From assembly GCA_020631105.1 (NCBI GenBank), contig JAHDHW010000001.1, positions 3,114 through 67,113 of the forward strand: 64,000 bases of DNA. Direction: 5' to 3'. The DNA is from Saprospiraceae bacterium. GTDB taxonomy: Bacteria > Bacteroidota > Bacteroidia > Chitinophagales > Saprospiraceae. The notes beneath the pieces are model-generated. The model was not told the origin of the DNA and did no database searches. It worked only from the letters and a program-made list of their open reading frames with translations. Below, one piece after another: positions 1 through 64,000 of the stretch; the first letter of the stretch is position 1, and each line of letters opens with the position of its first letter. The position numbers and the translations under genes were made by a program.

Positions 1-65
1 AAGGAGGGTTAAGGAGGGTTAAGGAGGGTTAAGGAGGGTTAAGGAGGGTTAAGGAGGGTTAAGGA
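1..65. repeat. Tandem array of a 10-bp unit AAGGAGGGTT (6.5 copies, continues off the left edge)
   Basis: Six exact copies at 1-60 plus AAGGA at 61-65, read directly. Confidence 0.98.
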
Positions 66-145
66 AAATAAATATATGTGAAAGCCCGAGTAGTTTTATG
101 GAATTTACGGGGTTTTGGAGTCTTATAAGTAGAAATCCGTTTATT

Positions 146-523
146 ATGACAACTATAGAATTCAACACAACCTTCAGAAACCGTACAAAAAAATTGGCTT
201 TAAACGTAATTAACTATGTCGATTCGTTACCAAAGAAAAATTCAAATTATGTACTTGGTAAGCAGCTACTTCGCTCGGTAACATCCGTTGGTGCTAATTT
301 TCGGGCAGTCTGTCTGGCGAGATCCTTAAATGAAAAATATGCTAAATATTGTATTGTCGTAGAGGAAGCTGATGAGACTGTATTCTGGTTAGAAATGCTC
401 CGCGAAACCAACAAATTGAATACGCCTCCAATAGAAATCATTAACGAAGCAGAAGAAATTATCAAAGTGATGTCTACTTGTCGAACTCGTTTAGGTCGAA
501 AAATCGGAAAGCAAAAAGGCTAA
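146..523 (+). CDS. Four helix bundle protein (S23 / 23S rRNA intervening-sequence protein family, Avd-like fold)
   Basis: ORF 98-523; ATG at 146 is the more likely start (MTTIEFNTTFRNRTKKLAL). Signature SVTSVGANFRAVCLARSLNEKYAKYCIVVEEADETVFWLEML matches the family pattern. Confidence 0.85.
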   Translation: MTTIEFNTTFRNRTKKLALNVINYVDSLPKKNSNYVLGKQLLRSVTSVGANFRAVCLARSLNEKYAKYCIVVEEADETVFWLEMLRETNKLNTPPIEIINEAEEIIKVMSTCRTRLGRKIGKQKG

Positions 524-536
524 TCTTTAAATAACT

Positions 537-570
537 AAGGGGTTAAGCAACATCCGTTGCTTAACCCCTT
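537..570. terminator. Perfect 15-bp hairpin between convergent genes (AAGGGGTTAAGCAAC-atcc-GTTGCTTAACCCCTT)
   Basis: Perfect inverted repeat; weak T-tract on either side, so the terminator role is tentative. Confidence 0.6.
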
Positions 571-597
571 AACTTTCTTAGCGCCTTAACCTCTTGT

Positions 598-1494
598 CTA
601 CGCTCCTTCCAGTGCAGCAGCACCACCAACGATCTCTGAAAGTTCTTTGGTAATAGCTTCTTGACGAGCTTTGTTATAAGCAATCTTCAGATCTTTCACA
701 ATCTCTTCTGCATTTTCTGTTGCTTTATCCATTGCAGTCATACGTGCTCCATGCTCAGAAGCATGTGTATCTAGTAAGAATTTCTGGAACTGAGTCTGTA
801 AGATACTAGGTACCAAATGCTCTAATAATGAAGTTTTATCTGGCTCGAAGATATAATCTGCTTTTCCTTTTTTGCTACCTTCTTCTTTTTCAAGTTTTGC
901 AACTGGAAGAAATTGAGCAGTTTCCGGAAACTGAACCGCAGCATTTTTAAATCGACCGTAAGCAACATCGACTGCATCATATTCGCTTGCTTTGAAAGCA
1001 TCCATAATACGTTGAGACACTTGTGCTACATTATCAAAACTTAGGTCGCTAAAAATTTCTACATAATCATTTACCATATTTTCTGCAGGAAAGCGTTTTT
1101 TGAAGAAATCAAACCCTTTCTTTCCGATACAGAGAATATCCAGTTTACCTTCAGCTCTCAATCCACTATACTTCGACTCGATCGTACTATTCGCTTCTTT
1201 GATTACATTGGTATTGAAAGCCCCAGCAAGACCACGATTAGAAGTAACAACAACCACTAATGCCTTTTGAACTTCGCGTTCTTGGCCAAATGTTGTACTT
1301 GCATCTCCTTCGAGGTTGGACAAGATATTTACTAACATAGCATTAAGCTTATTAGCATAAGGACGCATTTTTGTAATAGCTTCCTGGGCTCGTCTCAACT
1401 TCGCAGCTGAAACCATTTTCATGGCTTTAGTAATCTGCTGAGTAGATTTTACTGATTTAATTCTTTCGCGTACTTCTTTTAAGTTAGCACCCAT
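598..1494 (-). CDS. atpG: F0F1 ATP synthase subunit gamma
   Basis: MGANLKEVRERIKSVKSTQQITKAMKMVSAAKLRRAQ; operon position. Confidence 0.98.
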   Translation of the reverse strand: MGANLKEVRERIKSVKSTQQITKAMKMVSAAKLRRAQEAITKMRPYANKLNAMLVNILSNLEGDASTTFGQEREVQKALVVVVTSNRGLAGAFNTNVIKEANSTIESKYSGLRAEGKLDILCIGKKGFDFFKKRFPAENMVNDYVEIFSDLSFDNVAQVSQRIMDAFKASEYDAVDVAYGRFKNAAVQFPETAQFLPVAKLEKEEGSKKGKADYIFEPDKTSLLEHLVPSILQTQFQKFLLDTHASEHGARMTAMDKATENAEEIVKDLKIAYNKARQEAITKELSEIVGGAAALEGA

Positions 1495-1562
1495 GCGATG
1501 TATTAGTTAGCAAGTTGGTGAGCTATTGTTTTGCAATAACTCACCAACTCAATCTTTAAATT

Positions 1563-3146
1563 TTATTTATACTGAGCAGTCATTTCTGCTGCTAGAGCAG
1601 TCAAAGTGTTAGTTGCTTCATCTGACAACTTACCTGATTTCAATGTAGATAATACATCAGGATGTTTTTGCTCTAGAGTAGTAAGGAAAGTTTCCTCAAA
1701 CTCTTTTACTTTATTTACGGGTACTGAGCTAATTAAGCCTTTAGTCCCCAAGTAAATAATTGCAATTTGTTTTTCTACAGTAAGTGGAGAATACTGAGGT
1801 TGTTTCAAGATTTCCACATTACGCTTACCTTTATCAAGGATCGCAGTAGTTGCTGCATCAAGATCAGAACCAAACTTAGAGAATGCCTCTAGTTCACGGT
1901 ACTGTGCCTGATCAAGCTTCAATGTACCTGCAACTTTCTTCATAGATTTAATCTGCGCAGATCCTCCTACCCGAGATACGGAGATACCTACGTTAATCGC
2001 AGGACGTACCCCAGAGTTAAATAAGTTGGATTCCAAGAAAATCTGACCATCAGTAATCGAAATTACGTTGGTAGGAATATATGCAGAAACGTCACCCGCT
2101 TGTGTTTCAATGATAGGAAGTGCTGTTAATGATCCACCACCTTTTACGAGACCAGCATCTTTTAATGAATCTGGAAGATCGTTCATGTCATTAGCAATCT
2201 TATCATCATTGATGATCTTTGCTGCACGCTCCAATAAACGAGAGTGAAGGTAGAATACATCACCAGGATAAGCCTCCCGACCTGGAGGACGACGTAATAA
2301 TAACGATACCTCACGGTAAGCTACTGCCTGCTTAGATAAATCATCATAAACGATAAGTGCAGGACGTCCTGTATCACGGAAGAACTCACCAATTGCAGCT
2401 CCTGCGAATGGTGCGTAGAACTGAAGTGGTGCAGGATCAGAAGCAGAAGAAGAAACGATAGTGGTATAAGCCATCGCACCATTCTCTTCTAATACACGTG
2501 CAACCTGCGCTACTGTAGAAGCCTTCTGACCAGAAGCTACGTAGATACAGTATACCGTCTCTCCTCTTTCGTAAAATTCTTTTTGGTTGATGATCGTATC
2601 GATAGCGATCGCAGTTTTACCTGTCTGACGGTCACCGATAATCAACTCCCGTTGTCCACGTCCAATTGGAATCATCGCGTCAATCGCTTTGATACCCGTT
2701 TGAAGTGGCTCGTTTACAGGCTGACGATAGATTACACCTGGTGCTTTACGCTCCAAAGGCATGTTATACTTCGTACCGCCGATTGGTCCTTTACCATCGA
2801 TAGGTTGTCCTAATGGATTTACTACACGACCAACGATTTCTTCTCCTACATCGATAGAAGCAATTACGTTAGTACGTCTAACAGTAGAACCTTCTTTAAT
2901 GCCTGCACCGTCTCCTAAAAGTACAACCCCAACGTTGTCCTCTTCCAGATTCAGTACGATTGCCTGAACGCCAGTTTCGAATTCCACCAACTCCCCTGCC
3001 TGGGCTTTGGTAAGTCCGTAAACACGTGCGATACCATCTCCTACTTGAAGCACAGTACCCACTTCTTCTAATTCAGCAGTGGTTTTGAAACCGGAAAGTT
3101 GCTGTTTTAGTATTGCTGATATTTCATCAGGTTTTACATCAACCAT
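1563..3146 (-). CDS. atpA: F0F1 ATP synthase subunit alpha
   Basis: [18 protein letters not shown] and [22 protein letters not shown] motifs. Confidence 0.99.
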
Positions 3147-3209
3147 ATCTTGAATATTTAGATTTTTACGAAATTTTATAATTATAAGTAAGTCCAGTCA
3201 ATACCGGTC

Positions 3210-3770
3210 TTACATAGCATTAATATAATCCGACTTAGTAAATTCTTTTTTCAATGCCTCTAACTGATGTGCAACACTTGCATCATACAGTCGATCTCCG
3301 AAATCAAGTACAAAACCGCCTAAGATGTTAGGATCAACTTCTACTTCCAATTCTACGTGATCGTCTGTAGCTTCACTAGCAACCAATCGTTGTTTTATCT
3401 TAGAAATAGTCTCTGCACTTAAAGTCGTAGCGGTAATCAGCTTAACAGTAGAAATATGCTTCATACGTTTATACTGCTCTAAGAATTCCGTAGCGATTTC
3501 TGGAAGTTGCTTCTCTCGTCCTTTGTTTAATACAATAGATAAAAAAGCAAAAGACAACTCAGAAAATTTATCTTTAAACAAAGCGTCAAACACTTGTTGT
3601 TTCTTTGAAACGTTTATGATCGGACTCTTCAATAAAAGTAAAAGGTCACGGTTTTTAGTCGCTTCGTTGAAGTATTTAAAATCCTCTACAACGGTCTCCA
3701 CATTACCTTGCTCTTTGGCAAGATCAATAAGAGATTTAGCATATCGTGAAGCAATTCTTGTTATAGACAT
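3210..3770 (-). CDS. atpH: F0F1 ATP synthase subunit delta
   Basis: OSCP/delta-like sequence (ASRYAKSLIDLAKEQG; LGGFVLDFGDRLYDASVAHQLEALKKEF); operon position. Confidence 0.95.
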   Translation of the reverse strand: MSITRIASRYAKSLIDLAKEQGNVETVVEDFKYFNEATKNRDLLLLLKSPIINVSKKQQVFDALFKDKFSELSFAFLSIVLNKGREKQLPEIATEFLEQYKRMKHISTVKLITATTLSAETISKIKQRLVASEATDDHVELEVEVDPNILGGFVLDFGDRLYDASVAHQLEALKKEFTKSDYINAM

Positions 3771-3830
3771 CTATGAATCAAATTTAAAACTTGAATTAAA
3801 GTTTATTTGCTCTAACCGAACGATTTCTTG

Positions 3831-4343
3831 CTAGTTAAGCTTAATCTCGTCTACTAAGCTATTAGCATATTTTTCTTGCTCACTGTCACCCGTCAATTGC
3901 TTCTTAATCACTTTCTCAGCAATTGCCAAAGCCATCATACCTGCTTGGTTTTTAACCTCAACCAAAGCCGCGTTCTTTTGACTTTCGATCTCCGCTTTTG
4001 CGTTACCTACGATTCGTTTAGCTTCTTCTTTAGCTTTGTCGCGAGCCTCATTAACGATAGCATCTTTAGTTTCTTTTGCCTCTCTTAGAATTTTGGCTCT
4101 TTCTTCACGAGCTTCATTCATAACTTTTTCGTTTTCTGCTTTAAGGTCGGCCATTTCTTCACGTGCGCGTTTCGCTTCATCAAGTGCATCTTGAATATCA
4201 CCTTCTCGCTTTTTCAAGGCATCACGGATAGGTCCGAAAGCAAATTTTCCGATTAAGAACCAGAATAATCCAAAAAAGATCACTGTCCAGAAAATCAAAC
4301 CGAAATCAGGAAGGATTGGAGTAAAGTTAGCTAAGTATATCAT
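3831..4343 (-). CDS. atpF: F0F1 ATP synthase subunit b
   Basis: N-terminal TM followed by a long charged helix; between atpE and atpH. Confidence 0.95.
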   Translation of the reverse strand: MIYLANFTPILPDFGLIFWTVIFFGLFWFLIGKFAFGPIRDALKKREGDIQDALDEAKRAREEMADLKAENEKVMNEAREERAKILREAKETKDAIVNEARDKAKEEAKRIVGNAKAEIESQKNAALVEVKNQAGMMALAIAEKVIKKQLTGDSEQEKYANSLVDEIKLN

Positions 4344-4389
4344 TGATTAAATCTTTTTATTTCTTTTTCAAAAGTTGTCAAACTATAAA

Positions 4390-4422
4390 ATTGACCCCAC
4401 GACCAACCGTCGCAGGATCAAT
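4390..4422 (-). promoter_or_regulatory. Intercistronic atpE/atpF hairpin with short T-tract (attenuator-like)
   Basis: Minus-strand RNA: ATTGATCCTGCGAC-GGTTG-GTCGTGGGGTCAAT followed by TTTTATAG; 14-bp stem with three G.U pairs. Confidence 0.6.
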
Positions 4423-4430
4423 TTGTTTTC

Positions 4431-4646
<216 letters not shown>

Positions 4647-4659
4647 TTATAGTTAATAA

Positions 4660-5931
4660 TTAATGATGTGCTTCTTCTGTGGCAGCTCCGATATATGAAG
4701 CTGTCAAAATTGTAAATACAAATGCCTGAATGAATGCTACCAGCAACTCAATAGACATCATAAAAATGGTTAGCAAACCTGAACCAATAGAGGTTCCAAG
4801 TACGCCGCCCCAGTTACCCTGCGCAAATACGAAAATCAATCCCACAAAGATTACCAGTACCATGTGACCAGCGGTAATGTTCGCAAACAAACGAAGCATC
4901 AGTGTCAATGGCTTAATGAATAATCCTAAGATCTCAACCGGAGTAAGAATGAATATTTTCAACCAAGCTGGTACACCAGGCATCCAAAGGGTATGTTCCC
5001 AATAATGCTTATTACCGCTTAGGTTCACGACTAAGAAAGTAAAAATGGCTAATACTGCAGTAAAGGCAAGATTACCAGTTACGTTAGCGTTTCCAAGAAA
5101 AGGAATCTGACCAAATAGATTCAAACCAAGGATTCCAAAAAACAAGGCCATTAAATATGGTAGGTAAGTTTCCCACTTGTGTCCAAGGAAAGGCTTAGCT
5201 ACTTCATCCTGAATAAATACGAAGATAGGCTCGATAAAAGATTGAAGTCCTGAAGGTGCTTGCCCCTCACGCTTTTTGTATGCTCTGGCAATCCCGATAA
5301 ACATCCAACCTAATAAGAAAAAGACCAAGAACATAGATACAACATTCTTAGTCAGTGAAAAATCGTAGAAATTGGTGATCCCGCCACCAAACAAACCACC
5401 ATCTGCGGTACTTTTATAAAGTGCCTCGTACTGGTTGCCACCGTAACAAACAAAAACTCGTTTGCGGCCGTCGATTTCTTTTTCACCTACATTATGTGGT
5501 CCCAGGTTAATGTGACCGCCAGGGAAAGACTCATCCGCTACACGGTGAATCATTCCTTCGAATAAAACATACTTATTATAGGCATACTCTCCAACACCAT
5601 GACCATCCGGGTGGAATTTTCCAGAAGAGAAAAAGTCCCATCCTCCGTTTTGAGCATAAACCATTACTGGTAATGGTAACTGCAATGGACCAATGCTATA
5701 AACATTCTGATCCGAGATATGGTGGAATGCTACATTCCCAGGATTAAATTGTTCTTCGTGGTGAAAACAACCTCCGTGATCGCCGCCTTGAGCGTGACCA
5801 TCATGAGCTTCTGTACCGTGTGCATGATCTCCGTGATCATGACTGTGATCGTGTCCTTCGTGCCCTTGTGCCATGCCAATCACACACAAGCTCAACATAC
5901 ACCAAAATGAAAGAATAAATTTCCGCATCAA
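4660..5931 (-). CDS. atpB: F0F1 ATP synthase subunit a with His-rich N-terminal extension
   Basis: C-terminal LTLMLRLFANITAGHMVL motif; N-terminal signal-like segment then GHEGHDHSHDHGDHAHGTEAHDGHAQGGDHGG. Confidence 0.97.
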   Translation of the reverse strand: MMRKFILSFWCMLSLCVIGMAQGHEGHDHSHDHGDHAHGTEAHDGHAQGGDHGGCFHHEEQFNPGNVAFHHISDQNVYSIGPLQLPLPVMVYAQNGGWDFFSSGKFHPDGHGVGEYAYNKYVLFEGMIHRVADESFPGGHINLGPHNVGEKEIDGRKRVFVCYGGNQYEALYKSTADGGLFGGGITNFYDFSLTKNVVSMFLVFFLLGWMFIGIARAYKKREGQAPSGLQSFIEPIFVFIQDEVAKPFLGHKWETYLPYLMALFFGILGLNLFGQIPFLGNANVTGNLAFTAVLAIFTFLVVNLSGNKHYWEHTLWMPGVPAWLKIFILTPVEILGLFIKPLTLMLRLFANITAGHMVLVIFVGLIFVFAQGNWGGVLGTSIGSGLLTIFMMSIELLVAFIQAFVFTILTASYIGAATEEAHH

Positions 5932-5976
5932 TGCCTAGATTTTAATTTGAAAGGTAATGTTTTCAAAAAATCGCTG

Positions 5977-5984
5977 CAAAGGTA
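5977..5984 (-). promoter_or_regulatory. Bacteroidota -7 promoter element (TACCTTTG) upstream of atpB
   Basis: TAnnTTTG match on the minus strand, about 45 bp upstream of the atpB start; no well-spaced -33 element seen. Confidence 0.5.
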
Positions 5985-6313
5985 GCTATAATAGGTAGGT
6001 TTTGAAAGCCAAATTTTATTTTTTTTACGGTAATTTGATAGTTTTTTATCCCTTCCCTTAAAGCACCCTGCTTTCGAGCAAACCAAACAATGTACTGCTC
6101 ACCCTACTTTCAGGGTTAAAAGAAGAAATATTGTTTGGTTTCTATAAAAAGAACACCTGTTTTTACGAGAAGTTGTTGAAAAGGATGGCTTATTCGAAGT
6201 GTTTTTAGCTTTATTTACTTTTCACAAGTAAGCTTACAGAAGGAGTCCTCCTAGGTAAATCACCTAGGTTTGGATCAGCGGTCGTTTCTGACAATGCTTT
6301 GCATGTCAGGAGA

Positions 6314-6330
6314 GGATCAGCGAATAAAAA
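6314..6330. repeat. Dispersed motif copy 1: GGATCAGCGAATAAAAA
   Basis: 20 nt (6314-6333) identical to 44272-44291. Confidence 0.85.
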
Positions 6331-6333
6331 AGA

Positions 6334-6360
6334 GCCTCAGCGAAAATTAATCGCTGAGGC
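6334..6360 (-). terminator. Rho-independent terminator downstream of rny
   Basis: GCCTCAGCGA-loop-TCGCTGAGGC; minus-strand tail TCTTTTTTATTCG. Confidence 0.88.
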
Positions 6361-6389
6361 CCTTTTAAATCTTGGATAATTCCAAGGTA

Positions 6390-8072
6390 TTATCTAGCAA
6401 ATGTTACCGCGCGTTTTTCGCGAATCACCGTTACTTTTACCTGTCCAGGATACTGCATTTCATCCTGAATTTTTTGTGAGATCATAAAAGAAAGATCGTC
6501 AGCATATTGATCGGTTACTTTATCACTTTCAACGATTACACGTAATTCTCGTCCCGCTTGCATCGCGTAGGCTTTAGATACACCATCGTGTGCTAGTGCT
6601 AACTCTTCGAGGTCACCAATTCGCTTAAGGTAGCTCTCCAGAATCTCACGGCGAGCCCCAGGACGTGCGCCAGAGATCGCATCACAAGCTTGTACAACAG
6701 GAGAAAGGATATTATTCATTTCAACCTCATCGTGGTGTGCTCCTACGGCATTACATACTACTGCGTGTTCTTTATATTTTTCGCAGAGTTTCATCCCAAG
6801 AATAGCGTGAGACAACTCCGTTTCTTCCTCTGACACTTTTCCTATATCATGAAGTAGTCCAGCACGTTTAGCCATTTTGACTTGTTTTGGATTTAGTCCT
6901 AACTCCGCGGCCATTGCTGCACATAGGTGAGCTGTTTCAATTGAGTGCTTGAGCAAATTCTGTCCGTAAGACGAACGGAAACGCATCCGACCAACCATCT
7001 TCACTAAATATGGGTCAAGACCGTGAATATCTAATTCAATCACGGTTCGCTCTCCAATTTCAATAATTTGCTCATCCAATTCTTTTCGAGTCTTGGTCAC
7101 TACTTCCTCGATACGTGCCGGGTGAATACGGCCATCAGCCACAAGTCGTTTTAGTGATAAGCGACAAACTTCCCGACGAATCGGATCAAATGAAGAAATA
7201 ACAATTGCCTCTGGTGTATCGTCTACCACAATCTCTGCACCGGTAGCTGCTTCCAATGCTCGGATGTTACGTCCTTCCCGACCAATAATTTGTCCTTTGA
7301 GGTCATCTGAATCCAAATTGAAGACACTTACTGTATTTTCGATTGTGTATTCTGCACACATCCGCTGGATAGTTTGGATGACAATTTTCTTTGCCTCTTT
7401 ATTTGCAGTAAGTTTAGCCTGAGAGATGGTATCTTTAATCAAGGCCATTGAATCGGTTTCTGCTTTTGCTTTTACCGCTTCAAGTAACTGTTCTTTTGCT
7501 TCGGCTTCGCTTAGTTTAGCGACACCTTCTAATGCTTTGATGTGTTTATCATTTGCAGCATCCAGTTCTTCTTTCTTCTTATTAACGACTCGTATCTGTT
7601 GATCGAGATTTTCCCGGATCGTTTTAAGTTCCGCTTCTGTCTGTTCGAGCTCTGTCTTTTTGTTGTTTAGTTTATCTTCTCGAGACTGAAAAGAACTTTG
7701 CTTTGACTTTAGATCATTCTCCAGTTTGACCACTTCCATCTCCCGTTCTTTAAGTTCTACCTTATGAGAAGATTTGTAGCTTTCAAAGTCTGATTTAAAT
7801 TTGTTGAAGCGATCTTTAGCTTCCTGAATCTTTCGTTGTTTGATAGATTCGTTTTTACTTTCTGCTTTTTCTACAATTCGGTCTGCTTTGTTTTTAGCTT
7901 CACTAGCGATACGATCAGCCGTTTGTCTGGCATCTTTTACAATAGAGTCTGCTTTCGCATTCATCTCATCAACTCTCGCCTGTCCAGATTTTTTAAGTAT
8001 CGATTGTACTACAAGGAAGGCAATTATAGCCCCAACGACCAAACCTCCAATCAATCCAATTCCAATTTCCAT
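6390..8072 (-). CDS. rny: Ribonuclease Y
   Basis: N-terminal TM + coiled coil, KH domain ([21 protein letters not shown]), HD domain (LLHDIGK). Confidence 0.97.
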
Positions 8073-8112
8073 AATTCTTCGATTTTAAGGTTACATAATA
8101 TACTACCTTTCT

Positions 8113-8189
8113 CTGATCAACCGATCAGCGGCAGCATTATCCTCCTGGTAAAGCCAGGCTGATAATAATCAGCGTATCACAATTGATAC
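8113..8189 (-). other. Structured spacer with several hairpins between zapA and rny (possible ncRNA or leader)
   Basis: CTGATC-aacc-GATCAG (8113-8128); ATTATC-CT-CCTGG-taaag-CCAGG-CT-GATAAT (8136-8166); GTATC-GATAC (8174-8189). Confidence 0.5.
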
Positions 8190-8224
8190 ACTGTAAGCAA
8201 ATGGATGGAAAAATCTAGCTCAGT

Positions 8225-8536
8225 TTACTTCAATAAATGATCGAGTAATTCGTCTAACTGATTGATTTTATCGGAGAGAATCGGATCAAAGCTTGTAGCC
8301 TGGGCATCTCCTGATTTCGACTTATGAAGGTCGACTGCATAAGTTAGGAGGGCCATAGACAGGCAATCTTGCTTGTCCTTTTTAGTATATGTGAGTTGAA
8401 ATCGATTGACTTTTTCGTTGACATCTTTGACGATCTTACGGATAGCATCCTCGTCTCCTACTTTTACTTTAAGTGGATAAGGACGCCCAGCGATCAAAAC
8501 GGTGATATTCGTCATTTCCTGCTCTTCCATACTCAA
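8225..8536 (-). CDS. zapA: Cell division protein ZapA
   Basis: ITVLIAGRPYPLKVKVGDEDAIRKIVKDVNEKV; conserved pheT-(coiled coil)-zapA-rny order. Confidence 0.88.
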   Translation of the reverse strand: MSMEEQEMTNITVLIAGRPYPLKVKVGDEDAIRKIVKDVNEKVNRFQLTYTKKDKQDCLSMALLTYAVDLHKSKSGDAQATSFDPILSDKINQLDELLDHLLK

Positions 8537-8838
8537 CTATTTTGTAGCCATTCAATACATTTATCAATTTCGGAAATGTATTGATCAATCTCTTTCCTCA
8601 ACTTCTTGGAACTTTCCGGATTACTCTCTCTCTGCAAATCTAGCGCTACTTTTGATCTAGCAACTCTTTCTTCCATTTGACCGATCTTGCTATTATTTTG
8701 AGCAAGTTCGGATTTAAGCTGTTTATTTTCTAGTAACAGTGTACTATTTTCATTTTGCAGACGCTCTAGCCGCAAAGCTAGTTGCCTGACTTTTAGTTCA
8801 ATATTATTAAGTTTATCTGTTAATGATTGTAATGCCAT
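8533..8838 (-). CDS. Small coiled-coil protein upstream of zapA (ZapB-like by position only)
   Basis: Heptad-rich 101 aa sequence; overlaps the zapA start by 4 bp. Confidence 0.75.
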   Translation of the reverse strand: MALQSLTDKLNNIELKVRQLALRLERLQNENSTLLLENKQLKSELAQNNSKIGQMEERVARSKVALDLQRESNPESSKKLRKEIDQYISEIDKCIEWLQNS

Positions 8839-8868
8839 TCTTAAACAAGGCCTTTTACGATAAGGAGT

Positions 8869-11310
8869 TTAACGTCGAATAGTGGCGCCAAGTTTCCCTT
8901 CGTAGGTATCAATTAGTTTTCCCATGATCTTTTCAACCTCTTTATCTTTGAGTGTTTTACTCGGATCTTCGAAAACAAAGCTTACTGCATAAGACTTTTT
9001 GCCATCGCCTAATTGCTCGGCGTTGACATATACATCAAAGAGATTTACCTCTTTCAAAATTTGCTTCCCTGTCTTATGAGCAATTGATGCAATATCTTGA
9101 AAATTAACCGAATTATCAATTATCAAAGCTAAATCTCTACGTACGCTTGGATATTTAGTTAACGGTTTAAATTGAATTTTATGCTTCTTCAAGCCCTTTA
9201 CAATGTTATCCCATTGAAATTCAGCGTATAACACTGGATTTTTGACATCCATTTTGCGGGAGATCGCTTTGTGTACCATCCCAAAACGAACCAATTCCAT
9301 TGGTCCTCGGTGATAACTTAATCCATAGCTAAAAATATCGTCCTGAACGGCTGTTGTCTGATAACCTGAAATGCCTAAACGGTCCAATACATTATTAACA
9401 TGGCTCTTCAAGGTATAATAATCAACTTGTGCCTTATCATTCGCCAACCAGCTCTCCGTAGTCTTAGCACCAGTCATGAATAGGCTATAGTGACTCTTTT
9501 CTATATATTTTTCACCATCCTGTGCGTAAGACTTCCCGAATTCGAAAAATTTCAGATCAGCATTTTGACGGTTTTGATTGTGAAGAATGGCCTCTAGGCC
9601 ACTGAATAACATCGTTGGTCGCATTACGTCTAGCTGACTATTGGATGTGTTATTCACAAATACTAACTGCTCTTCAGCAACCGGTAAAATTTCAGAAAAG
9701 TAACGAGACTCCGTTAAGGAAACAGCCATCATCTCGTTGAATCCTACACTTGCCAAAAAGTCGCTTACCGTATTTCGAAGCTTAACCGGATCTGGTTTAG
9801 GACTAATCACAATAGTACTTCGCATCTGATCAGAGAACGGTACCTTATTGAAACCGTAAATTCTCAAAACCTCTTCAATCACATCCACCTCCCGAAGTAC
9901 ATCCGCTTTATTGGTAGGGATACTAATCACTAAGCTATCTTCTTGCTCACTGATGATTTCCATCTCCAAAGCTGCAAAGATTGCTTTGACTTCGCCCTTA
10001 GGAATATCCACCCCAATCAATCGATTAATCCTTGCATAACGAACTTCAATTTGTAAAGGCTTAATCACTTCCGGATAAACATCAATCACTTCAGAAGAGA
10101 TTACTCCACCACCAAGTTCCTGGATAAGCATTGCTGCACGCTTCAAGGCTAAGACCGTAATATTAGGATCACTTCCCTTTTCAAATACCATCGCAGCATC
10201 CGTTCGAAGGATATGACTCATGCTGGTTACTCGAATCCATTTCGCATTGAAATGAGCGGCCTCCAGAAATATGTTAGTTGTATTATCTGTTACTCCTGAC
10301 TTAATTCCACCAAAGACACCTGCAATACACATTCCGTTAGAGGCACCATCACAGATCATTAAATCCGTTGCTCTAAGCTTGCGATCTACTTCATCAAGTG
10401 TTTTAAAAACAGAATTTTCAGGAAGTGTTTTAACAATCACTTTAGCGCCTGTGATCATATCCGCGTCAAACGCGTGTAAAGGTTGTCCCATTTCGTGTAG
10501 AACGAAATTGGTAATATCCACTATATTATTAATTGGTCGAACACCAATTGCATTTAGTTTAGTTTTTAGCCATTCAGGAGACTCTTTAACCGTTACCCCT
10601 GTAATAGAAACACCAGAATATCTTGGACAAGCTTCCGTATTTTCAACCACTACTTCGATGGGCAAATCATGGTTATCCACTTTGAATCCAGACACATCCG
10701 GCACCTTTACTTCTCCATTCCCACCGTGGTTAATTTTTAGTGCTGCAGCTAAATCTTTTGCGACTCCTAAGTGAGCGGTCGCATCAGATCGATTAGGTGT
10801 CAAGCCAATATCATAAATGATATCGTTCTCAATATTAAAATAAGTACTCGCCGGGGTACCGACCTGAACTTCCTGCGGAAGCACCATGATTCCATCATGG
10901 CTATCTCCCAACTGAAGCTCGTCTTCTGCACAAATCATCCCTTCTGAAACCTCTCCTCGAATCTTCCCTTTTTTGATTTTGAAGTCATTACCCTCCTTAT
11001 CATACAGAACAGTACCTATCGTTGCAACCAATACCTTTTGGCCAGCAGCAACATTGGGAGCACCACAAACGATTTGTAAATCTTCGTCAGCGCCAACGTC
11101 CACCTTAGTTAATGACAATTTATCAGCATTAGGATGTTTACCACATTCCTTAACCGCTCCGATGACTACTCCACGTAGTCCACCTTTGATACTTTCTATT
11201 TCATCCATTCCTTCGACTTCCAGGCCGATTGCTGTTAGCAATTCGGAAGTTTCATCAGGATTTAGATTTATATCGAGATAGTCTTTTAGCCAGTTTAAAG
11301 AAACCTTCAT
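8869..11310 (-). CDS. pheT: Phenylalanine--tRNA ligase subunit beta
   Basis: MKVSLNWLKDYLDI, tRNA-binding and B3/B4 domains, C-terminal FDX-ACB; 813 aa. Confidence 0.98.
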   Translation of the reverse strand: MKVSLNWLKDYLDINLNPDETSELLTAIGLEVEGMDEIESIKGGLRGVVIGAVKECGKHPNADKLSLTKVDVGADEDLQIVCGAPNVAAGQKVLVATIGTVLYDKEGNDFKIKKGKIRGEVSEGMICAEDELQLGDSHDGIMVLPQEVQVGTPASTYFNIENDIIYDIGLTPNRSDATAHLGVAKDLAAALKINHGGNGEVKVPDVSGFKVDNHDLPIEVVVENTEACPRYSGVSITGVTVKESPEWLKTKLNAIGVRPINNIVDITNFVLHEMGQPLHAFDADMITGAKVIVKTLPENSVFKTLDEVDRKLRATDLMICDGASNGMCIAGVFGGIKSGVTDNTTNIFLEAAHFNAKWIRVTSMSHILRTDAAMVFEKGSDPNITVLALKRAAMLIQELGGGVISSEVIDVYPEVIKPLQIEVRYARINRLIGVDIPKGEVKAIFAALEMEIISEQEDSLVISIPTNKADVLREVDVIEEVLRIYGFNKVPFSDQMRSTIVISPKPDPVKLRNTVSDFLASVGFNEMMAVSLTESRYFSEILPVAEEQLVFVNNTSNSQLDVMRPTMLFSGLEAILHNQNRQNADLKFFEFGKSYAQDGEKYIEKSHYSLFMTGAKTTESWLANDKAQVDYYTLKSHVNNVLDRLGISGYQTTAVQDDIFSYGLSYHRGPMELVRFGMVHKAISRKMDVKNPVLYAEFQWDNIVKGLKKHKIQFKPLTKYPSVRRDLALIIDNSVNFQDIASIAHKTGKQILKEVNLFDVYVNAEQLGDGKKSYAVSFVFEDPSKTLKDKEVEKIMGKLIDTYEGKLGATIRR

Positions 11311-11330
11311 TTCTTACGATTTTTAGTCGG

Positions 11331-11338
11331 CAAAGATA
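11331..11338 (-). promoter_or_regulatory. Bacteroidota -7 element (TATCTTTG) upstream of pheT
   Basis: TAnnTTTG on the minus strand, about 20 bp before the pheT start. Confidence 0.5.
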
Positions 11339-11387
11339 AGCCTTTTATACAAAGAAAATATTTTTCATCAAATTCAAAAACAGAAAA

Positions 11388-11434
11388 GGGGAACAAGTAG
11401 CTCCTCAACGTGATTTTCAGGCTACTTGTTCCCC
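11388..11434 (-). terminator. Rho-independent terminator of the Omp28-like gene
   Basis: GGGGAACAAGTAGC ... GCTACTTGTTCCCC, 14-bp perfect stem; minus-strand tail TTTTCTGTTTTTG. Confidence 0.82.
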
Positions 11435-11459
11435 AATTTAATGGTTCTCTTTATTTTTG

Positions 11460-12308
11460 TTAGTCCGCCAAATGTTCTTCAGTTGCCTGCAGCACATCCT
11501 TTCGATCCCCTGCAAGGTGTGCAAAAGCAATGACCTCACAGTTATCAGCATTCCAACCATCCGGCAAAGTAAAAGAATAAGATTTTTCAAAAGTATCTCC
11601 TTCCAGCATTGCATCTGCTAAATTATCTCCGTCATAAGCCGTAAGGACAGTCCGTAATACATGCTTATGCTTATACTCTAAGTCAAGACCAGGGGAAGAA
11701 TCTGGCGTTAGTTGTGCGTCCGTGATATTATTCTCAGTAATCATAATGGTTAGTCGAACTTCTTCGTCAATGCCTTCTAATGCTCCACCACTTACCTGAA
11801 TGCTTAGGTTTCTGGAAGTAGCATCGTAAGCATTATTAACCGTTAGACTAACCTTTGCGGTCTCCTCAAGTTGTTCTGCAATACGTCCTGCCCAAAGTTC
11901 TTTACCGACCAATTGTAGATCAGACTCTCCAGTAAATTGCTTGCGGTCAATTACTGCTGAAGGGTAAGCTTCTGGCAAACCGAGTAAGCTAATGATAAAC
12001 TCTCCTCCATCCGTTCTGAAATCGTATTGATTATCACTATATGGATTCGCAAAAAACTCTGCATGAATAGAAACTGCAATAAGCCGATCTCCATGAATAG
12101 ACAGAAGATTTTCGATCTCCACACTTCCGGCCGGACAGTTAATACACCGAACTCCAGTAAACTCTTCTATAAGTACTCTTCTGTCCTGAGGGGTTATAAT
12201 GACCTCTTCATTATCACAGCTTAAACAAGCAATTTCGGGCATGTTTTCTTCACAAGCAAAAAAGAAGCAAGCCAGAAAGATGAAAGCAATTATATTTTTA
12301 TTAATCAT
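11460..12308 (-). CDS. Omp28-related outer membrane lipoprotein (thioredoxin-like)
   Basis: Lipobox-like FFACEE, VLIEEFTGVRCINCPAGSVEIENL, ISIHAEFFANPYS. Confidence 0.85.
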   Translation of the reverse strand: MINKNIIAFIFLACFFFACEENMPEIACLSCDNEEVIITPQDRRVLIEEFTGVRCINCPAGSVEIENLLSIHGDRLIAVSIHAEFFANPYSDNQYDFRTDGGEFIISLLGLPEAYPSAVIDRKQFTGESDLQLVGKELWAGRIAEQLEETAKVSLTVNNAYDATSRNLSIQVSGGALEGIDEEVRLTIMITENNITDAQLTPDSSPGLDLEYKHKHVLRTVLTAYDGDNLADAMLEGDTFEKSYSFTLPDGWNADNCEVIAFAHLAGDRKDVLQATEEHLAD

Positions 12309-12343
12309 TGGATGATATATTTTTTATTGATTATTGCGATTGA

Positions 12344-14017
12344 TTAAAAAGTGGAGTTAACTGAAACTTTCACTCCGCTAAACGCTGGCTCTAATCGACA
12401 GATCCCTCCGGTACACACAATACCTTCTACTTGTTTGACGTAACTCAAAGAGAAACGGTTTGATTTAAACGTATAGAAAATATCAAATCGCGGATAATGT
12501 ATTTTACGTTTTTCTCCGTTAGCACGTTCGGGGATTTCTTTTCTATCTGGATTTGGGTCGATATTAAACATATCCGAAACTGTAAAAGTCCAGTGTGGCG
12601 CAACAGTAAATTCTGCTAATCCAAATAGCCAGCTTCCAAAATCTTCTCCAGTATTCATATACTGCGCTTCAAAGCGGATTGCTTTTTTTCGTGAAAGCTT
12701 GTACAGAAAATCTACGTAAGGCGTAATGGTGACTACATTCGGCACTCCAGGCTTTTCTTCATAGAGTGCTTGATTATATTGTTGATATTGTAAGCCTCCA
12801 ATAATCTGCCATTTCCTTTTGTATTTATAGGTAACCTCGCTATAGATTTCGTTATACAACAGCTCATTATCGAGGTCCGTAATATAAGAGCCATTCAAAC
12901 CAATTTGAAATTTGCGGCTAAAGGCATATTTAATATCTGCTTGTAAAGCATTTTCTCCCAACTCCTGCGTCGCTGCCTGATAACGCGTTGTCAGGCGGTA
13001 GGTATTAAACCGGGTCATCGGTGGCAGGAAGTTGATCGCTCCTTGGTTAAGCGTTACAAAAGGATTGGTCCGAAAGGAAAAGTTTTCCGTGCGTTTAGCT
13101 TCCAGCGTAACGCCCAGGCCTTTATCGGCGTAGCTCAGCGCAGTATAAAAAATAGCACCATCGTCAGAAACCAATTTACCTAGTGATGTGGTTTGTCCAT
13201 CTCTGCTTGTCTTTATGGCGCGAGGGTCAAAAAACTGATCTCTGGTTTTGTAGGCTCCTTCTATATACCAATTGAATTTGCCGGCAGTCAAGGTATTATA
13301 CACTGACATTGCATAGGTGTTATATTTTGCACCAATACTATCCACAACCGAATAGGTATTAATAGTATTGACAATTGTACGCATCATATCATCGTCAATA
13401 GTTTTAGCTACGATTCCAAATCCCGGAGAAAGCGTCCATTTCTGCCCACTCTCTTCGGAAGGTGCAATAAATCCATCAATACTCAAGCCTTTGATAATTG
13501 TCCCATAAGAAGAAAACTGCTGTTTTTGTTTTCCGGAAAAAGCCTTAACTACCCAATCTTCATTTAAGTCATAAGTGAGTCGAGCGCCATACAAAGCATT
13601 ATCAATTAGTAAAGGTCGTTGTTCAAAAGCTCGAAAAATAATTCCAGAACCAATTTGGTCGTATAGATAACCTCCTGATATACCAAGCTTATTTACTTTT
13701 TTACTAATATACCAACGGCCTATTCCCTGAGCAGTATAGGAATTTTGTGGGTCAAGTAGATTTGAGTTATTAAACATATCAAATCGCAAACCAACATCAA
13801 AGCCTTTGTATGCGTAATTAAGTTGAAGCCAGGTATCTGCTCCGTACAATTGATGGTCGTATTGTGGCGTATTTGTTGCGCCGATTAAAGTATCTTCTCT
13901 AAAAAAATTTGCTTGCGCCTGAATACTTCCAGATATCCTAGCCCCCTCCTGAGCGTAAGATTTCTGACAAAGTGCTAAAATCACCAGCGTCAAAAAATAT
14001 ATTTGCGTTTTTTTCAT
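12344..14017 (-). CDS. DUF6029-type outer-membrane beta-barrel-like protein
   Basis: Signal peptide, aromatic/beta-rich repeats, adjacent to the Omp28 gene. Confidence 0.7.
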   Translation of the reverse strand: MKKTQIYFLTLVILALCQKSYAQEGARISGSIQAQANFFREDTLIGATNTPQYDHQLYGADTWLQLNYAYKGFDVGLRFDMFNNSNLLDPQNSYTAQGIGRWYISKKVNKLGISGGYLYDQIGSGIIFRAFEQRPLLIDNALYGARLTYDLNEDWVVKAFSGKQKQQFSSYGTIIKGLSIDGFIAPSEESGQKWTLSPGFGIVAKTIDDDMMRTIVNTINTYSVVDSIGAKYNTYAMSVYNTLTAGKFNWYIEGAYKTRDQFFDPRAIKTSRDGQTTSLGKLVSDDGAIFYTALSYADKGLGVTLEAKRTENFSFRTNPFVTLNQGAINFLPPMTRFNTYRLTTRYQAATQELGENALQADIKYAFSRKFQIGLNGSYITDLDNELLYNEIYSEVTYKYKRKWQIIGGLQYQQYNQALYEEKPGVPNVVTITPYVDFLYKLSRKKAIRFEAQYMNTGEDFGSWLFGLAEFTVAPHWTFTVSDMFNIDPNPDRKEIPERANGEKRKIHYPRFDIFYTFKSNRFSLSYVKQVEGIVCTGGICRLEPAFSGVKVSVNSTF

Positions 14018-14231
14018 TTAGATTAGTTTAATAAACCCCAAAAGCCGTTAAAAGTAAGTTAAACTTCGTTTAAGAAGTGTCGTTAATGGTCACAAATAGT
14101 CTAAATTGGGAATCTCCCTCTCGTTATATCGAAATTAGAGTGTTTTTTGCAGAGTAAAAAAAGCACTACCGACAAAACCTAATAAACGTCATAAACCAGC
14201 ACAAAATTAAATATTTAAAAAATAATCATTT

Positions 14232-14729
14232 ATGAAAATAGTACGACTTTTCTCAATTGCTTTTGCCCTTTTAATCAGTCTTAGTGTATTTGGACAAAAA
14301 GAAGTGCCAAATTTAAGCCTAAAAACACTTGATGGTAAAACTGTAAACCTACAGGATTATAAATCAAATGGTAAGATCACAGTGGTAAGCTTTTGGGCAA
14401 CCTGGTGCTCACCTTGTAAAAAAGAATTAGATGCTATAGCGGATATTTACCCAGACTGGCAGGAAGAGTATGATGTAGAACTATTAGCTATAACGATCGA
14501 TACAAGACGTGCACTTGCTAAAGTACCTGGAATCGTTGAGACAAAAGGTTGGGACTACACTGTACTAGTAGCCAATGAGCAGGACGCACAAAATCTATTA
14601 AGTTTTCAAACTATTCCTCAGACATTCCTAATTGATAAAAATGGAAAAATTGTTTGGGATCATAATGGATATGTACCTGGAGACGAAGATGAATTAGAGG
14701 AGGTGATTGCTAAATTAGCAGGTAAGTAA
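14232..14729 (+). CDS. TlpA/ResA-family thioredoxin-like protein
   Basis: Signal peptide; VVSFWATWCSPCKKELDAI; cis-Pro TIPQTFLID. Confidence 0.93.
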   Translation: MKIVRLFSIAFALLISLSVFGQKEVPNLSLKTLDGKTVNLQDYKSNGKITVVSFWATWCSPCKKELDAIADIYPDWQEEYDVELLAITIDTRRALAKVPGIVETKGWDYTVLVANEQDAQNLLSFQTIPQTFLIDKNGKIVWDHNGYVPGDEDELEEVIAKLAGK

Positions 14730-14747
14730 GTTCCTTTCGAAAAAAAT

Positions 14748-14785
14748 AAAAAGGTATTAGATTTTAAGCGATCTAATACCTTTTT
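14748..14785. terminator. Bidirectional terminator (15-bp perfect stem)
   Basis: AAAAAGGTATTAGAT-tttaagcg-ATCTAATACCTTTTT between convergent genes. Confidence 0.9.
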
Positions 14786-14788
14786 TAT

Positions 14789-15253
14789 TTAGGGTTCATC
14801 AAGATCACTATCAAGAATATCATCAGACAAATGCCTTGAGGTTTCCTCTTGCCCCTGCATTGCCGCTTGTAAGATCTCGTTGTTAATCAACATTAAGAAA
14901 CTCACAATTATTCCGTAGCCAATCAAGCCAAAGATGGCTGGAAGCCAAAAGGGTTCATCCTTTAAATCAGGGATAAGTTCGAAAAGATAGAAATAGGAGT
15001 AAAGAAGAGCTCCCGTTATTAATGAAAGATTGGCAACGTAAATAAAAAAGCGACTTTTTAATAAGCCTAGTATACCTGCAGAAAACAAGAAGACACCAGT
15101 AATAGTTACACCTGCAAGCCCTTTATACCATATGCTTCTGTAAGCCGTCTCTATCCGATAAACCAAATCCGGAGTAGACACACTTAATAGAAACAAGCCA
15201 GCTCCTACAAAGACAAGCCCCAGAACACGTACGATATTAATTCGATTCCGCAT
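14789..15253 (-). CDS. Hypothetical membrane protein (about 4 TM)
   Basis: Hydrophobic segments; directly downstream of the ABC-F gene. Confidence 0.75.
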   Translation of the reverse strand: MRNRINIVRVLGLVFVGAGLFLLSVSTPDLVYRIETAYRSIWYKGLAGVTITGVFLFSAGILGLLKSRFFIYVANLSLITGALLYSYFYLFELIPDLKDEPFWLPAIFGLIGYGIIVSFLMLINNEILQAAMQGQEETSRHLSDDILDSDLDEP

Positions 15254-15259
15254 TTGGCA

Positions 15260-17122
15260 TTAAGCATGTTCGGATAACTCTAACCAACGCATCTCTTTTT
15301 CATCAATCAGTTGCTTAACTCTACCAAGCTCTATAGAGAGCTCTTGAATTTCTTCTGAGGACAAATTGGGATCATTAAACTTGTCCGTTATTTCTGTTTT
15401 TTGCTTTTCTAGTTTTTCAATTTCTTTTTCTAAGCTATTAAACTCTTTACGCTCCATGTAAGAGAGTTTAGGTTTATCGCTAACTTCTTTTACGCGTTGT
15501 TTTTTCTCCTTGGGCGCTCTTTCTCGTTCTCTATCATCGATTTTTTTCTGAGCACGATACTCTGTGTAGTTACCATTATAATCCCTAATCTTGCCATCGC
15601 CTTCAAATATAAAAAGGTGATCGACCAGTTTATCCATAAAGAACCGATCATGCGTAACGATAATTACACAACCTGGAAAATCAAGTAAGAAGTTTTCTAA
15701 TACATTAAGTGTAAGAATATCCAGGTCATTAGTCGGCTCATCCAGAATTAAGAAGTTAGGATTTTGCATGAGTACCGTTAACAGGTAAAGCCGCCTTCGT
15801 TCTCCCCCACTTAATTGACTAACATAAACCTGTTGGTGTTTTTTGTCGAATAAAAATCGTTCAGCAAGCTGGCTAGCGGTAAGCTTTTGTCCTTTCTCGA
15901 GCGGAATGTACTCGGCAATATCAGTGATGACATCAATGACCCGTTTATCAGTTTTTAACTGAATACCATCCTGGGTATAGAATCCAAATTTAACCGTCCC
16001 TCCAATAACAACTGTCCCTGAGTCGGGTCGAAGTTGCTTTGTGATAATATTTAAAAATGTAGACTTCCCAGCTCCATTTCTCCCTACTATTCCTACACGT
16101 TCGTTTTTCTTAAATTTATAAAAGAAATCTTTAATTAAGACCTTACCATCGTAGCTCTTATTGATGTAGTTAACCTCAAGGATTTTGCTCCCTAGACGAG
16201 CGCCCTTGATATCGATTTGAATAGCTTGTTTATCTACTTTGACGGATGCTTTTTCTTTAATTTTATCAAATGCACCAACCCTTGATTTTGCTTTGGTTCC
16301 TCTTGCCTTTGGCATTCGTCGAATCCACTCGAGCTCTTTCTTCATAAGCTTCTGCGCTTTCTCCACTTCCAATGATTCATTTTCAAAGCGTGTAGCTTTT
16401 TTCTCTAAGAAATCAGAATAATTGCCATGATATTTATAAAGGCTAAGTTTATCTAATTCGACGATGACATTACAAACCCTTTCCAGAAAATACCGATCGT
16501 GCGTCACCATAAAAAGAGTACGATTAGCCTGACCAAGGAAATCTTCTAACCATTCGATCATATCCAAATCCAAATGGTTAGTAGGCTCATCAAGAATTAT
16601 AAACTCTGGTTCATCGATTAATAATTTAGCTAAGGCTAGTCGCTTTCTCTGCCCTCCGGACAAGGTCCCGACTTTCTTTTGCAGCTCAGTGATATTCAGC
16701 TTAAAAAGAATTTCTTTAATCTTGGCTTCGAAGTCCCAGGCCTTCAAATCTTCCATCTTTGTCAAGGCACTTTGCAGAGCCTGGTCATTTTCCGGTGAGA
16801 GCAGAGCTTCTTCGTATTTCTGGATTGCCTGAATCAAAGGGTTTTCACTTTCGAATACGGTATCTAAAACGGTCCAGTGATCCGGGAAGTCGGGTTCTTG
16901 CTTGAGGTAACCAATTCTTATATTTCGGCTCACAAAAACCTTACAGTGCTCTCCTTCACCATTAATCTCTCCTGCTATAAGCTTAAGTAAGGTTGTTTTT
17001 CCCTGACCATTTCGAGCAACTAAGGCTACTTTATCCCCTTTATTGATATGAAGATTGATATCCTGAAAAAGGACTTTATCGCCAAAGGTTTTAGTAACAT
17101 TTTCTAGTGTGAGGTAATTCAA
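15260..17122 (-). CDS. ABC-F family ATPase
   Basis: Two Walker A (GQGKTTLL, GAGKSTFL), two LSGG(Q/E)R signatures, ABC-F linker, C-terminal coiled coil (Uup-like). Confidence 0.95.
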   Translation of the reverse strand: MNYLTLENVTKTFGDKVLFQDINLHINKGDKVALVARNGQGKTTLLKLIAGEINGEGEHCKVFVSRNIRIGYLKQEPDFPDHWTVLDTVFESENPLIQAIQKYEEALLSPENDQALQSALTKMEDLKAWDFEAKIKEILFKLNITELQKKVGTLSGGQRKRLALAKLLIDEPEFIILDEPTNHLDLDMIEWLEDFLGQANRTLFMVTHDRYFLERVCNVIVELDKLSLYKYHGNYSDFLEKKATRFENESLEVEKAQKLMKKELEWIRRMPKARGTKAKSRVGAFDKIKEKASVKVDKQAIQIDIKGARLGSKILEVNYINKSYDGKVLIKDFFYKFKKNERVGIVGRNGAGKSTFLNIITKQLRPDSGTVVIGGTVKFGFYTQDGIQLKTDKRVIDVITDIAEYIPLEKGQKLTASQLAERFLFDKKHQQVYVSQLSGGERRRLYLLTVLMQNPNFLILDEPTNDLDILTLNVLENFLLDFPGCVIIVTHDRFFMDKLVDHLFIFEGDGKIRDYNGNYTEYRAQKKIDDRERERAPKEKKQRVKEVSDKPKLSYMERKEFNSLEKEIEKLEKQKTEITDKFNDPNLSSEEIQELSIELGRVKQLIDEKEMRWLELSEHA

Positions 17123-17160
17123 AGTTGGGTACAGTTTACATTATAATACTTTGCAAAAAA

Positions 17161-17199
17161 CAAAGACCTTTCAAAGGTAAGGACTTTGAAAGGTCTTTG
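17161..17199 (-). terminator. Rho-independent terminator of the S41 protease gene
   Basis: CAAAGACCTTTCAAAG / CTTTGAAAGGTCTTTG, 16-bp perfect stem; minus-strand TTTTTTG tail. Confidence 0.9.
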
Positions 17200-17222
17200 T
17201 TTAGCTTTGCTAAAATTAAGTA

Positions 17223-19352
17223 CTACTCTTTAGCGTATTTTTTATCATCCATGTCTCTAAGGATATTCAGTGCCTCTTCGATATAGATATCTTTTTTGAT
17301 CGATTTGACCCAATCATCATTACGCGCTACACGAGATTCGTCTTCATTTATAAAATCCATGTCTACTTCCAGGTTTCTAATGGATAGACCTTCAATTTCT
17401 TTAAACATATCCTCGTACTTTTTAGACTCTTTCTCAAGCTCTTCCATTTCTTTTTGGTACTCCTTAAGATTAAGACTATAGTCTGTATCTTCTCTTTGCT
17501 CTTGAAGACGTTTTGCACTTTCAAGTACTAACTGGAATGTAGGATTATTATTTACTCTTTTTTCACTAGCGGATTTCCATTGATCTAAACCATCTAAGCT
17601 GGTAACTGCCTGCGAATAATCCACTTTATCGATCTTATTCCAATCCATTGGATATTCATGATCTTTCTCTCCTACTTCAATATAGTGGTAACGGTCCGGT
17701 AAAACGATATCCGGCACTACTCCTTTAAGCTGAGTAGATCCGCCATTGACCCGGTAAAATTTCTGGATAGTTAGTTTGATATTCCCCAGAGGTTTCACTT
17801 CATTATAGCCTCTTAAGGCACGATCAAGATCTATAAATCTTTGTACAGTTCCTTTACCAAAAGTAGATTTACTACCGACGATTACAGCGCGACCATAATC
17901 CTGTAAGGCTGCAGCAAGAATCTCTGAAGCAGATGCACTAAACTGATTAACAAGTACGATTAGTTTACCATCATATTGTACGTCATCATCTCTGTCTTCC
18001 AAAACATCCGGCGCTTCTCCTCTACTCTTTACCTGAACGATTGGTCCTTCTTCGATGAACAGGCCAGACATTTTAACAACATCCCTAAGTGATCCACCGC
18101 CATTATTTCGTAAGTCAAGGATAATCCCGTTGACATTTTGATCTTTTAATTTTTCTACTTCGTTTGCTACATCTGTAGCACAACTACGTCCACCTGAGCG
18201 ATTAAAGTCTGCATAGAATCGCGGAAGTTTAATATATCCAATATTATTAGCCTTGCCTGGTAAATCCAGAATTACTGATTTCGCATAACTTTCAGCAGTA
18301 ATAACTAATTCCCGAACAATAGCTATCGTTTTGATCGTACCATCTACTTTCTTAATCGTTAAGTTTACAGTTGTTCCTTTTTTCCCTCGGATCAATTTTA
18401 CAACATCATCAATTCGATACCCCATTACATTAACAGGTTCTTCACCTTCCTGTGCAACTGCAGTAATCAGGTCATTTGCTTCCAACTCTTTTTGTTTCCA
18501 TGCCGGTCCACCAGGAACGATTTCAGAAACTTTTGTATAGTCCCCTTCTGTCATCAGTCGAGCACCAATTCCTTCCAGTGCACCTGACATTGTAATGTCA
18601 AAATTCTCCTTGTCTTTAGGGGCATAATACCCGGTATGAGGGTCGTAAATATTAGTGATAGCGTTTAGATAATCACTAAAACGATCAGAACGTCGTAGTT
18701 TACTAAGGCGGTTAAATACTTTGTCATAATTTTCTTTAACGGCTTCACGAGCTTCTTTCTCCATTTCTTCGAAAGATTTCTCTTCCTTTTCCTCTGCGGC
18801 TTCTTTTTCTTCTACATCTTCTTGAGACTGAGCCTCAATTTTATCTGCTAAGCGAGCCATTACTTCATACTTAAGCGATTTGCGCCAGTAATCTTTCAAT
18901 TCAGCATCGTCTTTTGCAAAAGGCTTTTTCTCGCCGTCAAATTCAATTGATTCTTTAGCGGTATAATCAAAAGGCTTAGCCAGGATATCCTGATAAAAGC
19001 CTTCCGCTTTACCAATGCCTTCAATTAACAATTGCTCCGACAAATCAAAAAAGGGAAAACTCGCTTTTAAGGTCTGATCGTCAATATCAAGACGATGCTT
19101 CTCTAGTCGAGCTACATCTTTTTGAGTCAACCATCGATGTCCACCATCGATACGATCCATATAAAGGTCATATACTCGCTTAGAAAACTGGTCATCTATT
19201 TCTACTGGGTTGAAGTGTAATTGCTCCAAGCCACTTAACATAGTCTGGATCATAATTGCTTCTTTCTCCGATCGATCAGCACTAGGCGTGAAACTCCATA
19301 CGGCAAAAGCAATAGCTATCAGGGATAAAAAAATCGGGCCTCTCACTTTCAT
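17223..19352 (-). CDS. prc: Carboxy-terminal processing protease (S41, PDZ domain, Tsp/Prc-like)
   Basis: PDZ region; NGIILDLRNNGGGSLRDVVKMSGLF; VNQFSASASEILAAALQDYGRAVIVGSKSTFGKGTVQ. Confidence 0.93.
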   Translation of the reverse strand: MKVRGPIFLSLIAIAFAVWSFTPSADRSEKEAIMIQTMLSGLEQLHFNPVEIDDQFSKRVYDLYMDRIDGGHRWLTQKDVARLEKHRLDIDDQTLKASFPFFDLSEQLLIEGIGKAEGFYQDILAKPFDYTAKESIEFDGEKKPFAKDDAELKDYWRKSLKYEVMARLADKIEAQSQEDVEEKEAAEEKEEKSFEEMEKEAREAVKENYDKVFNRLSKLRRSDRFSDYLNAITNIYDPHTGYYAPKDKENFDITMSGALEGIGARLMTEGDYTKVSEIVPGGPAWKQKELEANDLITAVAQEGEEPVNVMGYRIDDVVKLIRGKKGTTVNLTIKKVDGTIKTIAIVRELVITAESYAKSVILDLPGKANNIGYIKLPRFYADFNRSGGRSCATDVANEVEKLKDQNVNGIILDLRNNGGGSLRDVVKMSGLFIEEGPIVQVKSRGEAPDVLEDRDDDVQYDGKLIVLVNQFSASASEILAAALQDYGRAVIVGSKSTFGKGTVQRFIDLDRALRGYNEVKPLGNIKLTIQKFYRVNGGSTQLKGVVPDIVLPDRYHYIEVGEKDHEYPMDWNKIDKVDYSQAVTSLDGLDQWKSASEKRVNNNPTFQLVLESAKRLQEQREDTDYSLNLKEYQKEMEELEKESKKYEDMFKEIEGLSIRNLEVDMDFINEDESRVARNDDWVKSIKKDIYIEEALNILRDMDDKKYAKE

Positions 19353-19528
19353 ATCATCATTATATTTAAAAATTGAGAAAAGTCATTAATTGACAGGTAA
19401 GTGTAAAACGCTTTTTAAAGCTTACTAAATATACCTTATTTTATATAAAATGTTCGGCGATAATCCTGCCAAAGTAAATTTTTAACGTAATTATAACGCC
19501 TTTTCGATCAAAGATATTGGGAGTGCGA

Positions 19529-19542
19529 TGAATGACCATTCA
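19529..19542. promoter_or_regulatory. Palindrome TGAATGACCATTCA, resembling TetR-family operators
   Basis: Exact TGAATG-ac-CATTCA, in the prc upstream region. Confidence 0.4.
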
Positions 19543-19575
19543 TTGAATGGAATAGCATCTACCCCTAAAACGACA

Positions 19576-19608
19576 AAACGGGTTTGCCACATTGCGACAA
19601 ACCCGTTT
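19576..19608 (-). terminator. Hairpin terminator downstream of hppA
   Basis: AAACGGGTTTG ... CAAACCCGTTT, 11-bp perfect stem. Confidence 0.75.
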
Positions 19609-19628
19609 CATAAAGATATTGTTATTGA

Positions 19629-21818
19629 TTAAATAAATGGTGCAATTACTAGTGCAACCACTGACATTAATTTCAATAGAATATTAAGAGATGGTCCAGA
19701 AGTATCCTTAAACGGATCTCCAACGGTATCTCCTACTACTGTTGCTTTGTGAGCATCAGATCCTTTGTAGTACATTTTACCTTGGATTTCAACACCTTCT
19801 TCAAACATTTTCTTTGCATTATCCCAGGCACCACCAGCGTTAGACTGGAAGATCGCCATTAATACACCACAAACGGTAACACCTGCTAATAATCCACCTA
19901 GCATCTCACCACCACCGATAAATCCAACCAATACCGGAGAGACTACAGCGATTAAGCCAGGCACCACCATTTCTCGAATAGAAGCTGCCGTAGAAATAGC
20001 AACACATTTATCATATTCTGCTTTTCCATCTGCTGCTTCAAAAGTTTTCTTATCAGCATCTGACCAATCTGCAAACTCTTTTCCATCGTTTTCCTTCATT
20101 ACAGCGAGTGCAGCTGTCAACTCAGGAATAGTTTTGAACTGGCGACGTACTTCCTGAATCATATCCATCGCAGCGCGACCAACAGCATTCATTGAAAGTG
20201 CAGAGAATAAGAAAGGTAACATACCTCCAACCAATAATGCAGCCATTACTTTAGGATTCATGATATTGATACCTGCAAGTTGTGCATCTGGATTAGCAAC
20301 GTTATAAGCAGTAATAAATGCTGCAAATAAAGCTAGTGTAGTTAATGCTGCAGAGCCAATCGCAAATCCTTTTCCGATCGCTGCTGTCGTATTACCTACT
20401 GCATCCAGTTTATCTGTCTTTTGACGTACTTCTTTTGGTAATTCTGCCATCTCAGCGATACCCCCTGCATTATCCGCAATCGGTCCGTAAGCATCTACTG
20501 CCAGTTGAATACCTGTATTAGAAAGCATACCTACTGCAGCAATCGCAATACCGTAAAGGCCCGCGAAGTGATGAGCTCCAATGATCGCAGCTCCTAGAAT
20601 CAAAATAGGAATAGCCGTTGATTGCATACCTACACCTAAACCTGCGATAATATTTGTAGCCGCTCCAGTTAATGACTGGTCAACAATTGATTTTACTGGT
20701 TTTGTACCTGTACCTGTATAGAACTCCGTAACAATACCAATTAATAATCCAGACGCTAATCCAAATAATACTGCCCAGAATACTCCCATTGAAGAGTAAT
20801 CTACTCCGTTGAATGTCCATGCTTCCGGAAGCATCCATTTTACGATAGCAAAAGTCGCAGCTAACATCAAACCAGCAGAAATAAACTCTCCTGTATTCAA
20901 TGCTTTTTGAGGATCACCACCTTCCTTAACTTTTACGAAGAAAGTTCCGATGATAGAAGTGATGATACCAACTCCAGCCAATACTAAAGGAAGTAATACC
21001 GCTGAAAGGCCATCAAAATTATCTGCCCATGCACCGCCATTAACAGCAGCATCTGCGATAAATGCAGCTCCCAATACCATTGTACCAATGATTGAACCTA
21101 CGTATGATTCGAAAAGGTCAGCTCCCATACCCGCTACGTCTCCAACATTATCACCAACGTTATCTGCAATAGTTGCAGGATTCAAAGGGTGATCCTCAGG
21201 AATACCCGCCTCAACTTTTCCTACAAGGTCAGCGCCCACATCAGCAGCTTTGGTATAAATACCTCCACCTACTCTCGCAAATAATGCAATTGATGAAGCT
21301 CCAAAAGAGAACCCAGTGATTACTGTGATCACTTTATTGATGTTCCAGTCCATGCCACTGTACAAAAGGAATAAACTTCCTAATCCAAGCACACCTAAAC
21401 CAACAACTCCCATACCCATTACAGCTCCACCACTAAAAGCAACTTCAAGTGCTTTACCTAAACTGGTACGTGCAGCATTGGTAGTACGCACATTTGCTTT
21501 AGTCGCTACCTTCATACCAATGAAGCCTGCTAAAGCAGAACAAATAGCTCCAAGAACAAAAGATAAACCTACTAATGGAGAAGATCCTTCTTGCATTCCA
21601 CTCCATACCATCAATGCAGCAACTATGACTACAAAGATAGAGAGTACTCGATATTCTGCTTTAAGGAACGCCATTGCTCCGTCAGAGATGTTTTTGGCAA
21701 TAGTTGCCATACGCTCTGTTCCAACCTCTTGCTTAGAAACCCATGAAGACTTCCAGAAGGTGTACAAAAGCGCTATTACTCCTAAAACAGGAATAGCATA
21801 AGTAATTGTTTGACCCAT
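19629..21818 (-). CDS. hppA: Membrane-bound ion-translocating pyrophosphatase (K+-stimulated type signature)
   Basis: [66 protein letters not shown] (Ala at the K+-dependence position). Confidence 0.97.
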
Positions 21819-21912
21819 TTTATATCGTCGTTTTGTTAGAAAATTTTAATTAATACTATATGAATTTATTATCTATCTATGCTTCAATAGCACAGCTTTT
21901 ATTCACGGTGGG

Positions 21913-21920
21913 CAAAAGTA
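21913..21920 (-). promoter_or_regulatory. Bacteroidota -7 element (TACTTTTG) upstream of hppA
   Basis: TAnnTTTG match on the minus strand. Confidence 0.4.
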
Positions 21921-21981
21921 CGGTTATTTTGCATATTCAGCAACTTCATTCTCTAGTTATTTATCCTCCTAATTGCTTCTA

Positions 21982-22551
21982 TTACAGCCACTTAATCTTT
22001 AAGTCGACAGGATCCCGCTCACCAGGGAGCTCTGGCCCTTCATAATTACCCATATAAAAGAATCCCAAGCATCGCTCTCCTTCTTCTAACTTTAGCATCT
22101 CGCCAGCTGCATGGATGGACGAAGGCGAACTCCAATAGCCCCCAATACCCAATGCAGTTGCCGTTAACCACATATTCTGCACCGCACAGGATACTGCTGC
22201 TATTTCTTCCCATTCCGGAACGCGTTCAGCAGGATCCCTAAACATACATATAGCTATTACGCAAGCACTTTGTAAAGGTTTACGAATCGTCTTTTCGTAC
22301 TTTTTCTGTGAAAAATCTTCCGGGGCAGTATGTGTTTTATAAAAATCACCTAAAAATTCCGATAATTGATTTAAGGATTGCCCAGTCATCACTTTAAACC
22401 GCCAGGGTTCTGTTTTTCGATGACTAGGTGCCCAGTTCGCATTTTCCAGAATAGTTTCGATGACTGATCGATCAATCGGCGTATCGGAATACATGTTTGG
22501 AAATATAGCACGACGCTTACGGATTAATTCGTTAAGCTCTTGAATATTCAT
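21982..22551 (-). CDS. Nitroreductase family protein
   Basis: IRKRRAIFPNMYSDTPIDRSVIETILENANWAPSHRKTEPWRFKV; GIGGYWSSP. Confidence 0.92.
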   Translation of the reverse strand: MNIQELNELIRKRRAIFPNMYSDTPIDRSVIETILENANWAPSHRKTEPWRFKVMTGQSLNQLSEFLGDFYKTHTAPEDFSQKKYEKTIRKPLQSACVIAICMFRDPAERVPEWEEIAAVSCAVQNMWLTATALGIGGYWSSPSSIHAAGEMLKLEEGERCLGFFYMGNYEGPELPGERDPVDLKIKWL

Positions 22552-22753
22552 TTTGTATCATTTTTATTCGAAGGTATTAGAGCCGCTTATATTGCTACGC
22601 ATCAGGCTCCGACGGGCGAATATAATCAGCAATGATCTAAAGTTGAAAAAATGAGAAGAGTTAAAATATTCACAACTTTCAGAAAAAATTGAAAGTTTGT
22701 TTGAAAAGGCTTATCTTGTACCTATAAAGTCATAATCTCAAAACCAAAATATT

Positions 22754-23206
22754 ATGAAACGCGGATATAAATTTCTCAGAGTCGATAACATCATTCAGTG
22801 GATCCTGATTTGTACCTATGTGGCAGCAGGTTTAGGGGCCTTGGTAGATCGGGATATTGTAATCTTTCTTTTAGTGGTGCAATTTTTTCTTGGAGGATGG
22901 CAGCTTTTAAGTGGTATTATTCTATTCGCACTAACGAAAAATAAAAAACGGCTTAACTACCTACTTACTGTCCTTGCTTACTTTGTAATCTTTGCCCTGG
23001 GGAGCATGCTGATTGCTCAGGGAATATTTAAAGAAACCAAAGCTCTAATGGTCCTCAGTACCATCCTCGTTCCTATGGTAATTGCATTTTGGTATTTTGG
23101 GATGACGCAAGTTGACTACAAAGAAGTCAAGCAACAAAAAAATCCGGATGCCCCTGATAAAAGCCATTTACAGGAGGAAATTCTTGACGATGGAATTTGG
23201 GAGTAA
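22754..23206 (+). CDS. Small integral membrane protein, paralogue 1
   Basis: Four TM pattern; ...LGGWQLLSG... motif shared with the next two ORFs. Confidence 0.8.
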   Translation: MKRGYKFLRVDNIIQWILICTYVAAGLGALVDRDIVIFLLVVQFFLGGWQLLSGIILFALTKNKKRLNYLLTVLAYFVIFALGSMLIAQGIFKETKALMVLSTILVPMVIAFWYFGMTQVDYKEVKQQKNPDAPDKSHLQEEILDDGIWE

Positions 23207-23229
23207 AGCAGGGATAAAATAAATAGGAT

Positions 23230-23610
23230 ATGAGCAAGAGAATCAGATTACTAAAAATCGATGTCATCGTACAGCGAGGGCTTATGATCCTCTTTTTAGT
23301 CCTTGGCTTAAGGGTTTTAAATGGTCAAGATTATCAATTAGCCTTATTATTTCCTCTATTATTTATAGGAATCTGGCAATTCTTGGGGAATGTCTATCAT
23401 ATGGACCATACCAACAACACTAATCGAAAGCACTATTTCCTGGCCACCATTAGCTACTTTGTAGGCATAAGCCTTATTATCGCTATATTCTCCTTTACTC
23501 AAGATATCGAGCATAGCTTAATGGTCATTCCACCAGTGATTTTAGCAATATCGTATTACGTTATTTCGGAAGTTGAATATCGTTCAGCAAAAGTCAAAAG
23601 AAAAAATTAA
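23230..23610 (+). CDS. Small integral membrane protein, paralogue 2
   Basis: Four TM pattern; ...IGIWQFLGN... motif. Confidence 0.8.
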   Translation: MSKRIRLLKIDVIVQRGLMILFLVLGLRVLNGQDYQLALLFPLLFIGIWQFLGNVYHMDHTNNTNRKHYFLATISYFVGISLIIAIFSFTQDIEHSLMVIPPVILAISYYVISEVEYRSAKVKRKN

Positions 23611-23614
23611 TCCA

Positions 23615-23971
23615 ATGATCAGTACATTCAGAATGAAGCTTGACCTTATTGGTCAGATACTTTTAATCAGTGCTGCGATCCTCTTTCTTATCTTAGAAAG
23701 TAGTATTCGCTGGACCAATACTTTTATAATCATTTTGGGTATTTGGCAGATTGTCAGTGCGATCCACTTACTAGTAGTTTATCGTCATATCAAGCGGATT
23801 AATTTCTTAAAAGCCTTTTTGGTTTTAGTCTTGAGCCTCCCCCTTTGGATCAACTTTGTCGGCACCTTAGCTTACCTCCCGGTCGCAGGTGTCCTGATCT
23901 GGTACTTTGTCCAGACGATATACGAAACACGAATTGTACTCCGCCGCCCAAGGTCTTTTTGGGATTTATAA
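23615..23971 (+). CDS. Small integral membrane protein, paralogue 3
   Basis: Four TM pattern; ...LGIWQIVSA...; the ATG at 23615 avoids overlap with the preceding ORF. Confidence 0.75.
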   Translation: MISTFRMKLDLIGQILLISAAILFLILESSIRWTNTFIIILGIWQIVSAIHLLVVYRHIKRINFLKAFLVLVLSLPLWINFVGTLAYLPVAGVLIWYFVQTIYETRIVLRRPRSFWDL

Positions 23972-23991
23972 TTTTTGCGATGCAAAAGAAT

Positions 23992-24011
23992 TTTTTAGAT
24001 TAATCTAAAAA
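23992..24011. promoter_or_regulatory. Perfect 20-bp palindrome TTTTTAGATTAATCTAAAAA, putative MntR/DtxR operator
   Basis: Directly upstream of the DtxR/MntR-like gene; resembles TTTAGG-type metalloregulator boxes. Confidence 0.7.
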
Positions 24012-24015
24012 TTAT

Positions 24016-24023
24016 TATATTTG
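24016..24023 (+). promoter_or_regulatory. Bacteroidota -7 element TATATTTG for the mntR-like gene
   Basis: Exact TAnnTTTG just downstream of the palindrome. Confidence 0.55.
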
Positions 24024-24040
24024 TATTAAATGATACAAAT

Positions 24041-24700
24041 ATGATATCGCATACAGAAGAAAATTATCTAAAAGCGATCTATAAAATCTTAGAAAAAGGT
24101 AGCGGTTCTGCCAGTACGAACGCCATCTCCAAAGAGATGAACACCAGTGCTGCCTCCGTCACTGACATGCTTAAGCGATTGGCTGATAAAGATTGTATTG
24201 ACTATAAAAAATACAAAGGGGTTACGCTTACCAATAAAGGCAAAAACATTGCGACCACTCTTATACGTAAGCATCGACTATGGGAAGTATTTCTCGTAGA
24301 GAAGTTAAATTTTTCGTGGGATGAAATCCATGAGATCGCAGAAGAAATGGAACATATCCAGTCCGAAGAATTAGTCAGTCGCCTGGATGCTTTCCTGGAC
24401 CATCCTCGCTTTGACCCGCATGGTGATCCGATTCCGGATGCGGAGGGGCACTTTACCTTCCGAAAGCAAAGAGCGCTTACAGAATTACCATTAGAAAAAT
24501 CTGCAGTTATTGTTGGGGTAAAAGAAAGCTCCAGTCCTTTCTTACAATATCTAACACAACAAGGGCTTGCCCTTGGTACAACTATAAAACTATTGGAACG
24601 ATTCGATTATGATGGCTCCATAAAAGTCCTCATTAATGGTTCGAAAGAATTAGTGCTTTCACAAAAGGTAGGCAACAACCTTTATGTACAACAATCATAA
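24041..24700 (+). CDS. mntR: Metal-dependent transcriptional regulator, DtxR/MntR family
   Basis: SHTEENYLKAIYKILE; HTH; HRLWEVFLVEKLNFSWDEIHEIAEEMEHIQSEELVSRLDAFLDHPRFDPHGDPIP; C-terminal FeoA/SH3-like domain. Confidence 0.92.
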   Translation: MISHTEENYLKAIYKILEKGSGSASTNAISKEMNTSAASVTDMLKRLADKDCIDYKKYKGVTLTNKGKNIATTLIRKHRLWEVFLVEKLNFSWDEIHEIAEEMEHIQSEELVSRLDAFLDHPRFDPHGDPIPDAEGHFTFRKQRALTELPLEKSAVIVGVKESSSPFLQYLTQQGLALGTTIKLLERFDYDGSIKVLINGSKELVLSQKVGNNLYVQQS

Positions 24701-24726
24701 TTGACTTTAGAATTAAGTAAACAGAT

Positions 24727-25722
24727 ATGAAAAAATTAACCCTAATACTATTTTTTATAAGCTTGAATATTTTAAGCTTTGGGCAAGATAAACCTAAAGT
24801 AGTCGCGACCGCAACGATGATCTGGGATATGGCAAAAGCAGTGGGCGGTGACTTGATAGAAGTAGAAAGCATTGTGCCGATTGGTGGTGATCCACATTTA
24901 CATGAGCCAACTCCAAGGGATGCTAAGCTCGTCGCCTCTGCTCAATTAATTCTTAAAAATGGTTTGACCTTCGAAGGATGGTTAGATGAGTTGATAGAAA
25001 ACTCTGGAACGGAAGCGAAAACGATTTTAGTTACCAAAGATGTCAACCCTATCAAGAGTTTAACTTATGAAAACTCCGCTGATCCTCATGCCTGGATGGA
25101 TGTAAGGAATGGAATGGTCTACGCAAAGAATATCAAGGATGCTTTAGTGGAGCTTGCACCAGCGAATAAAAAAGAATTCGAAGATAATTACCAAAGTTAT
25201 ATCAAAGAGTTAGAAGCCTTGGACGAATATATCATTGAGCAATTAAATAAGATCCCCAAAGAAAAAAGAATCCTGATTACTTCTCATGATGCGTTTCAGT
25301 ATTACGGTCGACGCTATGGTATTCAATTAGAAGCAATACTTGGGACCTCTACTGATGCAGAAGCTCAAACTTCGGATATCCGCCGCTTAAACCAGGTAAT
25401 TCGGGATAGCAAAGTACCAGCAGTATTCATTGAGAGTACTATTAATCCAAAGTTATTAAAGCAATTGGCAAAAGATAATGACATCGTAATCGGAGGAGAG
25501 CTTTATGCTGATTCTATTGGTGATGAAGATAGCCCTGCACCAAGCTATATTGAGATGCTACGACATAATACAGATACGATTGTCAAAGGCTTGCTCTACG
25601 AAAAAACCGATGACTCTATTGAAAAAGAAAATGAAGAATCAACCAATTACTGGCTTTTTGGTTTATTAGCTGTTTTGTTTATCGGTGGATTCTTAATTGT
25701 TGTACGACGACTTAATAACTAA
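24727..25722 (+). CDS. Metal ABC transporter substrate-binding protein (Zn/Mn, TroA/ZnuA-like) with C-terminal TM anchor
   Basis: GGDPHLHEPTPRD; DPHAWMDVRNG; C-terminal WLFGLLAVLFIGGFLIVVRRLNN. Confidence 0.92.
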   Translation: MKKLTLILFFISLNILSFGQDKPKVVATATMIWDMAKAVGGDLIEVESIVPIGGDPHLHEPTPRDAKLVASAQLILKNGLTFEGWLDELIENSGTEAKTILVTKDVNPIKSLTYENSADPHAWMDVRNGMVYAKNIKDALVELAPANKKEFEDNYQSYIKELEALDEYIIEQLNKIPKEKRILITSHDAFQYYGRRYGIQLEAILGTSTDAEAQTSDIRRLNQVIRDSKVPAVFIESTINPKLLKQLAKDNDIVIGGELYADSIGDEDSPAPSYIEMLRHNTDTIVKGLLYEKTDDSIEKENEESTNYWLFGLLAVLFIGGFLIVVRRLNN

Positions 25723-25727
25723 ACATA

Positions 25728-26477
25728 ATGACCGATCAATATTCTATCGTCATCAAAGGACTTTCCGTTTCGTATGAGAAGAAACGTGTACTGACCAATA
25801 TTTTTCTCAATATTGATACTGGAAAAATACATGGGGTTGTGGGGCCAAATGGTGCAGGTAAATCTACGCTCTTTAAGTCTATCCTGGGTTTAATTGATAT
25901 TAATACCGGGAGTGTCCTAATCAACAATGACACTATCAAATCACAGCGTAAGAAAGTCGTCTATGTTCCTCAAAAAAACGATGTTGATTGGAATTTCCCT
26001 GCCACTGTTTTTGACATTGTACTTATGGGACGTTACCCACACAAAAAAGTCTTTAGTCGTTTGTCAAAAAAGGATCGGGAAATTGCTATGGAAGCATTGG
26101 AGGAAGCAGGAATGACGCATTTCAAAAATCGTCAGATTGGTGAACTTTCAGGTGGTCAGCAGCAACGGGTATTTTTAGCACGTGCACTTTGCCAGCGAGC
26201 AGATATATTTTTACTTGACGAGCCTTTTGTCGGAGTGGATATGACCACTGAAGAGAAGATTATTCAGATTCTTAAAAGCCTGGCGGATCAGGGTAAAACC
26301 TTATTGGTAGTACACCACGATTTATCAACAGTCAATAGTTACTTTGACAAAGTAATCTTACTGAATCAAAGGTTGATTGCACATGGTGACACGGAAACTA
26401 CTTTTACAGAAGAGCATATTGCCAAAGCCTACGGCGGACAACTTCCGATACTACACAAGTCTGGAATGGTGGAATAA
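25728..26477 (+). CDS. Metal ABC transporter ATP-binding protein
   Basis: GPNGAGKSTLFKSILG, LSGGQQQRVFLARAL, LLDEPFVGVD. Confidence 0.94.
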   Translation: MTDQYSIVIKGLSVSYEKKRVLTNIFLNIDTGKIHGVVGPNGAGKSTLFKSILGLIDINTGSVLINNDTIKSQRKKVVYVPQKNDVDWNFPATVFDIVLMGRYPHKKVFSRLSKKDREIAMEALEEAGMTHFKNRQIGELSGGQQQRVFLARALCQRADIFLLDEPFVGVDMTTEEKIIQILKSLADQGKTLLVVHHDLSTVNSYFDKVILLNQRLIAHGDTETTFTEEHIAKAYGGQLPILHKSGMVE

Positions 26478-26479
26478 GT

Positions 26480-27805
26480 TTAATCTACCTTACGCTTAAA
26501 AACTACGTTCAACCCAACTCTCGCATTTACATTCCGACTGTCATAAGGCTGGAATGCTGCAAAGACATTATCGGTAGCAGCAAATAACTGAACAGGCCCC
26601 AATCGAAGCACCGTGTTTAATCCAAGATTAACGTATTCTTGATTACGAATTGAATACACAGCACCTACTGAAAGAATCTTTCCCAGAGTTGCTTGTGCAC
26701 TTAGTGCAAATGCAGGATATAATTTACCCCGATAAGCTTCTGAATAAATTAAACCTCCAATATTAAACTTATCGTTTATTTTAAATGTGCTACTCAGGTA
26801 GAATTTTGTAGGTAGCATAGTACGGTAACTCCCGGCAGTTTCTTCAAAACTGAAGATCTCTGAAAGCGTATCTAAAGTTTCTTCAAATGAGACATTGTCA
26901 TCATTAACAATATCAGAGATATCCAGGCCTTCATAAGTATAACTACCCTGACTAGAGTATTGCGTTGCATTACGGTTCCATTTGATCGATCCCAGGTCAA
27001 TGACACTAGCTGCGATTTCTACTTTTCCGAAGTTGACGGTTGCCCCAAGGTCAAGAGCAAGACCGAAGTTATTGGTAAATAACTGATCTGCGGAATACTC
27101 CCCAAAGTCTAATTGAAAATTACCATTACCGTCATAAGCAAAGAAAGATGAAGTATTAATCTGATAATCTGAGTTAATGGTCAATTGGTAAACATCCGGA
27201 TCAGTATACAAGGTCAAATCATTCCGTGAAGAAGAAGCATCTCCAATCCCCGTCAATAGTTTCAATCTTGCTCCCCCTGTAAAGTTTAAAAACTTCATTG
27301 CTCCACCAATTGCGTATTCGTTATAAGCAAAGGTTTGAAAATCAGGTCCAACATCAACTGTTTCTCCAATAAACTGTGAGTTACCATTCCAGGCTACTTC
27401 CACCAAATTCTTAGGATAATCCATGAATGCATTAAACTTCACGGCGTGACTAAAACTTAGCCGAACGTTTTTCAATCCAAAGGATGTACTAAACGTTTCA
27501 AATTCTACATTCGTAAATAATTGATTATCGTCATTCAGCACATCAATAACTGCACTAATATCTAATACATCTTCTCCAGTATTACTTTTCACTACAGCTT
27601 GATTGTAGGAAGGCCCGGTATGAGCCAGGTTGAAGTATAAATTCGGAAGACCATAATGAAATCGATGCTCGGTCAAGAAAGCCGGATTAGTCTTGCTTGC
27701 TTGCCAGGTATTACGTAAAAAATGCAATCCTAACTCCTGCTGTGCAATGATTGAGCTGGAAGCTATTGCGACTAGCAATATGACCGAAGTAATTTTTCTA
27801 AACAT
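26480..27805 (-). CDS. DUF5723-type outer-membrane beta-barrel-like protein
   Basis: Signal peptide, beta-rich PorV-like pattern. Confidence 0.65.
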   Translation of the reverse strand: MFRKITSVILLVAIASSSIIAQQELGLHFLRNTWQASKTNPAFLTEHRFHYGLPNLYFNLAHTGPSYNQAVVKSNTGEDVLDISAVIDVLNDDNQLFTNVEFETFSTSFGLKNVRLSFSHAVKFNAFMDYPKNLVEVAWNGNSQFIGETVDVGPDFQTFAYNEYAIGGAMKFLNFTGGARLKLLTGIGDASSSRNDLTLYTDPDVYQLTINSDYQINTSSFFAYDGNGNFQLDFGEYSADQLFTNNFGLALDLGATVNFGKVEIAASVIDLGSIKWNRNATQYSSQGSYTYEGLDISDIVNDDNVSFEETLDTLSEIFSFEETAGSYRTMLPTKFYLSSTFKINDKFNIGGLIYSEAYRGKLYPAFALSAQATLGKILSVGAVYSIRNQEYVNLGLNTVLRLGPVQLFAATDNVFAAFQPYDSRNVNARVGLNVVFKRKVD

Positions 27806-27856
27806 GGTGATTGATTTATGGGTTCGAATATTAACACAGAGTAAGAAGTCTATGGT

Positions 27857-29386
27857 CTATTCGGTAACTCCAATTTTCATACCCATTCTAAAGTCTACGT
27901 TTTGGGTAGAATAGATTTTCACAGGTACTGTGCCTTCATTAGTGGTGGAAAAAACAGCTTGGATGTATATATTTTTAGCAGCTTTTACTTGTTCAAAGCG
28001 CGTACTATTTATAGTCGAAAAAGTAACCGTTTCGGTACGACTCATTACTTCGCCATCTCCATCTACGGGCGCAGCCTCCAGAACGTTTCCTGCAGGGACA
28101 AACAGCGAATCCAAAATCTGCCCTGCGCCATCAGCAAAGTAGGCTTGTAAGTTTACAGCTACCGGAATTCCATTATCTGCAATCAATTTAAACTCTGCGT
28201 AATCCACTTTATCATACTCTCCGAAGTCGACAGAGAAGGTATCTCTGGCTACAAAGTCTTTAGCCGTTCCATGGATAGGCAACTCTACTTCAACTTGTAC
28301 CTTAAAGGTACTTGTATCTGTCATAAATCCGCGAATTGAAGTATCATTATCCGGATTGGGTATAGCATCGAAATCGTAATCAACAGAAACTGGATTAGCG
28401 CTTAGTATCTCTTTGATATTGGAGTTATCTTTATCAAAGATAAAGTTGGTGGTTTTAATTTCGCCGACCTCATTCAAAGCTGGGAAATCAAAATCAATCC
28501 CATCTTCGATAAACTCACTTTCTAAGCCAAGAGAATCTCCATCAGCGGTAAGTATAGAAAGTACATTGGCCTGAGAACGTACCGGAAAACCAAATCCATT
28601 ATCTACCTGAAGCCTAAGCTTGGGATCTTCAAAGGTTACTTCGCCTCTAGTCCAATTTTCGAAGAAATCAATTTCAATAGTATCTCTTGGTAATTCATAT
28701 ACTTCCGTCCCCAGGTATCCTTCTATATAAGAAGCTTTTAAATCCTGGAATCGGAGAAAGAAATTAGTTAGTGTATCCGCAAAACCGTCGTTGGGTCGAA
28801 ATGCTTGATACCTAATAAAAATACTATCGTTCGTTGGTAGTAAAGTATATTCAGAGATATCCACTAATGGATGAATACTAGCCAATAACCCGGCGACATG
28901 TGATTTAGTTGTTGTAAAGACCTCACCATCCTTAATTAAATTAGGAATAGTTACGGTCACTTCAAGAGGGCCTTCGTGTTCAATTTGATAGCCCCAGTCA
29001 ATTAATCCAGTCTTCAATATAGCAATGTCAATATCAATATTATTAGGGAGATCGAAAGCTACTCCCATCATCGTATCAATTACCGGAATTGGCAATCCGT
29101 TATAATCTGCTAAAAGGTCAAAGATATCATCACTGGACTGAGAAACTACATTGCCGCTATAGTTGATTTGAATCAGGCCATCAGGTAAAATTGTCAGGAA
29201 TGTTTCCTCATCGAATGATTCTAATACATCCTGAAAAGAGGCAGACCCTGAAAACAAAGGAATTGCAAACTCTGCATCATAGTTTACAACCTTCAAATCA
29301 TCCAGATCATCCAATCGGGTACAAGCTACGATGAGTAGCAATCCGAAAAGTAAAAAAGAATAGATGCGTAAATTTCGCTGATTCAT
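27857..29386 (-). CDS. Bacteroidota lipoprotein of unknown function
   Basis: Lipobox LLIVAC; beta-rich; directly upstream of the preceding gene. Confidence 0.75.
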   Translation of the reverse strand: MNQRNLRIYSFLLFGLLLIVACTRLDDLDDLKVVNYDAEFAIPLFSGSASFQDVLESFDEETFLTILPDGLIQINYSGNVVSQSSDDIFDLLADYNGLPIPVIDTMMGVAFDLPNNIDIDIAILKTGLIDWGYQIEHEGPLEVTVTIPNLIKDGEVFTTTKSHVAGLLASIHPLVDISEYTLLPTNDSIFIRYQAFRPNDGFADTLTNFFLRFQDLKASYIEGYLGTEVYELPRDTIEIDFFENWTRGEVTFEDPKLRLQVDNGFGFPVRSQANVLSILTADGDSLGLESEFIEDGIDFDFPALNEVGEIKTTNFIFDKDNSNIKEILSANPVSVDYDFDAIPNPDNDTSIRGFMTDTSTFKVQVEVELPIHGTAKDFVARDTFSVDFGEYDKVDYAEFKLIADNGIPVAVNLQAYFADGAGQILDSLFVPAGNVLEAAPVDGDGEVMSRTETVTFSTINSTRFEQVKAAKNIYIQAVFSTTNEGTVPVKIYSTQNVDFRMGMKIGVTE

Positions 29387-29405
29387 ATCAATTGGTATTG
29401 CGCTG

Positions 29406-29413
29406 CAAAGGTA
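29406..29413 (-). promoter_or_regulatory. Bacteroidota -7 element (TACCTTTG) for the lipoprotein gene
   Basis: TAnnTTTG on the minus strand, about 20 bp before the start codon. Confidence 0.5.
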
Positions 29414-29506
29414 CTCTAATCCATAGAGTAAAACCCTGATGGATAACTGATTTAAGATTGTTTTTAGTGTAAATTCTAGCTACGCGAGGAAGTTTAACGG
29501 CAATTT

Positions 29507-29526
29507 AACAACTATTCATAGTTGTT
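29507..29526. promoter_or_regulatory. Palindrome AACAACTAT-tc-ATAGTTGTT
   Basis: 9-bp perfect arms in the intergenic region. Confidence 0.5.
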
Positions 29527-29637
29527 GCCTAACTATAACGCCGCTAAGCCGACTTACGCTTCAAGTACTGCGATACTTTTCCAATTGTGTAAGATAGTTG
29601 CCAAATTTGCAGAGCATGTTGGTCAATTTCGCCTGAA

Positions 29638-31074
29638 TTACTTCGACTCAAGTGCTTCATCAGCTAATTCAAACTTTTGCCCTAATTTAGGGATTTCAAC
29701 ATCCGGGAAGCCATTTTCATTAAGCATCCCTTTGAGGGCCTCCTGACTTTTTTTCTCCCCGTGTACTAAGAAAAGTTTCTTTAGTTTTTTCTGATTGCTA
29801 ATGAATTCCAGAATTTCATTACGGTCGGCATGAGCAGAAAAAGAATCCATGATTTCAATTTCCATTTTTACCGGCTTTATTTCGCCAAATAGTTTGAGTT
29901 CTTTAATCCCGTTTCGGAGCATTCCGCCAGGAGTATCCGGAGAGCAATAACCAACGATCAGCAAAGTGTTTTTCTCTTGATCAATACTATTAAACAAATG
30001 GTGTCGGACCCGACCTGCATTCATCATTCCGGATGAACTAATGATTATACATGCATCTTTAGTTTCATTTAGACGCTTAGATAAAGTTACCGAGCGCACA
30101 TAAGTCAAGCGATTAAAACCGAAAGGATTATCATCGATAAGCAGATATTCATTAAGTTTTTCATCGAAACATTCTGGATGAGCGCCAAAGACCTGGGTTG
30201 CATTTACCGCTAAAGGACTGTCAACATACACAGGGATTCGTGGTAGCAAACCTTTGGTTTCCATTTGGTCGAGCATATAAACAATCTCCTGAGTACGCCC
30301 TACACTAAAAGCAGGAATAATCAACTTACCTCTTTTCTCAATGCAGGTATGCTTGATGATCTCAAGGAAGCGCTCTGTCTCCGCAGGTTTATTTAAGTGA
30401 TCCTTTGCACCATAAGTTGATTCACAAATCAGGTAATCAACCTCTGGCATTGGAACCGGATCTCGCAGAATCGGACGATCAGGACGACCAATATCTCCTG
30501 TAAAGCCAAAGTCAACGGTCTTTTCGCCATCCTGTAAACGGAGCGTAACACTTGCGCTCCCTAGGATATGACCTGCATCCCGGAAGAGTACCTCAAGGTG
30601 ATCATTTAAGCGATACCATTTATCATAAGCCACGCCCATGAAATGCTTCATGGTCTCCGCTACATCATCACTATTATAAAGTGGCTCTCTCTTCTTTTTG
30701 CTATTGGATTTTTTATTCTTCTTTTTAAGCAAACGCTTGTTATAATATTCTGCGTCACGTTCTTGAATTTTTGCACTATCCAAAAGCATGATCGCACATA
30801 GACTCCGTGTAGCATGGGTACATACGATATGTCCGCGAAAGCCATCCTTTACTAACTTAGGTAGTCGGCCGCTATGATCAATATGTGCGTGAGAAAGTAT
30901 AAGACAGTCGACTTCTTTGGGATCAAATAACCAGGTAGAATTAAAGTTCTCCATATGTTTTGAACGGCCTTGATAAAGGCCACAATCCAATACAATTTTA
31001 AATCCATTATCGAGAGTAATAAAATGGCAACTTCCTGTTACTTCCTGAGCAGCGCCGCAAAATTTTACTTCCAT
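29638..31074 (-). CDS. MBL-fold / beta-CASP RNA metallohydrolase
   Basis: GAAQEVTGSCHFI; LSHAHIDHSGRLPKL; DSFSAHADRNE. Confidence 0.95.
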   Translation of the reverse strand: MEVKFCGAAQEVTGSCHFITLDNGFKIVLDCGLYQGRSKHMENFNSTWLFDPKEVDCLILSHAHIDHSGRLPKLVKDGFRGHIVCTHATRSLCAIMLLDSAKIQERDAEYYNKRLLKKKNKKSNSKKKREPLYNSDDVAETMKHFMGVAYDKWYRLNDHLEVLFRDAGHILGSASVTLRLQDGEKTVDFGFTGDIGRPDRPILRDPVPMPEVDYLICESTYGAKDHLNKPAETERFLEIIKHTCIEKRGKLIIPAFSVGRTQEIVYMLDQMETKGLLPRIPVYVDSPLAVNATQVFGAHPECFDEKLNEYLLIDDNPFGFNRLTYVRSVTLSKRLNETKDACIIISSSGMMNAGRVRHHLFNSIDQEKNTLLIVGYCSPDTPGGMLRNGIKELKLFGEIKPVKMEIEIMDSFSAHADRNEILEFISNQKKLKKLFLVHGEKKSQEALKGMLNENGFPDVEIPKLGQKFELADEALESK

Positions 31075-31151
31075 ATCATTTTATTTGTTTGCTAGAGTTT
31101 GATACGTAAAAATCTAAAAGAATGTTATTAGGTCTTGGCAAGATACAAAAA

Positions 31152-31181
31152 GCCGTAAGAAGAAAAACATCTCCTTACGGC
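31152..31181 (-). terminator. Terminator of the T9SS-substrate gene
   Basis: GCCGTAAG / CTTACGGC; minus-strand tail TTTTTG. Confidence 0.75.
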
Positions 31182-31231
31182 CTTTATGTCTATAAGTAGC
31201 TAGGCGTGATTAAAGAAAGATCTAAATATTA

Positions 31232-33382
31232 TTAAATCTTTATCAATTTAGTAGTTTGGATATTTGTGCCACTCTTTATCTGAACATAGTAAATCCCCGG
31301 AGCTAATTCCTGATTATTAAGATCTCTCCCATCCCAATGATAAGTCAATATTGATGAACCTTCTACCGCATCAACTTTATCTTTCTTTAGTAATCTTCCT
31401 AGATGATCAAAAACTGCAAGCTCGACAAAACCTACTCCATTAGAATTCTTTAGTTCTACTACGATTTGACAGTTTGTCTCAAAAGGGTTAGGTGAGGCAG
31501 AAACCATTATAATTTCTTCTTCATCTGGAAGCTCCTCAACCAAAGGTAGAATAACATCATTATACGACCAACAATTAATACAGGGTTCGCCTCCCTGGCT
31601 TAATTCCAGCGCTAAAAAAGCTGTATATTTCGAAAGGACTCTTTCCGAAATACTCTGTTCTACAATTTCTTGTATTTCAAAAGCATTAACTGCAGTACTT
31701 TCTAAATACTGTAAGTGATTACCATACCACATTTCCCGCATTAAGGTGTCATTAAACATTGCTTCCGCTTCATTAATAGCCACTTCAACATTAGTGAGAT
31801 TTCCATCAATAAAACTAGAATAGTCAAAGCTTAATGGCATATCCCCAACTATTTTACCAACCTGCAATACTGGTTTATTGGGAGCTTGTGACTGTTGATT
31901 TGAAGTTTGGAAGTAGGTATCATAGACGAAGCCTCCAGAGAAATTAAAATTTACATCAAAAGGAAATTGGTAAGCGTTGAACGATTGTATAGAGGAGGTA
32001 ATTAATTCCCATAAAAACATATTGCTTTCAGGAAGGTTGAAATAAGAGCCTCCAGTCATCGATGTAAGTTCCTGGAAAAAATATTTATTCAAATAAGCAA
32101 CTTCATCTGGTCCATCCCAGACACTCTCCCAGTAATATTCTTCTGTTTGATAGTTCACCATATGAATAGTGATATCATCTCCACCAATTGCGGATTCGAT
32201 TTCATTAACATAACCATTCAGGTAAGAAGAGGAATTAGTACAAAGCACCAGTATCTCCCCAACTCCATCATTAGATTGAATAAAACCAATAGCCGTTTCA
32301 ATAGATGCGAGCAAGTCAGAATTATCACTGATCGGATCATCACCAAGTGCCGCAAATACAGCATTTAAGGAATCGGGGTGGCCAGAAATCCAATCTTCTG
32401 AAACTAAATTTGAATTCAAACCCGAAAAGACAAAATTAAGCTGATCATTATCCTGAAAATTCTTGAGTAGCTCTTCTTTCACGACTCCGAAAAGTTGTGA
32501 CTTATTAACCTTAGCCATAGAAGCATCATGATCAAACACTACTACAACTTGCTTTTCCAGCGTATTATATTCTTGCAGCGAGGGCTGATATGCCATCTGA
32601 AAAAAAGATTCGTTTTCTCCTTCCTGGATTTTAAAATAAGTACTCTGATTCAGCAGGGGACTTTCTACAGCAAACTGAATCGGAGAAGAGAAAAGAGTAT
32701 GATCTAATTGATAAATCCAAACGGTGCCCATATCAGGATCTACAGTACTTTGAAATACAACATCTTCAGCTCCTTTTAAATAAGGTGCTCCCCATTGTTC
32801 ATCATGCACACTAATAATCCGGGCACTTTCCAAAGGAACTTCACTTGCATTGAGGATATCGAAAGGCAGCCAAGTGCTTACCGCATCTTCTTCCCAGATA
32901 GCAGGGGTCAGGTATGTGATTTTTATCTTCCTGCTTTCGTCTCCTGCTAAGGGAAATATTCGGATTTGATATCCGCCGTTATCCTTTTTATATAACAAGG
33001 ACGGATCTTGATTACGATCAACAATGTCTTCATAAATTTCGGTAGCCTGAGAGATATCAAGGATATCCGCTTTGACAATTAGACTATCATTCATCCATAG
33101 CCAGGAATCATGAATAATAGCTTCAGATGGTAAATTAAAATCAAGGACAATCTCTAGGGTATCCCAATTACTAAACATTTGCTCAGGCGCAGAAATAGTT
33201 AAAAACATGCCTACTTCCATATACAAACCTTTAGGCTCTACCTGGAATTCGGCTTCAACAATATTTGCGGGATAGTTACTCCAGCCTCCCCATTCGGGGA
33301 CATTGACGTTTAAGATATTTTGAGAAAATGTAGTGAAAGAAACAAGAGTACATAAAAAACAAAAGAGTAGACTTCTTTTCAT
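31232..33382 (-). CDS. VIT/vWA-domain protein with C-terminal T9SS type A sorting domain
   Basis: VIT-like N-terminus, VVVFDHDASMAKVNKSQL vWA start, C-terminal ASPNPFETNCQI...LAPGIYYVQIKSGTNIQTTKLIKI. Confidence 0.9.
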   Translation of the reverse strand: MKRSLLFCFLCTLVSFTTFSQNILNVNVPEWGGWSNYPANIVEAEFQVEPKGLYMEVGMFLTISAPEQMFSNWDTLEIVLDFNLPSEAIIHDSWLWMNDSLIVKADILDISQATEIYEDIVDRNQDPSLLYKKDNGGYQIRIFPLAGDESRKIKITYLTPAIWEEDAVSTWLPFDILNASEVPLESARIISVHDEQWGAPYLKGAEDVVFQSTVDPDMGTVWIYQLDHTLFSSPIQFAVESPLLNQSTYFKIQEGENESFFQMAYQPSLQEYNTLEKQVVVVFDHDASMAKVNKSQLFGVVKEELLKNFQDNDQLNFVFSGLNSNLVSEDWISGHPDSLNAVFAALGDDPISDNSDLLASIETAIGFIQSNDGVGEILVLCTNSSSYLNGYVNEIESAIGGDDITIHMVNYQTEEYYWESVWDGPDEVAYLNKYFFQELTSMTGGSYFNLPESNMFLWELITSSIQSFNAYQFPFDVNFNFSGGFVYDTYFQTSNQQSQAPNKPVLQVGKIVGDMPLSFDYSSFIDGNLTNVEVAINEAEAMFNDTLMREMWYGNHLQYLESTAVNAFEIQEIVEQSISERVLSKYTAFLALELSQGGEPCINCWSYNDVILPLVEELPDEEEIIMVSASPNPFETNCQIVVELKNSNGVGFVELAVFDHLGRLLKKDKVDAVEGSSILTYHWDGRDLNNQELAPGIYYVQIKSGTNIQTTKLIKI

Positions 33383-33497
33383 GGTGATAGGATTTAGATT
33401 GGAGAAAATAGTTTAATGCGAGTGTCAACAAGGATCCTTCAAAATGAAAAGTCTTTTTAATTTACATTTTACCAGAAGTATTTTTTTACAATTCACT

Positions 33498-33547
33498 ACT
33501 TATGCAAAGTACTAGGCAATTGAAATAATCACTTATGCTAAGCACTA
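33498..33547. repeat. Direct repeat ACTTATGCWAAGYACTA x2, 33-bp period
   Basis: Copies at 33498-33514 and 33531-33547, 2 mismatches in 17. Confidence 0.75.
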
Positions 33548-33552
33548 TACAA

Positions 33553-33585
33553 AAGCCGCAGCAACTCTACTGGTTACTGCGGCTT
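33553..33585 (-). terminator. Terminator of the DUF4097-like gene
   Basis: AAGCCGCAG / CTGCGGCTT with inner AAC/GTT; minus-strand TTTTG tail. Confidence 0.7.
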
Positions 33586-33612
33586 ATATATATTTTAATT
33601 TTTCGCTTATCC

Positions 33613-34734
33613 TTATCGTACTTTCAAACCTCCGTAGCTTAGATTCGCTTTTATCAATCCTCCTCCTGATCCTCGGCTTCCCTTAACATCATGCTTAGAA
33701 TCTCTATTATTTTCATAAGATACATTGGTATCACTCGGGTATTTAACGGATCCATAATCACAGCTTGCTTCTAGTCGAAAAGCTACTTTGTCTTCCATAT
33801 AAATCTTACCATTGGTATGAGATCCTTCCACCTCAACCAAACTAAATCCTGACTTGAGGTCTTCAATAATGAATCCTCCATAACGTAAATCAAACTTAGC
33901 TTCCTCACTTAATTCTTCAATCTCAAACTGAGAATACTTTGATTCTACCCTTACACTTTCAGCACCTTCAATCTCATAATGGTCATACTTCCCTTCATTC
34001 CTGAGGGATTTTATATAACCAAGGTCATAAGTATCATACTTAGAATAACTCCGGATGTCGGTAGCTTCATCAATATATATTTTGGAGTATTTTGTATTTA
34101 GAGAAACCTCATCTGTTTTCTTCACCTTAAATTTACTGTAATTAACATCTGCATCCAGGCCTTTTACCGAACCAATATTTCCACTACCATATCCAAGGTA
34201 AACCTTACTTGCTTTTCCGACTCCTTCAAGATCAAAATTCCCGTATTTGATTGAGATATCAGCGGAGCCATCAATAGCTGCAATAAAAGCATCACCATAT
34301 TTATTGGCTAGGTCAAGGTTACATGACTCCGGCATACTTACCACATAATCAATTCGGAAGTCTCCCTTGTCACCATCACCCCACCAACTGGATTTTTGAG
34401 ATTCAATTTGAGTCTCTGCACTTACTAAGGAATTACTATTCGAAAACCCAATATTAATGCGATCAAAAATATCGTTTGCAGCAGATTCGTTGCGTGCATT
34501 TACTTTAATCGTGACAGCAATACTTACTTCGTTTTTGTTCCAGGTTTTAAGGTTTATATTTCCATACTTATTGGAGAGATCAACCGTTCCGTCTGAAGCA
34601 ATTTTAAAAGATTTTTTAATCTCTTTAGTATATTCCGTTTTCTTTCCCGGTAGTTCGTTTGCTGCAATTGAAATTGTACTTATACTGCTTAACAAAAAAC
34701 ATAGCAGTACATTTATTTTAAATATCCGTATCAT
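33613..34734 (-). CDS. DUF4097-like beta-helical secreted protein
   Basis: Signal peptide, repeated GNINLKTW / YGDAFIAA / YGNFDLEG strands; sits in a sigma/anti-sigma operon. Confidence 0.7.
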   Translation of the reverse strand: MIRIFKINVLLCFLLSSISTISIAANELPGKKTEYTKEIKKSFKIASDGTVDLSNKYGNINLKTWNKNEVSIAVTIKVNARNESAANDIFDRINIGFSNSNSLVSAETQIESQKSSWWGDGDKGDFRIDYVVSMPESCNLDLANKYGDAFIAAIDGSADISIKYGNFDLEGVGKASKVYLGYGSGNIGSVKGLDADVNYSKFKVKKTDEVSLNTKYSKIYIDEATDIRSYSKYDTYDLGYIKSLRNEGKYDHYEIEGAESVRVESKYSQFEIEELSEEAKFDLRYGGFIIEDLKSGFSLVEVEGSHTNGKIYMEDKVAFRLEASCDYGSVKYPSDTNVSYENNRDSKHDVKGSRGSGGGLIKANLSYGGLKVR

Positions 34735-35269
34735 CTTTTTGTGAGTTTATTTTATCTGTTTTTGTGTTTTCTACGCTTTTCAATACCCGATCAAGGATAT
34801 CTAGTTTAGTTTGGTAATTACTGATCATCGCCTGAATAATTTTCCCTTCACTCCCTTTAGGAGCAATTTCTAATTCGGCTTTTAATTCTTCCATGAATTT
34901 ATCTAATTGCTGCATGTCATCTTCTAGGCCGGAGTCATAAGAATAACTTGCCAACCTGGCCAAATGCTCATTAACTTCCATTTCGTAGTAAGTCTTTGCT
35001 TCTGCAAATTCTGGGAAATGTTCTTCTGCATAGGCTAAGTCTGAATCAACCGAAGCTGATTGTCTTCCAATCACAACGCCCATCCCAATTAAAAAGACGA
35101 CAGCCGCAGCAATACGTGTAAACTTCCAAAGGGAAATGCGACGGGGAACTTTGTTGTCCTTGTTTAGTCCTTGCTGGATTTTATCCCAGGCCAAACGAGG
35201 AGGTTCTTTATCGTCGAAGGCAGATCGCCGTTCTCGGATAAACTGTTCGAGGTTATCTTTATTCATCAT
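34718..35269 (-). CDS. Putative anti-sigma factor (single TM)
   Basis: Cytosolic N-terminus, one TM (AAAVVFLIGMGVVIG), adjacent to an ECF sigma gene. Confidence 0.75.
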   Translation of the reverse strand: MMNKDNLEQFIRERRSAFDDKEPPRLAWDKIQQGLNKDNKVPRRISLWKFTRIAAAVVFLIGMGVVIGRQSASVDSDLAYAEEHFPEFAEAKTYYEMEVNEHLARLASYSYDSGLEDDMQQLDKFMEELKAELEIAPKGSEGKIIQAMISNYQTKLDILDRVLKSVENTKTDKINSQKDDTDI

Positions 35270-35333
35270 CTTTTGATTAGCTTTTCAGTGTCTAAAAAAC
35301 AGCACTGATTTAATTATTCATCTCTGAGTATCT

Positions 35334-35909
35334 TTAAGCTCCTTTAGTCTGCTCGCTTAAAATACTTCTTAATTTACTTTTTGCTCTACTGTATTGAGAC
35401 TTAGAAGTCGCAACAGATACATTCAAAATTTCTGCTATCTCCTGATGGTCGTACCCTTCAAATAAATATAAGGAGAAAACGACCCGATAGCCATCCGGCA
35501 ATTGTAACATTGCCCTTTTGACTGCATCAACGCTTAAGCTAGACTCTACTACTTCTTGGGGCTCTTCTATTTGCCCTAGTTGTTCGGTTACTTCTTCAAA
35601 GTATAACCGGCGCTTCTTCAAAAAGTTAATACAATTGTTAATAACGATTCTTTTTATCCAGGCGCCTATCGAAGACTGAAAGCGAAAGCTGTCAATTTTC
35701 GTAAAGACATCAATAAAAGAGTTTTGTAAAAGATCTTCCGCGTCCATTTCATTCTTGAGCATTCGAAAGCAAATATTATACATTGCTTTTGAGTATAGCT
35801 CATACAATTCATATTGGCTCTGGGAGTTTCCTTTTTTACACGCTTCTACAATTTCCCGGTGTATTTCGTTGTATTCCAATTGTTTAGAGTCCGTTTGATT
35901 TAAAGACAA
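35334..35909 (-). CDS. ECF RNA polymerase sigma factor
   Basis: DAEDLLQNSFIDVFTKIDSFRFQSSIGAWIKRIVINNCINFLKK; region 4 EGYDHQEIAEILNVSVATSKSQYSRAKSKL. Confidence 0.95.
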   Translation of the reverse strand: MSLNQTDSKQLEYNEIHREIVEACKKGNSQSQYELYELYSKAMYNICFRMLKNEMDAEDLLQNSFIDVFTKIDSFRFQSSIGAWIKRIVINNCINFLKKRRLYFEEVTEQLGQIEEPQEVVESSLSVDAVKRAMLQLPDGYRVVFSLYLFEGYDHQEIAEILNVSVATSKSQYSRAKSKLRSILSEQTKGA

Positions 35910-36096
35910 AAGATAATGATAAGGGTTGCATTACTTACTAAAAAAAAGCTTTTTTAGCGATCCAAATAGCAAAACAAGCATAATCAAGCACTACTTTGCT
36001 ATTATTACAACATCCACAAGGTCAATTTAGGGAGAAGAGAAGCGTAAAGGAGAAAAGTTATACGTATGTAGAGAAATAGTCTATAAATAAGTAGAT

Positions 36097-36140
36097 AAGT
36101 AGAAACAAACCGGCTAATCATTACCAGTTTACTTCTACTT
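36097..36140 (-). terminator. 17-bp hairpin downstream of the gltX operon, fully paired only in minus-strand RNA
   Basis: Minus RNA AAGTAGAAGTAAACTGG / CCGGTTTGTTTCTACTT pairs with three G.U wobbles; tail TATCTACTTATTTATAG. Confidence 0.6.
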
Positions 36141-36150
36141 AAATCCTTAT

Positions 36151-36345
36151 CTATTCTTCTTCCGAGTCATTCTTAGCATCTAAATGGCGAAGCTTTTTAT
36201 CCTCGACATTATCATTGAGAAAGTCGTTAATCTTGTCAATTTTGAAATTGGTCACGATTTCACCAAACTCATTGATTTTAATGTCGAGGCCATCTAGTTC
36301 CTGATGAACATCGGGCTTTTGCTCTGGTGTTTTTTTATTATCCAT
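36151..36345 (-). CDS. Small acidic hypothetical protein downstream of gltX
   Basis: 64 aa ORF 23 bp after gltX in the same direction. Confidence 0.6.
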   Translation of the reverse strand: MDNKKTPEQKPDVHQELDGLDIKINEFGEIVTNFKIDKINDFLNDNVEDKKLRHLDAKNDSEEE

Positions 36346-36368
36346 GACCTTAGTTTTTCAACAGACCA

Positions 36369-37907
36369 TTAAGTAGCCTGCTTTACTTCATTAAAAAATA
36401 CATAAGCCTTCTTTAATCGATCAGTAGTTGATGCCTGACCTAAGACTTCAATCATTTCAAACACCGAAGGGCCTTTCATAGTTCCACTCAATGCAATTCT
36501 TAATATCGGTAACACATCTCCAAAGCCAAAGCTATGCTTTTCCATGAAGCCTTTAACAGCAGTTTCAATAACTGTAGCTTCGAATGGTGTAGCCTTATTG
36601 ATAACCTCTACCAGTTCATCAAATTGTGCCTGACGCTCTGGCTTCCAACGTTTACGAATTGTCTTTTCATCATAAGCTTTTACCGGCTCAAAGAAATAGT
36701 ATCCTGTCTCTAAAAAATCTGGTAAGAATAGTACCCTTTCTTTCATCATTTCACAAACCTTAGCAAGATACCCATCACTTACTGTATATCCTTTATCATC
36801 TACCAAAGGCTTTATAGCTTTTGCCAACTCTGCTCCACTCTTCGCCATAAGGTATTGCTGATTAAACCACTTGGCTTTTTCATAATCAAACTTTGCCCCT
36901 GATTTTCCAATGCGATCCAAAGAAAAAGCTTCGCTTAGTTCATCCAATGAAAATATTTCTTGTTCTGTCCCTGGGTTCCATCCAAGAAACGCCAGGAAAT
37001 TAAGCACGGCTGCCGGATCAAATCCAAACTCTCTAAATCCTTCAAAAGAATCTTCAGGTGTAGCACCTTCCCATGAAAGCGGGAAAACCGGAAAGCCAAA
37101 TTTTGCACCATCTCGTTTTCCTAGTTTACCCTTTCCGGTTGGTTTAAGGATTAAGGGTAAATGTGCAAATGCGGGCATTGTTTCTTCCCATCCCAAAAAG
37201 CGGTAAAGGTATACGTGATGCGGTGTACTACTCAACCATTCCTCTCCTCTGATCACATGAGAAATTTTCATGAAATGATCATCAACAATATTTGCCAAAT
37301 GGTAAGTAGGCATCCCATCTCCTTTTAGCATAATTTTATCGTCAAGCTCATTACTCTGAAAAGTTACCTCGCCTCTGATCAGATCATTGAACGTTACATT
37401 TTCATCTTTAGGAATCTTGAGTCGAATCGTATAAGGTTCACCACTATCTAAGCGACGCTGTACTGCCTCTGGTGGAAGCGTCAAACTATTCTTTAATTGG
37501 TCACGGGTTGAATTATCATACTTAAATATTTCCTTACGATCTTCATAACTTGCTCTTAATGCTGAAAGCTCTTCTGGTGTATCAAAGGCATAATAAGCAT
37601 TGCCACTATCGATCAGTTGCTGTGCAAATTGCCCATACATCGCCTTTCGCTCCGACTGACGATAAGGTCCAAATTCACCTCCAATCTCAGGCCCCTCTAC
37701 AGGTTCGATCCCTAACCACTGTAAAGATTCTTTTATATAATCTTCCGCACCTGGCACATAACGGGTCTGATCGGTATCCTCTATCCTTAGGATAAAGGTA
37801 CCTCCTGTCTTCTTCGCCAACAGGTAATTGTACAATGCCGTACGAACACCTCCGATATGAAGGGCTCCAGTAGGGCTTGGCGCAAATCTTACTCGAACTG
37901 AACTCAT
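36369..37907 (-). CDS. gltX: Glutamate--tRNA ligase
   Basis: VRFAPSPTGALHIGGVRTALYNYLLAK; KLGKRDGA (KMSKR-like). Confidence 0.97.
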   Translation of the reverse strand: MSSVRVRFAPSPTGALHIGGVRTALYNYLLAKKTGGTFILRIEDTDQTRYVPGAEDYIKESLQWLGIEPVEGPEIGGEFGPYRQSERKAMYGQFAQQLIDSGNAYYAFDTPEELSALRASYEDRKEIFKYDNSTRDQLKNSLTLPPEAVQRRLDSGEPYTIRLKIPKDENVTFNDLIRGEVTFQSNELDDKIMLKGDGMPTYHLANIVDDHFMKISHVIRGEEWLSSTPHHVYLYRFLGWEETMPAFAHLPLILKPTGKGKLGKRDGAKFGFPVFPLSWEGATPEDSFEGFREFGFDPAAVLNFLAFLGWNPGTEQEIFSLDELSEAFSLDRIGKSGAKFDYEKAKWFNQQYLMAKSGAELAKAIKPLVDDKGYTVSDGYLAKVCEMMKERVLFLPDFLETGYYFFEPVKAYDEKTIRKRWKPERQAQFDELVEVINKATPFEATVIETAVKGFMEKHSFGFGDVLPILRIALSGTMKGPSVFEMIEVLGQASTTDRLKKAYVFFNEVKQAT

Positions 37908-38002
37908 TTATTATTAGATTTATTTCTTATTTCTTGGCAGCGAAATGCTGTTATCTAGCGTTAACTCAAGAACTCCATGTATAAGTTCCCGATATAGGGA
38001 CA

Positions 38003-38010
38003 CAAAGGTA
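38003..38010 (-). promoter_or_regulatory. Bacteroidota -7 element (TACCTTTG) for gltX
   Basis: TAnnTTTG on the minus strand. Confidence 0.45.
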
Positions 38011-38166
38011 AGTATGCCTTTAGAATTATTATAACATTTTACAAGGCTTCCGATTCCTAATATTTTCTCTTTACAGGAGTCCCTCTTTTACCGGTAGAAA
38101 CTACACTTTAGAAATATATAGTAGTAAACCCCTATTTTTTTAAAACCAGCTGTAGTACCTTTTGAG

Positions 38167-38820
38167 ATGTATCTAGTAAAAACGCCAAAGTTTATTCAAA
38201 AACTTTTTCCAAACTTTCATTGGAGCATTCCAACCAGTGAGAAAAGCATATACCTTACTTTTGACGATGGTCCCATCCCTGAAGTAACACCCTGGGTATT
38301 AGATCAATTATCTAAATACCAGGCCAAGGCTACGTTCTTTTGTGTTGGTGACAACGTTCAAAAAAACTCAGAGGTATTTCAGCAAGTAATCGATCAGGGC
38401 CACCAAGTCGGCAATCACACTTTTAATCACTACAACGGATGGGGAACAGAAAGCATCAATTACTTTCACAATGTACGTAAGTGCGCAAGAATGGTTCAAT
38501 CCGATTTGTTCCGACCACCTTATGGCCGACTTACACCTAAACAAGCTCAATTCCTGCAAAGGCATTATAAAATTATCATGTGGGATGTATTGAGTGGAGA
38601 TTTTGATCCTTCAATTAGCAATGAACAATGCCTAAAAAATGTGTTAACCAAAACACAATCCGGATCAATTGTCGTTTTTCATGATAGCATAAAAGCCTTC
38701 GATAAAGTCCAATATGTTTTACCAAAATTTTTGGAGCACTTTCACAAACAAGGCTATCGATTCGAAGCGCTTTCACCTAGTAATCTAAGCAGAGCACTTA
38801 GCTATGGCAAGTCAGCCTAA
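38167..38820 (+). CDS. Polysaccharide deacetylase family protein (NodB domain)
   Basis: IYLTFDDGP, VGNHTFNH, RPPYGRL. Confidence 0.94.
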   Translation: MYLVKTPKFIQKLFPNFHWSIPTSEKSIYLTFDDGPIPEVTPWVLDQLSKYQAKATFFCVGDNVQKNSEVFQQVIDQGHQVGNHTFNHYNGWGTESINYFHNVRKCARMVQSDLFRPPYGRLTPKQAQFLQRHYKIIMWDVLSGDFDPSISNEQCLKNVLTKTQSGSIVVFHDSIKAFDKVQYVLPKFLEHFHKQGYRFEALSPSNLSRALSYGKSA

Positions 38821-38859
38821 ACCTTTATGATTTATTCTGTAATGTTGATATAAACGAAA

Positions 38860-38882
38860 GCCTCGGTGCATATGCCCGAGGC
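38860..38882 (+). terminator. Rho-independent terminator of the deacetylase gene
   Basis: GCCTCGG-loop-CCGAGGC-TTTTTTATTTATT. Confidence 0.9.
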
Positions 38883-38889
38883 TTTTTTA

Positions 38890-38904
38890 TTTATTCGCTG
38901 ATCC
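38890..38904. repeat. Dispersed motif copy 2 (reverse orientation TTTATTCGCTGATCC)
   Basis: 15 nt exact reverse complement of GGATCAGCGAATAAA. Confidence 0.85.
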
Positions 38905-38932
38905 CAATATTTATCGTCCCGATAAATATTGG
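38904..38932. repeat. Perfect 13-bp hairpin CCAATATTTATCG-tcc-CGATAAATATTGG
   Basis: Read directly; between convergent genes. Confidence 0.85.
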
Positions 38933-38955
38933 CCGCCCCATGAAATGAAGCTACC

Positions 38956-39504
38956 TTATTGCAAGGATTGATTATCTGTCGGTTCCGCTTCAGAAATAAC
39001 TAAGGGGATATCTTGTCGCACATCCACTCGATCTGCCTCGCTCAACTCTGCATAAGATTTTCGAAAACGACGTTGCGAGGCTTCTTCCCAAAGTTCGTTA
39101 TAGGCCGCTTTGATTTCATTATAAACTTCAAGGTAGCGCTGATAAGATGTCCCACGATCATTTTGCAAAGAAACAATGGCAGCTTTAGGATTTTTAGGTA
39201 GCTCATCTAAGCCCTTTGGGTTCATAATAAAGGTCTTGGTCTTTTCTCGTATCCGATCAATTGTGGTTTCTTCTTTTTCCAGGAGAATATTATTCTCAGC
39301 GTTCACTTTGATAGATAGGACATTGTCCTCATTTAATACCATCGTTCCGGGATTCTCTTCCCACCTGGGCAATTTGACCCGGATGCCTTGATCCTCCATA
39401 ATCGTAGTAGTCACTAAAAAGAAAATTAAAAGCAGAAAAGCGATATCCGCCATGCTCCCGGCATTTACTTCGGGACGTTCACGTCGTTGCATTTTACTAG
39501 ACAT
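38956..39504 (-). CDS. ExbD/TolR family biopolymer transport protein
   Basis: RPEVNAGSMADIAFLLLIFFLVTTTI. Confidence 0.92.
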   Translation of the reverse strand: MSSKMQRRERPEVNAGSMADIAFLLLIFFLVTTTIMEDQGIRVKLPRWEENPGTMVLNEDNVLSIKVNAENNILLEKEETTIDRIREKTKTFIMNPKGLDELPKNPKAAIVSLQNDRGTSYQRYLEVYNEIKAAYNELWEEASQRRFRKSYAELSEADRVDVRQDIPLVISEAEPTDNQSLQ

Positions 39505-39636
39505 AAGCTAAAGTTTAAGTTGATAAAAATGTTATTTGTGTAGTATACTTGAGCTTCGACGACAAAAACGGACCTGAAATATATCCCATCCATTTGAACA
39601 TAAAGATGCTAAGGAGCCCCATTTTGGCGTTCGTGA

Positions 39637-39652
39637 GGATCGGCGAATAAAA
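39637..39652. repeat. Dispersed motif copy 3: GGATCGGCGAATAAAA
   Basis: One mismatch in 16 nt. Confidence 0.75.
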
Positions 39653-39849
39653 GAAAAGAATCATAGTAAATCCCATTCGTCGAACTTCCTTTTACGAAAG
39701 TCGTAAAACAATACCCTTATGTTCCTGCGTTTATATATTGACTATAAAGACTGACTGAATTTCAGATCAGCAAGAAACAATAAGTAGATTTAATAAGGAG
39801 GTGCTATCTTTACTTGGTGTCTTTCCTTTAAGTTGACAATAATCAGATC

Positions 39850-40236
39850 ATGAAAAATCCTTTTGAAGAATATATCAAACGCTTTAGCGAAGCTAATCTT
39901 TGGAAAAAAATTCGAAGCTATGCGAATAAAGCAGGACAGCAGACTGTATACACTGTCTTACTTTTGTTTTATGCCTATCGACGAAGTGATACACCACTTT
40001 GGGCAAAAAACATTATCCTTGGAACCCTTGGCTATTTTATTTCTCCAATAGATGCACTACCTGACTTAACGCCGGTAATTGGTTATACAGATGACATGGG
40101 TGTACTAAGTTTTGGACTAGTCACTATTGCTTGTTATGTTAATAATGATGTTAAAGTAAAAGCAAAAGCTCAACTCAAAAAGTGGTTTAAAGATTACAAT
40201 GAAGAAGACCTCAAACCTATCGACAAACAACTTTAA
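39850..40236 (+). CDS. YkvA family protein (DUF1232)
   Basis: WAKNIILGTLGYFISPIDALPDLTPVIGYTDDMGVL. Confidence 0.92.
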   Translation: MKNPFEEYIKRFSEANLWKKIRSYANKAGQQTVYTVLLLFYAYRRSDTPLWAKNIILGTLGYFISPIDALPDLTPVIGYTDDMGVLSFGLVTIACYVNNDVKVKAKAQLKKWFKDYNEEDLKPIDKQL

Positions 40237-40511
40237 TTTTAACATTTTTATTTTTCACTTAATAAATCATTGATCTTCAATTTCTTGTCCATAAGGAGAT
40301 AAGATAATACATAAGTATTACAGAATAAGTGCTTGCCTATCCCAACTATTTTGGCTAGTATTGTAATAGACATTTCTACGAGAGAACCTTCTAAACTTCC
40401 TATTACATTAAGTACGAATTACGACTTCAGTACGCGCAAAATTAACTTAATTGTTTTGCCCTGTTGTGGTATTCGGCAATAGAGCAAGCTAAACATACAA
40501 AAAACGACACC

Positions 40512-41813
40512 ATGAAATATGATCCCATTAATCCGGAGCTATTCCGGCTAAATAGGAGGCGTTTTGCAAGTCAGATGAAGGCTGACGCTATTGCCATTTT
40601 CCATTCGAATGACCTTATGCCCCGTAATGGTGATCAATACTTTCCTTTCCGTCAAAATTCAAGCTTATTTAGTCTTTGTGGCCTTGATCAGGAAGAAACA
40701 GTACTTGTACTTTTTCCAGACTGTGTCAAAGAAGGCTATCAGGAAGTTGCTTTTATTAAAAAGAGCAATGACAAAATAGCTACCTGGGAAGGTCATAAAT
40801 TGACGAAGGAGGAAGCACGTCAAATCTCTGGCATTAAAAAGATTTTCTGGTTGGATGATCTGGAGACTTTGCTACCAGAATTAATTTATCTATCCAAGCG
40901 TATTTATGTAAATACTTATGAGAACGAGCGGTTCCATACGGATGTTCCTTCCAGAGATTTACGCTTTGCACAGTATATAAAAAACCGTTACCCTGCACAT
41001 AAATATCATCGATCTCAACCCATTTTGAAAAAAATGGCGATGATCAAATCAAACCATGAAATCGAACTGATTCAACAAGCATGTGATATTACTGAAAAAG
41101 CTTTTGATCGTGTGCTCAATTTTGTGCAACCGGGAGTAATGGAATACGAAATTGAAGCAGAAATCATTCATGAATTTCTTCGAAACAGAGCAACGGGCCA
41201 TGCTTATGCACCAATAATAGCAAGTGGATCAAATGCTTGTATCCTTCACTATAATGACAATAATCAACCCTGCCGGGATGGTGAAGTTTTACTGCTTGAT
41301 TTTGGAGCAGAGTATGCTAACTATGCCGCAGACTTAACGCGTTCAATCCCTGTCAACGGTCAATTTACCAAGCGGCAGCGTTCTGTGTATGATGCTGTCT
41401 TACATGTACTACAGGAAGCTACACAGATGTTATTACCAGGTGTTAACCTTGAAGATTATCACAAGGAAGTTGGGAAGATGATGGAGAGTGAGTTGATTGG
41501 ATTAGGCTTATTAGATAAAACAGACATCAAAAATCAAGATAAAGATAAGCCAGCCTATAGAAAATATTTTATGCATGGCACATCACATCATTTGGGTTTA
41601 GATGTACATGACTTAAGTAGTCGCTACACTCCTATCCAGGCAGGAATGGTCTTTACAGTAGAGCCCGGAATTTATATCCCAGAAGAAAACTTAGGTATTC
41701 GTTTAGAGAACGATATCCTGGTCACTGATCATGGTCCTTATAATTTGATGGCAAATATTCCGATTGAGGCGGAAGCGATTGAAATGGCCATGAATGAGAA
41801 GGTGCTTAACTAA
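40512..41813 (+). CDS. pepP: Xaa-Pro aminopeptidase (M24B, PepP-like)
   Basis: MKYDPINPELFRLNRRRF start; metal-ligand motifs LLLDFGAEYANYAADLTRSIP, HGTSHHLGLDVHD, VFTVEPGIYIP. Confidence 0.93.
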   Translation: MKYDPINPELFRLNRRRFASQMKADAIAIFHSNDLMPRNGDQYFPFRQNSSLFSLCGLDQEETVLVLFPDCVKEGYQEVAFIKKSNDKIATWEGHKLTKEEARQISGIKKIFWLDDLETLLPELIYLSKRIYVNTYENERFHTDVPSRDLRFAQYIKNRYPAHKYHRSQPILKKMAMIKSNHEIELIQQACDITEKAFDRVLNFVQPGVMEYEIEAEIIHEFLRNRATGHAYAPIIASGSNACILHYNDNNQPCRDGEVLLLDFGAEYANYAADLTRSIPVNGQFTKRQRSVYDAVLHVLQEATQMLLPGVNLEDYHKEVGKMMESELIGLGLLDKTDIKNQDKDKPAYRKYFMHGTSHHLGLDVHDLSSRYTPIQAGMVFTVEPGIYIPEENLGIRLENDILVTDHGPYNLMANIPIEAEAIEMAMNEKVLN

Positions 41814-41895
41814 GTGTACTTCGAAGTTACTTAGCTTGACGGAGAGGTATCCGTCTTTTAATTTGTATAGTCTTTAGTCATTTTTATATGATTTG

Positions 41896-41922
41896 ACCCT
41901 TTTCGTTTGTCGCGAAAAGGGT
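41896..41922 (+). terminator. Rho-independent terminator downstream of pepP
   Basis: ACCCTTTTCG-tttgtcg-CGAAAAGGGT-TTTTTATT. Confidence 0.88.
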
Positions 41923-41973
41923 TTTTTATTACCGTCTACCTCTTTATCCCAACCTTTAGAAAGAGCATAAAAA

Positions 41974-42002
41974 AAGGGAATAAGAAAAATCTTATCCCCT
42001 TC
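41974..42002 (-). terminator. Terminator downstream of atpC
   Basis: AAGGGaATAAGA-aaaa-TCTTATcCCCTT with minus-strand T-tract. Confidence 0.75.
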
Positions 42003-42020
42003 AGCAAAATGACTTAAGTG

Positions 42021-42269
42021 TTATTCTTTATATCCCTGTACTAACAAGGACACTTCATTATTCAAGACTTCAATGAATCCTTTTTCAATCCCAAAGGTCA
42101 TATCGCTATTCCCTTCCACTTGTAATCGAACAGTTCCTTCCCCTAAAGCCGAAACGATAGGCGCGTGATTATTCAATATTTCAAACTGACCGCTGACACC
42201 GGGTACCTTTACCGACTTTACTGGTCCTTCGTAGATTGCTTTATCTGGTGTCAATACCGTAATATTCAT
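42021..42269 (-). CDS. atpC: F0F1 ATP synthase subunit epsilon
   Basis: LTPDKAIYEGPVKSVKVPGVSGQFEILNNHAPIVSALGEG; no C-terminal helical domain (82 aa). Confidence 0.95.
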   Translation of the reverse strand: MNITVLTPDKAIYEGPVKSVKVPGVSGQFEILNNHAPIVSALGEGTVRLQVEGNSDMTFGIEKGFIEVLNNEVSLLVQGYKE

Positions 42270-42328
42270 TGTTACTATTTAAAAGAGAACTTAATCGCTG
42301 ACGCTTTCCGTTCAATTATTAATAATTA

Positions 42329-43984
<1,656 letters not shown>

Positions 43985-44113
43985 CTAGGTTTCGCTTTAT
44001 TTTTTTTATCCCCGAAACTTATTGTACGTTACAAGCAAATACTTCCTAAACCTTTTGTACAGATATCGTATACATGAGCGACAAAACCCTCTTTTTTAAA
44101 TTAAACTTTAGCT

Positions 44114-45109
44114 TTGATTTCCATCCTAATGCCTGTAAAAAATGCTGCAATCTATCTTAGGGATTGCATTGATTCTATCCGAAATCAGCATTTTACTAAT
44201 TGGGAGCTTATTGCCGTCAATGACCATTCAGGGGATGATAGTGCGGAAATATTGGATCATTATGCTCGTCAGGATCAGCGAATAAAAAAGATTAACAACC
44301 AGGGAAAAGGTATCATTCAAGCACTGCGCTTGGCTTATAAAAACAGTACTGGCGAATTTGTTACCCGGATGGATGCAGATGATCGAATGCCAGTCAACAA
44401 ACTGGGACTATTACATGAAACCTTAACAAAATATGGTCCGGGGAATTTAGCAACAGGTAAAGTCAAGTATTTCTCAGCCCAGGCCTTAGGTGATGGGTAT
44501 CAAAAATATCAAGATTGGCTCAATACCCTATGTGATCATGACAATCATTACCGGCATATTTATAAAGAATGTGTAATTCCTTCTCCTTGCTGGTTAGTTT
44601 ATCGAAAAGATTTAGACCTTTGTGGAGCATTCAACGCCAATCGATACCCTGAAGATTATGATTTGTGTTTTAGGTTTTACCAATTGGGTTTAAAAGTTAG
44701 AAGTAATGATCAAACCTTACATTTGTGGCGAGATCACCCGAAACGCACTTCCAGAAACGACCCTAATTACGCAGATGTTCACTTTTTTGATCTTAAGTTA
44801 GATTACTTTGTTGCCCTGGATTATAGGCCAAAGTACCCCCTTGTACTTTGGGGAACAGGCAAAAAAGGGAAAGAAATAGCTAGAAAGTTGAAAAAACGGA
44901 ACGTTTTTTTCCATTGGATGACTGATAACCCTAAGAAAATTGGCCATAATATATATGATTCGCTGATCGTCTCCACCGCTGACCTACCGGCACTAAAGCG
45001 CCCTCAGGTCATTATTGCAGTTGCGGCTCCGCAAGCACGGCAACAAATACAACAGCAATTGGAAAAGATGAATCTCGAACTGGGTAAAGGTTACTTTTTC
45101 TTTTGTTAG
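44114..45109 (+). CDS. Glycosyltransferase family 2 with C-terminal Rossmann-like domain
   Basis: ISILMPVKNAAIYLRDCIDSIRNQ; RMDADDRMP; C-terminal LVLWGTGKKGKEIARKLKKR. TTG start. Confidence 0.9.
   Translation: MISILMPVKNAAIYLRDCIDSIRNQHFTNWELIAVNDHSGDDSAEILDHYARQDQRIKKINNQGKGIIQALRLAYKNSTGEFVTRMDADDRMPVNKLGLLHETLTKYGPGNLATGKVKYFSAQALGDGYQKYQDWLNTLCDHDNHYRHIYKECVIPSPCWLVYRKDLDLCGAFNANRYPEDYDLCFRFYQLGLKVRSNDQTLHLWRDHPKRTSRNDPNYADVHFFDLKLDYFVALDYRPKYPLVLWGTGKKGKEIARKLKKRNVFFHWMTDNPKKIGHNIYDSLIVSTADLPALKRPQVIIAVAAPQARQQIQQQLEKMNLELGKGYFFFC
44272..44291. repeat. Dispersed motif copy 4, inside the GT2 gene (encodes DQRIKK)
   Basis: GGATCAGCGAATAAAAAAGA, 20/20 with copy 1. Confidence 0.8.
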
Positions 45110-45338
45110 GCGAAGAGGCCGTTATTGTTACACACATTATTTGTTCATTTAATCTGTATATCAAAATATGCTATTGCAATTAGGTTTGTTTGTAATTATC
45201 CGGGGATTTTGGCAAAAAGTAGCCTTTTTTTTCTGTGAATCTATCTCAAAAGGCCTAACTTGCATAACATTAAAAAGTCACCAATCCCCTCTTCACCCTC
45301 TCCAATTAAATCAGAGTAAAGGAAACGACATATAAACC

Positions 45339-46568
45339 ATGCCGAGAAACTATTTACCTACGCTAACGCCACTACGTGGCATCGCAGCAATGATGGTACT
45401 TGTGTATCATTATCAGGTAATGGTTATGCCCCTGATCAACCCTAATAAGTCGGTGTTGATTAACAAGTGGTATATAATGGTGGATTTTTTCTTTGTCCTG
45501 AGTGGATTCATCATCATGCATGTTTATCAAAACTACTTTCAGGAAGGCTTTCAATGGCCTGCATTTAAGAAGTTTATGATTGCAAGATTTGCTCGTCTTT
45601 ACCCATTGCATTTGTTTACGCTGTTGATGGCTGTGATAGTTTACATTGCATTAGTAAGTTTTAATGTTTTTGAACAGAGCAATGATTTCATACAGATAAT
45701 GCTTAGGCCGGACGCGATTCTGGCGAATATCTTTTTACTGCAGGCCTCCGGAATTTTTCCGGAACCAACCTGGAACAGTCCTTCCTGGTCCATTGCTGTA
45801 GAATGGTGGACATATATGCTTTTCCCGTTTTTCATTCTGTTTTTTGCCCGAACCAAGGCACTAGGTAAATGGCTGGCAGGCGCATTCGTTATTTTGGGGT
45901 ACCTATCTATAATGCTTTATTTCCAGCCTCAACAATACATCGACCGCCAAACGTATATGCATCTCTCCGAAATGCCTAATACTATTGATGTGATGGTAGG
46001 TAGCAGTATTCTTCGATGTATATGTGGATTCCTTTTAGGGATGTTGGTTTACCAGGCATATGAAAATAAATGGGGAGAAAGTATTCTATCCAATTCCTAC
46101 CTAATGGCTGCTACAGGATTAGGGCTAATGACTGGTTGGTATTTTAACGTTTTGCCGGATATTGTATCTGCTTTAATTTTTGCTTTTGCAATCTTAATGG
46201 CTGTTTATAATAATGGCCGGATAAAGAGAGTACTAAATAATCGAGGCCTTACTTTCATTGGTGATATTTCTTACTCCGTTTATATGGTACATGTACCAAT
46301 AATTATTGCCTACCATACCTTTCGACTAATTATCAAATCACATTATTCTGTTTCGGACGAACCAGGGACCTCACTTAGCGAAGCTGCATTTCATTCGCCT
46401 AACTTATTTACTACATGGGTGGCTTGGGTAGGTTTGCTCATTTTTATTCTTATTGTACTACTTGTGGCTTACTTCACCTATAACTTTGTAGAGCATCCAA
46501 TGCGTAGATTTATTAATCGGCAAATCAAGAAAAGAGAAGCAAAAACAAACGCAAGTAACAAGACCTAA
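45339..46568 (+). CDS. Acyltransferase family 3 (OafA/YrhL-like)
   Basis: LTPLRGIAAMMVLVYHYQ; VDFFFVLSGFIIMHVY; multiple TMs. Confidence 0.94.
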   Translation: MPRNYLPTLTPLRGIAAMMVLVYHYQVMVMPLINPNKSVLINKWYIMVDFFFVLSGFIIMHVYQNYFQEGFQWPAFKKFMIARFARLYPLHLFTLLMAVIVYIALVSFNVFEQSNDFIQIMLRPDAILANIFLLQASGIFPEPTWNSPSWSIAVEWWTYMLFPFFILFFARTKALGKWLAGAFVILGYLSIMLYFQPQQYIDRQTYMHLSEMPNTIDVMVGSSILRCICGFLLGMLVYQAYENKWGESILSNSYLMAATGLGLMTGWYFNVLPDIVSALIFAFAILMAVYNNGRIKRVLNNRGLTFIGDISYSVYMVHVPIIIAYHTFRLIIKSHYSVSDEPGTSLSEAAFHSPNLFTTWVAWVGLLIFILIVLLVAYFTYNFVEHPMRRFINRQIKKREAKTNASNKT

Positions 46569-46656
46569 TCTCCACTTACTTTTGTAAGGTAAATCCTATT
46601 CGTACCTCTCTGAACTTTTCCCTATTTTTGTTGCTGGTAAACATAATGCACCACAC

Positions 46657-48189
46657 ATGATCTGGGATGAAATAGTCAAAGCGGCCCTGATAGGTACAGA
46701 TAGATCTAAGCTCCCCCAAGCGGTTCAGGAATCACTCCGTAAAAAAGGGATAGACACTACAAAAGAGCCAACTCAAGTACTCTTGGATGCTGCTGCATTA
46801 TATGCTCATCTTCATAAGTCAGGAAGTTATCCAACACCCTGGAACAAAGCGCTTCCCAAAAAAGCACCAGCTGAATCCGGTTCACCTTGTTCTAAAAAAT
46901 CACGAAGCCATCTTAAACTTATCCTAAAAGGAGAATATCTAGATATCTTACCAGAGTTTATCATGCATTTAGTGGATCATCAGAAGCTATTACCGCTTGA
47001 CCTTTTACCGGACTTATTCGACCAATGTAAAAACAACAGAGAACTTTGGATCACTTTAAAAGATGCAGTCGGCTCCAGAGGACATTGGCTCATTCAACAA
47101 AACGCTGCCTGGAAGGATTTGGCATTTGACCCAACTTTGGTTGACTGGGAAACTGGCACCAGAGACGAACGCATTGCTTTACTTGAGTATCTCCGGGAAA
47201 ATGACCCAGCTAAAAGCCGAGAACTTCTACTTTCAACCTGGAAGCAAGATGATTTAAAAAGCCGAGAAAGGTTTGTAAAAACACTCCGAATCAACACTAC
47301 CGAATACGATGAGGAGTTTCTGGAAGATAAGCTTGATGACCGACGTAAAGAGATTCGGATAGCGGCAGCCTCCGTTCTAACTTTAATCCCAGGCTCAAAA
47401 CGTACGGACCGAATCTTCCAACGTCTAATCAATAGCATGTCTTACCAGGCAAAAGACAATGGCAAAAAAGAAAAACTAAAAATACAGCTCCCCGAAGAAT
47501 TAAGCCCTGAATTAATTCGAGATGGAATCGACCCGGCCAGCAGATGGTTTAAAGGTGGCGTAAAAGCAAGTCGTCTAGGTCAAATGCTTGCGATTGTCCC
47601 TCCCAAAAAATGGGAGGATTATTTTAGTAAAGATGCTCCAGCAGTCCTCAACATGTTCGTCAAAACGGAATGGTCAGAACTACTCCTACAGGCAATTACA
47701 GAAGCAACAATCACTCATAAAGACATGGAATGGGCAGAAGCAATCTTATTATTCTGGCTCGAGAATTTTTCAAAAGCACGTTGGCAATACTTTAACCCAA
47801 TTCAATTGATTGCAAGTATTGACGAAAAAGTATTTAATAAAGTCGCTCTAATTCACATCAAACAAAAAAACGTTTTACTTGATGAAGAATCTCCTTTGTC
47901 TTTATTACTAAGAAGTGTAAATTTACCCTGGCAGGATTTACTTTCTAAATCGTTTATCCAGGCTATGCAAGCGTGGATAGCCGGGGAGACTTCTCATTAC
48001 TGGAGTGGTTGGCACCTAAGGCCAATACTCAAAAAAGCAGCAATCTATACTAACCCAAAATTATTTGACCACTTGGTCAAAGGCTGGTCCTCGCATTCGT
48101 ATGCCTGGAATAGCTGGGAAAAAGAAGTAGAACGCTTTCTATCCATTCTGAAATTCAGGAAAGACATGATTGAAGAATTGGCAAAATAA
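46657..48189 (+). CDS. DUF5691 family protein
   Basis: MIWDEIVKAALIGTDRSKLP start; adjacent to the MoxR AAA / DUF5682 cluster. Confidence 0.8.
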   Translation: MIWDEIVKAALIGTDRSKLPQAVQESLRKKGIDTTKEPTQVLLDAAALYAHLHKSGSYPTPWNKALPKKAPAESGSPCSKKSRSHLKLILKGEYLDILPEFIMHLVDHQKLLPLDLLPDLFDQCKNNRELWITLKDAVGSRGHWLIQQNAAWKDLAFDPTLVDWETGTRDERIALLEYLRENDPAKSRELLLSTWKQDDLKSRERFVKTLRINTTEYDEEFLEDKLDDRRKEIRIAAASVLTLIPGSKRTDRIFQRLINSMSYQAKDNGKKEKLKIQLPEELSPELIRDGIDPASRWFKGGVKASRLGQMLAIVPPKKWEDYFSKDAPAVLNMFVKTEWSELLLQAITEATITHKDMEWAEAILLFWLENFSKARWQYFNPIQLIASIDEKVFNKVALIHIKQKNVLLDEESPLSLLLRSVNLPWQDLLSKSFIQAMQAWIAGETSHYWSGWHLRPILKKAAIYTNPKLFDHLVKGWSSHSYAWNSWEKEVERFLSILKFRKDMIEELAK

Positions 48190-48218
48190 CTAAACTAGCA
48201 GATCGTAAAAATACGCCC

Positions 48219-49313
48219 ATGGCAAAAAAGAAATCCACCAAAGTACTTCGCCCACATGCTGAAGACGCTTATGCAGAAGAACTAAAAAAACTATCCGCGA
48301 TTGATGATCGGCAACGTCCCTCTAACTGGAATTTATCTCCCTGGGCAGTAGTCACCTATTTAATGGGCGGCACTCTGGAAGATGGTACCGTCATTGAACC
48401 AAAGTATTTTGGTAATCGACGACTCATTGAGATTGCCGTTGCCACACTGGTAACAGATCGCGCGCTTCTACTAATAGGTATTCCCGGGACAGCGAAGACC
48501 TGGGTATCCGAACACCTTGCAGCAGCTATATCTGGTGATTCTAAATTATTAGTTCAAGGATCTGCCGGAATGAATGAAGACGCCCTCCGCTACGGTTGGA
48601 ATTACGCACAACTCCTGGCAAAAGGCCCTTCAAAAGATGCAATTGTTGCAAGTCCTGTATTGAATGCTATGCAAGACGGAAAAATAGCCCGCGTTGAAGA
48701 ACTCACACGTATACCTTCTGATGTGCAGGATACACTCATCACTGTACTTTCCGAAAAAGTGCTACCAGTACCAGAATTAAGTTCAGAGATTCAAGCAAAA
48801 CCAGGCTTCAATCTAATTGCAACTGCCAATGATCGCGACAAAGGTGTGAACGAATTGTCCAGTGCCTTACGTCGACGATTCAATACGGTAGTGATGCCGC
48901 TACCGAAAACACTGGACGAAGAAGTAAACATCGTCAAAACCAGAGTAGAAAAAATTGGCAGCACTTTGGATCTTCCAGCCAAAACGGCCTCTGTAAAAGA
49001 AATCCAACGATTGGTTATGATCTTTAGAGAATTACGCAGCGGGGCTACAGCAGATGGACGGACAAAGTTAAAGTCTCCGAGTAGTACATTGAGTACTGCA
49101 GAAGCCATCTCTGTCATTAATAGTGGACAAGCTTTAGCTGCTCACTTCGGTGATGGCACCTTAAAAGCAGATGATCTGGCAGCAGGTATAACTGGAGCCA
49201 TCGTAAAAGATCCAGTCCAGGATAAAATGATCTGGCAAGAGTATCTTGAAACTATTGTGAAGGAAAGAAAAGATTGGAAAGATTTATATCGCGCATGTAA
49301 AGAGATTCTTTAG
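48219..49313 (+). CDS. MoxR-type AAA+ ATPase
   Basis: GIPGTAKTWVSEHLAAAISGDSKLLVQGSAGMNEDALRYGWNY; ATANDRDKGVNELSSALRRRF. Confidence 0.93.
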   Translation: MAKKKSTKVLRPHAEDAYAEELKKLSAIDDRQRPSNWNLSPWAVVTYLMGGTLEDGTVIEPKYFGNRRLIEIAVATLVTDRALLLIGIPGTAKTWVSEHLAAAISGDSKLLVQGSAGMNEDALRYGWNYAQLLAKGPSKDAIVASPVLNAMQDGKIARVEELTRIPSDVQDTLITVLSEKVLPVPELSSEIQAKPGFNLIATANDRDKGVNELSSALRRRFNTVVMPLPKTLDEEVNIVKTRVEKIGSTLDLPAKTASVKEIQRLVMIFRELRSGATADGRTKLKSPSSTLSTAEAISVINSGQALAAHFGDGTLKADDLAAGITGAIVKDPVQDKMIWQEYLETIVKERKDWKDLYRACKEIL

Positions 49314-49343
49314 ATAAACAAAAAGGCGTTTTTTTAATTACTT

Positions 49344-51599
49344 ATGATTTCAGTTTTCGGCATACGACACCATGGTCCGGGCTCAACCAAAAGTCTGTTG
49401 CGAGCACTTGACAAGCTGCAACCAGATCTGGTATTGATAGAAGGTCCCCCTGATGCCGATAAAGAAATTGAATATGTTGCTAACCCAGATCTAAAACCAC
49501 CTGTTGCTTTACTCGTTTACAATCCAAAAGATTTAAGTCAAGCCGCTTATTATCCATTTGCAGCATTTTCTCCTGAATGGCAAGCGATGAAATTCGCCTT
49601 ACAACGGAAACTACCTGTTCGCTTTATGGATCTACCTCAAGCGATGCATTTCGGCTTGAATCAAATGGAGAAGGATAACATACAGCTACCTATTGATCAA
49701 CTCTACCGTAACGAACCCGCCCTTAGCCCGGAGCAAATTGCGATGCGCAAAGACCCTATGGGTTTTGCCGCAAGAGCATCAGGCTATACCGATAGTGAAC
49801 GTTGGTGGGAAATGCTTTTTGAACGAGAAGAAAATACCGATGATATTTTTCCAGCGATTACAGAGCTGATTGAAAATATGCGCGCAGATTTACCTGCCAA
49901 ATCCAAGCGGGAACAGTTACGCGAAGCATATATGCGTAACGTCATCCGAAAAGCAGAAAAAGAAGGTTTCCAAAACATAGCAGTTGTCTGTGGAGCATGG
50001 CATGCTCCCGTCTTACAACATTTGAACCGCTATACCCAAAAGTCAGACAATGCCTTGCTCAAGGGTATTAAAAAAATTAAAACTGCTGCGACCTGGGTCC
50101 CATGGACTTTTAACAGACTCGCTATGCAAAGCGGCTATAACTCGGGCGTCATCTCTCCGGCCTATTATGACTTGTTGTTTAACAACTCCGAAGATTTTGT
50201 CATTCGCTGGATGTCCAAAGTTGCACAGCTCCTGAGAAGTGAAGATCTCGACGCTTCTTCTGCACATGCCATTGAGGCCGTCCGTTTAGCAAATACGCTT
50301 TCGACCATTCGGGGCAATGCAGTTGCTGGCCTGGATGAACTATATGAAGCAGCAATCTCTATATTTTGCGAAGGTCACGATTCTAAGATGAAACTCATCG
50401 AAAAAAAATTAATAGTCGGCGATCGAATTGGAGATGTACCTTCCGTAATTCCAGTCATCCCCTTACAGAAAGATTTAGAAGCAAAGATCAAAACCGCTCG
50501 CCTAAGCAAAGAGTGGAAATCAACGGATGAGGTAATAAAAGAATTAGATTTAAGAAAGGCTTCTAACCTCCTTGCAAGTCACCTTCTACATCGTCTCCAT
50601 ATCCTGGGTATCCCTTGGGGAAGGCAACAGAATGTATCCAAACGCTCAACCGGAAGCTTTAAAGAAATCTGGAAATTAGAATGGCTCCCTGATTTTGCAA
50701 TTAGCATTATTGAAGCGGGAATGTGGGGAAATACTGTGCTCGCTGCAGCGAATAATTATGTGGTGAGTAAGGCCCAGGATGCCAAAACACTTCCAGAACT
50801 TACCGCATTGGTGGGTAACGCACTTAATGCTGACCTCCCTGACGCCGTGCAAGAACTGGTTCATTACCTAAGAGATCGGTCTGCCTTAACAAAAGATGTT
50901 GAACATTTATTACTCGCTATGCCTGCATTAGTCGACGCCGTACGCTATGGTAGCACGCGACAAATAGATATCAGCGCACTCGAAGCGGTTATCGAAAACA
51001 TGGTGCCACGGATTTGCATAGCACTACCCAATGCCTGTGTTTCTGTAGATGAAGCGGCTACGAAAGATTTGTTTGAGTCCATCATTGAAGTCAACAATAA
51101 ACTCAACATTCTAAATAATGAAGACCATTTAAAATCATGGTATCAGGCCCTGGAAAGAATTGTGAGTACCCCAAAAGTCAATGGTCTCCTAAGAGGTAGT
51201 TCAACCCGAATGTTATTCGACAAAGAGTACTTCGACATTATTGATACCGTCACCAAAATGCGATATTCTCTTTCAGCAGCTAACGAGACGATGGATGCAG
51301 CCCGATGGATTGAAGGATTTTTGTATGGTAGTGGTTTATTATTAATCCATCAACCTGATCTATGGAATATTCTGGACGACTGGATTGATGAATTGCCTAT
51401 GGATAACTTTAAAGAACTCTTGCCTATACTTCGACGAACTTTTTCTGCATTCTCCGGACCTGAACGTGCCAAGATGCTAACACTGGCCAAACATGGCCAG
51501 CTCACAGCAAACGAATCGCAAGAGAACCATCACTTCAATGAAGAGCGAGCTGAACTGGTTTTGCCAACGATCAAGTTACTCTTAGGCTTAAAGCATTAA
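49344..51599 (+). CDS. DUF5682 family protein
   Basis: MISVFGIRHHGPGSTKSLLRALDKLQPDLVLIEGPPDADKEI; follows the MoxR AAA gene. Confidence 0.85.
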   Translation: MISVFGIRHHGPGSTKSLLRALDKLQPDLVLIEGPPDADKEIEYVANPDLKPPVALLVYNPKDLSQAAYYPFAAFSPEWQAMKFALQRKLPVRFMDLPQAMHFGLNQMEKDNIQLPIDQLYRNEPALSPEQIAMRKDPMGFAARASGYTDSERWWEMLFEREENTDDIFPAITELIENMRADLPAKSKREQLREAYMRNVIRKAEKEGFQNIAVVCGAWHAPVLQHLNRYTQKSDNALLKGIKKIKTAATWVPWTFNRLAMQSGYNSGVISPAYYDLLFNNSEDFVIRWMSKVAQLLRSEDLDASSAHAIEAVRLANTLSTIRGNAVAGLDELYEAAISIFCEGHDSKMKLIEKKLIVGDRIGDVPSVIPVIPLQKDLEAKIKTARLSKEWKSTDEVIKELDLRKASNLLASHLLHRLHILGIPWGRQQNVSKRSTGSFKEIWKLEWLPDFAISIIEAGMWGNTVLAAANNYVVSKAQDAKTLPELTALVGNALNADLPDAVQELVHYLRDRSALTKDVEHLLLAMPALVDAVRYGSTRQIDISALEAVIENMVPRICIALPNACVSVDEAATKDLFESIIEVNNKLNILNNEDHLKSWYQALERIVSTPKVNGLLRGSSTRMLFDKEYFDIIDTVTKMRYSLSAANETMDAARWIEGFLYGSGLLLIHQPDLWNILDDWIDELPMDNFKELLPILRRTFSAFSGPERAKMLTLAKHGQLTANESQENHHFNEERAELVLPTIKLLLGLKH

Positions 51600-51604
51600 G
51601 CGCA

Positions 51605-53191
51605 TTATTTTTTCTTATGGATTTTCTTCAGGCTCTGTTTAGCAACATTTAGCATTCGAAGTGTATTCTTCTTTTTAGAAGTATGCTTCTCCATCTTCTT
51701 CAAAATACTTTTCAAAGTTCGGACTGCATCTACAATGTATGGCCCTTTGTTGAGCATCACACATTCCGCCTGAGCACTAATCGCCGCATCCGAAACTTCC
51801 GCTCGGGTAGCCATTCCTGTTTTAGCAAGGTTTTCTAAAACCTGTGTTGCCCAGATCACCGGAACATGCGCTGCTTCACAAATCCAAAGAATTTGTTCCT
51901 GCACTTCAGAGATTCGTTCAAAACCAATTTCAACAGCAAGGTCTCCTCTTGCGATCATCACTCCGATTCGTTTTCGCTTCATTCCTTCCAGCAGGATAAC
52001 TGGTAGATTTTCGAAAGCTTCCTGGTTTTCAATTTTAAAGACCACACCTACACCTTTTGCACCAAGCTCGTCCAGTCGTTTGTATAATCGCTTGACATCA
52101 GTTGCTGTCCGCACAAAAGAATAGCCAATGATGTCTGCTTCCTGTACTACAAAAGGCAGATTTTGAATATCCGCCTCTGTTAAAGATGGCAAACTCAGCA
52201 GTGTGTCCGGAAGATTGATTCCCTTACGTGCTTTTAATTTATTTTTATGCGCTTTTGTAATAGAGACCGTAAGTTCGTTCTTCTCTTTTTTGATCACCTT
52301 TGATTCGATCATTCCATCATCAAAAAATATACGGTCTCCGATTTTAGCATCATCAATGATTTGTGGTAAAGAGACACCTACCTTTGCCGGTGAGACGAGG
52401 TTTCCTTCTTCATCATATTTAGCACGTTTCCCGTTTGAATTCTTTTTCGTCAGGATTAAATCATCTCCACTTTTCAGCTTAACAAAATCCTTTGGGACAC
52501 CTTTTTTATTTTTAACGGATATATTCTCTGTGCGGATTTTAGGTCCAGAAAGATCCATGTATATCTTGACAGGCATACCGACCACTTCGCTCGCTTTTCG
52601 GAGATTTGCCAACATCGCTTTCCATTGATCAATATCTCCATGACTTAAATTAATCCGGGCGATCTCCATCCCATTGGTAATCAAGTCCTGAAGAAATACA
52701 ACATCTTCAGCGGCATGATCAGGCATAGTTACCATGATTTCTGTTTGATGTCTTTTGCCTTTTGCCTGAAAAAGATCTCTGGCATGACGGCGTAGAAGGG
52801 CTTTACTTTTTTTATAGCCGATGGTCAGGACAGAACTGTCCGCTTCAAAACTTTCTCCATTAAGTAATCTAGTTAGCTTCAATGCATTGGCCACATTACT
52901 AAAAACGTAACCTTCACTGGAACGAAGGGAAGAAATTCCCAGGTCAGAAAGTGCGTCATGTAAGCTCCGAAGATCGTGAGATCTCAACAAGAGGTATCGA
53001 TATAAATTGCGTGCACTATAGCGATATCGCTTATTCGTCTTATTAGCAAGTTTGCTTGCTATGGATTCATTGTCTACTAGTAATTTATAAATCTTCGACA
53101 ATTCGTTTTCTAACTGTTGGTTTTCTGTCAATGTTTTTATGCTTTTTAAATTATGAAGCAAATAAGAACCTTTTAGCCATTCAACGAACAA
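51605..53191 (-). CDS. Atypical pyruvate kinase-like protein with N-terminal extension and no C-terminal domain
   Basis: ARINLSHG, DLSGPKIRTE, MIARGDLAVEIGFERISEVQEQILW, PVIWATQVLENLAKTGMATRAEVSDAA. Confidence 0.88.
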   Translation of the reverse strand: MFVEWLKGSYLLHNLKSIKTLTENQQLENELSKIYKLLVDNESIASKLANKTNKRYRYSARNLYRYLLLRSHDLRSLHDALSDLGISSLRSSEGYVFSNVANALKLTRLLNGESFEADSSVLTIGYKKSKALLRRHARDLFQAKGKRHQTEIMVTMPDHAAEDVVFLQDLITNGMEIARINLSHGDIDQWKAMLANLRKASEVVGMPVKIYMDLSGPKIRTENISVKNKKGVPKDFVKLKSGDDLILTKKNSNGKRAKYDEEGNLVSPAKVGVSLPQIIDDAKIGDRIFFDDGMIESKVIKKEKNELTVSITKAHKNKLKARKGINLPDTLLSLPSLTEADIQNLPFVVQEADIIGYSFVRTATDVKRLYKRLDELGAKGVGVVFKIENQEAFENLPVILLEGMKRKRIGVMIARGDLAVEIGFERISEVQEQILWICEAAHVPVIWATQVLENLAKTGMATRAEVSDAAISAQAECVMLNKGPYIVDAVRTLKSILKKMEKHTSKKKNTLRMLNVAKQSLKKIHKKK

Positions 53192-53227
53192 CTATTGTAC
53201 TTAGTTTAGAATGAAGTTGTTTAATTA

Positions 53228-53833
53228 TTATTCAACATTACTGGCTACAAAAGGGATGGCTGACTTATGAGCGACAATCTTCACTGCCCCCGTTTCATCT
53301 TTACGATAACAAAAAGTATATTCTACCTTGGTCTCATCCCCACTTTGATCTGAAAAATAATAATTACCCATTGCCACCGCCATATTACTATCGCTATTTA
53401 AAATTCCGGCATTTTCCCAGCGCACATTTTTCCATTGTTTTAATGCAAATCCGGTATCTTCCGGGTAAGTCTCATTTCCTCCTACGAAGTACGAAAGCGC
53501 ACCATCGAAGGTATTTCTAAATTGTTTCTCTGCAGCAAGGGTTGGTTTAAATAATACCTTCCCCATGTCATAGCCATAAAATTTTTCAATATGCTTTTTT
53601 GCGGCTTCAATGTAGTCTCCATTATTTGCATGAGCTACTCCGATTCCTATTACTCCGACACCCCAGGCTTTTTGAGCTGCAATGACTTCCGCTTCCGTTA
53701 TCTTTTGATTTAACGCTGCTGTTCCCGTACCTGCCGGCTGACATGACTGAAATAACATCAACAAAATGAAAGCTAAAATGAAGAAGAAATAAAAGTTTAG
53801 TCTTACTCGGGCATTTTTCATATTTGTGTACAT
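53228..53833 (-). CDS. Lipoprotein with NTF2/SnoaL-like domain (tentative)
   Basis: Lipobox LMLFQSC; C-terminal YTFCYRKDETGAVKIVAHKSAIP resembles NTF2-like folds. Confidence 0.6.
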   Translation of the reverse strand: MYTNMKNARVRLNFYFFFILAFILLMLFQSCQPAGTGTAALNQKITEAEVIAAQKAWGVGVIGIGVAHANNGDYIEAAKKHIEKFYGYDMGKVLFKPTLAAEKQFRNTFDGALSYFVGGNETYPEDTGFALKQWKNVRWENAGILNSDSNMAVAMGNYYFSDQSGDETKVEYTFCYRKDETGAVKIVAHKSAIPFVASNVE

Positions 53834-53972
53834 AGTTTTGTGTTTTAATAGTTTTACTTTAATTTAAGATAGTTTTACATTAAACGCATTAGTAGTCAAT
53901 TAGTTTGCTTCGAATAGAGTTTTAAATACTTTTGTAAACGATTAATTCTTACAAGTCAAAACAACATCCATC

Positions 53973-54782
53973 ATGGTTATGATTCCGTCAAAATCCTTTT
54001 GTCTTAAAGCCTGTGAAGTGGTAAAATCAACCGGAGCATTTATCCAGAAAGAATTGGGGCAAGTAAATATCGGGGCGATCGAGGTAAAAGCACTCAACAG
54101 CCTGGTTAGCTATGTAGATAAAGAAGCCGAAAAACAATTAGTCGCGGGATTGAGTGGACTACTCCCCGAAGCTGCCTTCCTAACGGAAGAAGAAACAATA
54201 GAACAAAAAGCTGGCGACTATAGATGGATCATCGACCCACTTGATGGCACAACTAACTTCCTCCATCAAATTCCTTTTTTCTGTGTAAGTGTTGGTCTTG
54301 AGCACAAAGGAGAACTAATCATGGGGATTATCTATGAACCTAATCGGCAAGAATGTTTTTATGGCTGGAAAGATGGAGGAGCATATCTTAATGGCACTCC
54401 AATTTCTGTTTCTTCTAACAATCAGCTATCCGAGTCCTTAATCGCTACCGGCTTTCCATATTATGACTATGGCCCGATGAAGGCCTACTTAGGTGCATTG
54501 GAGCATTTTATGCAATCCACCCGTGGCATCCGAAGACTGGGCGCTGCAGCCTTGGACTTAGCTTATGTTGCTTGTGGCCGCTTTGATGCTTTCTACGAAT
54601 ACAGCCTCAATCCCTGGGATGTAGCAGCAGGTGCTTTTCTGGTTAAAGAGGCCGGAGGTCGGGTAACCGACTTCAGCGGCGGTGACGACTTTTTGCATGG
54701 AAAACAATTAATAGCAACGAGTGACGGAATCGCGGAAGCCTTTCAGAAGGTGATCAAAGAAGCGTTCTATCCGTTTAAATAA
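53973..54782 (+). CDS. Inositol monophosphatase family protein
   Basis: AAFLTEEET, WIIDPLDGTTNFLHQIP, NPWDVAAGAFLVKEAGGRVTDF. Confidence 0.96.
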   Translation: MVMIPSKSFCLKACEVVKSTGAFIQKELGQVNIGAIEVKALNSLVSYVDKEAEKQLVAGLSGLLPEAAFLTEEETIEQKAGDYRWIIDPLDGTTNFLHQIPFFCVSVGLEHKGELIMGIIYEPNRQECFYGWKDGGAYLNGTPISVSSNNQLSESLIATGFPYYDYGPMKAYLGALEHFMQSTRGIRRLGAAALDLAYVACGRFDAFYEYSLNPWDVAAGAFLVKEAGGRVTDFSGGDDFLHGKQLIATSDGIAEAFQKVIKEAFYPFK

Positions 54783-54930
54783 ATCCTTAATTCTGTCTGG
54801 CTTAGTCTAATTAAGTGTATCGTTAATCGAAGAGTGCAAAATATTTAAAGTTTTAAAGTTAGCTTTGAACAGCTATACTGATGAGACTTTGGTTTGAGAA
54901 TAATTTTAACCCAAAATCTATCCGCATACT

Positions 54931-54982
54931 CTCAAAACGAATAGTTTGGAAAAATAAAAATTCCAATCCACTTCGTTTTGAG
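54931..54982. promoter_or_regulatory. Large two-segment hairpin just upstream of the ABC permease start
   Basis: CTCAAAACGAA-tagt-TTGGAA-aaataaaaa-TTCCAA-tccac-TTCGTTTTGAG. Confidence 0.75.
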
Positions 54983-54997
54983 TATATCTGACACCAT

Positions 54998-56236
54998 ATG
55001 AATGTTTCTGAAAATATCATCATTGCACTACGGTCTGTTCGCTCTAATTTATTACGGGCCATTCTTACAATTTTAATCATTGCTTTTGGAATAATGGCCT
55101 TGGTTGGAATCCTTACAGCTATTGATGCTGCTATCTTCTCTTTACAGGATAACTTTATTCGAATGGGGGCCAACTCCTTTGAAATTTCTCCAGCGGATGA
55201 AGGCGCTTCAGGAAACCGAAATGGTAAAAAATCAAAACGTGGGGAGGTTATCACTTTTAAGCAAGCGATGAAATTTAAAGAAAAATACAATTTCCCCGCT
55301 TTAGTCTCCGTCAATGTATTTGGAACCAGCCTAGCTACGGCAAAGTATAAGGATGAAAAAACAAACCCGAATGTTCGTTTTCGTGGAATCGATGAAAACT
55401 ATATGGCGGTAAAAGGTTATGAAATAGATTATGGTCGAAATTTTTCAACCAATGAAGTCTCCTCCGGAAGTCATAAAGCAATTATCGGAATGGATATCGT
55501 CAATATGATTTTTGACAAAAAGCCCGAAAAGGCCCTAGGTGAAACCATTAGTGTTGGGAACATAAAATATAAAGTTATTGGGGTATTAAAATCTAAAGGA
55601 GCAACCCTCAACTCTAATGAAGATCGAATCATCTTTGCGCCTTTACTTAATGTCAAGAGATACTATGGAACCCGGAGACGGAATTATAATGTATCCGTGG
55701 CTGCATTCAAACCGGAAGACTTAGAAGCTTCAGAGGCGGTTGCGATCGGTACTTTCCGACAAGTTCGAAATCTGAAAATCGGGCAGGAAAATGACTTTGA
55801 AATATTCAAGAGTGATAGCTTTATATCCATCCTTAAAGAAAACACGGTCAAATTCCGGTTTGCTGCAATTGCCATTGGGCTGATTACACTATTGGGAGCA
55901 GCCATTGGACTAATGAATATTATGCTGGTTTCTGTTACAGAGCGTACGAAAGAGATTGGTATTCGAAAAGCGGTGGGCGCAACGAGAAATAATGTCCTCA
56001 TCCAATTTCTAACCGAAGCAGTGGTTATCTGTCAACTCGGTGGTCTAATCGGAATATTCTTTGGAATACTGATCGGATTATTAGTGGCCAAATTAATGGG
56101 TGGTAGCTTTTTCATACCCTGGGCCTGGATCACACTTGGGATCAGTGTATGTATGATTGTTGGATTAATTTCCGGTCTTTATCCTGCATTGAAAGCTTCG
56201 CGACTTGACCCAATCGAATCCTTACGATACGAATAA
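54998..56236 (+). CDS. ABC transporter permease (MacB/FtsX type)
   Basis: ALRSVRSNLLRAILTILIIAFGIMALVGILTA; MLVSVTERTKEIGIRKAVGATRNNVLIQFLTEAV. Confidence 0.95.
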   Translation: MNVSENIIIALRSVRSNLLRAILTILIIAFGIMALVGILTAIDAAIFSLQDNFIRMGANSFEISPADEGASGNRNGKKSKRGEVITFKQAMKFKEKYNFPALVSVNVFGTSLATAKYKDEKTNPNVRFRGIDENYMAVKGYEIDYGRNFSTNEVSSGSHKAIIGMDIVNMIFDKKPEKALGETISVGNIKYKVIGVLKSKGATLNSNEDRIIFAPLLNVKRYYGTRRRNYNVSVAAFKPEDLEASEAVAIGTFRQVRNLKIGQENDFEIFKSDSFISILKENTVKFRFAAIAIGLITLLGAAIGLMNIMLVSVTERTKEIGIRKAVGATRNNVLIQFLTEAVVICQLGGLIGIFFGILIGLLVAKLMGGSFFIPWAWITLGISVCMIVGLISGLYPALKASRLDPIESLRYE

Positions 56237-56274
56237 GTGCAATTAGTCTTCACGAAATGCAATGAGGTGACCTT

Positions 56275-56661
56275 TTAATTATTTTTAAAAGGAGCAATTA
56301 AACTAAAATGCGGAATGGATACCCGGAATTCTTTATCGGCATCCTTATTTAAGAGTAGGTAGGTACCATACATTTTACCGATGTCAGAGATTAGTGGGGA
56401 CCAGGAAACATATTGATGTACTTCTCCCGGGTAGATCACGGGTTGTTTTCCGACAATACCTTCTCCTTCTACTTCTCGAACAACACCACTTGAATCTTTA
56501 ATATACCAATGTCGACGTAATACTTGAACCACTTTATTACTACGATTTTCAATACTTACACGATAAGCAAAGATGTATTTATTCTCCATAGGACGAGAAT
56601 AGTTTTTTTGGTAGAAGGTTTCTACGCTGATTTTTATGCCATTTGTGGTAAGCGTTTCCAA
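56275..56661 (-). CDS. apaG: ApaG domain protein
   Basis: YIFAYRVSIENRSNKVVQVLRRHWYIKDSSG...VEGEGIVGKQPVIYPGEVHQYVS. Confidence 0.95.
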   Translation of the reverse strand: METLTTNGIKISVETFYQKNYSRPMENKYIFAYRVSIENRSNKVVQVLRRHWYIKDSSGVVREVEGEGIVGKQPVIYPGEVHQYVSWSPLISDIGKMYGTYLLLNKDADKEFRVSIPHFSLIAPFKNN

Positions 56662-56668
56662 AGTAAAT

Positions 56669-57241
56669 TTATGATTCTTTTTGGTTTACAAAATCGAGGA
56701 CCAGCTTTTCAGCGTCTTTCAAAGCGACCTCTAATACATCATTAACCAATATTTTGTCAAATTTGTTCGCGTATTTCAATTCTTTTGTTGCTTTCTTAAT
56801 TCGTTTTTTGAGGCTTTTCTCGTCTTCTGTTTTCCGGCTTTTCAACCGTTCAATCAGTACTTCTTTGGAAGGAGGGTTGATAAAAATTGCTAATGCCTGA
56901 TCTCCATATTCCTTCTTAACCTCTTTTGCACCTTCCACATCAATATCAAAAAGTATATGCTTATCTTTTTTCCAAAGTCGTTCTACCTCTGACTTTAGTG
57001 TCCCGTAATACTGATCTTCGTATACTTCTTCCCATTCTACAAACTCTTTCGTTTTGATCTTCTTTTTGAATGCTTTTTTACTTAAAAAATAATAATGCAC
57101 TCCTTCTTCCTCATGTGGTCGCGGGTCGCGGGTGGTCGCAGAAACCGAGAAAGCTAAAAAATCAAAAGTTTTTAGCAGATGCCTTGTAATTGTTGTTTTG
57201 CCAGCCCCTGATGGTGCCGTAAAGATTAGCAATTTGCTCAT
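56669..57241 (-). CDS. gmk: Guanylate kinase
   Basis: LLIFTAPSGAGKTTITRHLL; SVSATTRDPRPHEEEGVHYYFL. Confidence 0.96.
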   Translation of the reverse strand: MSKLLIFTAPSGAGKTTITRHLLKTFDFLAFSVSATTRDPRPHEEEGVHYYFLSKKAFKKKIKTKEFVEWEEVYEDQYYGTLKSEVERLWKKDKHILFDIDVEGAKEVKKEYGDQALAIFINPPSKEVLIERLKSRKTEDEKSLKKRIKKATKELKYANKFDKILVNDVLEVALKDAEKLVLDFVNQKES

Positions 57242-57287
57242 TAAACGTAATCTAATTAAATGATATAGTTATGTGATTATGGATAGT

Positions 57288-58163
57288 TTAAACAGAGTTT
57301 GCGACTTGTTCTTTAATTTTCTCGAGTTCATCTTTCATTTGAACGACGATCCGCTGAATATCTGATGAGTTTGCTTTAGATCCTAGTGTATTAATCTCAC
57401 GTCCCATTTCCTGACTAATAAAACTAAGCTTTCGCCCTTTCAGGCTATCATTCTTATCCAACACCTCATCAAAATATTTGCAGTGTTGTGCTAAACGAAC
57501 CTTTTCTTCTGTGATATCAATTTTCTCTAAGTAATAAAGAATCTCCTGCTCGAAACGATTAGCATCAATATTATCTTTCCCTACATATTCATCCATATGT
57601 TTTAGTATCTTCTTACGAAGCTTTTCAACACGATGTGTTTCGAATGGTTCCACCTGATCCAATAATTCAACAATTGTACTCGTACGATCCCGACAATCAC
57701 TTTCCATTGCTGCCCCTTCAGTTCCTCTAAAATCATTGAATTTATCCATTGCTTGCTGTAAAGTTCCTTTTACAGCATTCCATTCTTCCTCATCAAGTGT
57801 ATCAGCAGCACTGGCCACAACATTAGGAATTCTCAGAATTGCCTGCATAACATCATCTGTTCCTGTTCCCAGTTCTTTTGATAAGTCAACCAGCTCTCGA
57901 TAATACTTTTTGAATAAAGGTCGATTAAGAGCGTATTCCCCATCTCCACTATCAGACTTTACTTCAATCGTCAAATCCAGCTTCCCCCGTTTCGCACGGT
58001 CAATCACGATTTTTCGAATATCCTGCTCTTTTTCCCGGTAATTCTGGGGCATTTTGATGCGGACATCTGTAAATTTACTATTGAGAGACCTGACTTCCAC
58101 TGTAATAGTTTTGTCTTGAAATTCTGAGGATGCCCTACCGTAACCGGTCATGGATAATAGCAT
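57288..58163 (-). CDS. YicC/YloC family endoribonuclease
   Basis: MLLSMTGYGRASSEF start at 58163; C-terminal GKKLSFISQEMGREINTLGSKANSSDIQ-like. Confidence 0.94.
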   Translation of the reverse strand: MLLSMTGYGRASSEFQDKTITVEVRSLNSKFTDVRIKMPQNYREKEQDIRKIVIDRAKRGKLDLTIEVKSDSGDGEYALNRPLFKKYYRELVDLSKELGTGTDDVMQAILRIPNVVASAADTLDEEEWNAVKGTLQQAMDKFNDFRGTEGAAMESDCRDRTSTIVELLDQVEPFETHRVEKLRKKILKHMDEYVGKDNIDANRFEQEILYYLEKIDITEEKVRLAQHCKYFDEVLDKNDSLKGRKLSFISQEMGREINTLGSKANSSDIQRIVVQMKDELEKIKEQVANSV

Positions 58164-58354
58164 AGGTGCTGTGTTAAAAATAATGAAGAAATGAATTGCT
58201 TCTTGCAGAGCAACAAAAATACATAAAGAAATGCAAAGGGAATGCATTTAACACATTATGATAGTTAATCATATTACAGGAAGCCCCTTGGAATACTTCA
58301 TCTTTATGCTTTAATGTATATCTTTCGGCCCCAAAATACGTTAGTCATAATAGT

Positions 58355-59443
58355 ATGCTCAAGAAAATTGACAAATACATCATCAAAAAATATCTGTCGA
58401 GCTTCTTTTTTACAATGCTCCTATTCTCGATGATTTCGGTGATCATTGATTTTAGCAATAATGTGGAGGATTTTATTGAAGAAGATGTCACCTACGGTCA
58501 GATTATTTTTGATTATTACCTCAACTGGGTCCTTTGGATTAACGGTCTGCTGATCCCTTTGTATGCCCTGATCGCTGTCATTTTCTTTACATCGAGGATG
58601 GCATATAACTCTGAAATCATTAGTATTCTAAATGCAGGAGTAAGCTTTCGACGATTAATGGTTCCGTATCTGATGGCCGGAGGTCTGATTACCTGCCTTC
58701 ATTTGGTTGGCAATCATTACTTCATCCCCTTAGGTAGTAAGATTCATTACGATTTCCAGCATCAATATATCTGGAAATATAATGACAAGGGAAAAACAAA
58801 TGATGTACACTTATTTATAGGCCCTGAAACAACAGCTTATATAAAACACTATCGCAAAGTCGACTCAACTGCCAGAGATCTTACTATTGAACAATACAAA
58901 GACAATGAATTAGTCTATCTGCTAAAAGCCAAAGTCGCCGAATGGGATCGCCCTCCAAATCATTGGAAACTCAAGAATTATGAAGAACGGACTTTTGATG
59001 GCAAGAAAGAGACCTTCAAGATTGGCGCAAAAGAAGAAATAGATACTACACTTAATATTACCCCCGGTGATTTTGTGGAATATGTCAATCAAGATGAAAT
59101 GATGCATACTGCCGAACTCCTTAACTATATTCACACTCAGGAAAACCGGGGAATTGGCAACACCAAACGATATCGGGTAGAACTCCATAGGCGCACAGCC
59201 GAACCACTAACTGTGTTAATCCTCACTATAATTGGGATGACCATTGCTGCTCGTAAAGTGCGAGGCGGTATTGGTTTTCATCTCGCTGTCGGAATAGGAT
59301 TGGGAGCTATCTATATATTCCTATCTAAGTTTTCTGCCACTTTTGCTACCAATGAGAGTCTACCGCCTATTGTTGGTGTCTGGTTCCCTAATGTCGCATT
59401 TCTAATTGTCGCTATATACCTCATCTCCAAGGCTCAGAAATAG
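58355..59443 (+). CDS. LptF/LptG family permease
   Basis: KIDKYIIKKYLSSFFFTMLLFSMISVIIDF; C-terminal TMs. Confidence 0.93.
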   Translation: MLKKIDKYIIKKYLSSFFFTMLLFSMISVIIDFSNNVEDFIEEDVTYGQIIFDYYLNWVLWINGLLIPLYALIAVIFFTSRMAYNSEIISILNAGVSFRRLMVPYLMAGGLITCLHLVGNHYFIPLGSKIHYDFQHQYIWKYNDKGKTNDVHLFIGPETTAYIKHYRKVDSTARDLTIEQYKDNELVYLLKAKVAEWDRPPNHWKLKNYEERTFDGKKETFKIGAKEEIDTTLNITPGDFVEYVNQDEMMHTAELLNYIHTQENRGIGNTKRYRVELHRRTAEPLTVLILTIIGMTIAARKVRGGIGFHLAVGIGLGAIYIFLSKFSATFATNESLPPIVGVWFPNVAFLIVAIYLISKAQK

Positions 59444-59702
59444 TTCTTGTTTAAGCTTTACCATTTTGTTTAACATTTCAGGAATATGCAAGTACAAAAG
59501 CAAAAATACAGTGCTTTTACACTCTTTTCTTTGATTGATTTGTTTACCAAACGACCTATTTTCATTTTTTATTGAAAATTAAATATTTTTTATTTTTACC
59601 AAAAAACAAACACAAAAATCTGATTATCAATCAATTACATTAATTTTAAAAATAATTGTCTAAGTTTTAATTGTATATACATCATTTTCTGTTTAACTAT
59701 TA

Positions 59703-59734
59703 TTTGGTTTTTGTTAAACAAAGTCTTAAATTTG
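59703..59734 (+). promoter_or_regulatory. Bacteroidota consensus promoter TTTG-N20-TAAATTTG
   Basis: TTTG 59703-59706 and TAaaTTTG 59727-59734, 55 bp upstream of the sigma-factor gene. Confidence 0.75.
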
Positions 59735-59788
59735 AATCAACAAAGCAAGCAAATACTTCTTATTTAAGCTATAAACCCTCTTAATATT

Positions 59789-60325
59789 ATGTCAACATTA
59801 GAATTTAATAATCGATTCAATAGCATGGCTTCTCTTTTAAATGCCTTCGCTTACAATTTGACTAAAAACGTTGAAGACGCAAGGGATTTATTTCAAGAGA
59901 CAGCATATCGCGCCATTACGAATAAAGATAAATTCCGTCCAGGAACTAACTTTAAAGCATGGCTTTTCACTATAATGAAAAACATCTTTATCAATAACTA
60001 TCGCAAGAAAGTTAAGCAGAATACCATCATGGATTCTACAGATAATATGTTTTACATCAACTCTGGCGGAGCTACGATCAGTAACAGAGGAGACTCTAAC
60101 ATCATGATGCAAGAGTTGGATCGTATGATTATTGAATTAGATGACAGCATTCGCATCCCTTTCATGATGCATTATCAGGGATTCAAATATCAGGAAATAG
60201 CTGATGAGTTAGAGCTACCGCTCGGAACGATCAAGAGCAGAATTTTCTTTGCACGCAAAGAGCTAAAGGAAAAGATTCATGCACGCTATGACTTGAAAGA
60301 AGGACAAAAATTACTCAGAAGTTAG
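59789..60325 (+). CDS. ECF RNA polymerase sigma factor
   Basis: DARDLFQETAYRAITNKDKFRPGTNFKAWLFTIMKNIFINNYRKK; QGFKYQEIADELELPLGTIKSRIFFARKEL. Confidence 0.95.
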   Translation: MSTLEFNNRFNSMASLLNAFAYNLTKNVEDARDLFQETAYRAITNKDKFRPGTNFKAWLFTIMKNIFINNYRKKVKQNTIMDSTDNMFYINSGGATISNRGDSNIMMQELDRMIIELDDSIRIPFMMHYQGFKYQEIADELELPLGTIKSRIFFARKELKEKIHARYDLKEGQKLLRS

Positions 60326-60351
60326 ACATATCTATACAATCTACTAATAAG

Positions 60352-60383
60352 AAGAACGATGCAATTGATTTGTCATCGTTCTT
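60352..60383 (+). terminator. Rho-independent terminator of the ECF sigma gene
   Basis: AAGAACGATG ... CATCGTTCTT then TTTATTTTTG. Confidence 0.85.
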
Positions 60384-60400
60384 TTTATTTTTGCACCCTG

Positions 60401-61498
60401 ATGCTGGAAAAGAAAGCCTTATTTACACCTGGTTTGTTAAAGTGGTTTGCTAACCACCTCCGCCCTATGCCATGGAAGGGCATTAAGAATCCATATTTCA
60501 TCTGGTTATCCGAAATTATCCTGCAACAGACTCGCGTTGAGCAGGGCTTACCTTATTACGAGCACTTCATTGAGCAATACCCTACAGTATTTGATCTGGC
60601 TAAAGCACCAGAGGATGCGATTATGAAATCCTGGGAAGGTTTAGGATATTACTCACGGGCGCGGAACTTACACACTGCAGCAAAGCAAATCGTTACAGAG
60701 CATAATGGTGTTTTCCCAAATACACACGAAGAGATATTAAAACTCAAAGGAGTAGGACCTTATACCGCTGCAGCAATAGCTTCTTTCGCATTTGATCTGC
60801 CACATGCAGTAGTAGATGGAAACGTGTATCGCGTGCTCTCTCGATATTTTGGAATTGATACCCCGATAGACTCAGGCGAAGGGAAACGTCTTTTTAATTC
60901 GCTGGCCCTGACGTTACTCGACAAAAAACAGCCTGCGGCTTATAACCAGGCGATCATGGACTTTGGTGCCACACAATGTACACCTAAGCGTCCAAAGTGT
61001 AATACTTGTCCATTTACAGATCAATGCTCCGCTAAACTTGAAAAGCGAATTACTGAGCTTCCGGTAAAGAGTAAGAAGATTATCAAAAAAAATCGATTCT
61101 TTAATTACCTCGTTTTATATGTAGGTGAGCAGGTACTCTTACACAAGCGTAGTGCAAAGGATATCTGGGCGAATCTATATGAGTTCCCCCTTTTGGAGAC
61201 GGAGGCTCTCCTGGATCGATCAGCGATCGACGACAGTCGTTTAGACTGGCTAGGATCCGTGAATAATCAAGATAAAACGCTGGGGAATTCCGCTGAATTC
61301 TGGAAGGTATCCAAGCCATTCCAGCAAACGTTGACACATCAAAAGATCACTGCTCGGTTTTGGGAGTACCGCATTGAAACCATAGATTTTGATAAAAATC
61401 TAGGCTTTCTTCTTGCACAAAAAGATAAGCTTCCTACCTTTGCATTCCCTAAGATAATCGATTGGTATTTCGGGGATAATTCGTTATATTTATACTGA
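60401..61498 (+). CDS. mutY: A/G-specific adenine glycosylase
   Basis: WLSEIILQQTRVEQGLPYYEHF; LKGVGPYTAAAIASFAF; Fe-S ligands CTPKRPKCNTCPFTDQC. Start at 60401 preferred because the track start at 60359 lies in a terminator. Confidence 0.96.
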   Translation: MLEKKALFTPGLLKWFANHLRPMPWKGIKNPYFIWLSEIILQQTRVEQGLPYYEHFIEQYPTVFDLAKAPEDAIMKSWEGLGYYSRARNLHTAAKQIVTEHNGVFPNTHEEILKLKGVGPYTAAAIASFAFDLPHAVVDGNVYRVLSRYFGIDTPIDSGEGKRLFNSLALTLLDKKQPAAYNQAIMDFGATQCTPKRPKCNTCPFTDQCSAKLEKRITELPVKSKKIIKKNRFFNYLVLYVGEQVLLHKRSAKDIWANLYEFPLLETEALLDRSAIDDSRLDWLGSVNNQDKTLGNSAEFWKVSKPFQQTLTHQKITARFWEYRIETIDFDKNLGFLLAQKDKLPTFAFPKIIDWYFGDNSLYLY

Positions 61499-61697
61499 GG
61501 ATGAAGATGTTTAAAATATCAAAAATCCGCTTTTTCCGACTTTTTTTCATTGTATGAAATACAATGAAGCAGCAGAAGGAGAAAATTTTTTCAATTATTT
61601 TTGTGGAATTTTCAACCATTTGGAGTCTATATAAGTGAACGCTTGCTTGAAAAGTGTTTGCGAACAAAAATTTTTACATCCAAAACACATTAGAACA

Positions 61698-62150
61698 ATG
61701 ATTAACAAAGTAACATTAATTGGAAACCTGGGACAAGACCCTGAAATTCGCAGACTTGAAAATGGTGCCGTGGTAGCAAGATTTTCTGTGGCAACTAATG
61801 AAAGTTATAAAGACCGAAATGGCGAATGGCAGACACGGACGGAATGGCATACTGTGGTAGCCTGGAGAAACCTTGCCGAAATCGTAGAACGTAATTTCAA
61901 AAAAGGTAAACAAGTATATGTAGAAGGTAAACTAACACACCGCAAGTGGCAAGATAAAGAAGGTAATGACCGATATACTACCGAGATCGTTGCAAATACA
62001 CTTCGAATCCTTGGTCGTCGGGAAGAAGGAGAAGGCGGTGAAGGAGGTAGCAACTACACTCCAAATACACAGCCTGCTACAAACACAAATCCTGCTACTC
62101 CGCAAGCAGCAGAACCTATGCAGGCTGCGGATGATGATTTACCATTCTAG
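61698..62150 (+). CDS. ssb: Single-stranded DNA-binding protein
   Basis: MINKVTLIGNLGQDPEIRRLENGAVVARFSVATNESY; acidic tail DDDLPF. Confidence 0.97.
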   Translation: MINKVTLIGNLGQDPEIRRLENGAVVARFSVATNESYKDRNGEWQTRTEWHTVVAWRNLAEIVERNFKKGKQVYVEGKLTHRKWQDKEGNDRYTTEIVANTLRILGRREEGEGGEGGSNYTPNTQPATNTNPATPQAAEPMQAADDDLPF

Positions 62151-62157
62151 TTTAATC

Positions 62158-62198
62158 GGAGAACGAGTGCAACTATTACAAGCCTGTACTCGTTCTCC
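62158..62198 (+). terminator. Hairpin between ssb and gldE
   Basis: GGAGAACGAGT ... ACTCGTTCTCC, 11-bp perfect stem. Confidence 0.65.
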
Positions 62199-62223
62199 AT
62201 TTATTTGAGCTAATCTCGCAAAC

Positions 62224-63618
62224 TTGGATCCTGAGCCCTACTTTCTAGCAAACGAATTACTATTCCTTCCTTTACAAATCTCTGCCTCAGGCTTAGTTAT
62301 TGGGGGCATCATCATTGTAATACTTCTTTTTTGCTCTGCTTTAATTTCCAGTTCGGAAGTTGCTTTCTTTAGTCTAACTGTTAATGACCTGGAAAAGATC
62401 ACCCAAGAGAATTCTGAAGTCACTGAGCGAATCCTTCGTTTAAGGGAACGTCCCAGAGCCTTATTAGCCACCATACTCATTAGCAATAACTTCATCAATA
62501 TTGCGATTGTAATCCTTTCGGAGTACTTACTCCGCTATATCCTTGAAGTATCCGTTTGTGAAGGATGGATGTCGGTCGCACCGGATTGGCTTTCGAGTCT
62601 TTTATCGGGGCAAATGTTACACTTTCTGATTACGGTAGTTGGTGTCACTTTTCTATTGGTGTTATTTGGAGAAGTTGCACCTAAGATATATGCCAAGATC
62701 AATAACGTTAGCCTCGCCAAACTCATGTCCGGAACACTCCTCTTTCTTTCTGGAATTTTTCAACCAATTAGCAGGACTTTAATCCGAGGAACAGATATTA
62801 TCGAACGCAGGCTACAAGGTCGAAACTCAAATGGCAATATGACCAGTAGAGCAGAAATTGATCAGGCTATTGAACTAACCGTCAGAGACGAAATACATGC
62901 GGAAAGGGAAATGGATATCCTTAAAGGAATCGTGAAGTTTGGGGATGTTGCCGTAAAACAAATCATGCGATCCAGAGTTGATGTCATTGCTATTGACTTT
63001 CGGGACAGTTACTCCACTTTGCTCAACACGGTAAAGGACGCTGGATTTTCAAGAATCCCTGTTTATGATGAAGACTTTGACAACATCACTGGTATTTTAT
63101 ACGTAAAAGACTTGCTCGACCATCTTAGTGAACCTTCAGAGTATGAGTGGCAGGAACTTATTCGAACAGACATCATGTTCGTTCCGGAGTCAAAAAAAAT
63201 AGATGATCTCCTAAGAGAGTTTCAGCAAAACCGAACTCATATGGCGATTGTGGTTGACGAGTTTGGGGGAAGTTCAGGAATCGTAACTTTAGAAGATATC
63301 ATGGAAGAGGTGATCGGCGAGATCAAAGATGAATTTGATGATGATATTGAGTTAGAGTACCGTAAAATTGACGATTACAATTATGTATTCGAAGGTAAAA
63401 CACTACTGAATGATGTCTGTCGGGTAATCGGTGTAGACACTAATACTTTTGATACCATAAAAGGAAATGCCGATTCTGTAGCAGGTTTGATCTTAGAAGT
63501 ATTGGGACAAATCCCTAAAAAAGATCGCGAGGTAAAATACAATGACTATCGGTTTAAAATCGTTTCGGTTGATGATCGAAGAATCAAAGAAATACAAATC
63601 ACCTTACCGGAAGATTAG
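62224..63618 (+). CDS. gldE: Gliding motility-associated protein GldE (CNNM/CBS/CorC-type)
   Basis: CNNM TM domain, CBS pair, CorC_HlyC C-terminus; mutY-ssb-gldE-gldD order. TTG start. Confidence 0.93.
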   Translation: MDPEPYFLANELLFLPLQISASGLVIGGIIIVILLFCSALISSSEVAFFSLTVNDLEKITQENSEVTERILRLRERPRALLATILISNNFINIAIVILSEYLLRYILEVSVCEGWMSVAPDWLSSLLSGQMLHFLITVVGVTFLLVLFGEVAPKIYAKINNVSLAKLMSGTLLFLSGIFQPISRTLIRGTDIIERRLQGRNSNGNMTSRAEIDQAIELTVRDEIHAEREMDILKGIVKFGDVAVKQIMRSRVDVIAIDFRDSYSTLLNTVKDAGFSRIPVYDEDFDNITGILYVKDLLDHLSEPSEYEWQELIRTDIMFVPESKKIDDLLREFQQNRTHMAIVVDEFGGSSGIVTLEDIMEEVIGEIKDEFDDDIELEYRKIDDYNYVFEGKTLLNDVCRVIGVDTNTFDTIKGNADSVAGLILEVLGQIPKKDREVKYNDYRFKIVSVDDRRIKEIQITLPED

Positions 63619-63674
63619 TTTTCGAACAAATAATTTATCACCATTGACCCCTGAGGTCGCATATCATTATTACA

Positions 63675-64000
63675 TTGAGACAAGCAATCATCTTAGCCAT
63701 TTCTCTAGTCCTTGGGCTTAGCGCCTGCGAAGAACCTGTCTATACCCCAAAACCACGTGGTTATCCTAAAGTAGATTATCCGGCTAAAAACTATCAGGCT
63801 TTTGATGCCAATTATTGTTCCTTCACCTTTGAGTATCCTGAGTATGCCGTTATTGAGCAGGACACTGCATTCTTTGAAGGAAAACCTGTTGACCCTTGCT
63901 GGTTTGATTTATTGATTCCAGCTTTCGACGCCCGAGTGCATTGCAGCTATATTCCGATTGATAAAGAAAATCCCTTTGACGAATTAAATGCAGATGCTTT
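63675..64000 (+). CDS. gldD: Gliding motility lipoprotein GldD (partial, runs off the right edge)
   Basis: Manual translation from TTG: MRQAIILAISLVLGLSACEEPVYTPKPRGYPKVDYPAKNYQAFDANYCSFTFEYPEYAVIEQDTAFFEGKPVDPCWFDLL; lipobox LSAC; absent from the ORF track. Confidence 0.9.
   Translation, partial: MRQAIILAISLVLGLSACEEPVYTPKPRGYPKVDYPAKNYQAFDANYCSFTFEYPEYAVIEQDTAFFEGKPVDPCWFDLLIPAFDARVHCSYIPIDKENPFDELNADA

Follow-up and report, generated by a model that had tools for sequence, protein, structure and literature searches.

The first 597 nucleotides of the window, as we call the whole 64,000-nucleotide stretch of DNA analysed here, hold a small S23 gene of unknown function, beside an essential operon, between an array of short words and inverted copies of the same words. 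We consider it probable, though by no means settled, that this segment represents a discrete insertion with a single gene, of the S23/IVS type, the S23 protein of which recognises its own word and promotes copying. Among relatives, a unit of this kind is either there entire or missing altogether, and it ends in the words; the words are mostly 7 nt long, specific to the locus and kept within a lineage of S23 proteins; and the units adjoin stop codons, mostly with the orientation of the gene upstream. Four findings, namely empty sites, words that follow the protein, dispersed words without S23 and placement at stop codons, indicate a unit and not chance. They support, mostly by evidence from outside the window, the proposal of a preliminary description that the gene and its flanks move or are copied together. 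The gene and its words look like a widespread, little-noticed kind of mobile DNA, whereas movement by S23 itself is inferred. In the open-access literature (subscription papers and preprints lay outside the scope) we found no earlier description of such units, and a link between S23 and word arrays only as the heptamers of the Coxiella IVS.

The sequence confirmed the reported order at this locus of an array, an S23 gene and inverted TTAAGG words beside the atpG stop codon. The features are as follows.

1..65, plus strand: left arm, tandem array AAGGAGGGTT x6.5 with the core GGTTAAG (100% match)
93..133, plus strand: leader motif TTTTATGGAATT..TTTGGAGTCTTATAAGTAGA, common to L013, L016 and, by eye, L022
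146..523, plus strand: S23 / 23S_rRNA_IVP four-helix-bundle gene, an intact ORF open from 98
536..571, no strand: perfect 16-bp hairpin TAAGGGGTTAAGCAAC/GTTGCTTAACCCCTTA, nested in the right arm
558..593, minus strand: right arm, made up of CTTAACCCC / CCTTAAC / CCTTAACCTC words, the left-arm word in reverse complement
598..600, minus strand: stop codon of atpG (gene 598-1494, minus)
1513..1549, no strand: S23-less word hairpin AGTTGGTGAG..CTCACCAACT in the atpA-atpG spacer

The left array had been thought to continue off the window, which is not simply so: a 100-N assembly gap (L010 3014-3113) adjoins it and has swallowed the left end of the arm, and beyond the gap lies a nucleotidyltransferase gene on the minus strand. 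A leader TTATGGAATT..TGGAGTCTTTAT is kept between the left array and the S23 gene at L012, L013, L016 and L022, not as a reading frame. Given that the frames differ (compared by eye), it is probably a non-coding DNA or RNA element, and the start of S23 at 146 is the more likely one because the frame of the leader is not conserved. The downstream hairpin, described as perfect over 15 bp, is real and perfect but slightly longer, with arms at 536-551 and 556-571 around a 4-nt loop. CTTAACC words reach about 593, and the unit stops 4-5 nt short of the stop codon of atpG, with which it is convergent. Compared with 524-600 in reverse complement, the left array scores 26, a value that none of 1,246 sliding pairs and none of 5,056 other window pieces reaches, and in the predicted RNA fold the array pairs with the right words around the ORF. 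The suggested genome-wide search for the array brought nothing above control: by pattern search, the only means by which arrays in genomes were counted, the exact 10-mer array occurs nowhere else in its own genome, and two weak matches with 2 mismatches were at control level. The window unit is a weak case of its kind, with a period of 10 that is unusual compared with relatives, a score of 26-28 below the cut-off of at least 30 applied to them, a left end in the gap and no close empty site.

The hairpin at 1513..1549 is possibly a solo relative of the unit. S23-less hairpins lie in the atpA-atpG spacer of G000 (the window genome), G006 and G009; in G007, this spacer holds an S23 gene with one in-frame stop that adjoins atpG (L104, C95:29348-29662). 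Elsewhere in the window, an S23-less word hairpin of the ATAAGTAG type is found at 36050-36154, downstream of a gltX-like gene (36369-37907, minus). At the start of the contig (G000:C55; L010 1-60) a (CATAAGT)n heptamer array directly precedes a large membrane/ferredoxin-type gene, with no S23 seen there.

The window protein exceeds the curated cut-offs of both PF05635 (E=2.8e-12; 47.2 against 33.8 bits) and TIGR02436 (E=1.4e-18; 67.1 against 24 bits), and its predicted structure (pLDDT 96) has the four helices of a four-helix bundle. The best fold match is 2RLD (E=2.4e-5, TM 0.78/0.86), followed by 2GSC, both of which are crystals with five chains. Across 172 S23 proteins the residues Q, R, S, N, E and E are 93-99% conserved, one E being absent from the window lineage. 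The S23 protein matched no catalytic family and has no known nuclease or recombinase fold. To our knowledge, structures of S23/IVP proteins have been solved since 2006-07 and no function has been assigned to them. The proposed kinship with Avd holds as a likeness of fold, weaker than that to 2RLD (4dwl, 8ub7; TM 0.6-0.7), and not beyond it, as Avd/DGR matches are weak (E 0.02-0.1) and no RVT_1 reverse transcriptase was found in the window genome, a 97% complete draft. For want of RVT_1, a DGR or reverse transcriptase origin was rejected for this genome.

The window genome encodes one further S23 protein, 49% identical to the first, the gene of which is preceded by a GTTAGTGG array and followed by inverted versions of GTTAGTGG; thus the two loci agree in architecture but not in word. 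At L022, whose protein is the closest relative of that in the window (58%), the words are GGTTAAGTG, which have the core GGTTAAG in common with the window. S23 genes are found in 51 of 61 sampled family genomes, with 1-11 per genome; L055 coincides with a Flavilitoribacter nigricans record and L025 with UBA2365 (Saprospiraceae). We compared 400 bp upstream of each gene with the reverse-complemented downstream flank. Of the 76 family loci 62% scored at least 30, as did 61% of another 76 from named genomes, against 2% and 4%, respectively, with swapped flanks; direct orientation gave 22% and 18%, and neither 200 sliding window positions nor 29 atpG loci (29 genomes) gave any match. At about 40% of S23 loci no clear arm match was found; the assemblies are drafts, often broken at arrays, so that counts are biased. 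Armed S23 loci also occur in Ignavibacteriae, Thiobacillus, a Gracilibacteria MAG and cyanobacterial plasmids. The array period is mostly 7 or 14 and next 8 or 16, as in 0 of 246 control windows, and the word differs between loci. Two outcomes had been named that would refute a mobile unit. The first, that other copies of the gene lack TTAAGG-rich flanks, is true only of the letters, as inverted words are present there too and each lineage has its own. The second, synteny across distant genera, is confined to one Flavobacteriia group, in which an S23 unit with TTAGAYNN words has a common neighbourhood across genera (L129, L137, L140, L144, L147, L149, L153, L172 and L197); some units therefore persist long.

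Insertion as one unit is indicated, near base resolution, by empty sites in related cyanobacterial plasmids. In Tolypothrix, Aulosira and Nostoc carneum an integrase gene is followed by stop-NNN-ATG, leaving only 3 nt between the neighbouring genes, whereas the same spacer of Calothrix brevissima reads TAA-AAGGGTATAGGGTGTAGGGTG..S23..CACCCTACACCCCACACCCTT-ACTCT-ATG, with the junctions TAA/AAGGGT..ACCCTT/ACTCT/ATG. The TraM site of Nostoc and the nrdB-nrdA site provide further filled and empty pairs. Beside atpG, the unit is missing from relatives in both genus and family: in G001, of the window's genus, and in G013, of the family, no S23 unit stands between atpG and the same nucleotidyltransferase gene (loci L097 and L105, read from sequence). 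Furthermore, G020 carries three S23 copies of 88-98% protein identity with the same words at unrelated sites. In none of the four sets of empty sites could target-site duplications be recognised, the nearest pair differing by more than the insertion, and filled and empty pairs leave undecided whether a unit was gained or lost. The same sites bear on a reading in which the words came first, as short selfish or slippage-born repeats that spread alone, and S23 genes later landed in the loops of word hairpins, as in rRNA loops. S23-less word hairpins are indeed common in the same spacers, and in one Nostoc (ATCC 53789) a GGGAAC hairpin without S23 occupies the TraM site; but several empty sites hold no word at all, which has already weakened this reading, the word tracks the protein lineage and not the site or host, and the arms are inverted and not in a single orientation. 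We thus regard it as very unlikely.

Anabaena 90 and Dolichospermum (flanks 98.8% identical) were considered as a clean empty-site pair and rejected, the latter carrying another, S23-less word element. In the cas6-cas4 spacer of a type I-D CRISPR plasmid (L232 and L237), Anabaena 90 has an S23 unit and Dolichospermum UHCC 0315A a GTAGGTTGGGTT..AACCCAACCTAC element; S23 likewise lies between cas6 and cas4 in Pseudanabaena (L231).

The association of word and protein was measured in cross-genome pairs without similar neighbours, by comparing the left arm of one locus with the right arm of the other. The same word was found in 29 of 31 pairs at S23 identities of at least 65%, versus about 4% of those below 55% (Fisher 4e-38, with pairs not independent; Mantel test 0/999). 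Co-transfer or descent of whole units could explain part of this agreement. Words also occur dispersed without S23, for which two words only were tested, at thresholds of 65% and 70% picked after viewing the pairwise data. The S23 lineages at L029 of G032 and L049 of G061 have the words GTCAGGNN and GAATTAGG, respectively. The pattern GTCAGGNNTCAGGNNTCAGG is present in four of 61 genomes (108, 47, 22 and 5 hits), the first three being exactly those with an S23 at least 65% identical to the lineage of that word. Put as a test, at least 22 hits of GTCAGGNN mark only the three of the 61 with that S23 lineage (p 2.8e-5), the exception being G026, which has GTCAGG words (5 hits) without it. For the second word, GAATTASGAATTASGAATT is found in seven of 61 genomes, including all three with an S23 at least 70% identical to L066, and GAATTA(C/G) words in 3/3 genomes with the lineage versus 4/58 others (p 1e-3); here G018 has a GAATTA word with an unrelated S23, and in G049, although the GAATTA lineage is present (62-65%), there is no exact match to three words. 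Reversed-pattern controls gave 0. By profile search, none of the 17 GTCAGG array loci retrieved from three genomes and neither of two GAATTA loci contains S23, and several S23-less array loci are short hairpins that start at a stop codon (positions by eye). Dispersal of cognate words was thus seen for two lineages and not for the window's own 10-mer.

The units might instead be moved by a separate transposase in trans, for instance Y1/RAYT or a reverse transcriptase, with S23 as helper or passenger. Y1 transposases are encoded in 37 of the 61 family genomes, and Avd, which S23 resembles, partners a reverse transcriptase. However, no Y1 match was obtained in 17 S23-bearing family genomes, including G061 with its 53 word hits (a draft, 83% complete), and the window genome, devoid of RVT_1, has only one weak Y1 match. 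Neither a reverse transcriptase nor a RAYT is therefore a general partner, and we hold this arrangement to be unlikely.

The 112 units with arms have a median length of 499 bp. With ORFs called mechanically (at least 300 nt open), 53 of them have a co-directional upstream stop no more than 10 nt from the start of the left arm and 81 have one within 25 nt, compared with 4% of random positions; either arm lies within 25 nt of a facing stop in 95. The units mostly run in the direction of the upstream gene, the window unit belonging to the minority that abut a convergent stop. Selection against harmful insertions, without any target preference, could suffice for this placement. Stop codons inside the words are mildly enriched (8.5 vs 7.6 per 100 nt), and the words close all three frames in 54% vs 37%; as the enrichment is only mild, it is not main evidence. 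Placement is also what speaks for a role in RNA processing, in which the inverted words form a transcript stem for RNase III or termination, S23 binds its own leader in regulation, and units spread by ordinary recombination and horizontal transfer without being driven by S23. Units that mostly follow the upstream gene and begin at its stop codon would suit such a role, as would the predicted pairing of the arms around the window ORF and the RNase III cleavage demonstrated for several rRNA IVS (PMC4990558). Yet the window unit folds with an unremarkable overall energy (z = -1.33), and neither the S23-less arrays scattered in genomes with a matching S23 nor the joint insertion of words and gene is explained. 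RNA processing alone therefore appears to us rather unlikely.

For the reading that we prefer, a one-gene insertion copied with the help of its own S23, a putative model can be proposed. The unit would consist of a word array, the S23 gene and an inverted word array. S23, a pentamer in solved relatives, would recognise its own word, which is inferred without binding data; that each subunit takes one word is a guess. It may then bring the two inverted ends together, as a DNA or RNA stem, and favour the copying of both the unit and word hairpins that lack S23, rather as a RAYT acts on REPs, the cutting and joining enzyme being either S23 itself or a host enzyme. Insertion would be nearly harmless, because the units ride on the transcript of the upstream gene and their arms can form an RNase III-type stem, and insertion into 23S rRNA loops would yield the classical IVS. 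No direct evidence exists that S23 binds the words or moves anything. Only tentatively, then, do we raise the broader possibility that a very widespread class of minimal mobile DNA owes its mobility to S23 itself. This ring-forming four-helix bundle, different from any known transposase, would recognise heptamer words, place units with word ends at stop codons and give rise to arrays lacking S23. If so, S23 would represent a novel type of mobility protein, and the cyanobacterial STRRs, the Xanthomonas GGGAATC arrays and the rRNA IVS would be branches of one system; if S23 does not move the units, the words remain markers of insertions at stop codons inside operons, a large class that has gone unrecognised. 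In either case, the link between S23 lineage and word provides a testable pair, in that a binding sequence is predicted for each S23 and a protein for each orphan heptamer family.

Several known systems resemble these units. Cyanobacterial STRRs are heptamer repeats of unknown origin, and we know of no agreed origin for the heptamer arrays of cyanobacteria, Xanthomonas and Bacteroidota. The GGGAATC arrays of Xanthomonas, which like TAACTGA and the STRRs are heptamer arrays as in S23 units, form inverted pairs nearer to their 5' neighbouring ORF (average 28 nt) than to the next ORF (PMC4692102). A text search of that paper revealed no connection with S23, and an IMG/VR scan for GGGAATC arrays gave three matches, none with S23. 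In the accessible part of PMC4679880, TAACTGA is a heptamer repeat of unknown origin, and no S23 link is seen in that part. Avd of diversity-generating retroelements is a fold relative of S23, but the reverse transcriptase that defines such an element is missing from the window genome.

The 23S rRNA IVS of Leptospira and Coxiella are closer, sharing the protein family, a single gene, complementary ends around the ORF, which the window and its relatives also have, and sporadic presence. The Coxiella IVS is described as selfish, its ends being complementary and its S23 ORF preceded by GACAGAT heptamers; the protein of this ORF is probably not made and decaying (PMC4990558); the same heptamer brackets, in its arms, a Lewinella S23 (L124). 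However, IVS sit in rRNA loops, whereas the units here lie between protein genes at stop codons, that of the window between the nucleotidyltransferase gene and atpG, and have long locus-specific word arrays and dispersed cognate copies without S23. With REP/RAYT systems, as far as the part of the source at hand describes them (PMC2817692), the units have in common inverted flanking repeats on both sides of the gene, co-variation of protein and repeat, and cognate repeats dispersed where the gene is present, the latter two found in two lineages and not seen for the window's 10-mer. REP/RAYT repeats are palindromes of 20-40 nt, in contrast to tandem heptamer-type words, and S23, the sole ORF of the unit, is a four-helix bundle without the HUH/Y1 catalytic domain (Y1 tyrosine transposase) of RAYT. 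Given these common relations and the lack of Y1, the S23 unit works like REP/RAYT and is built like an IVS, while belonging to neither as defined.
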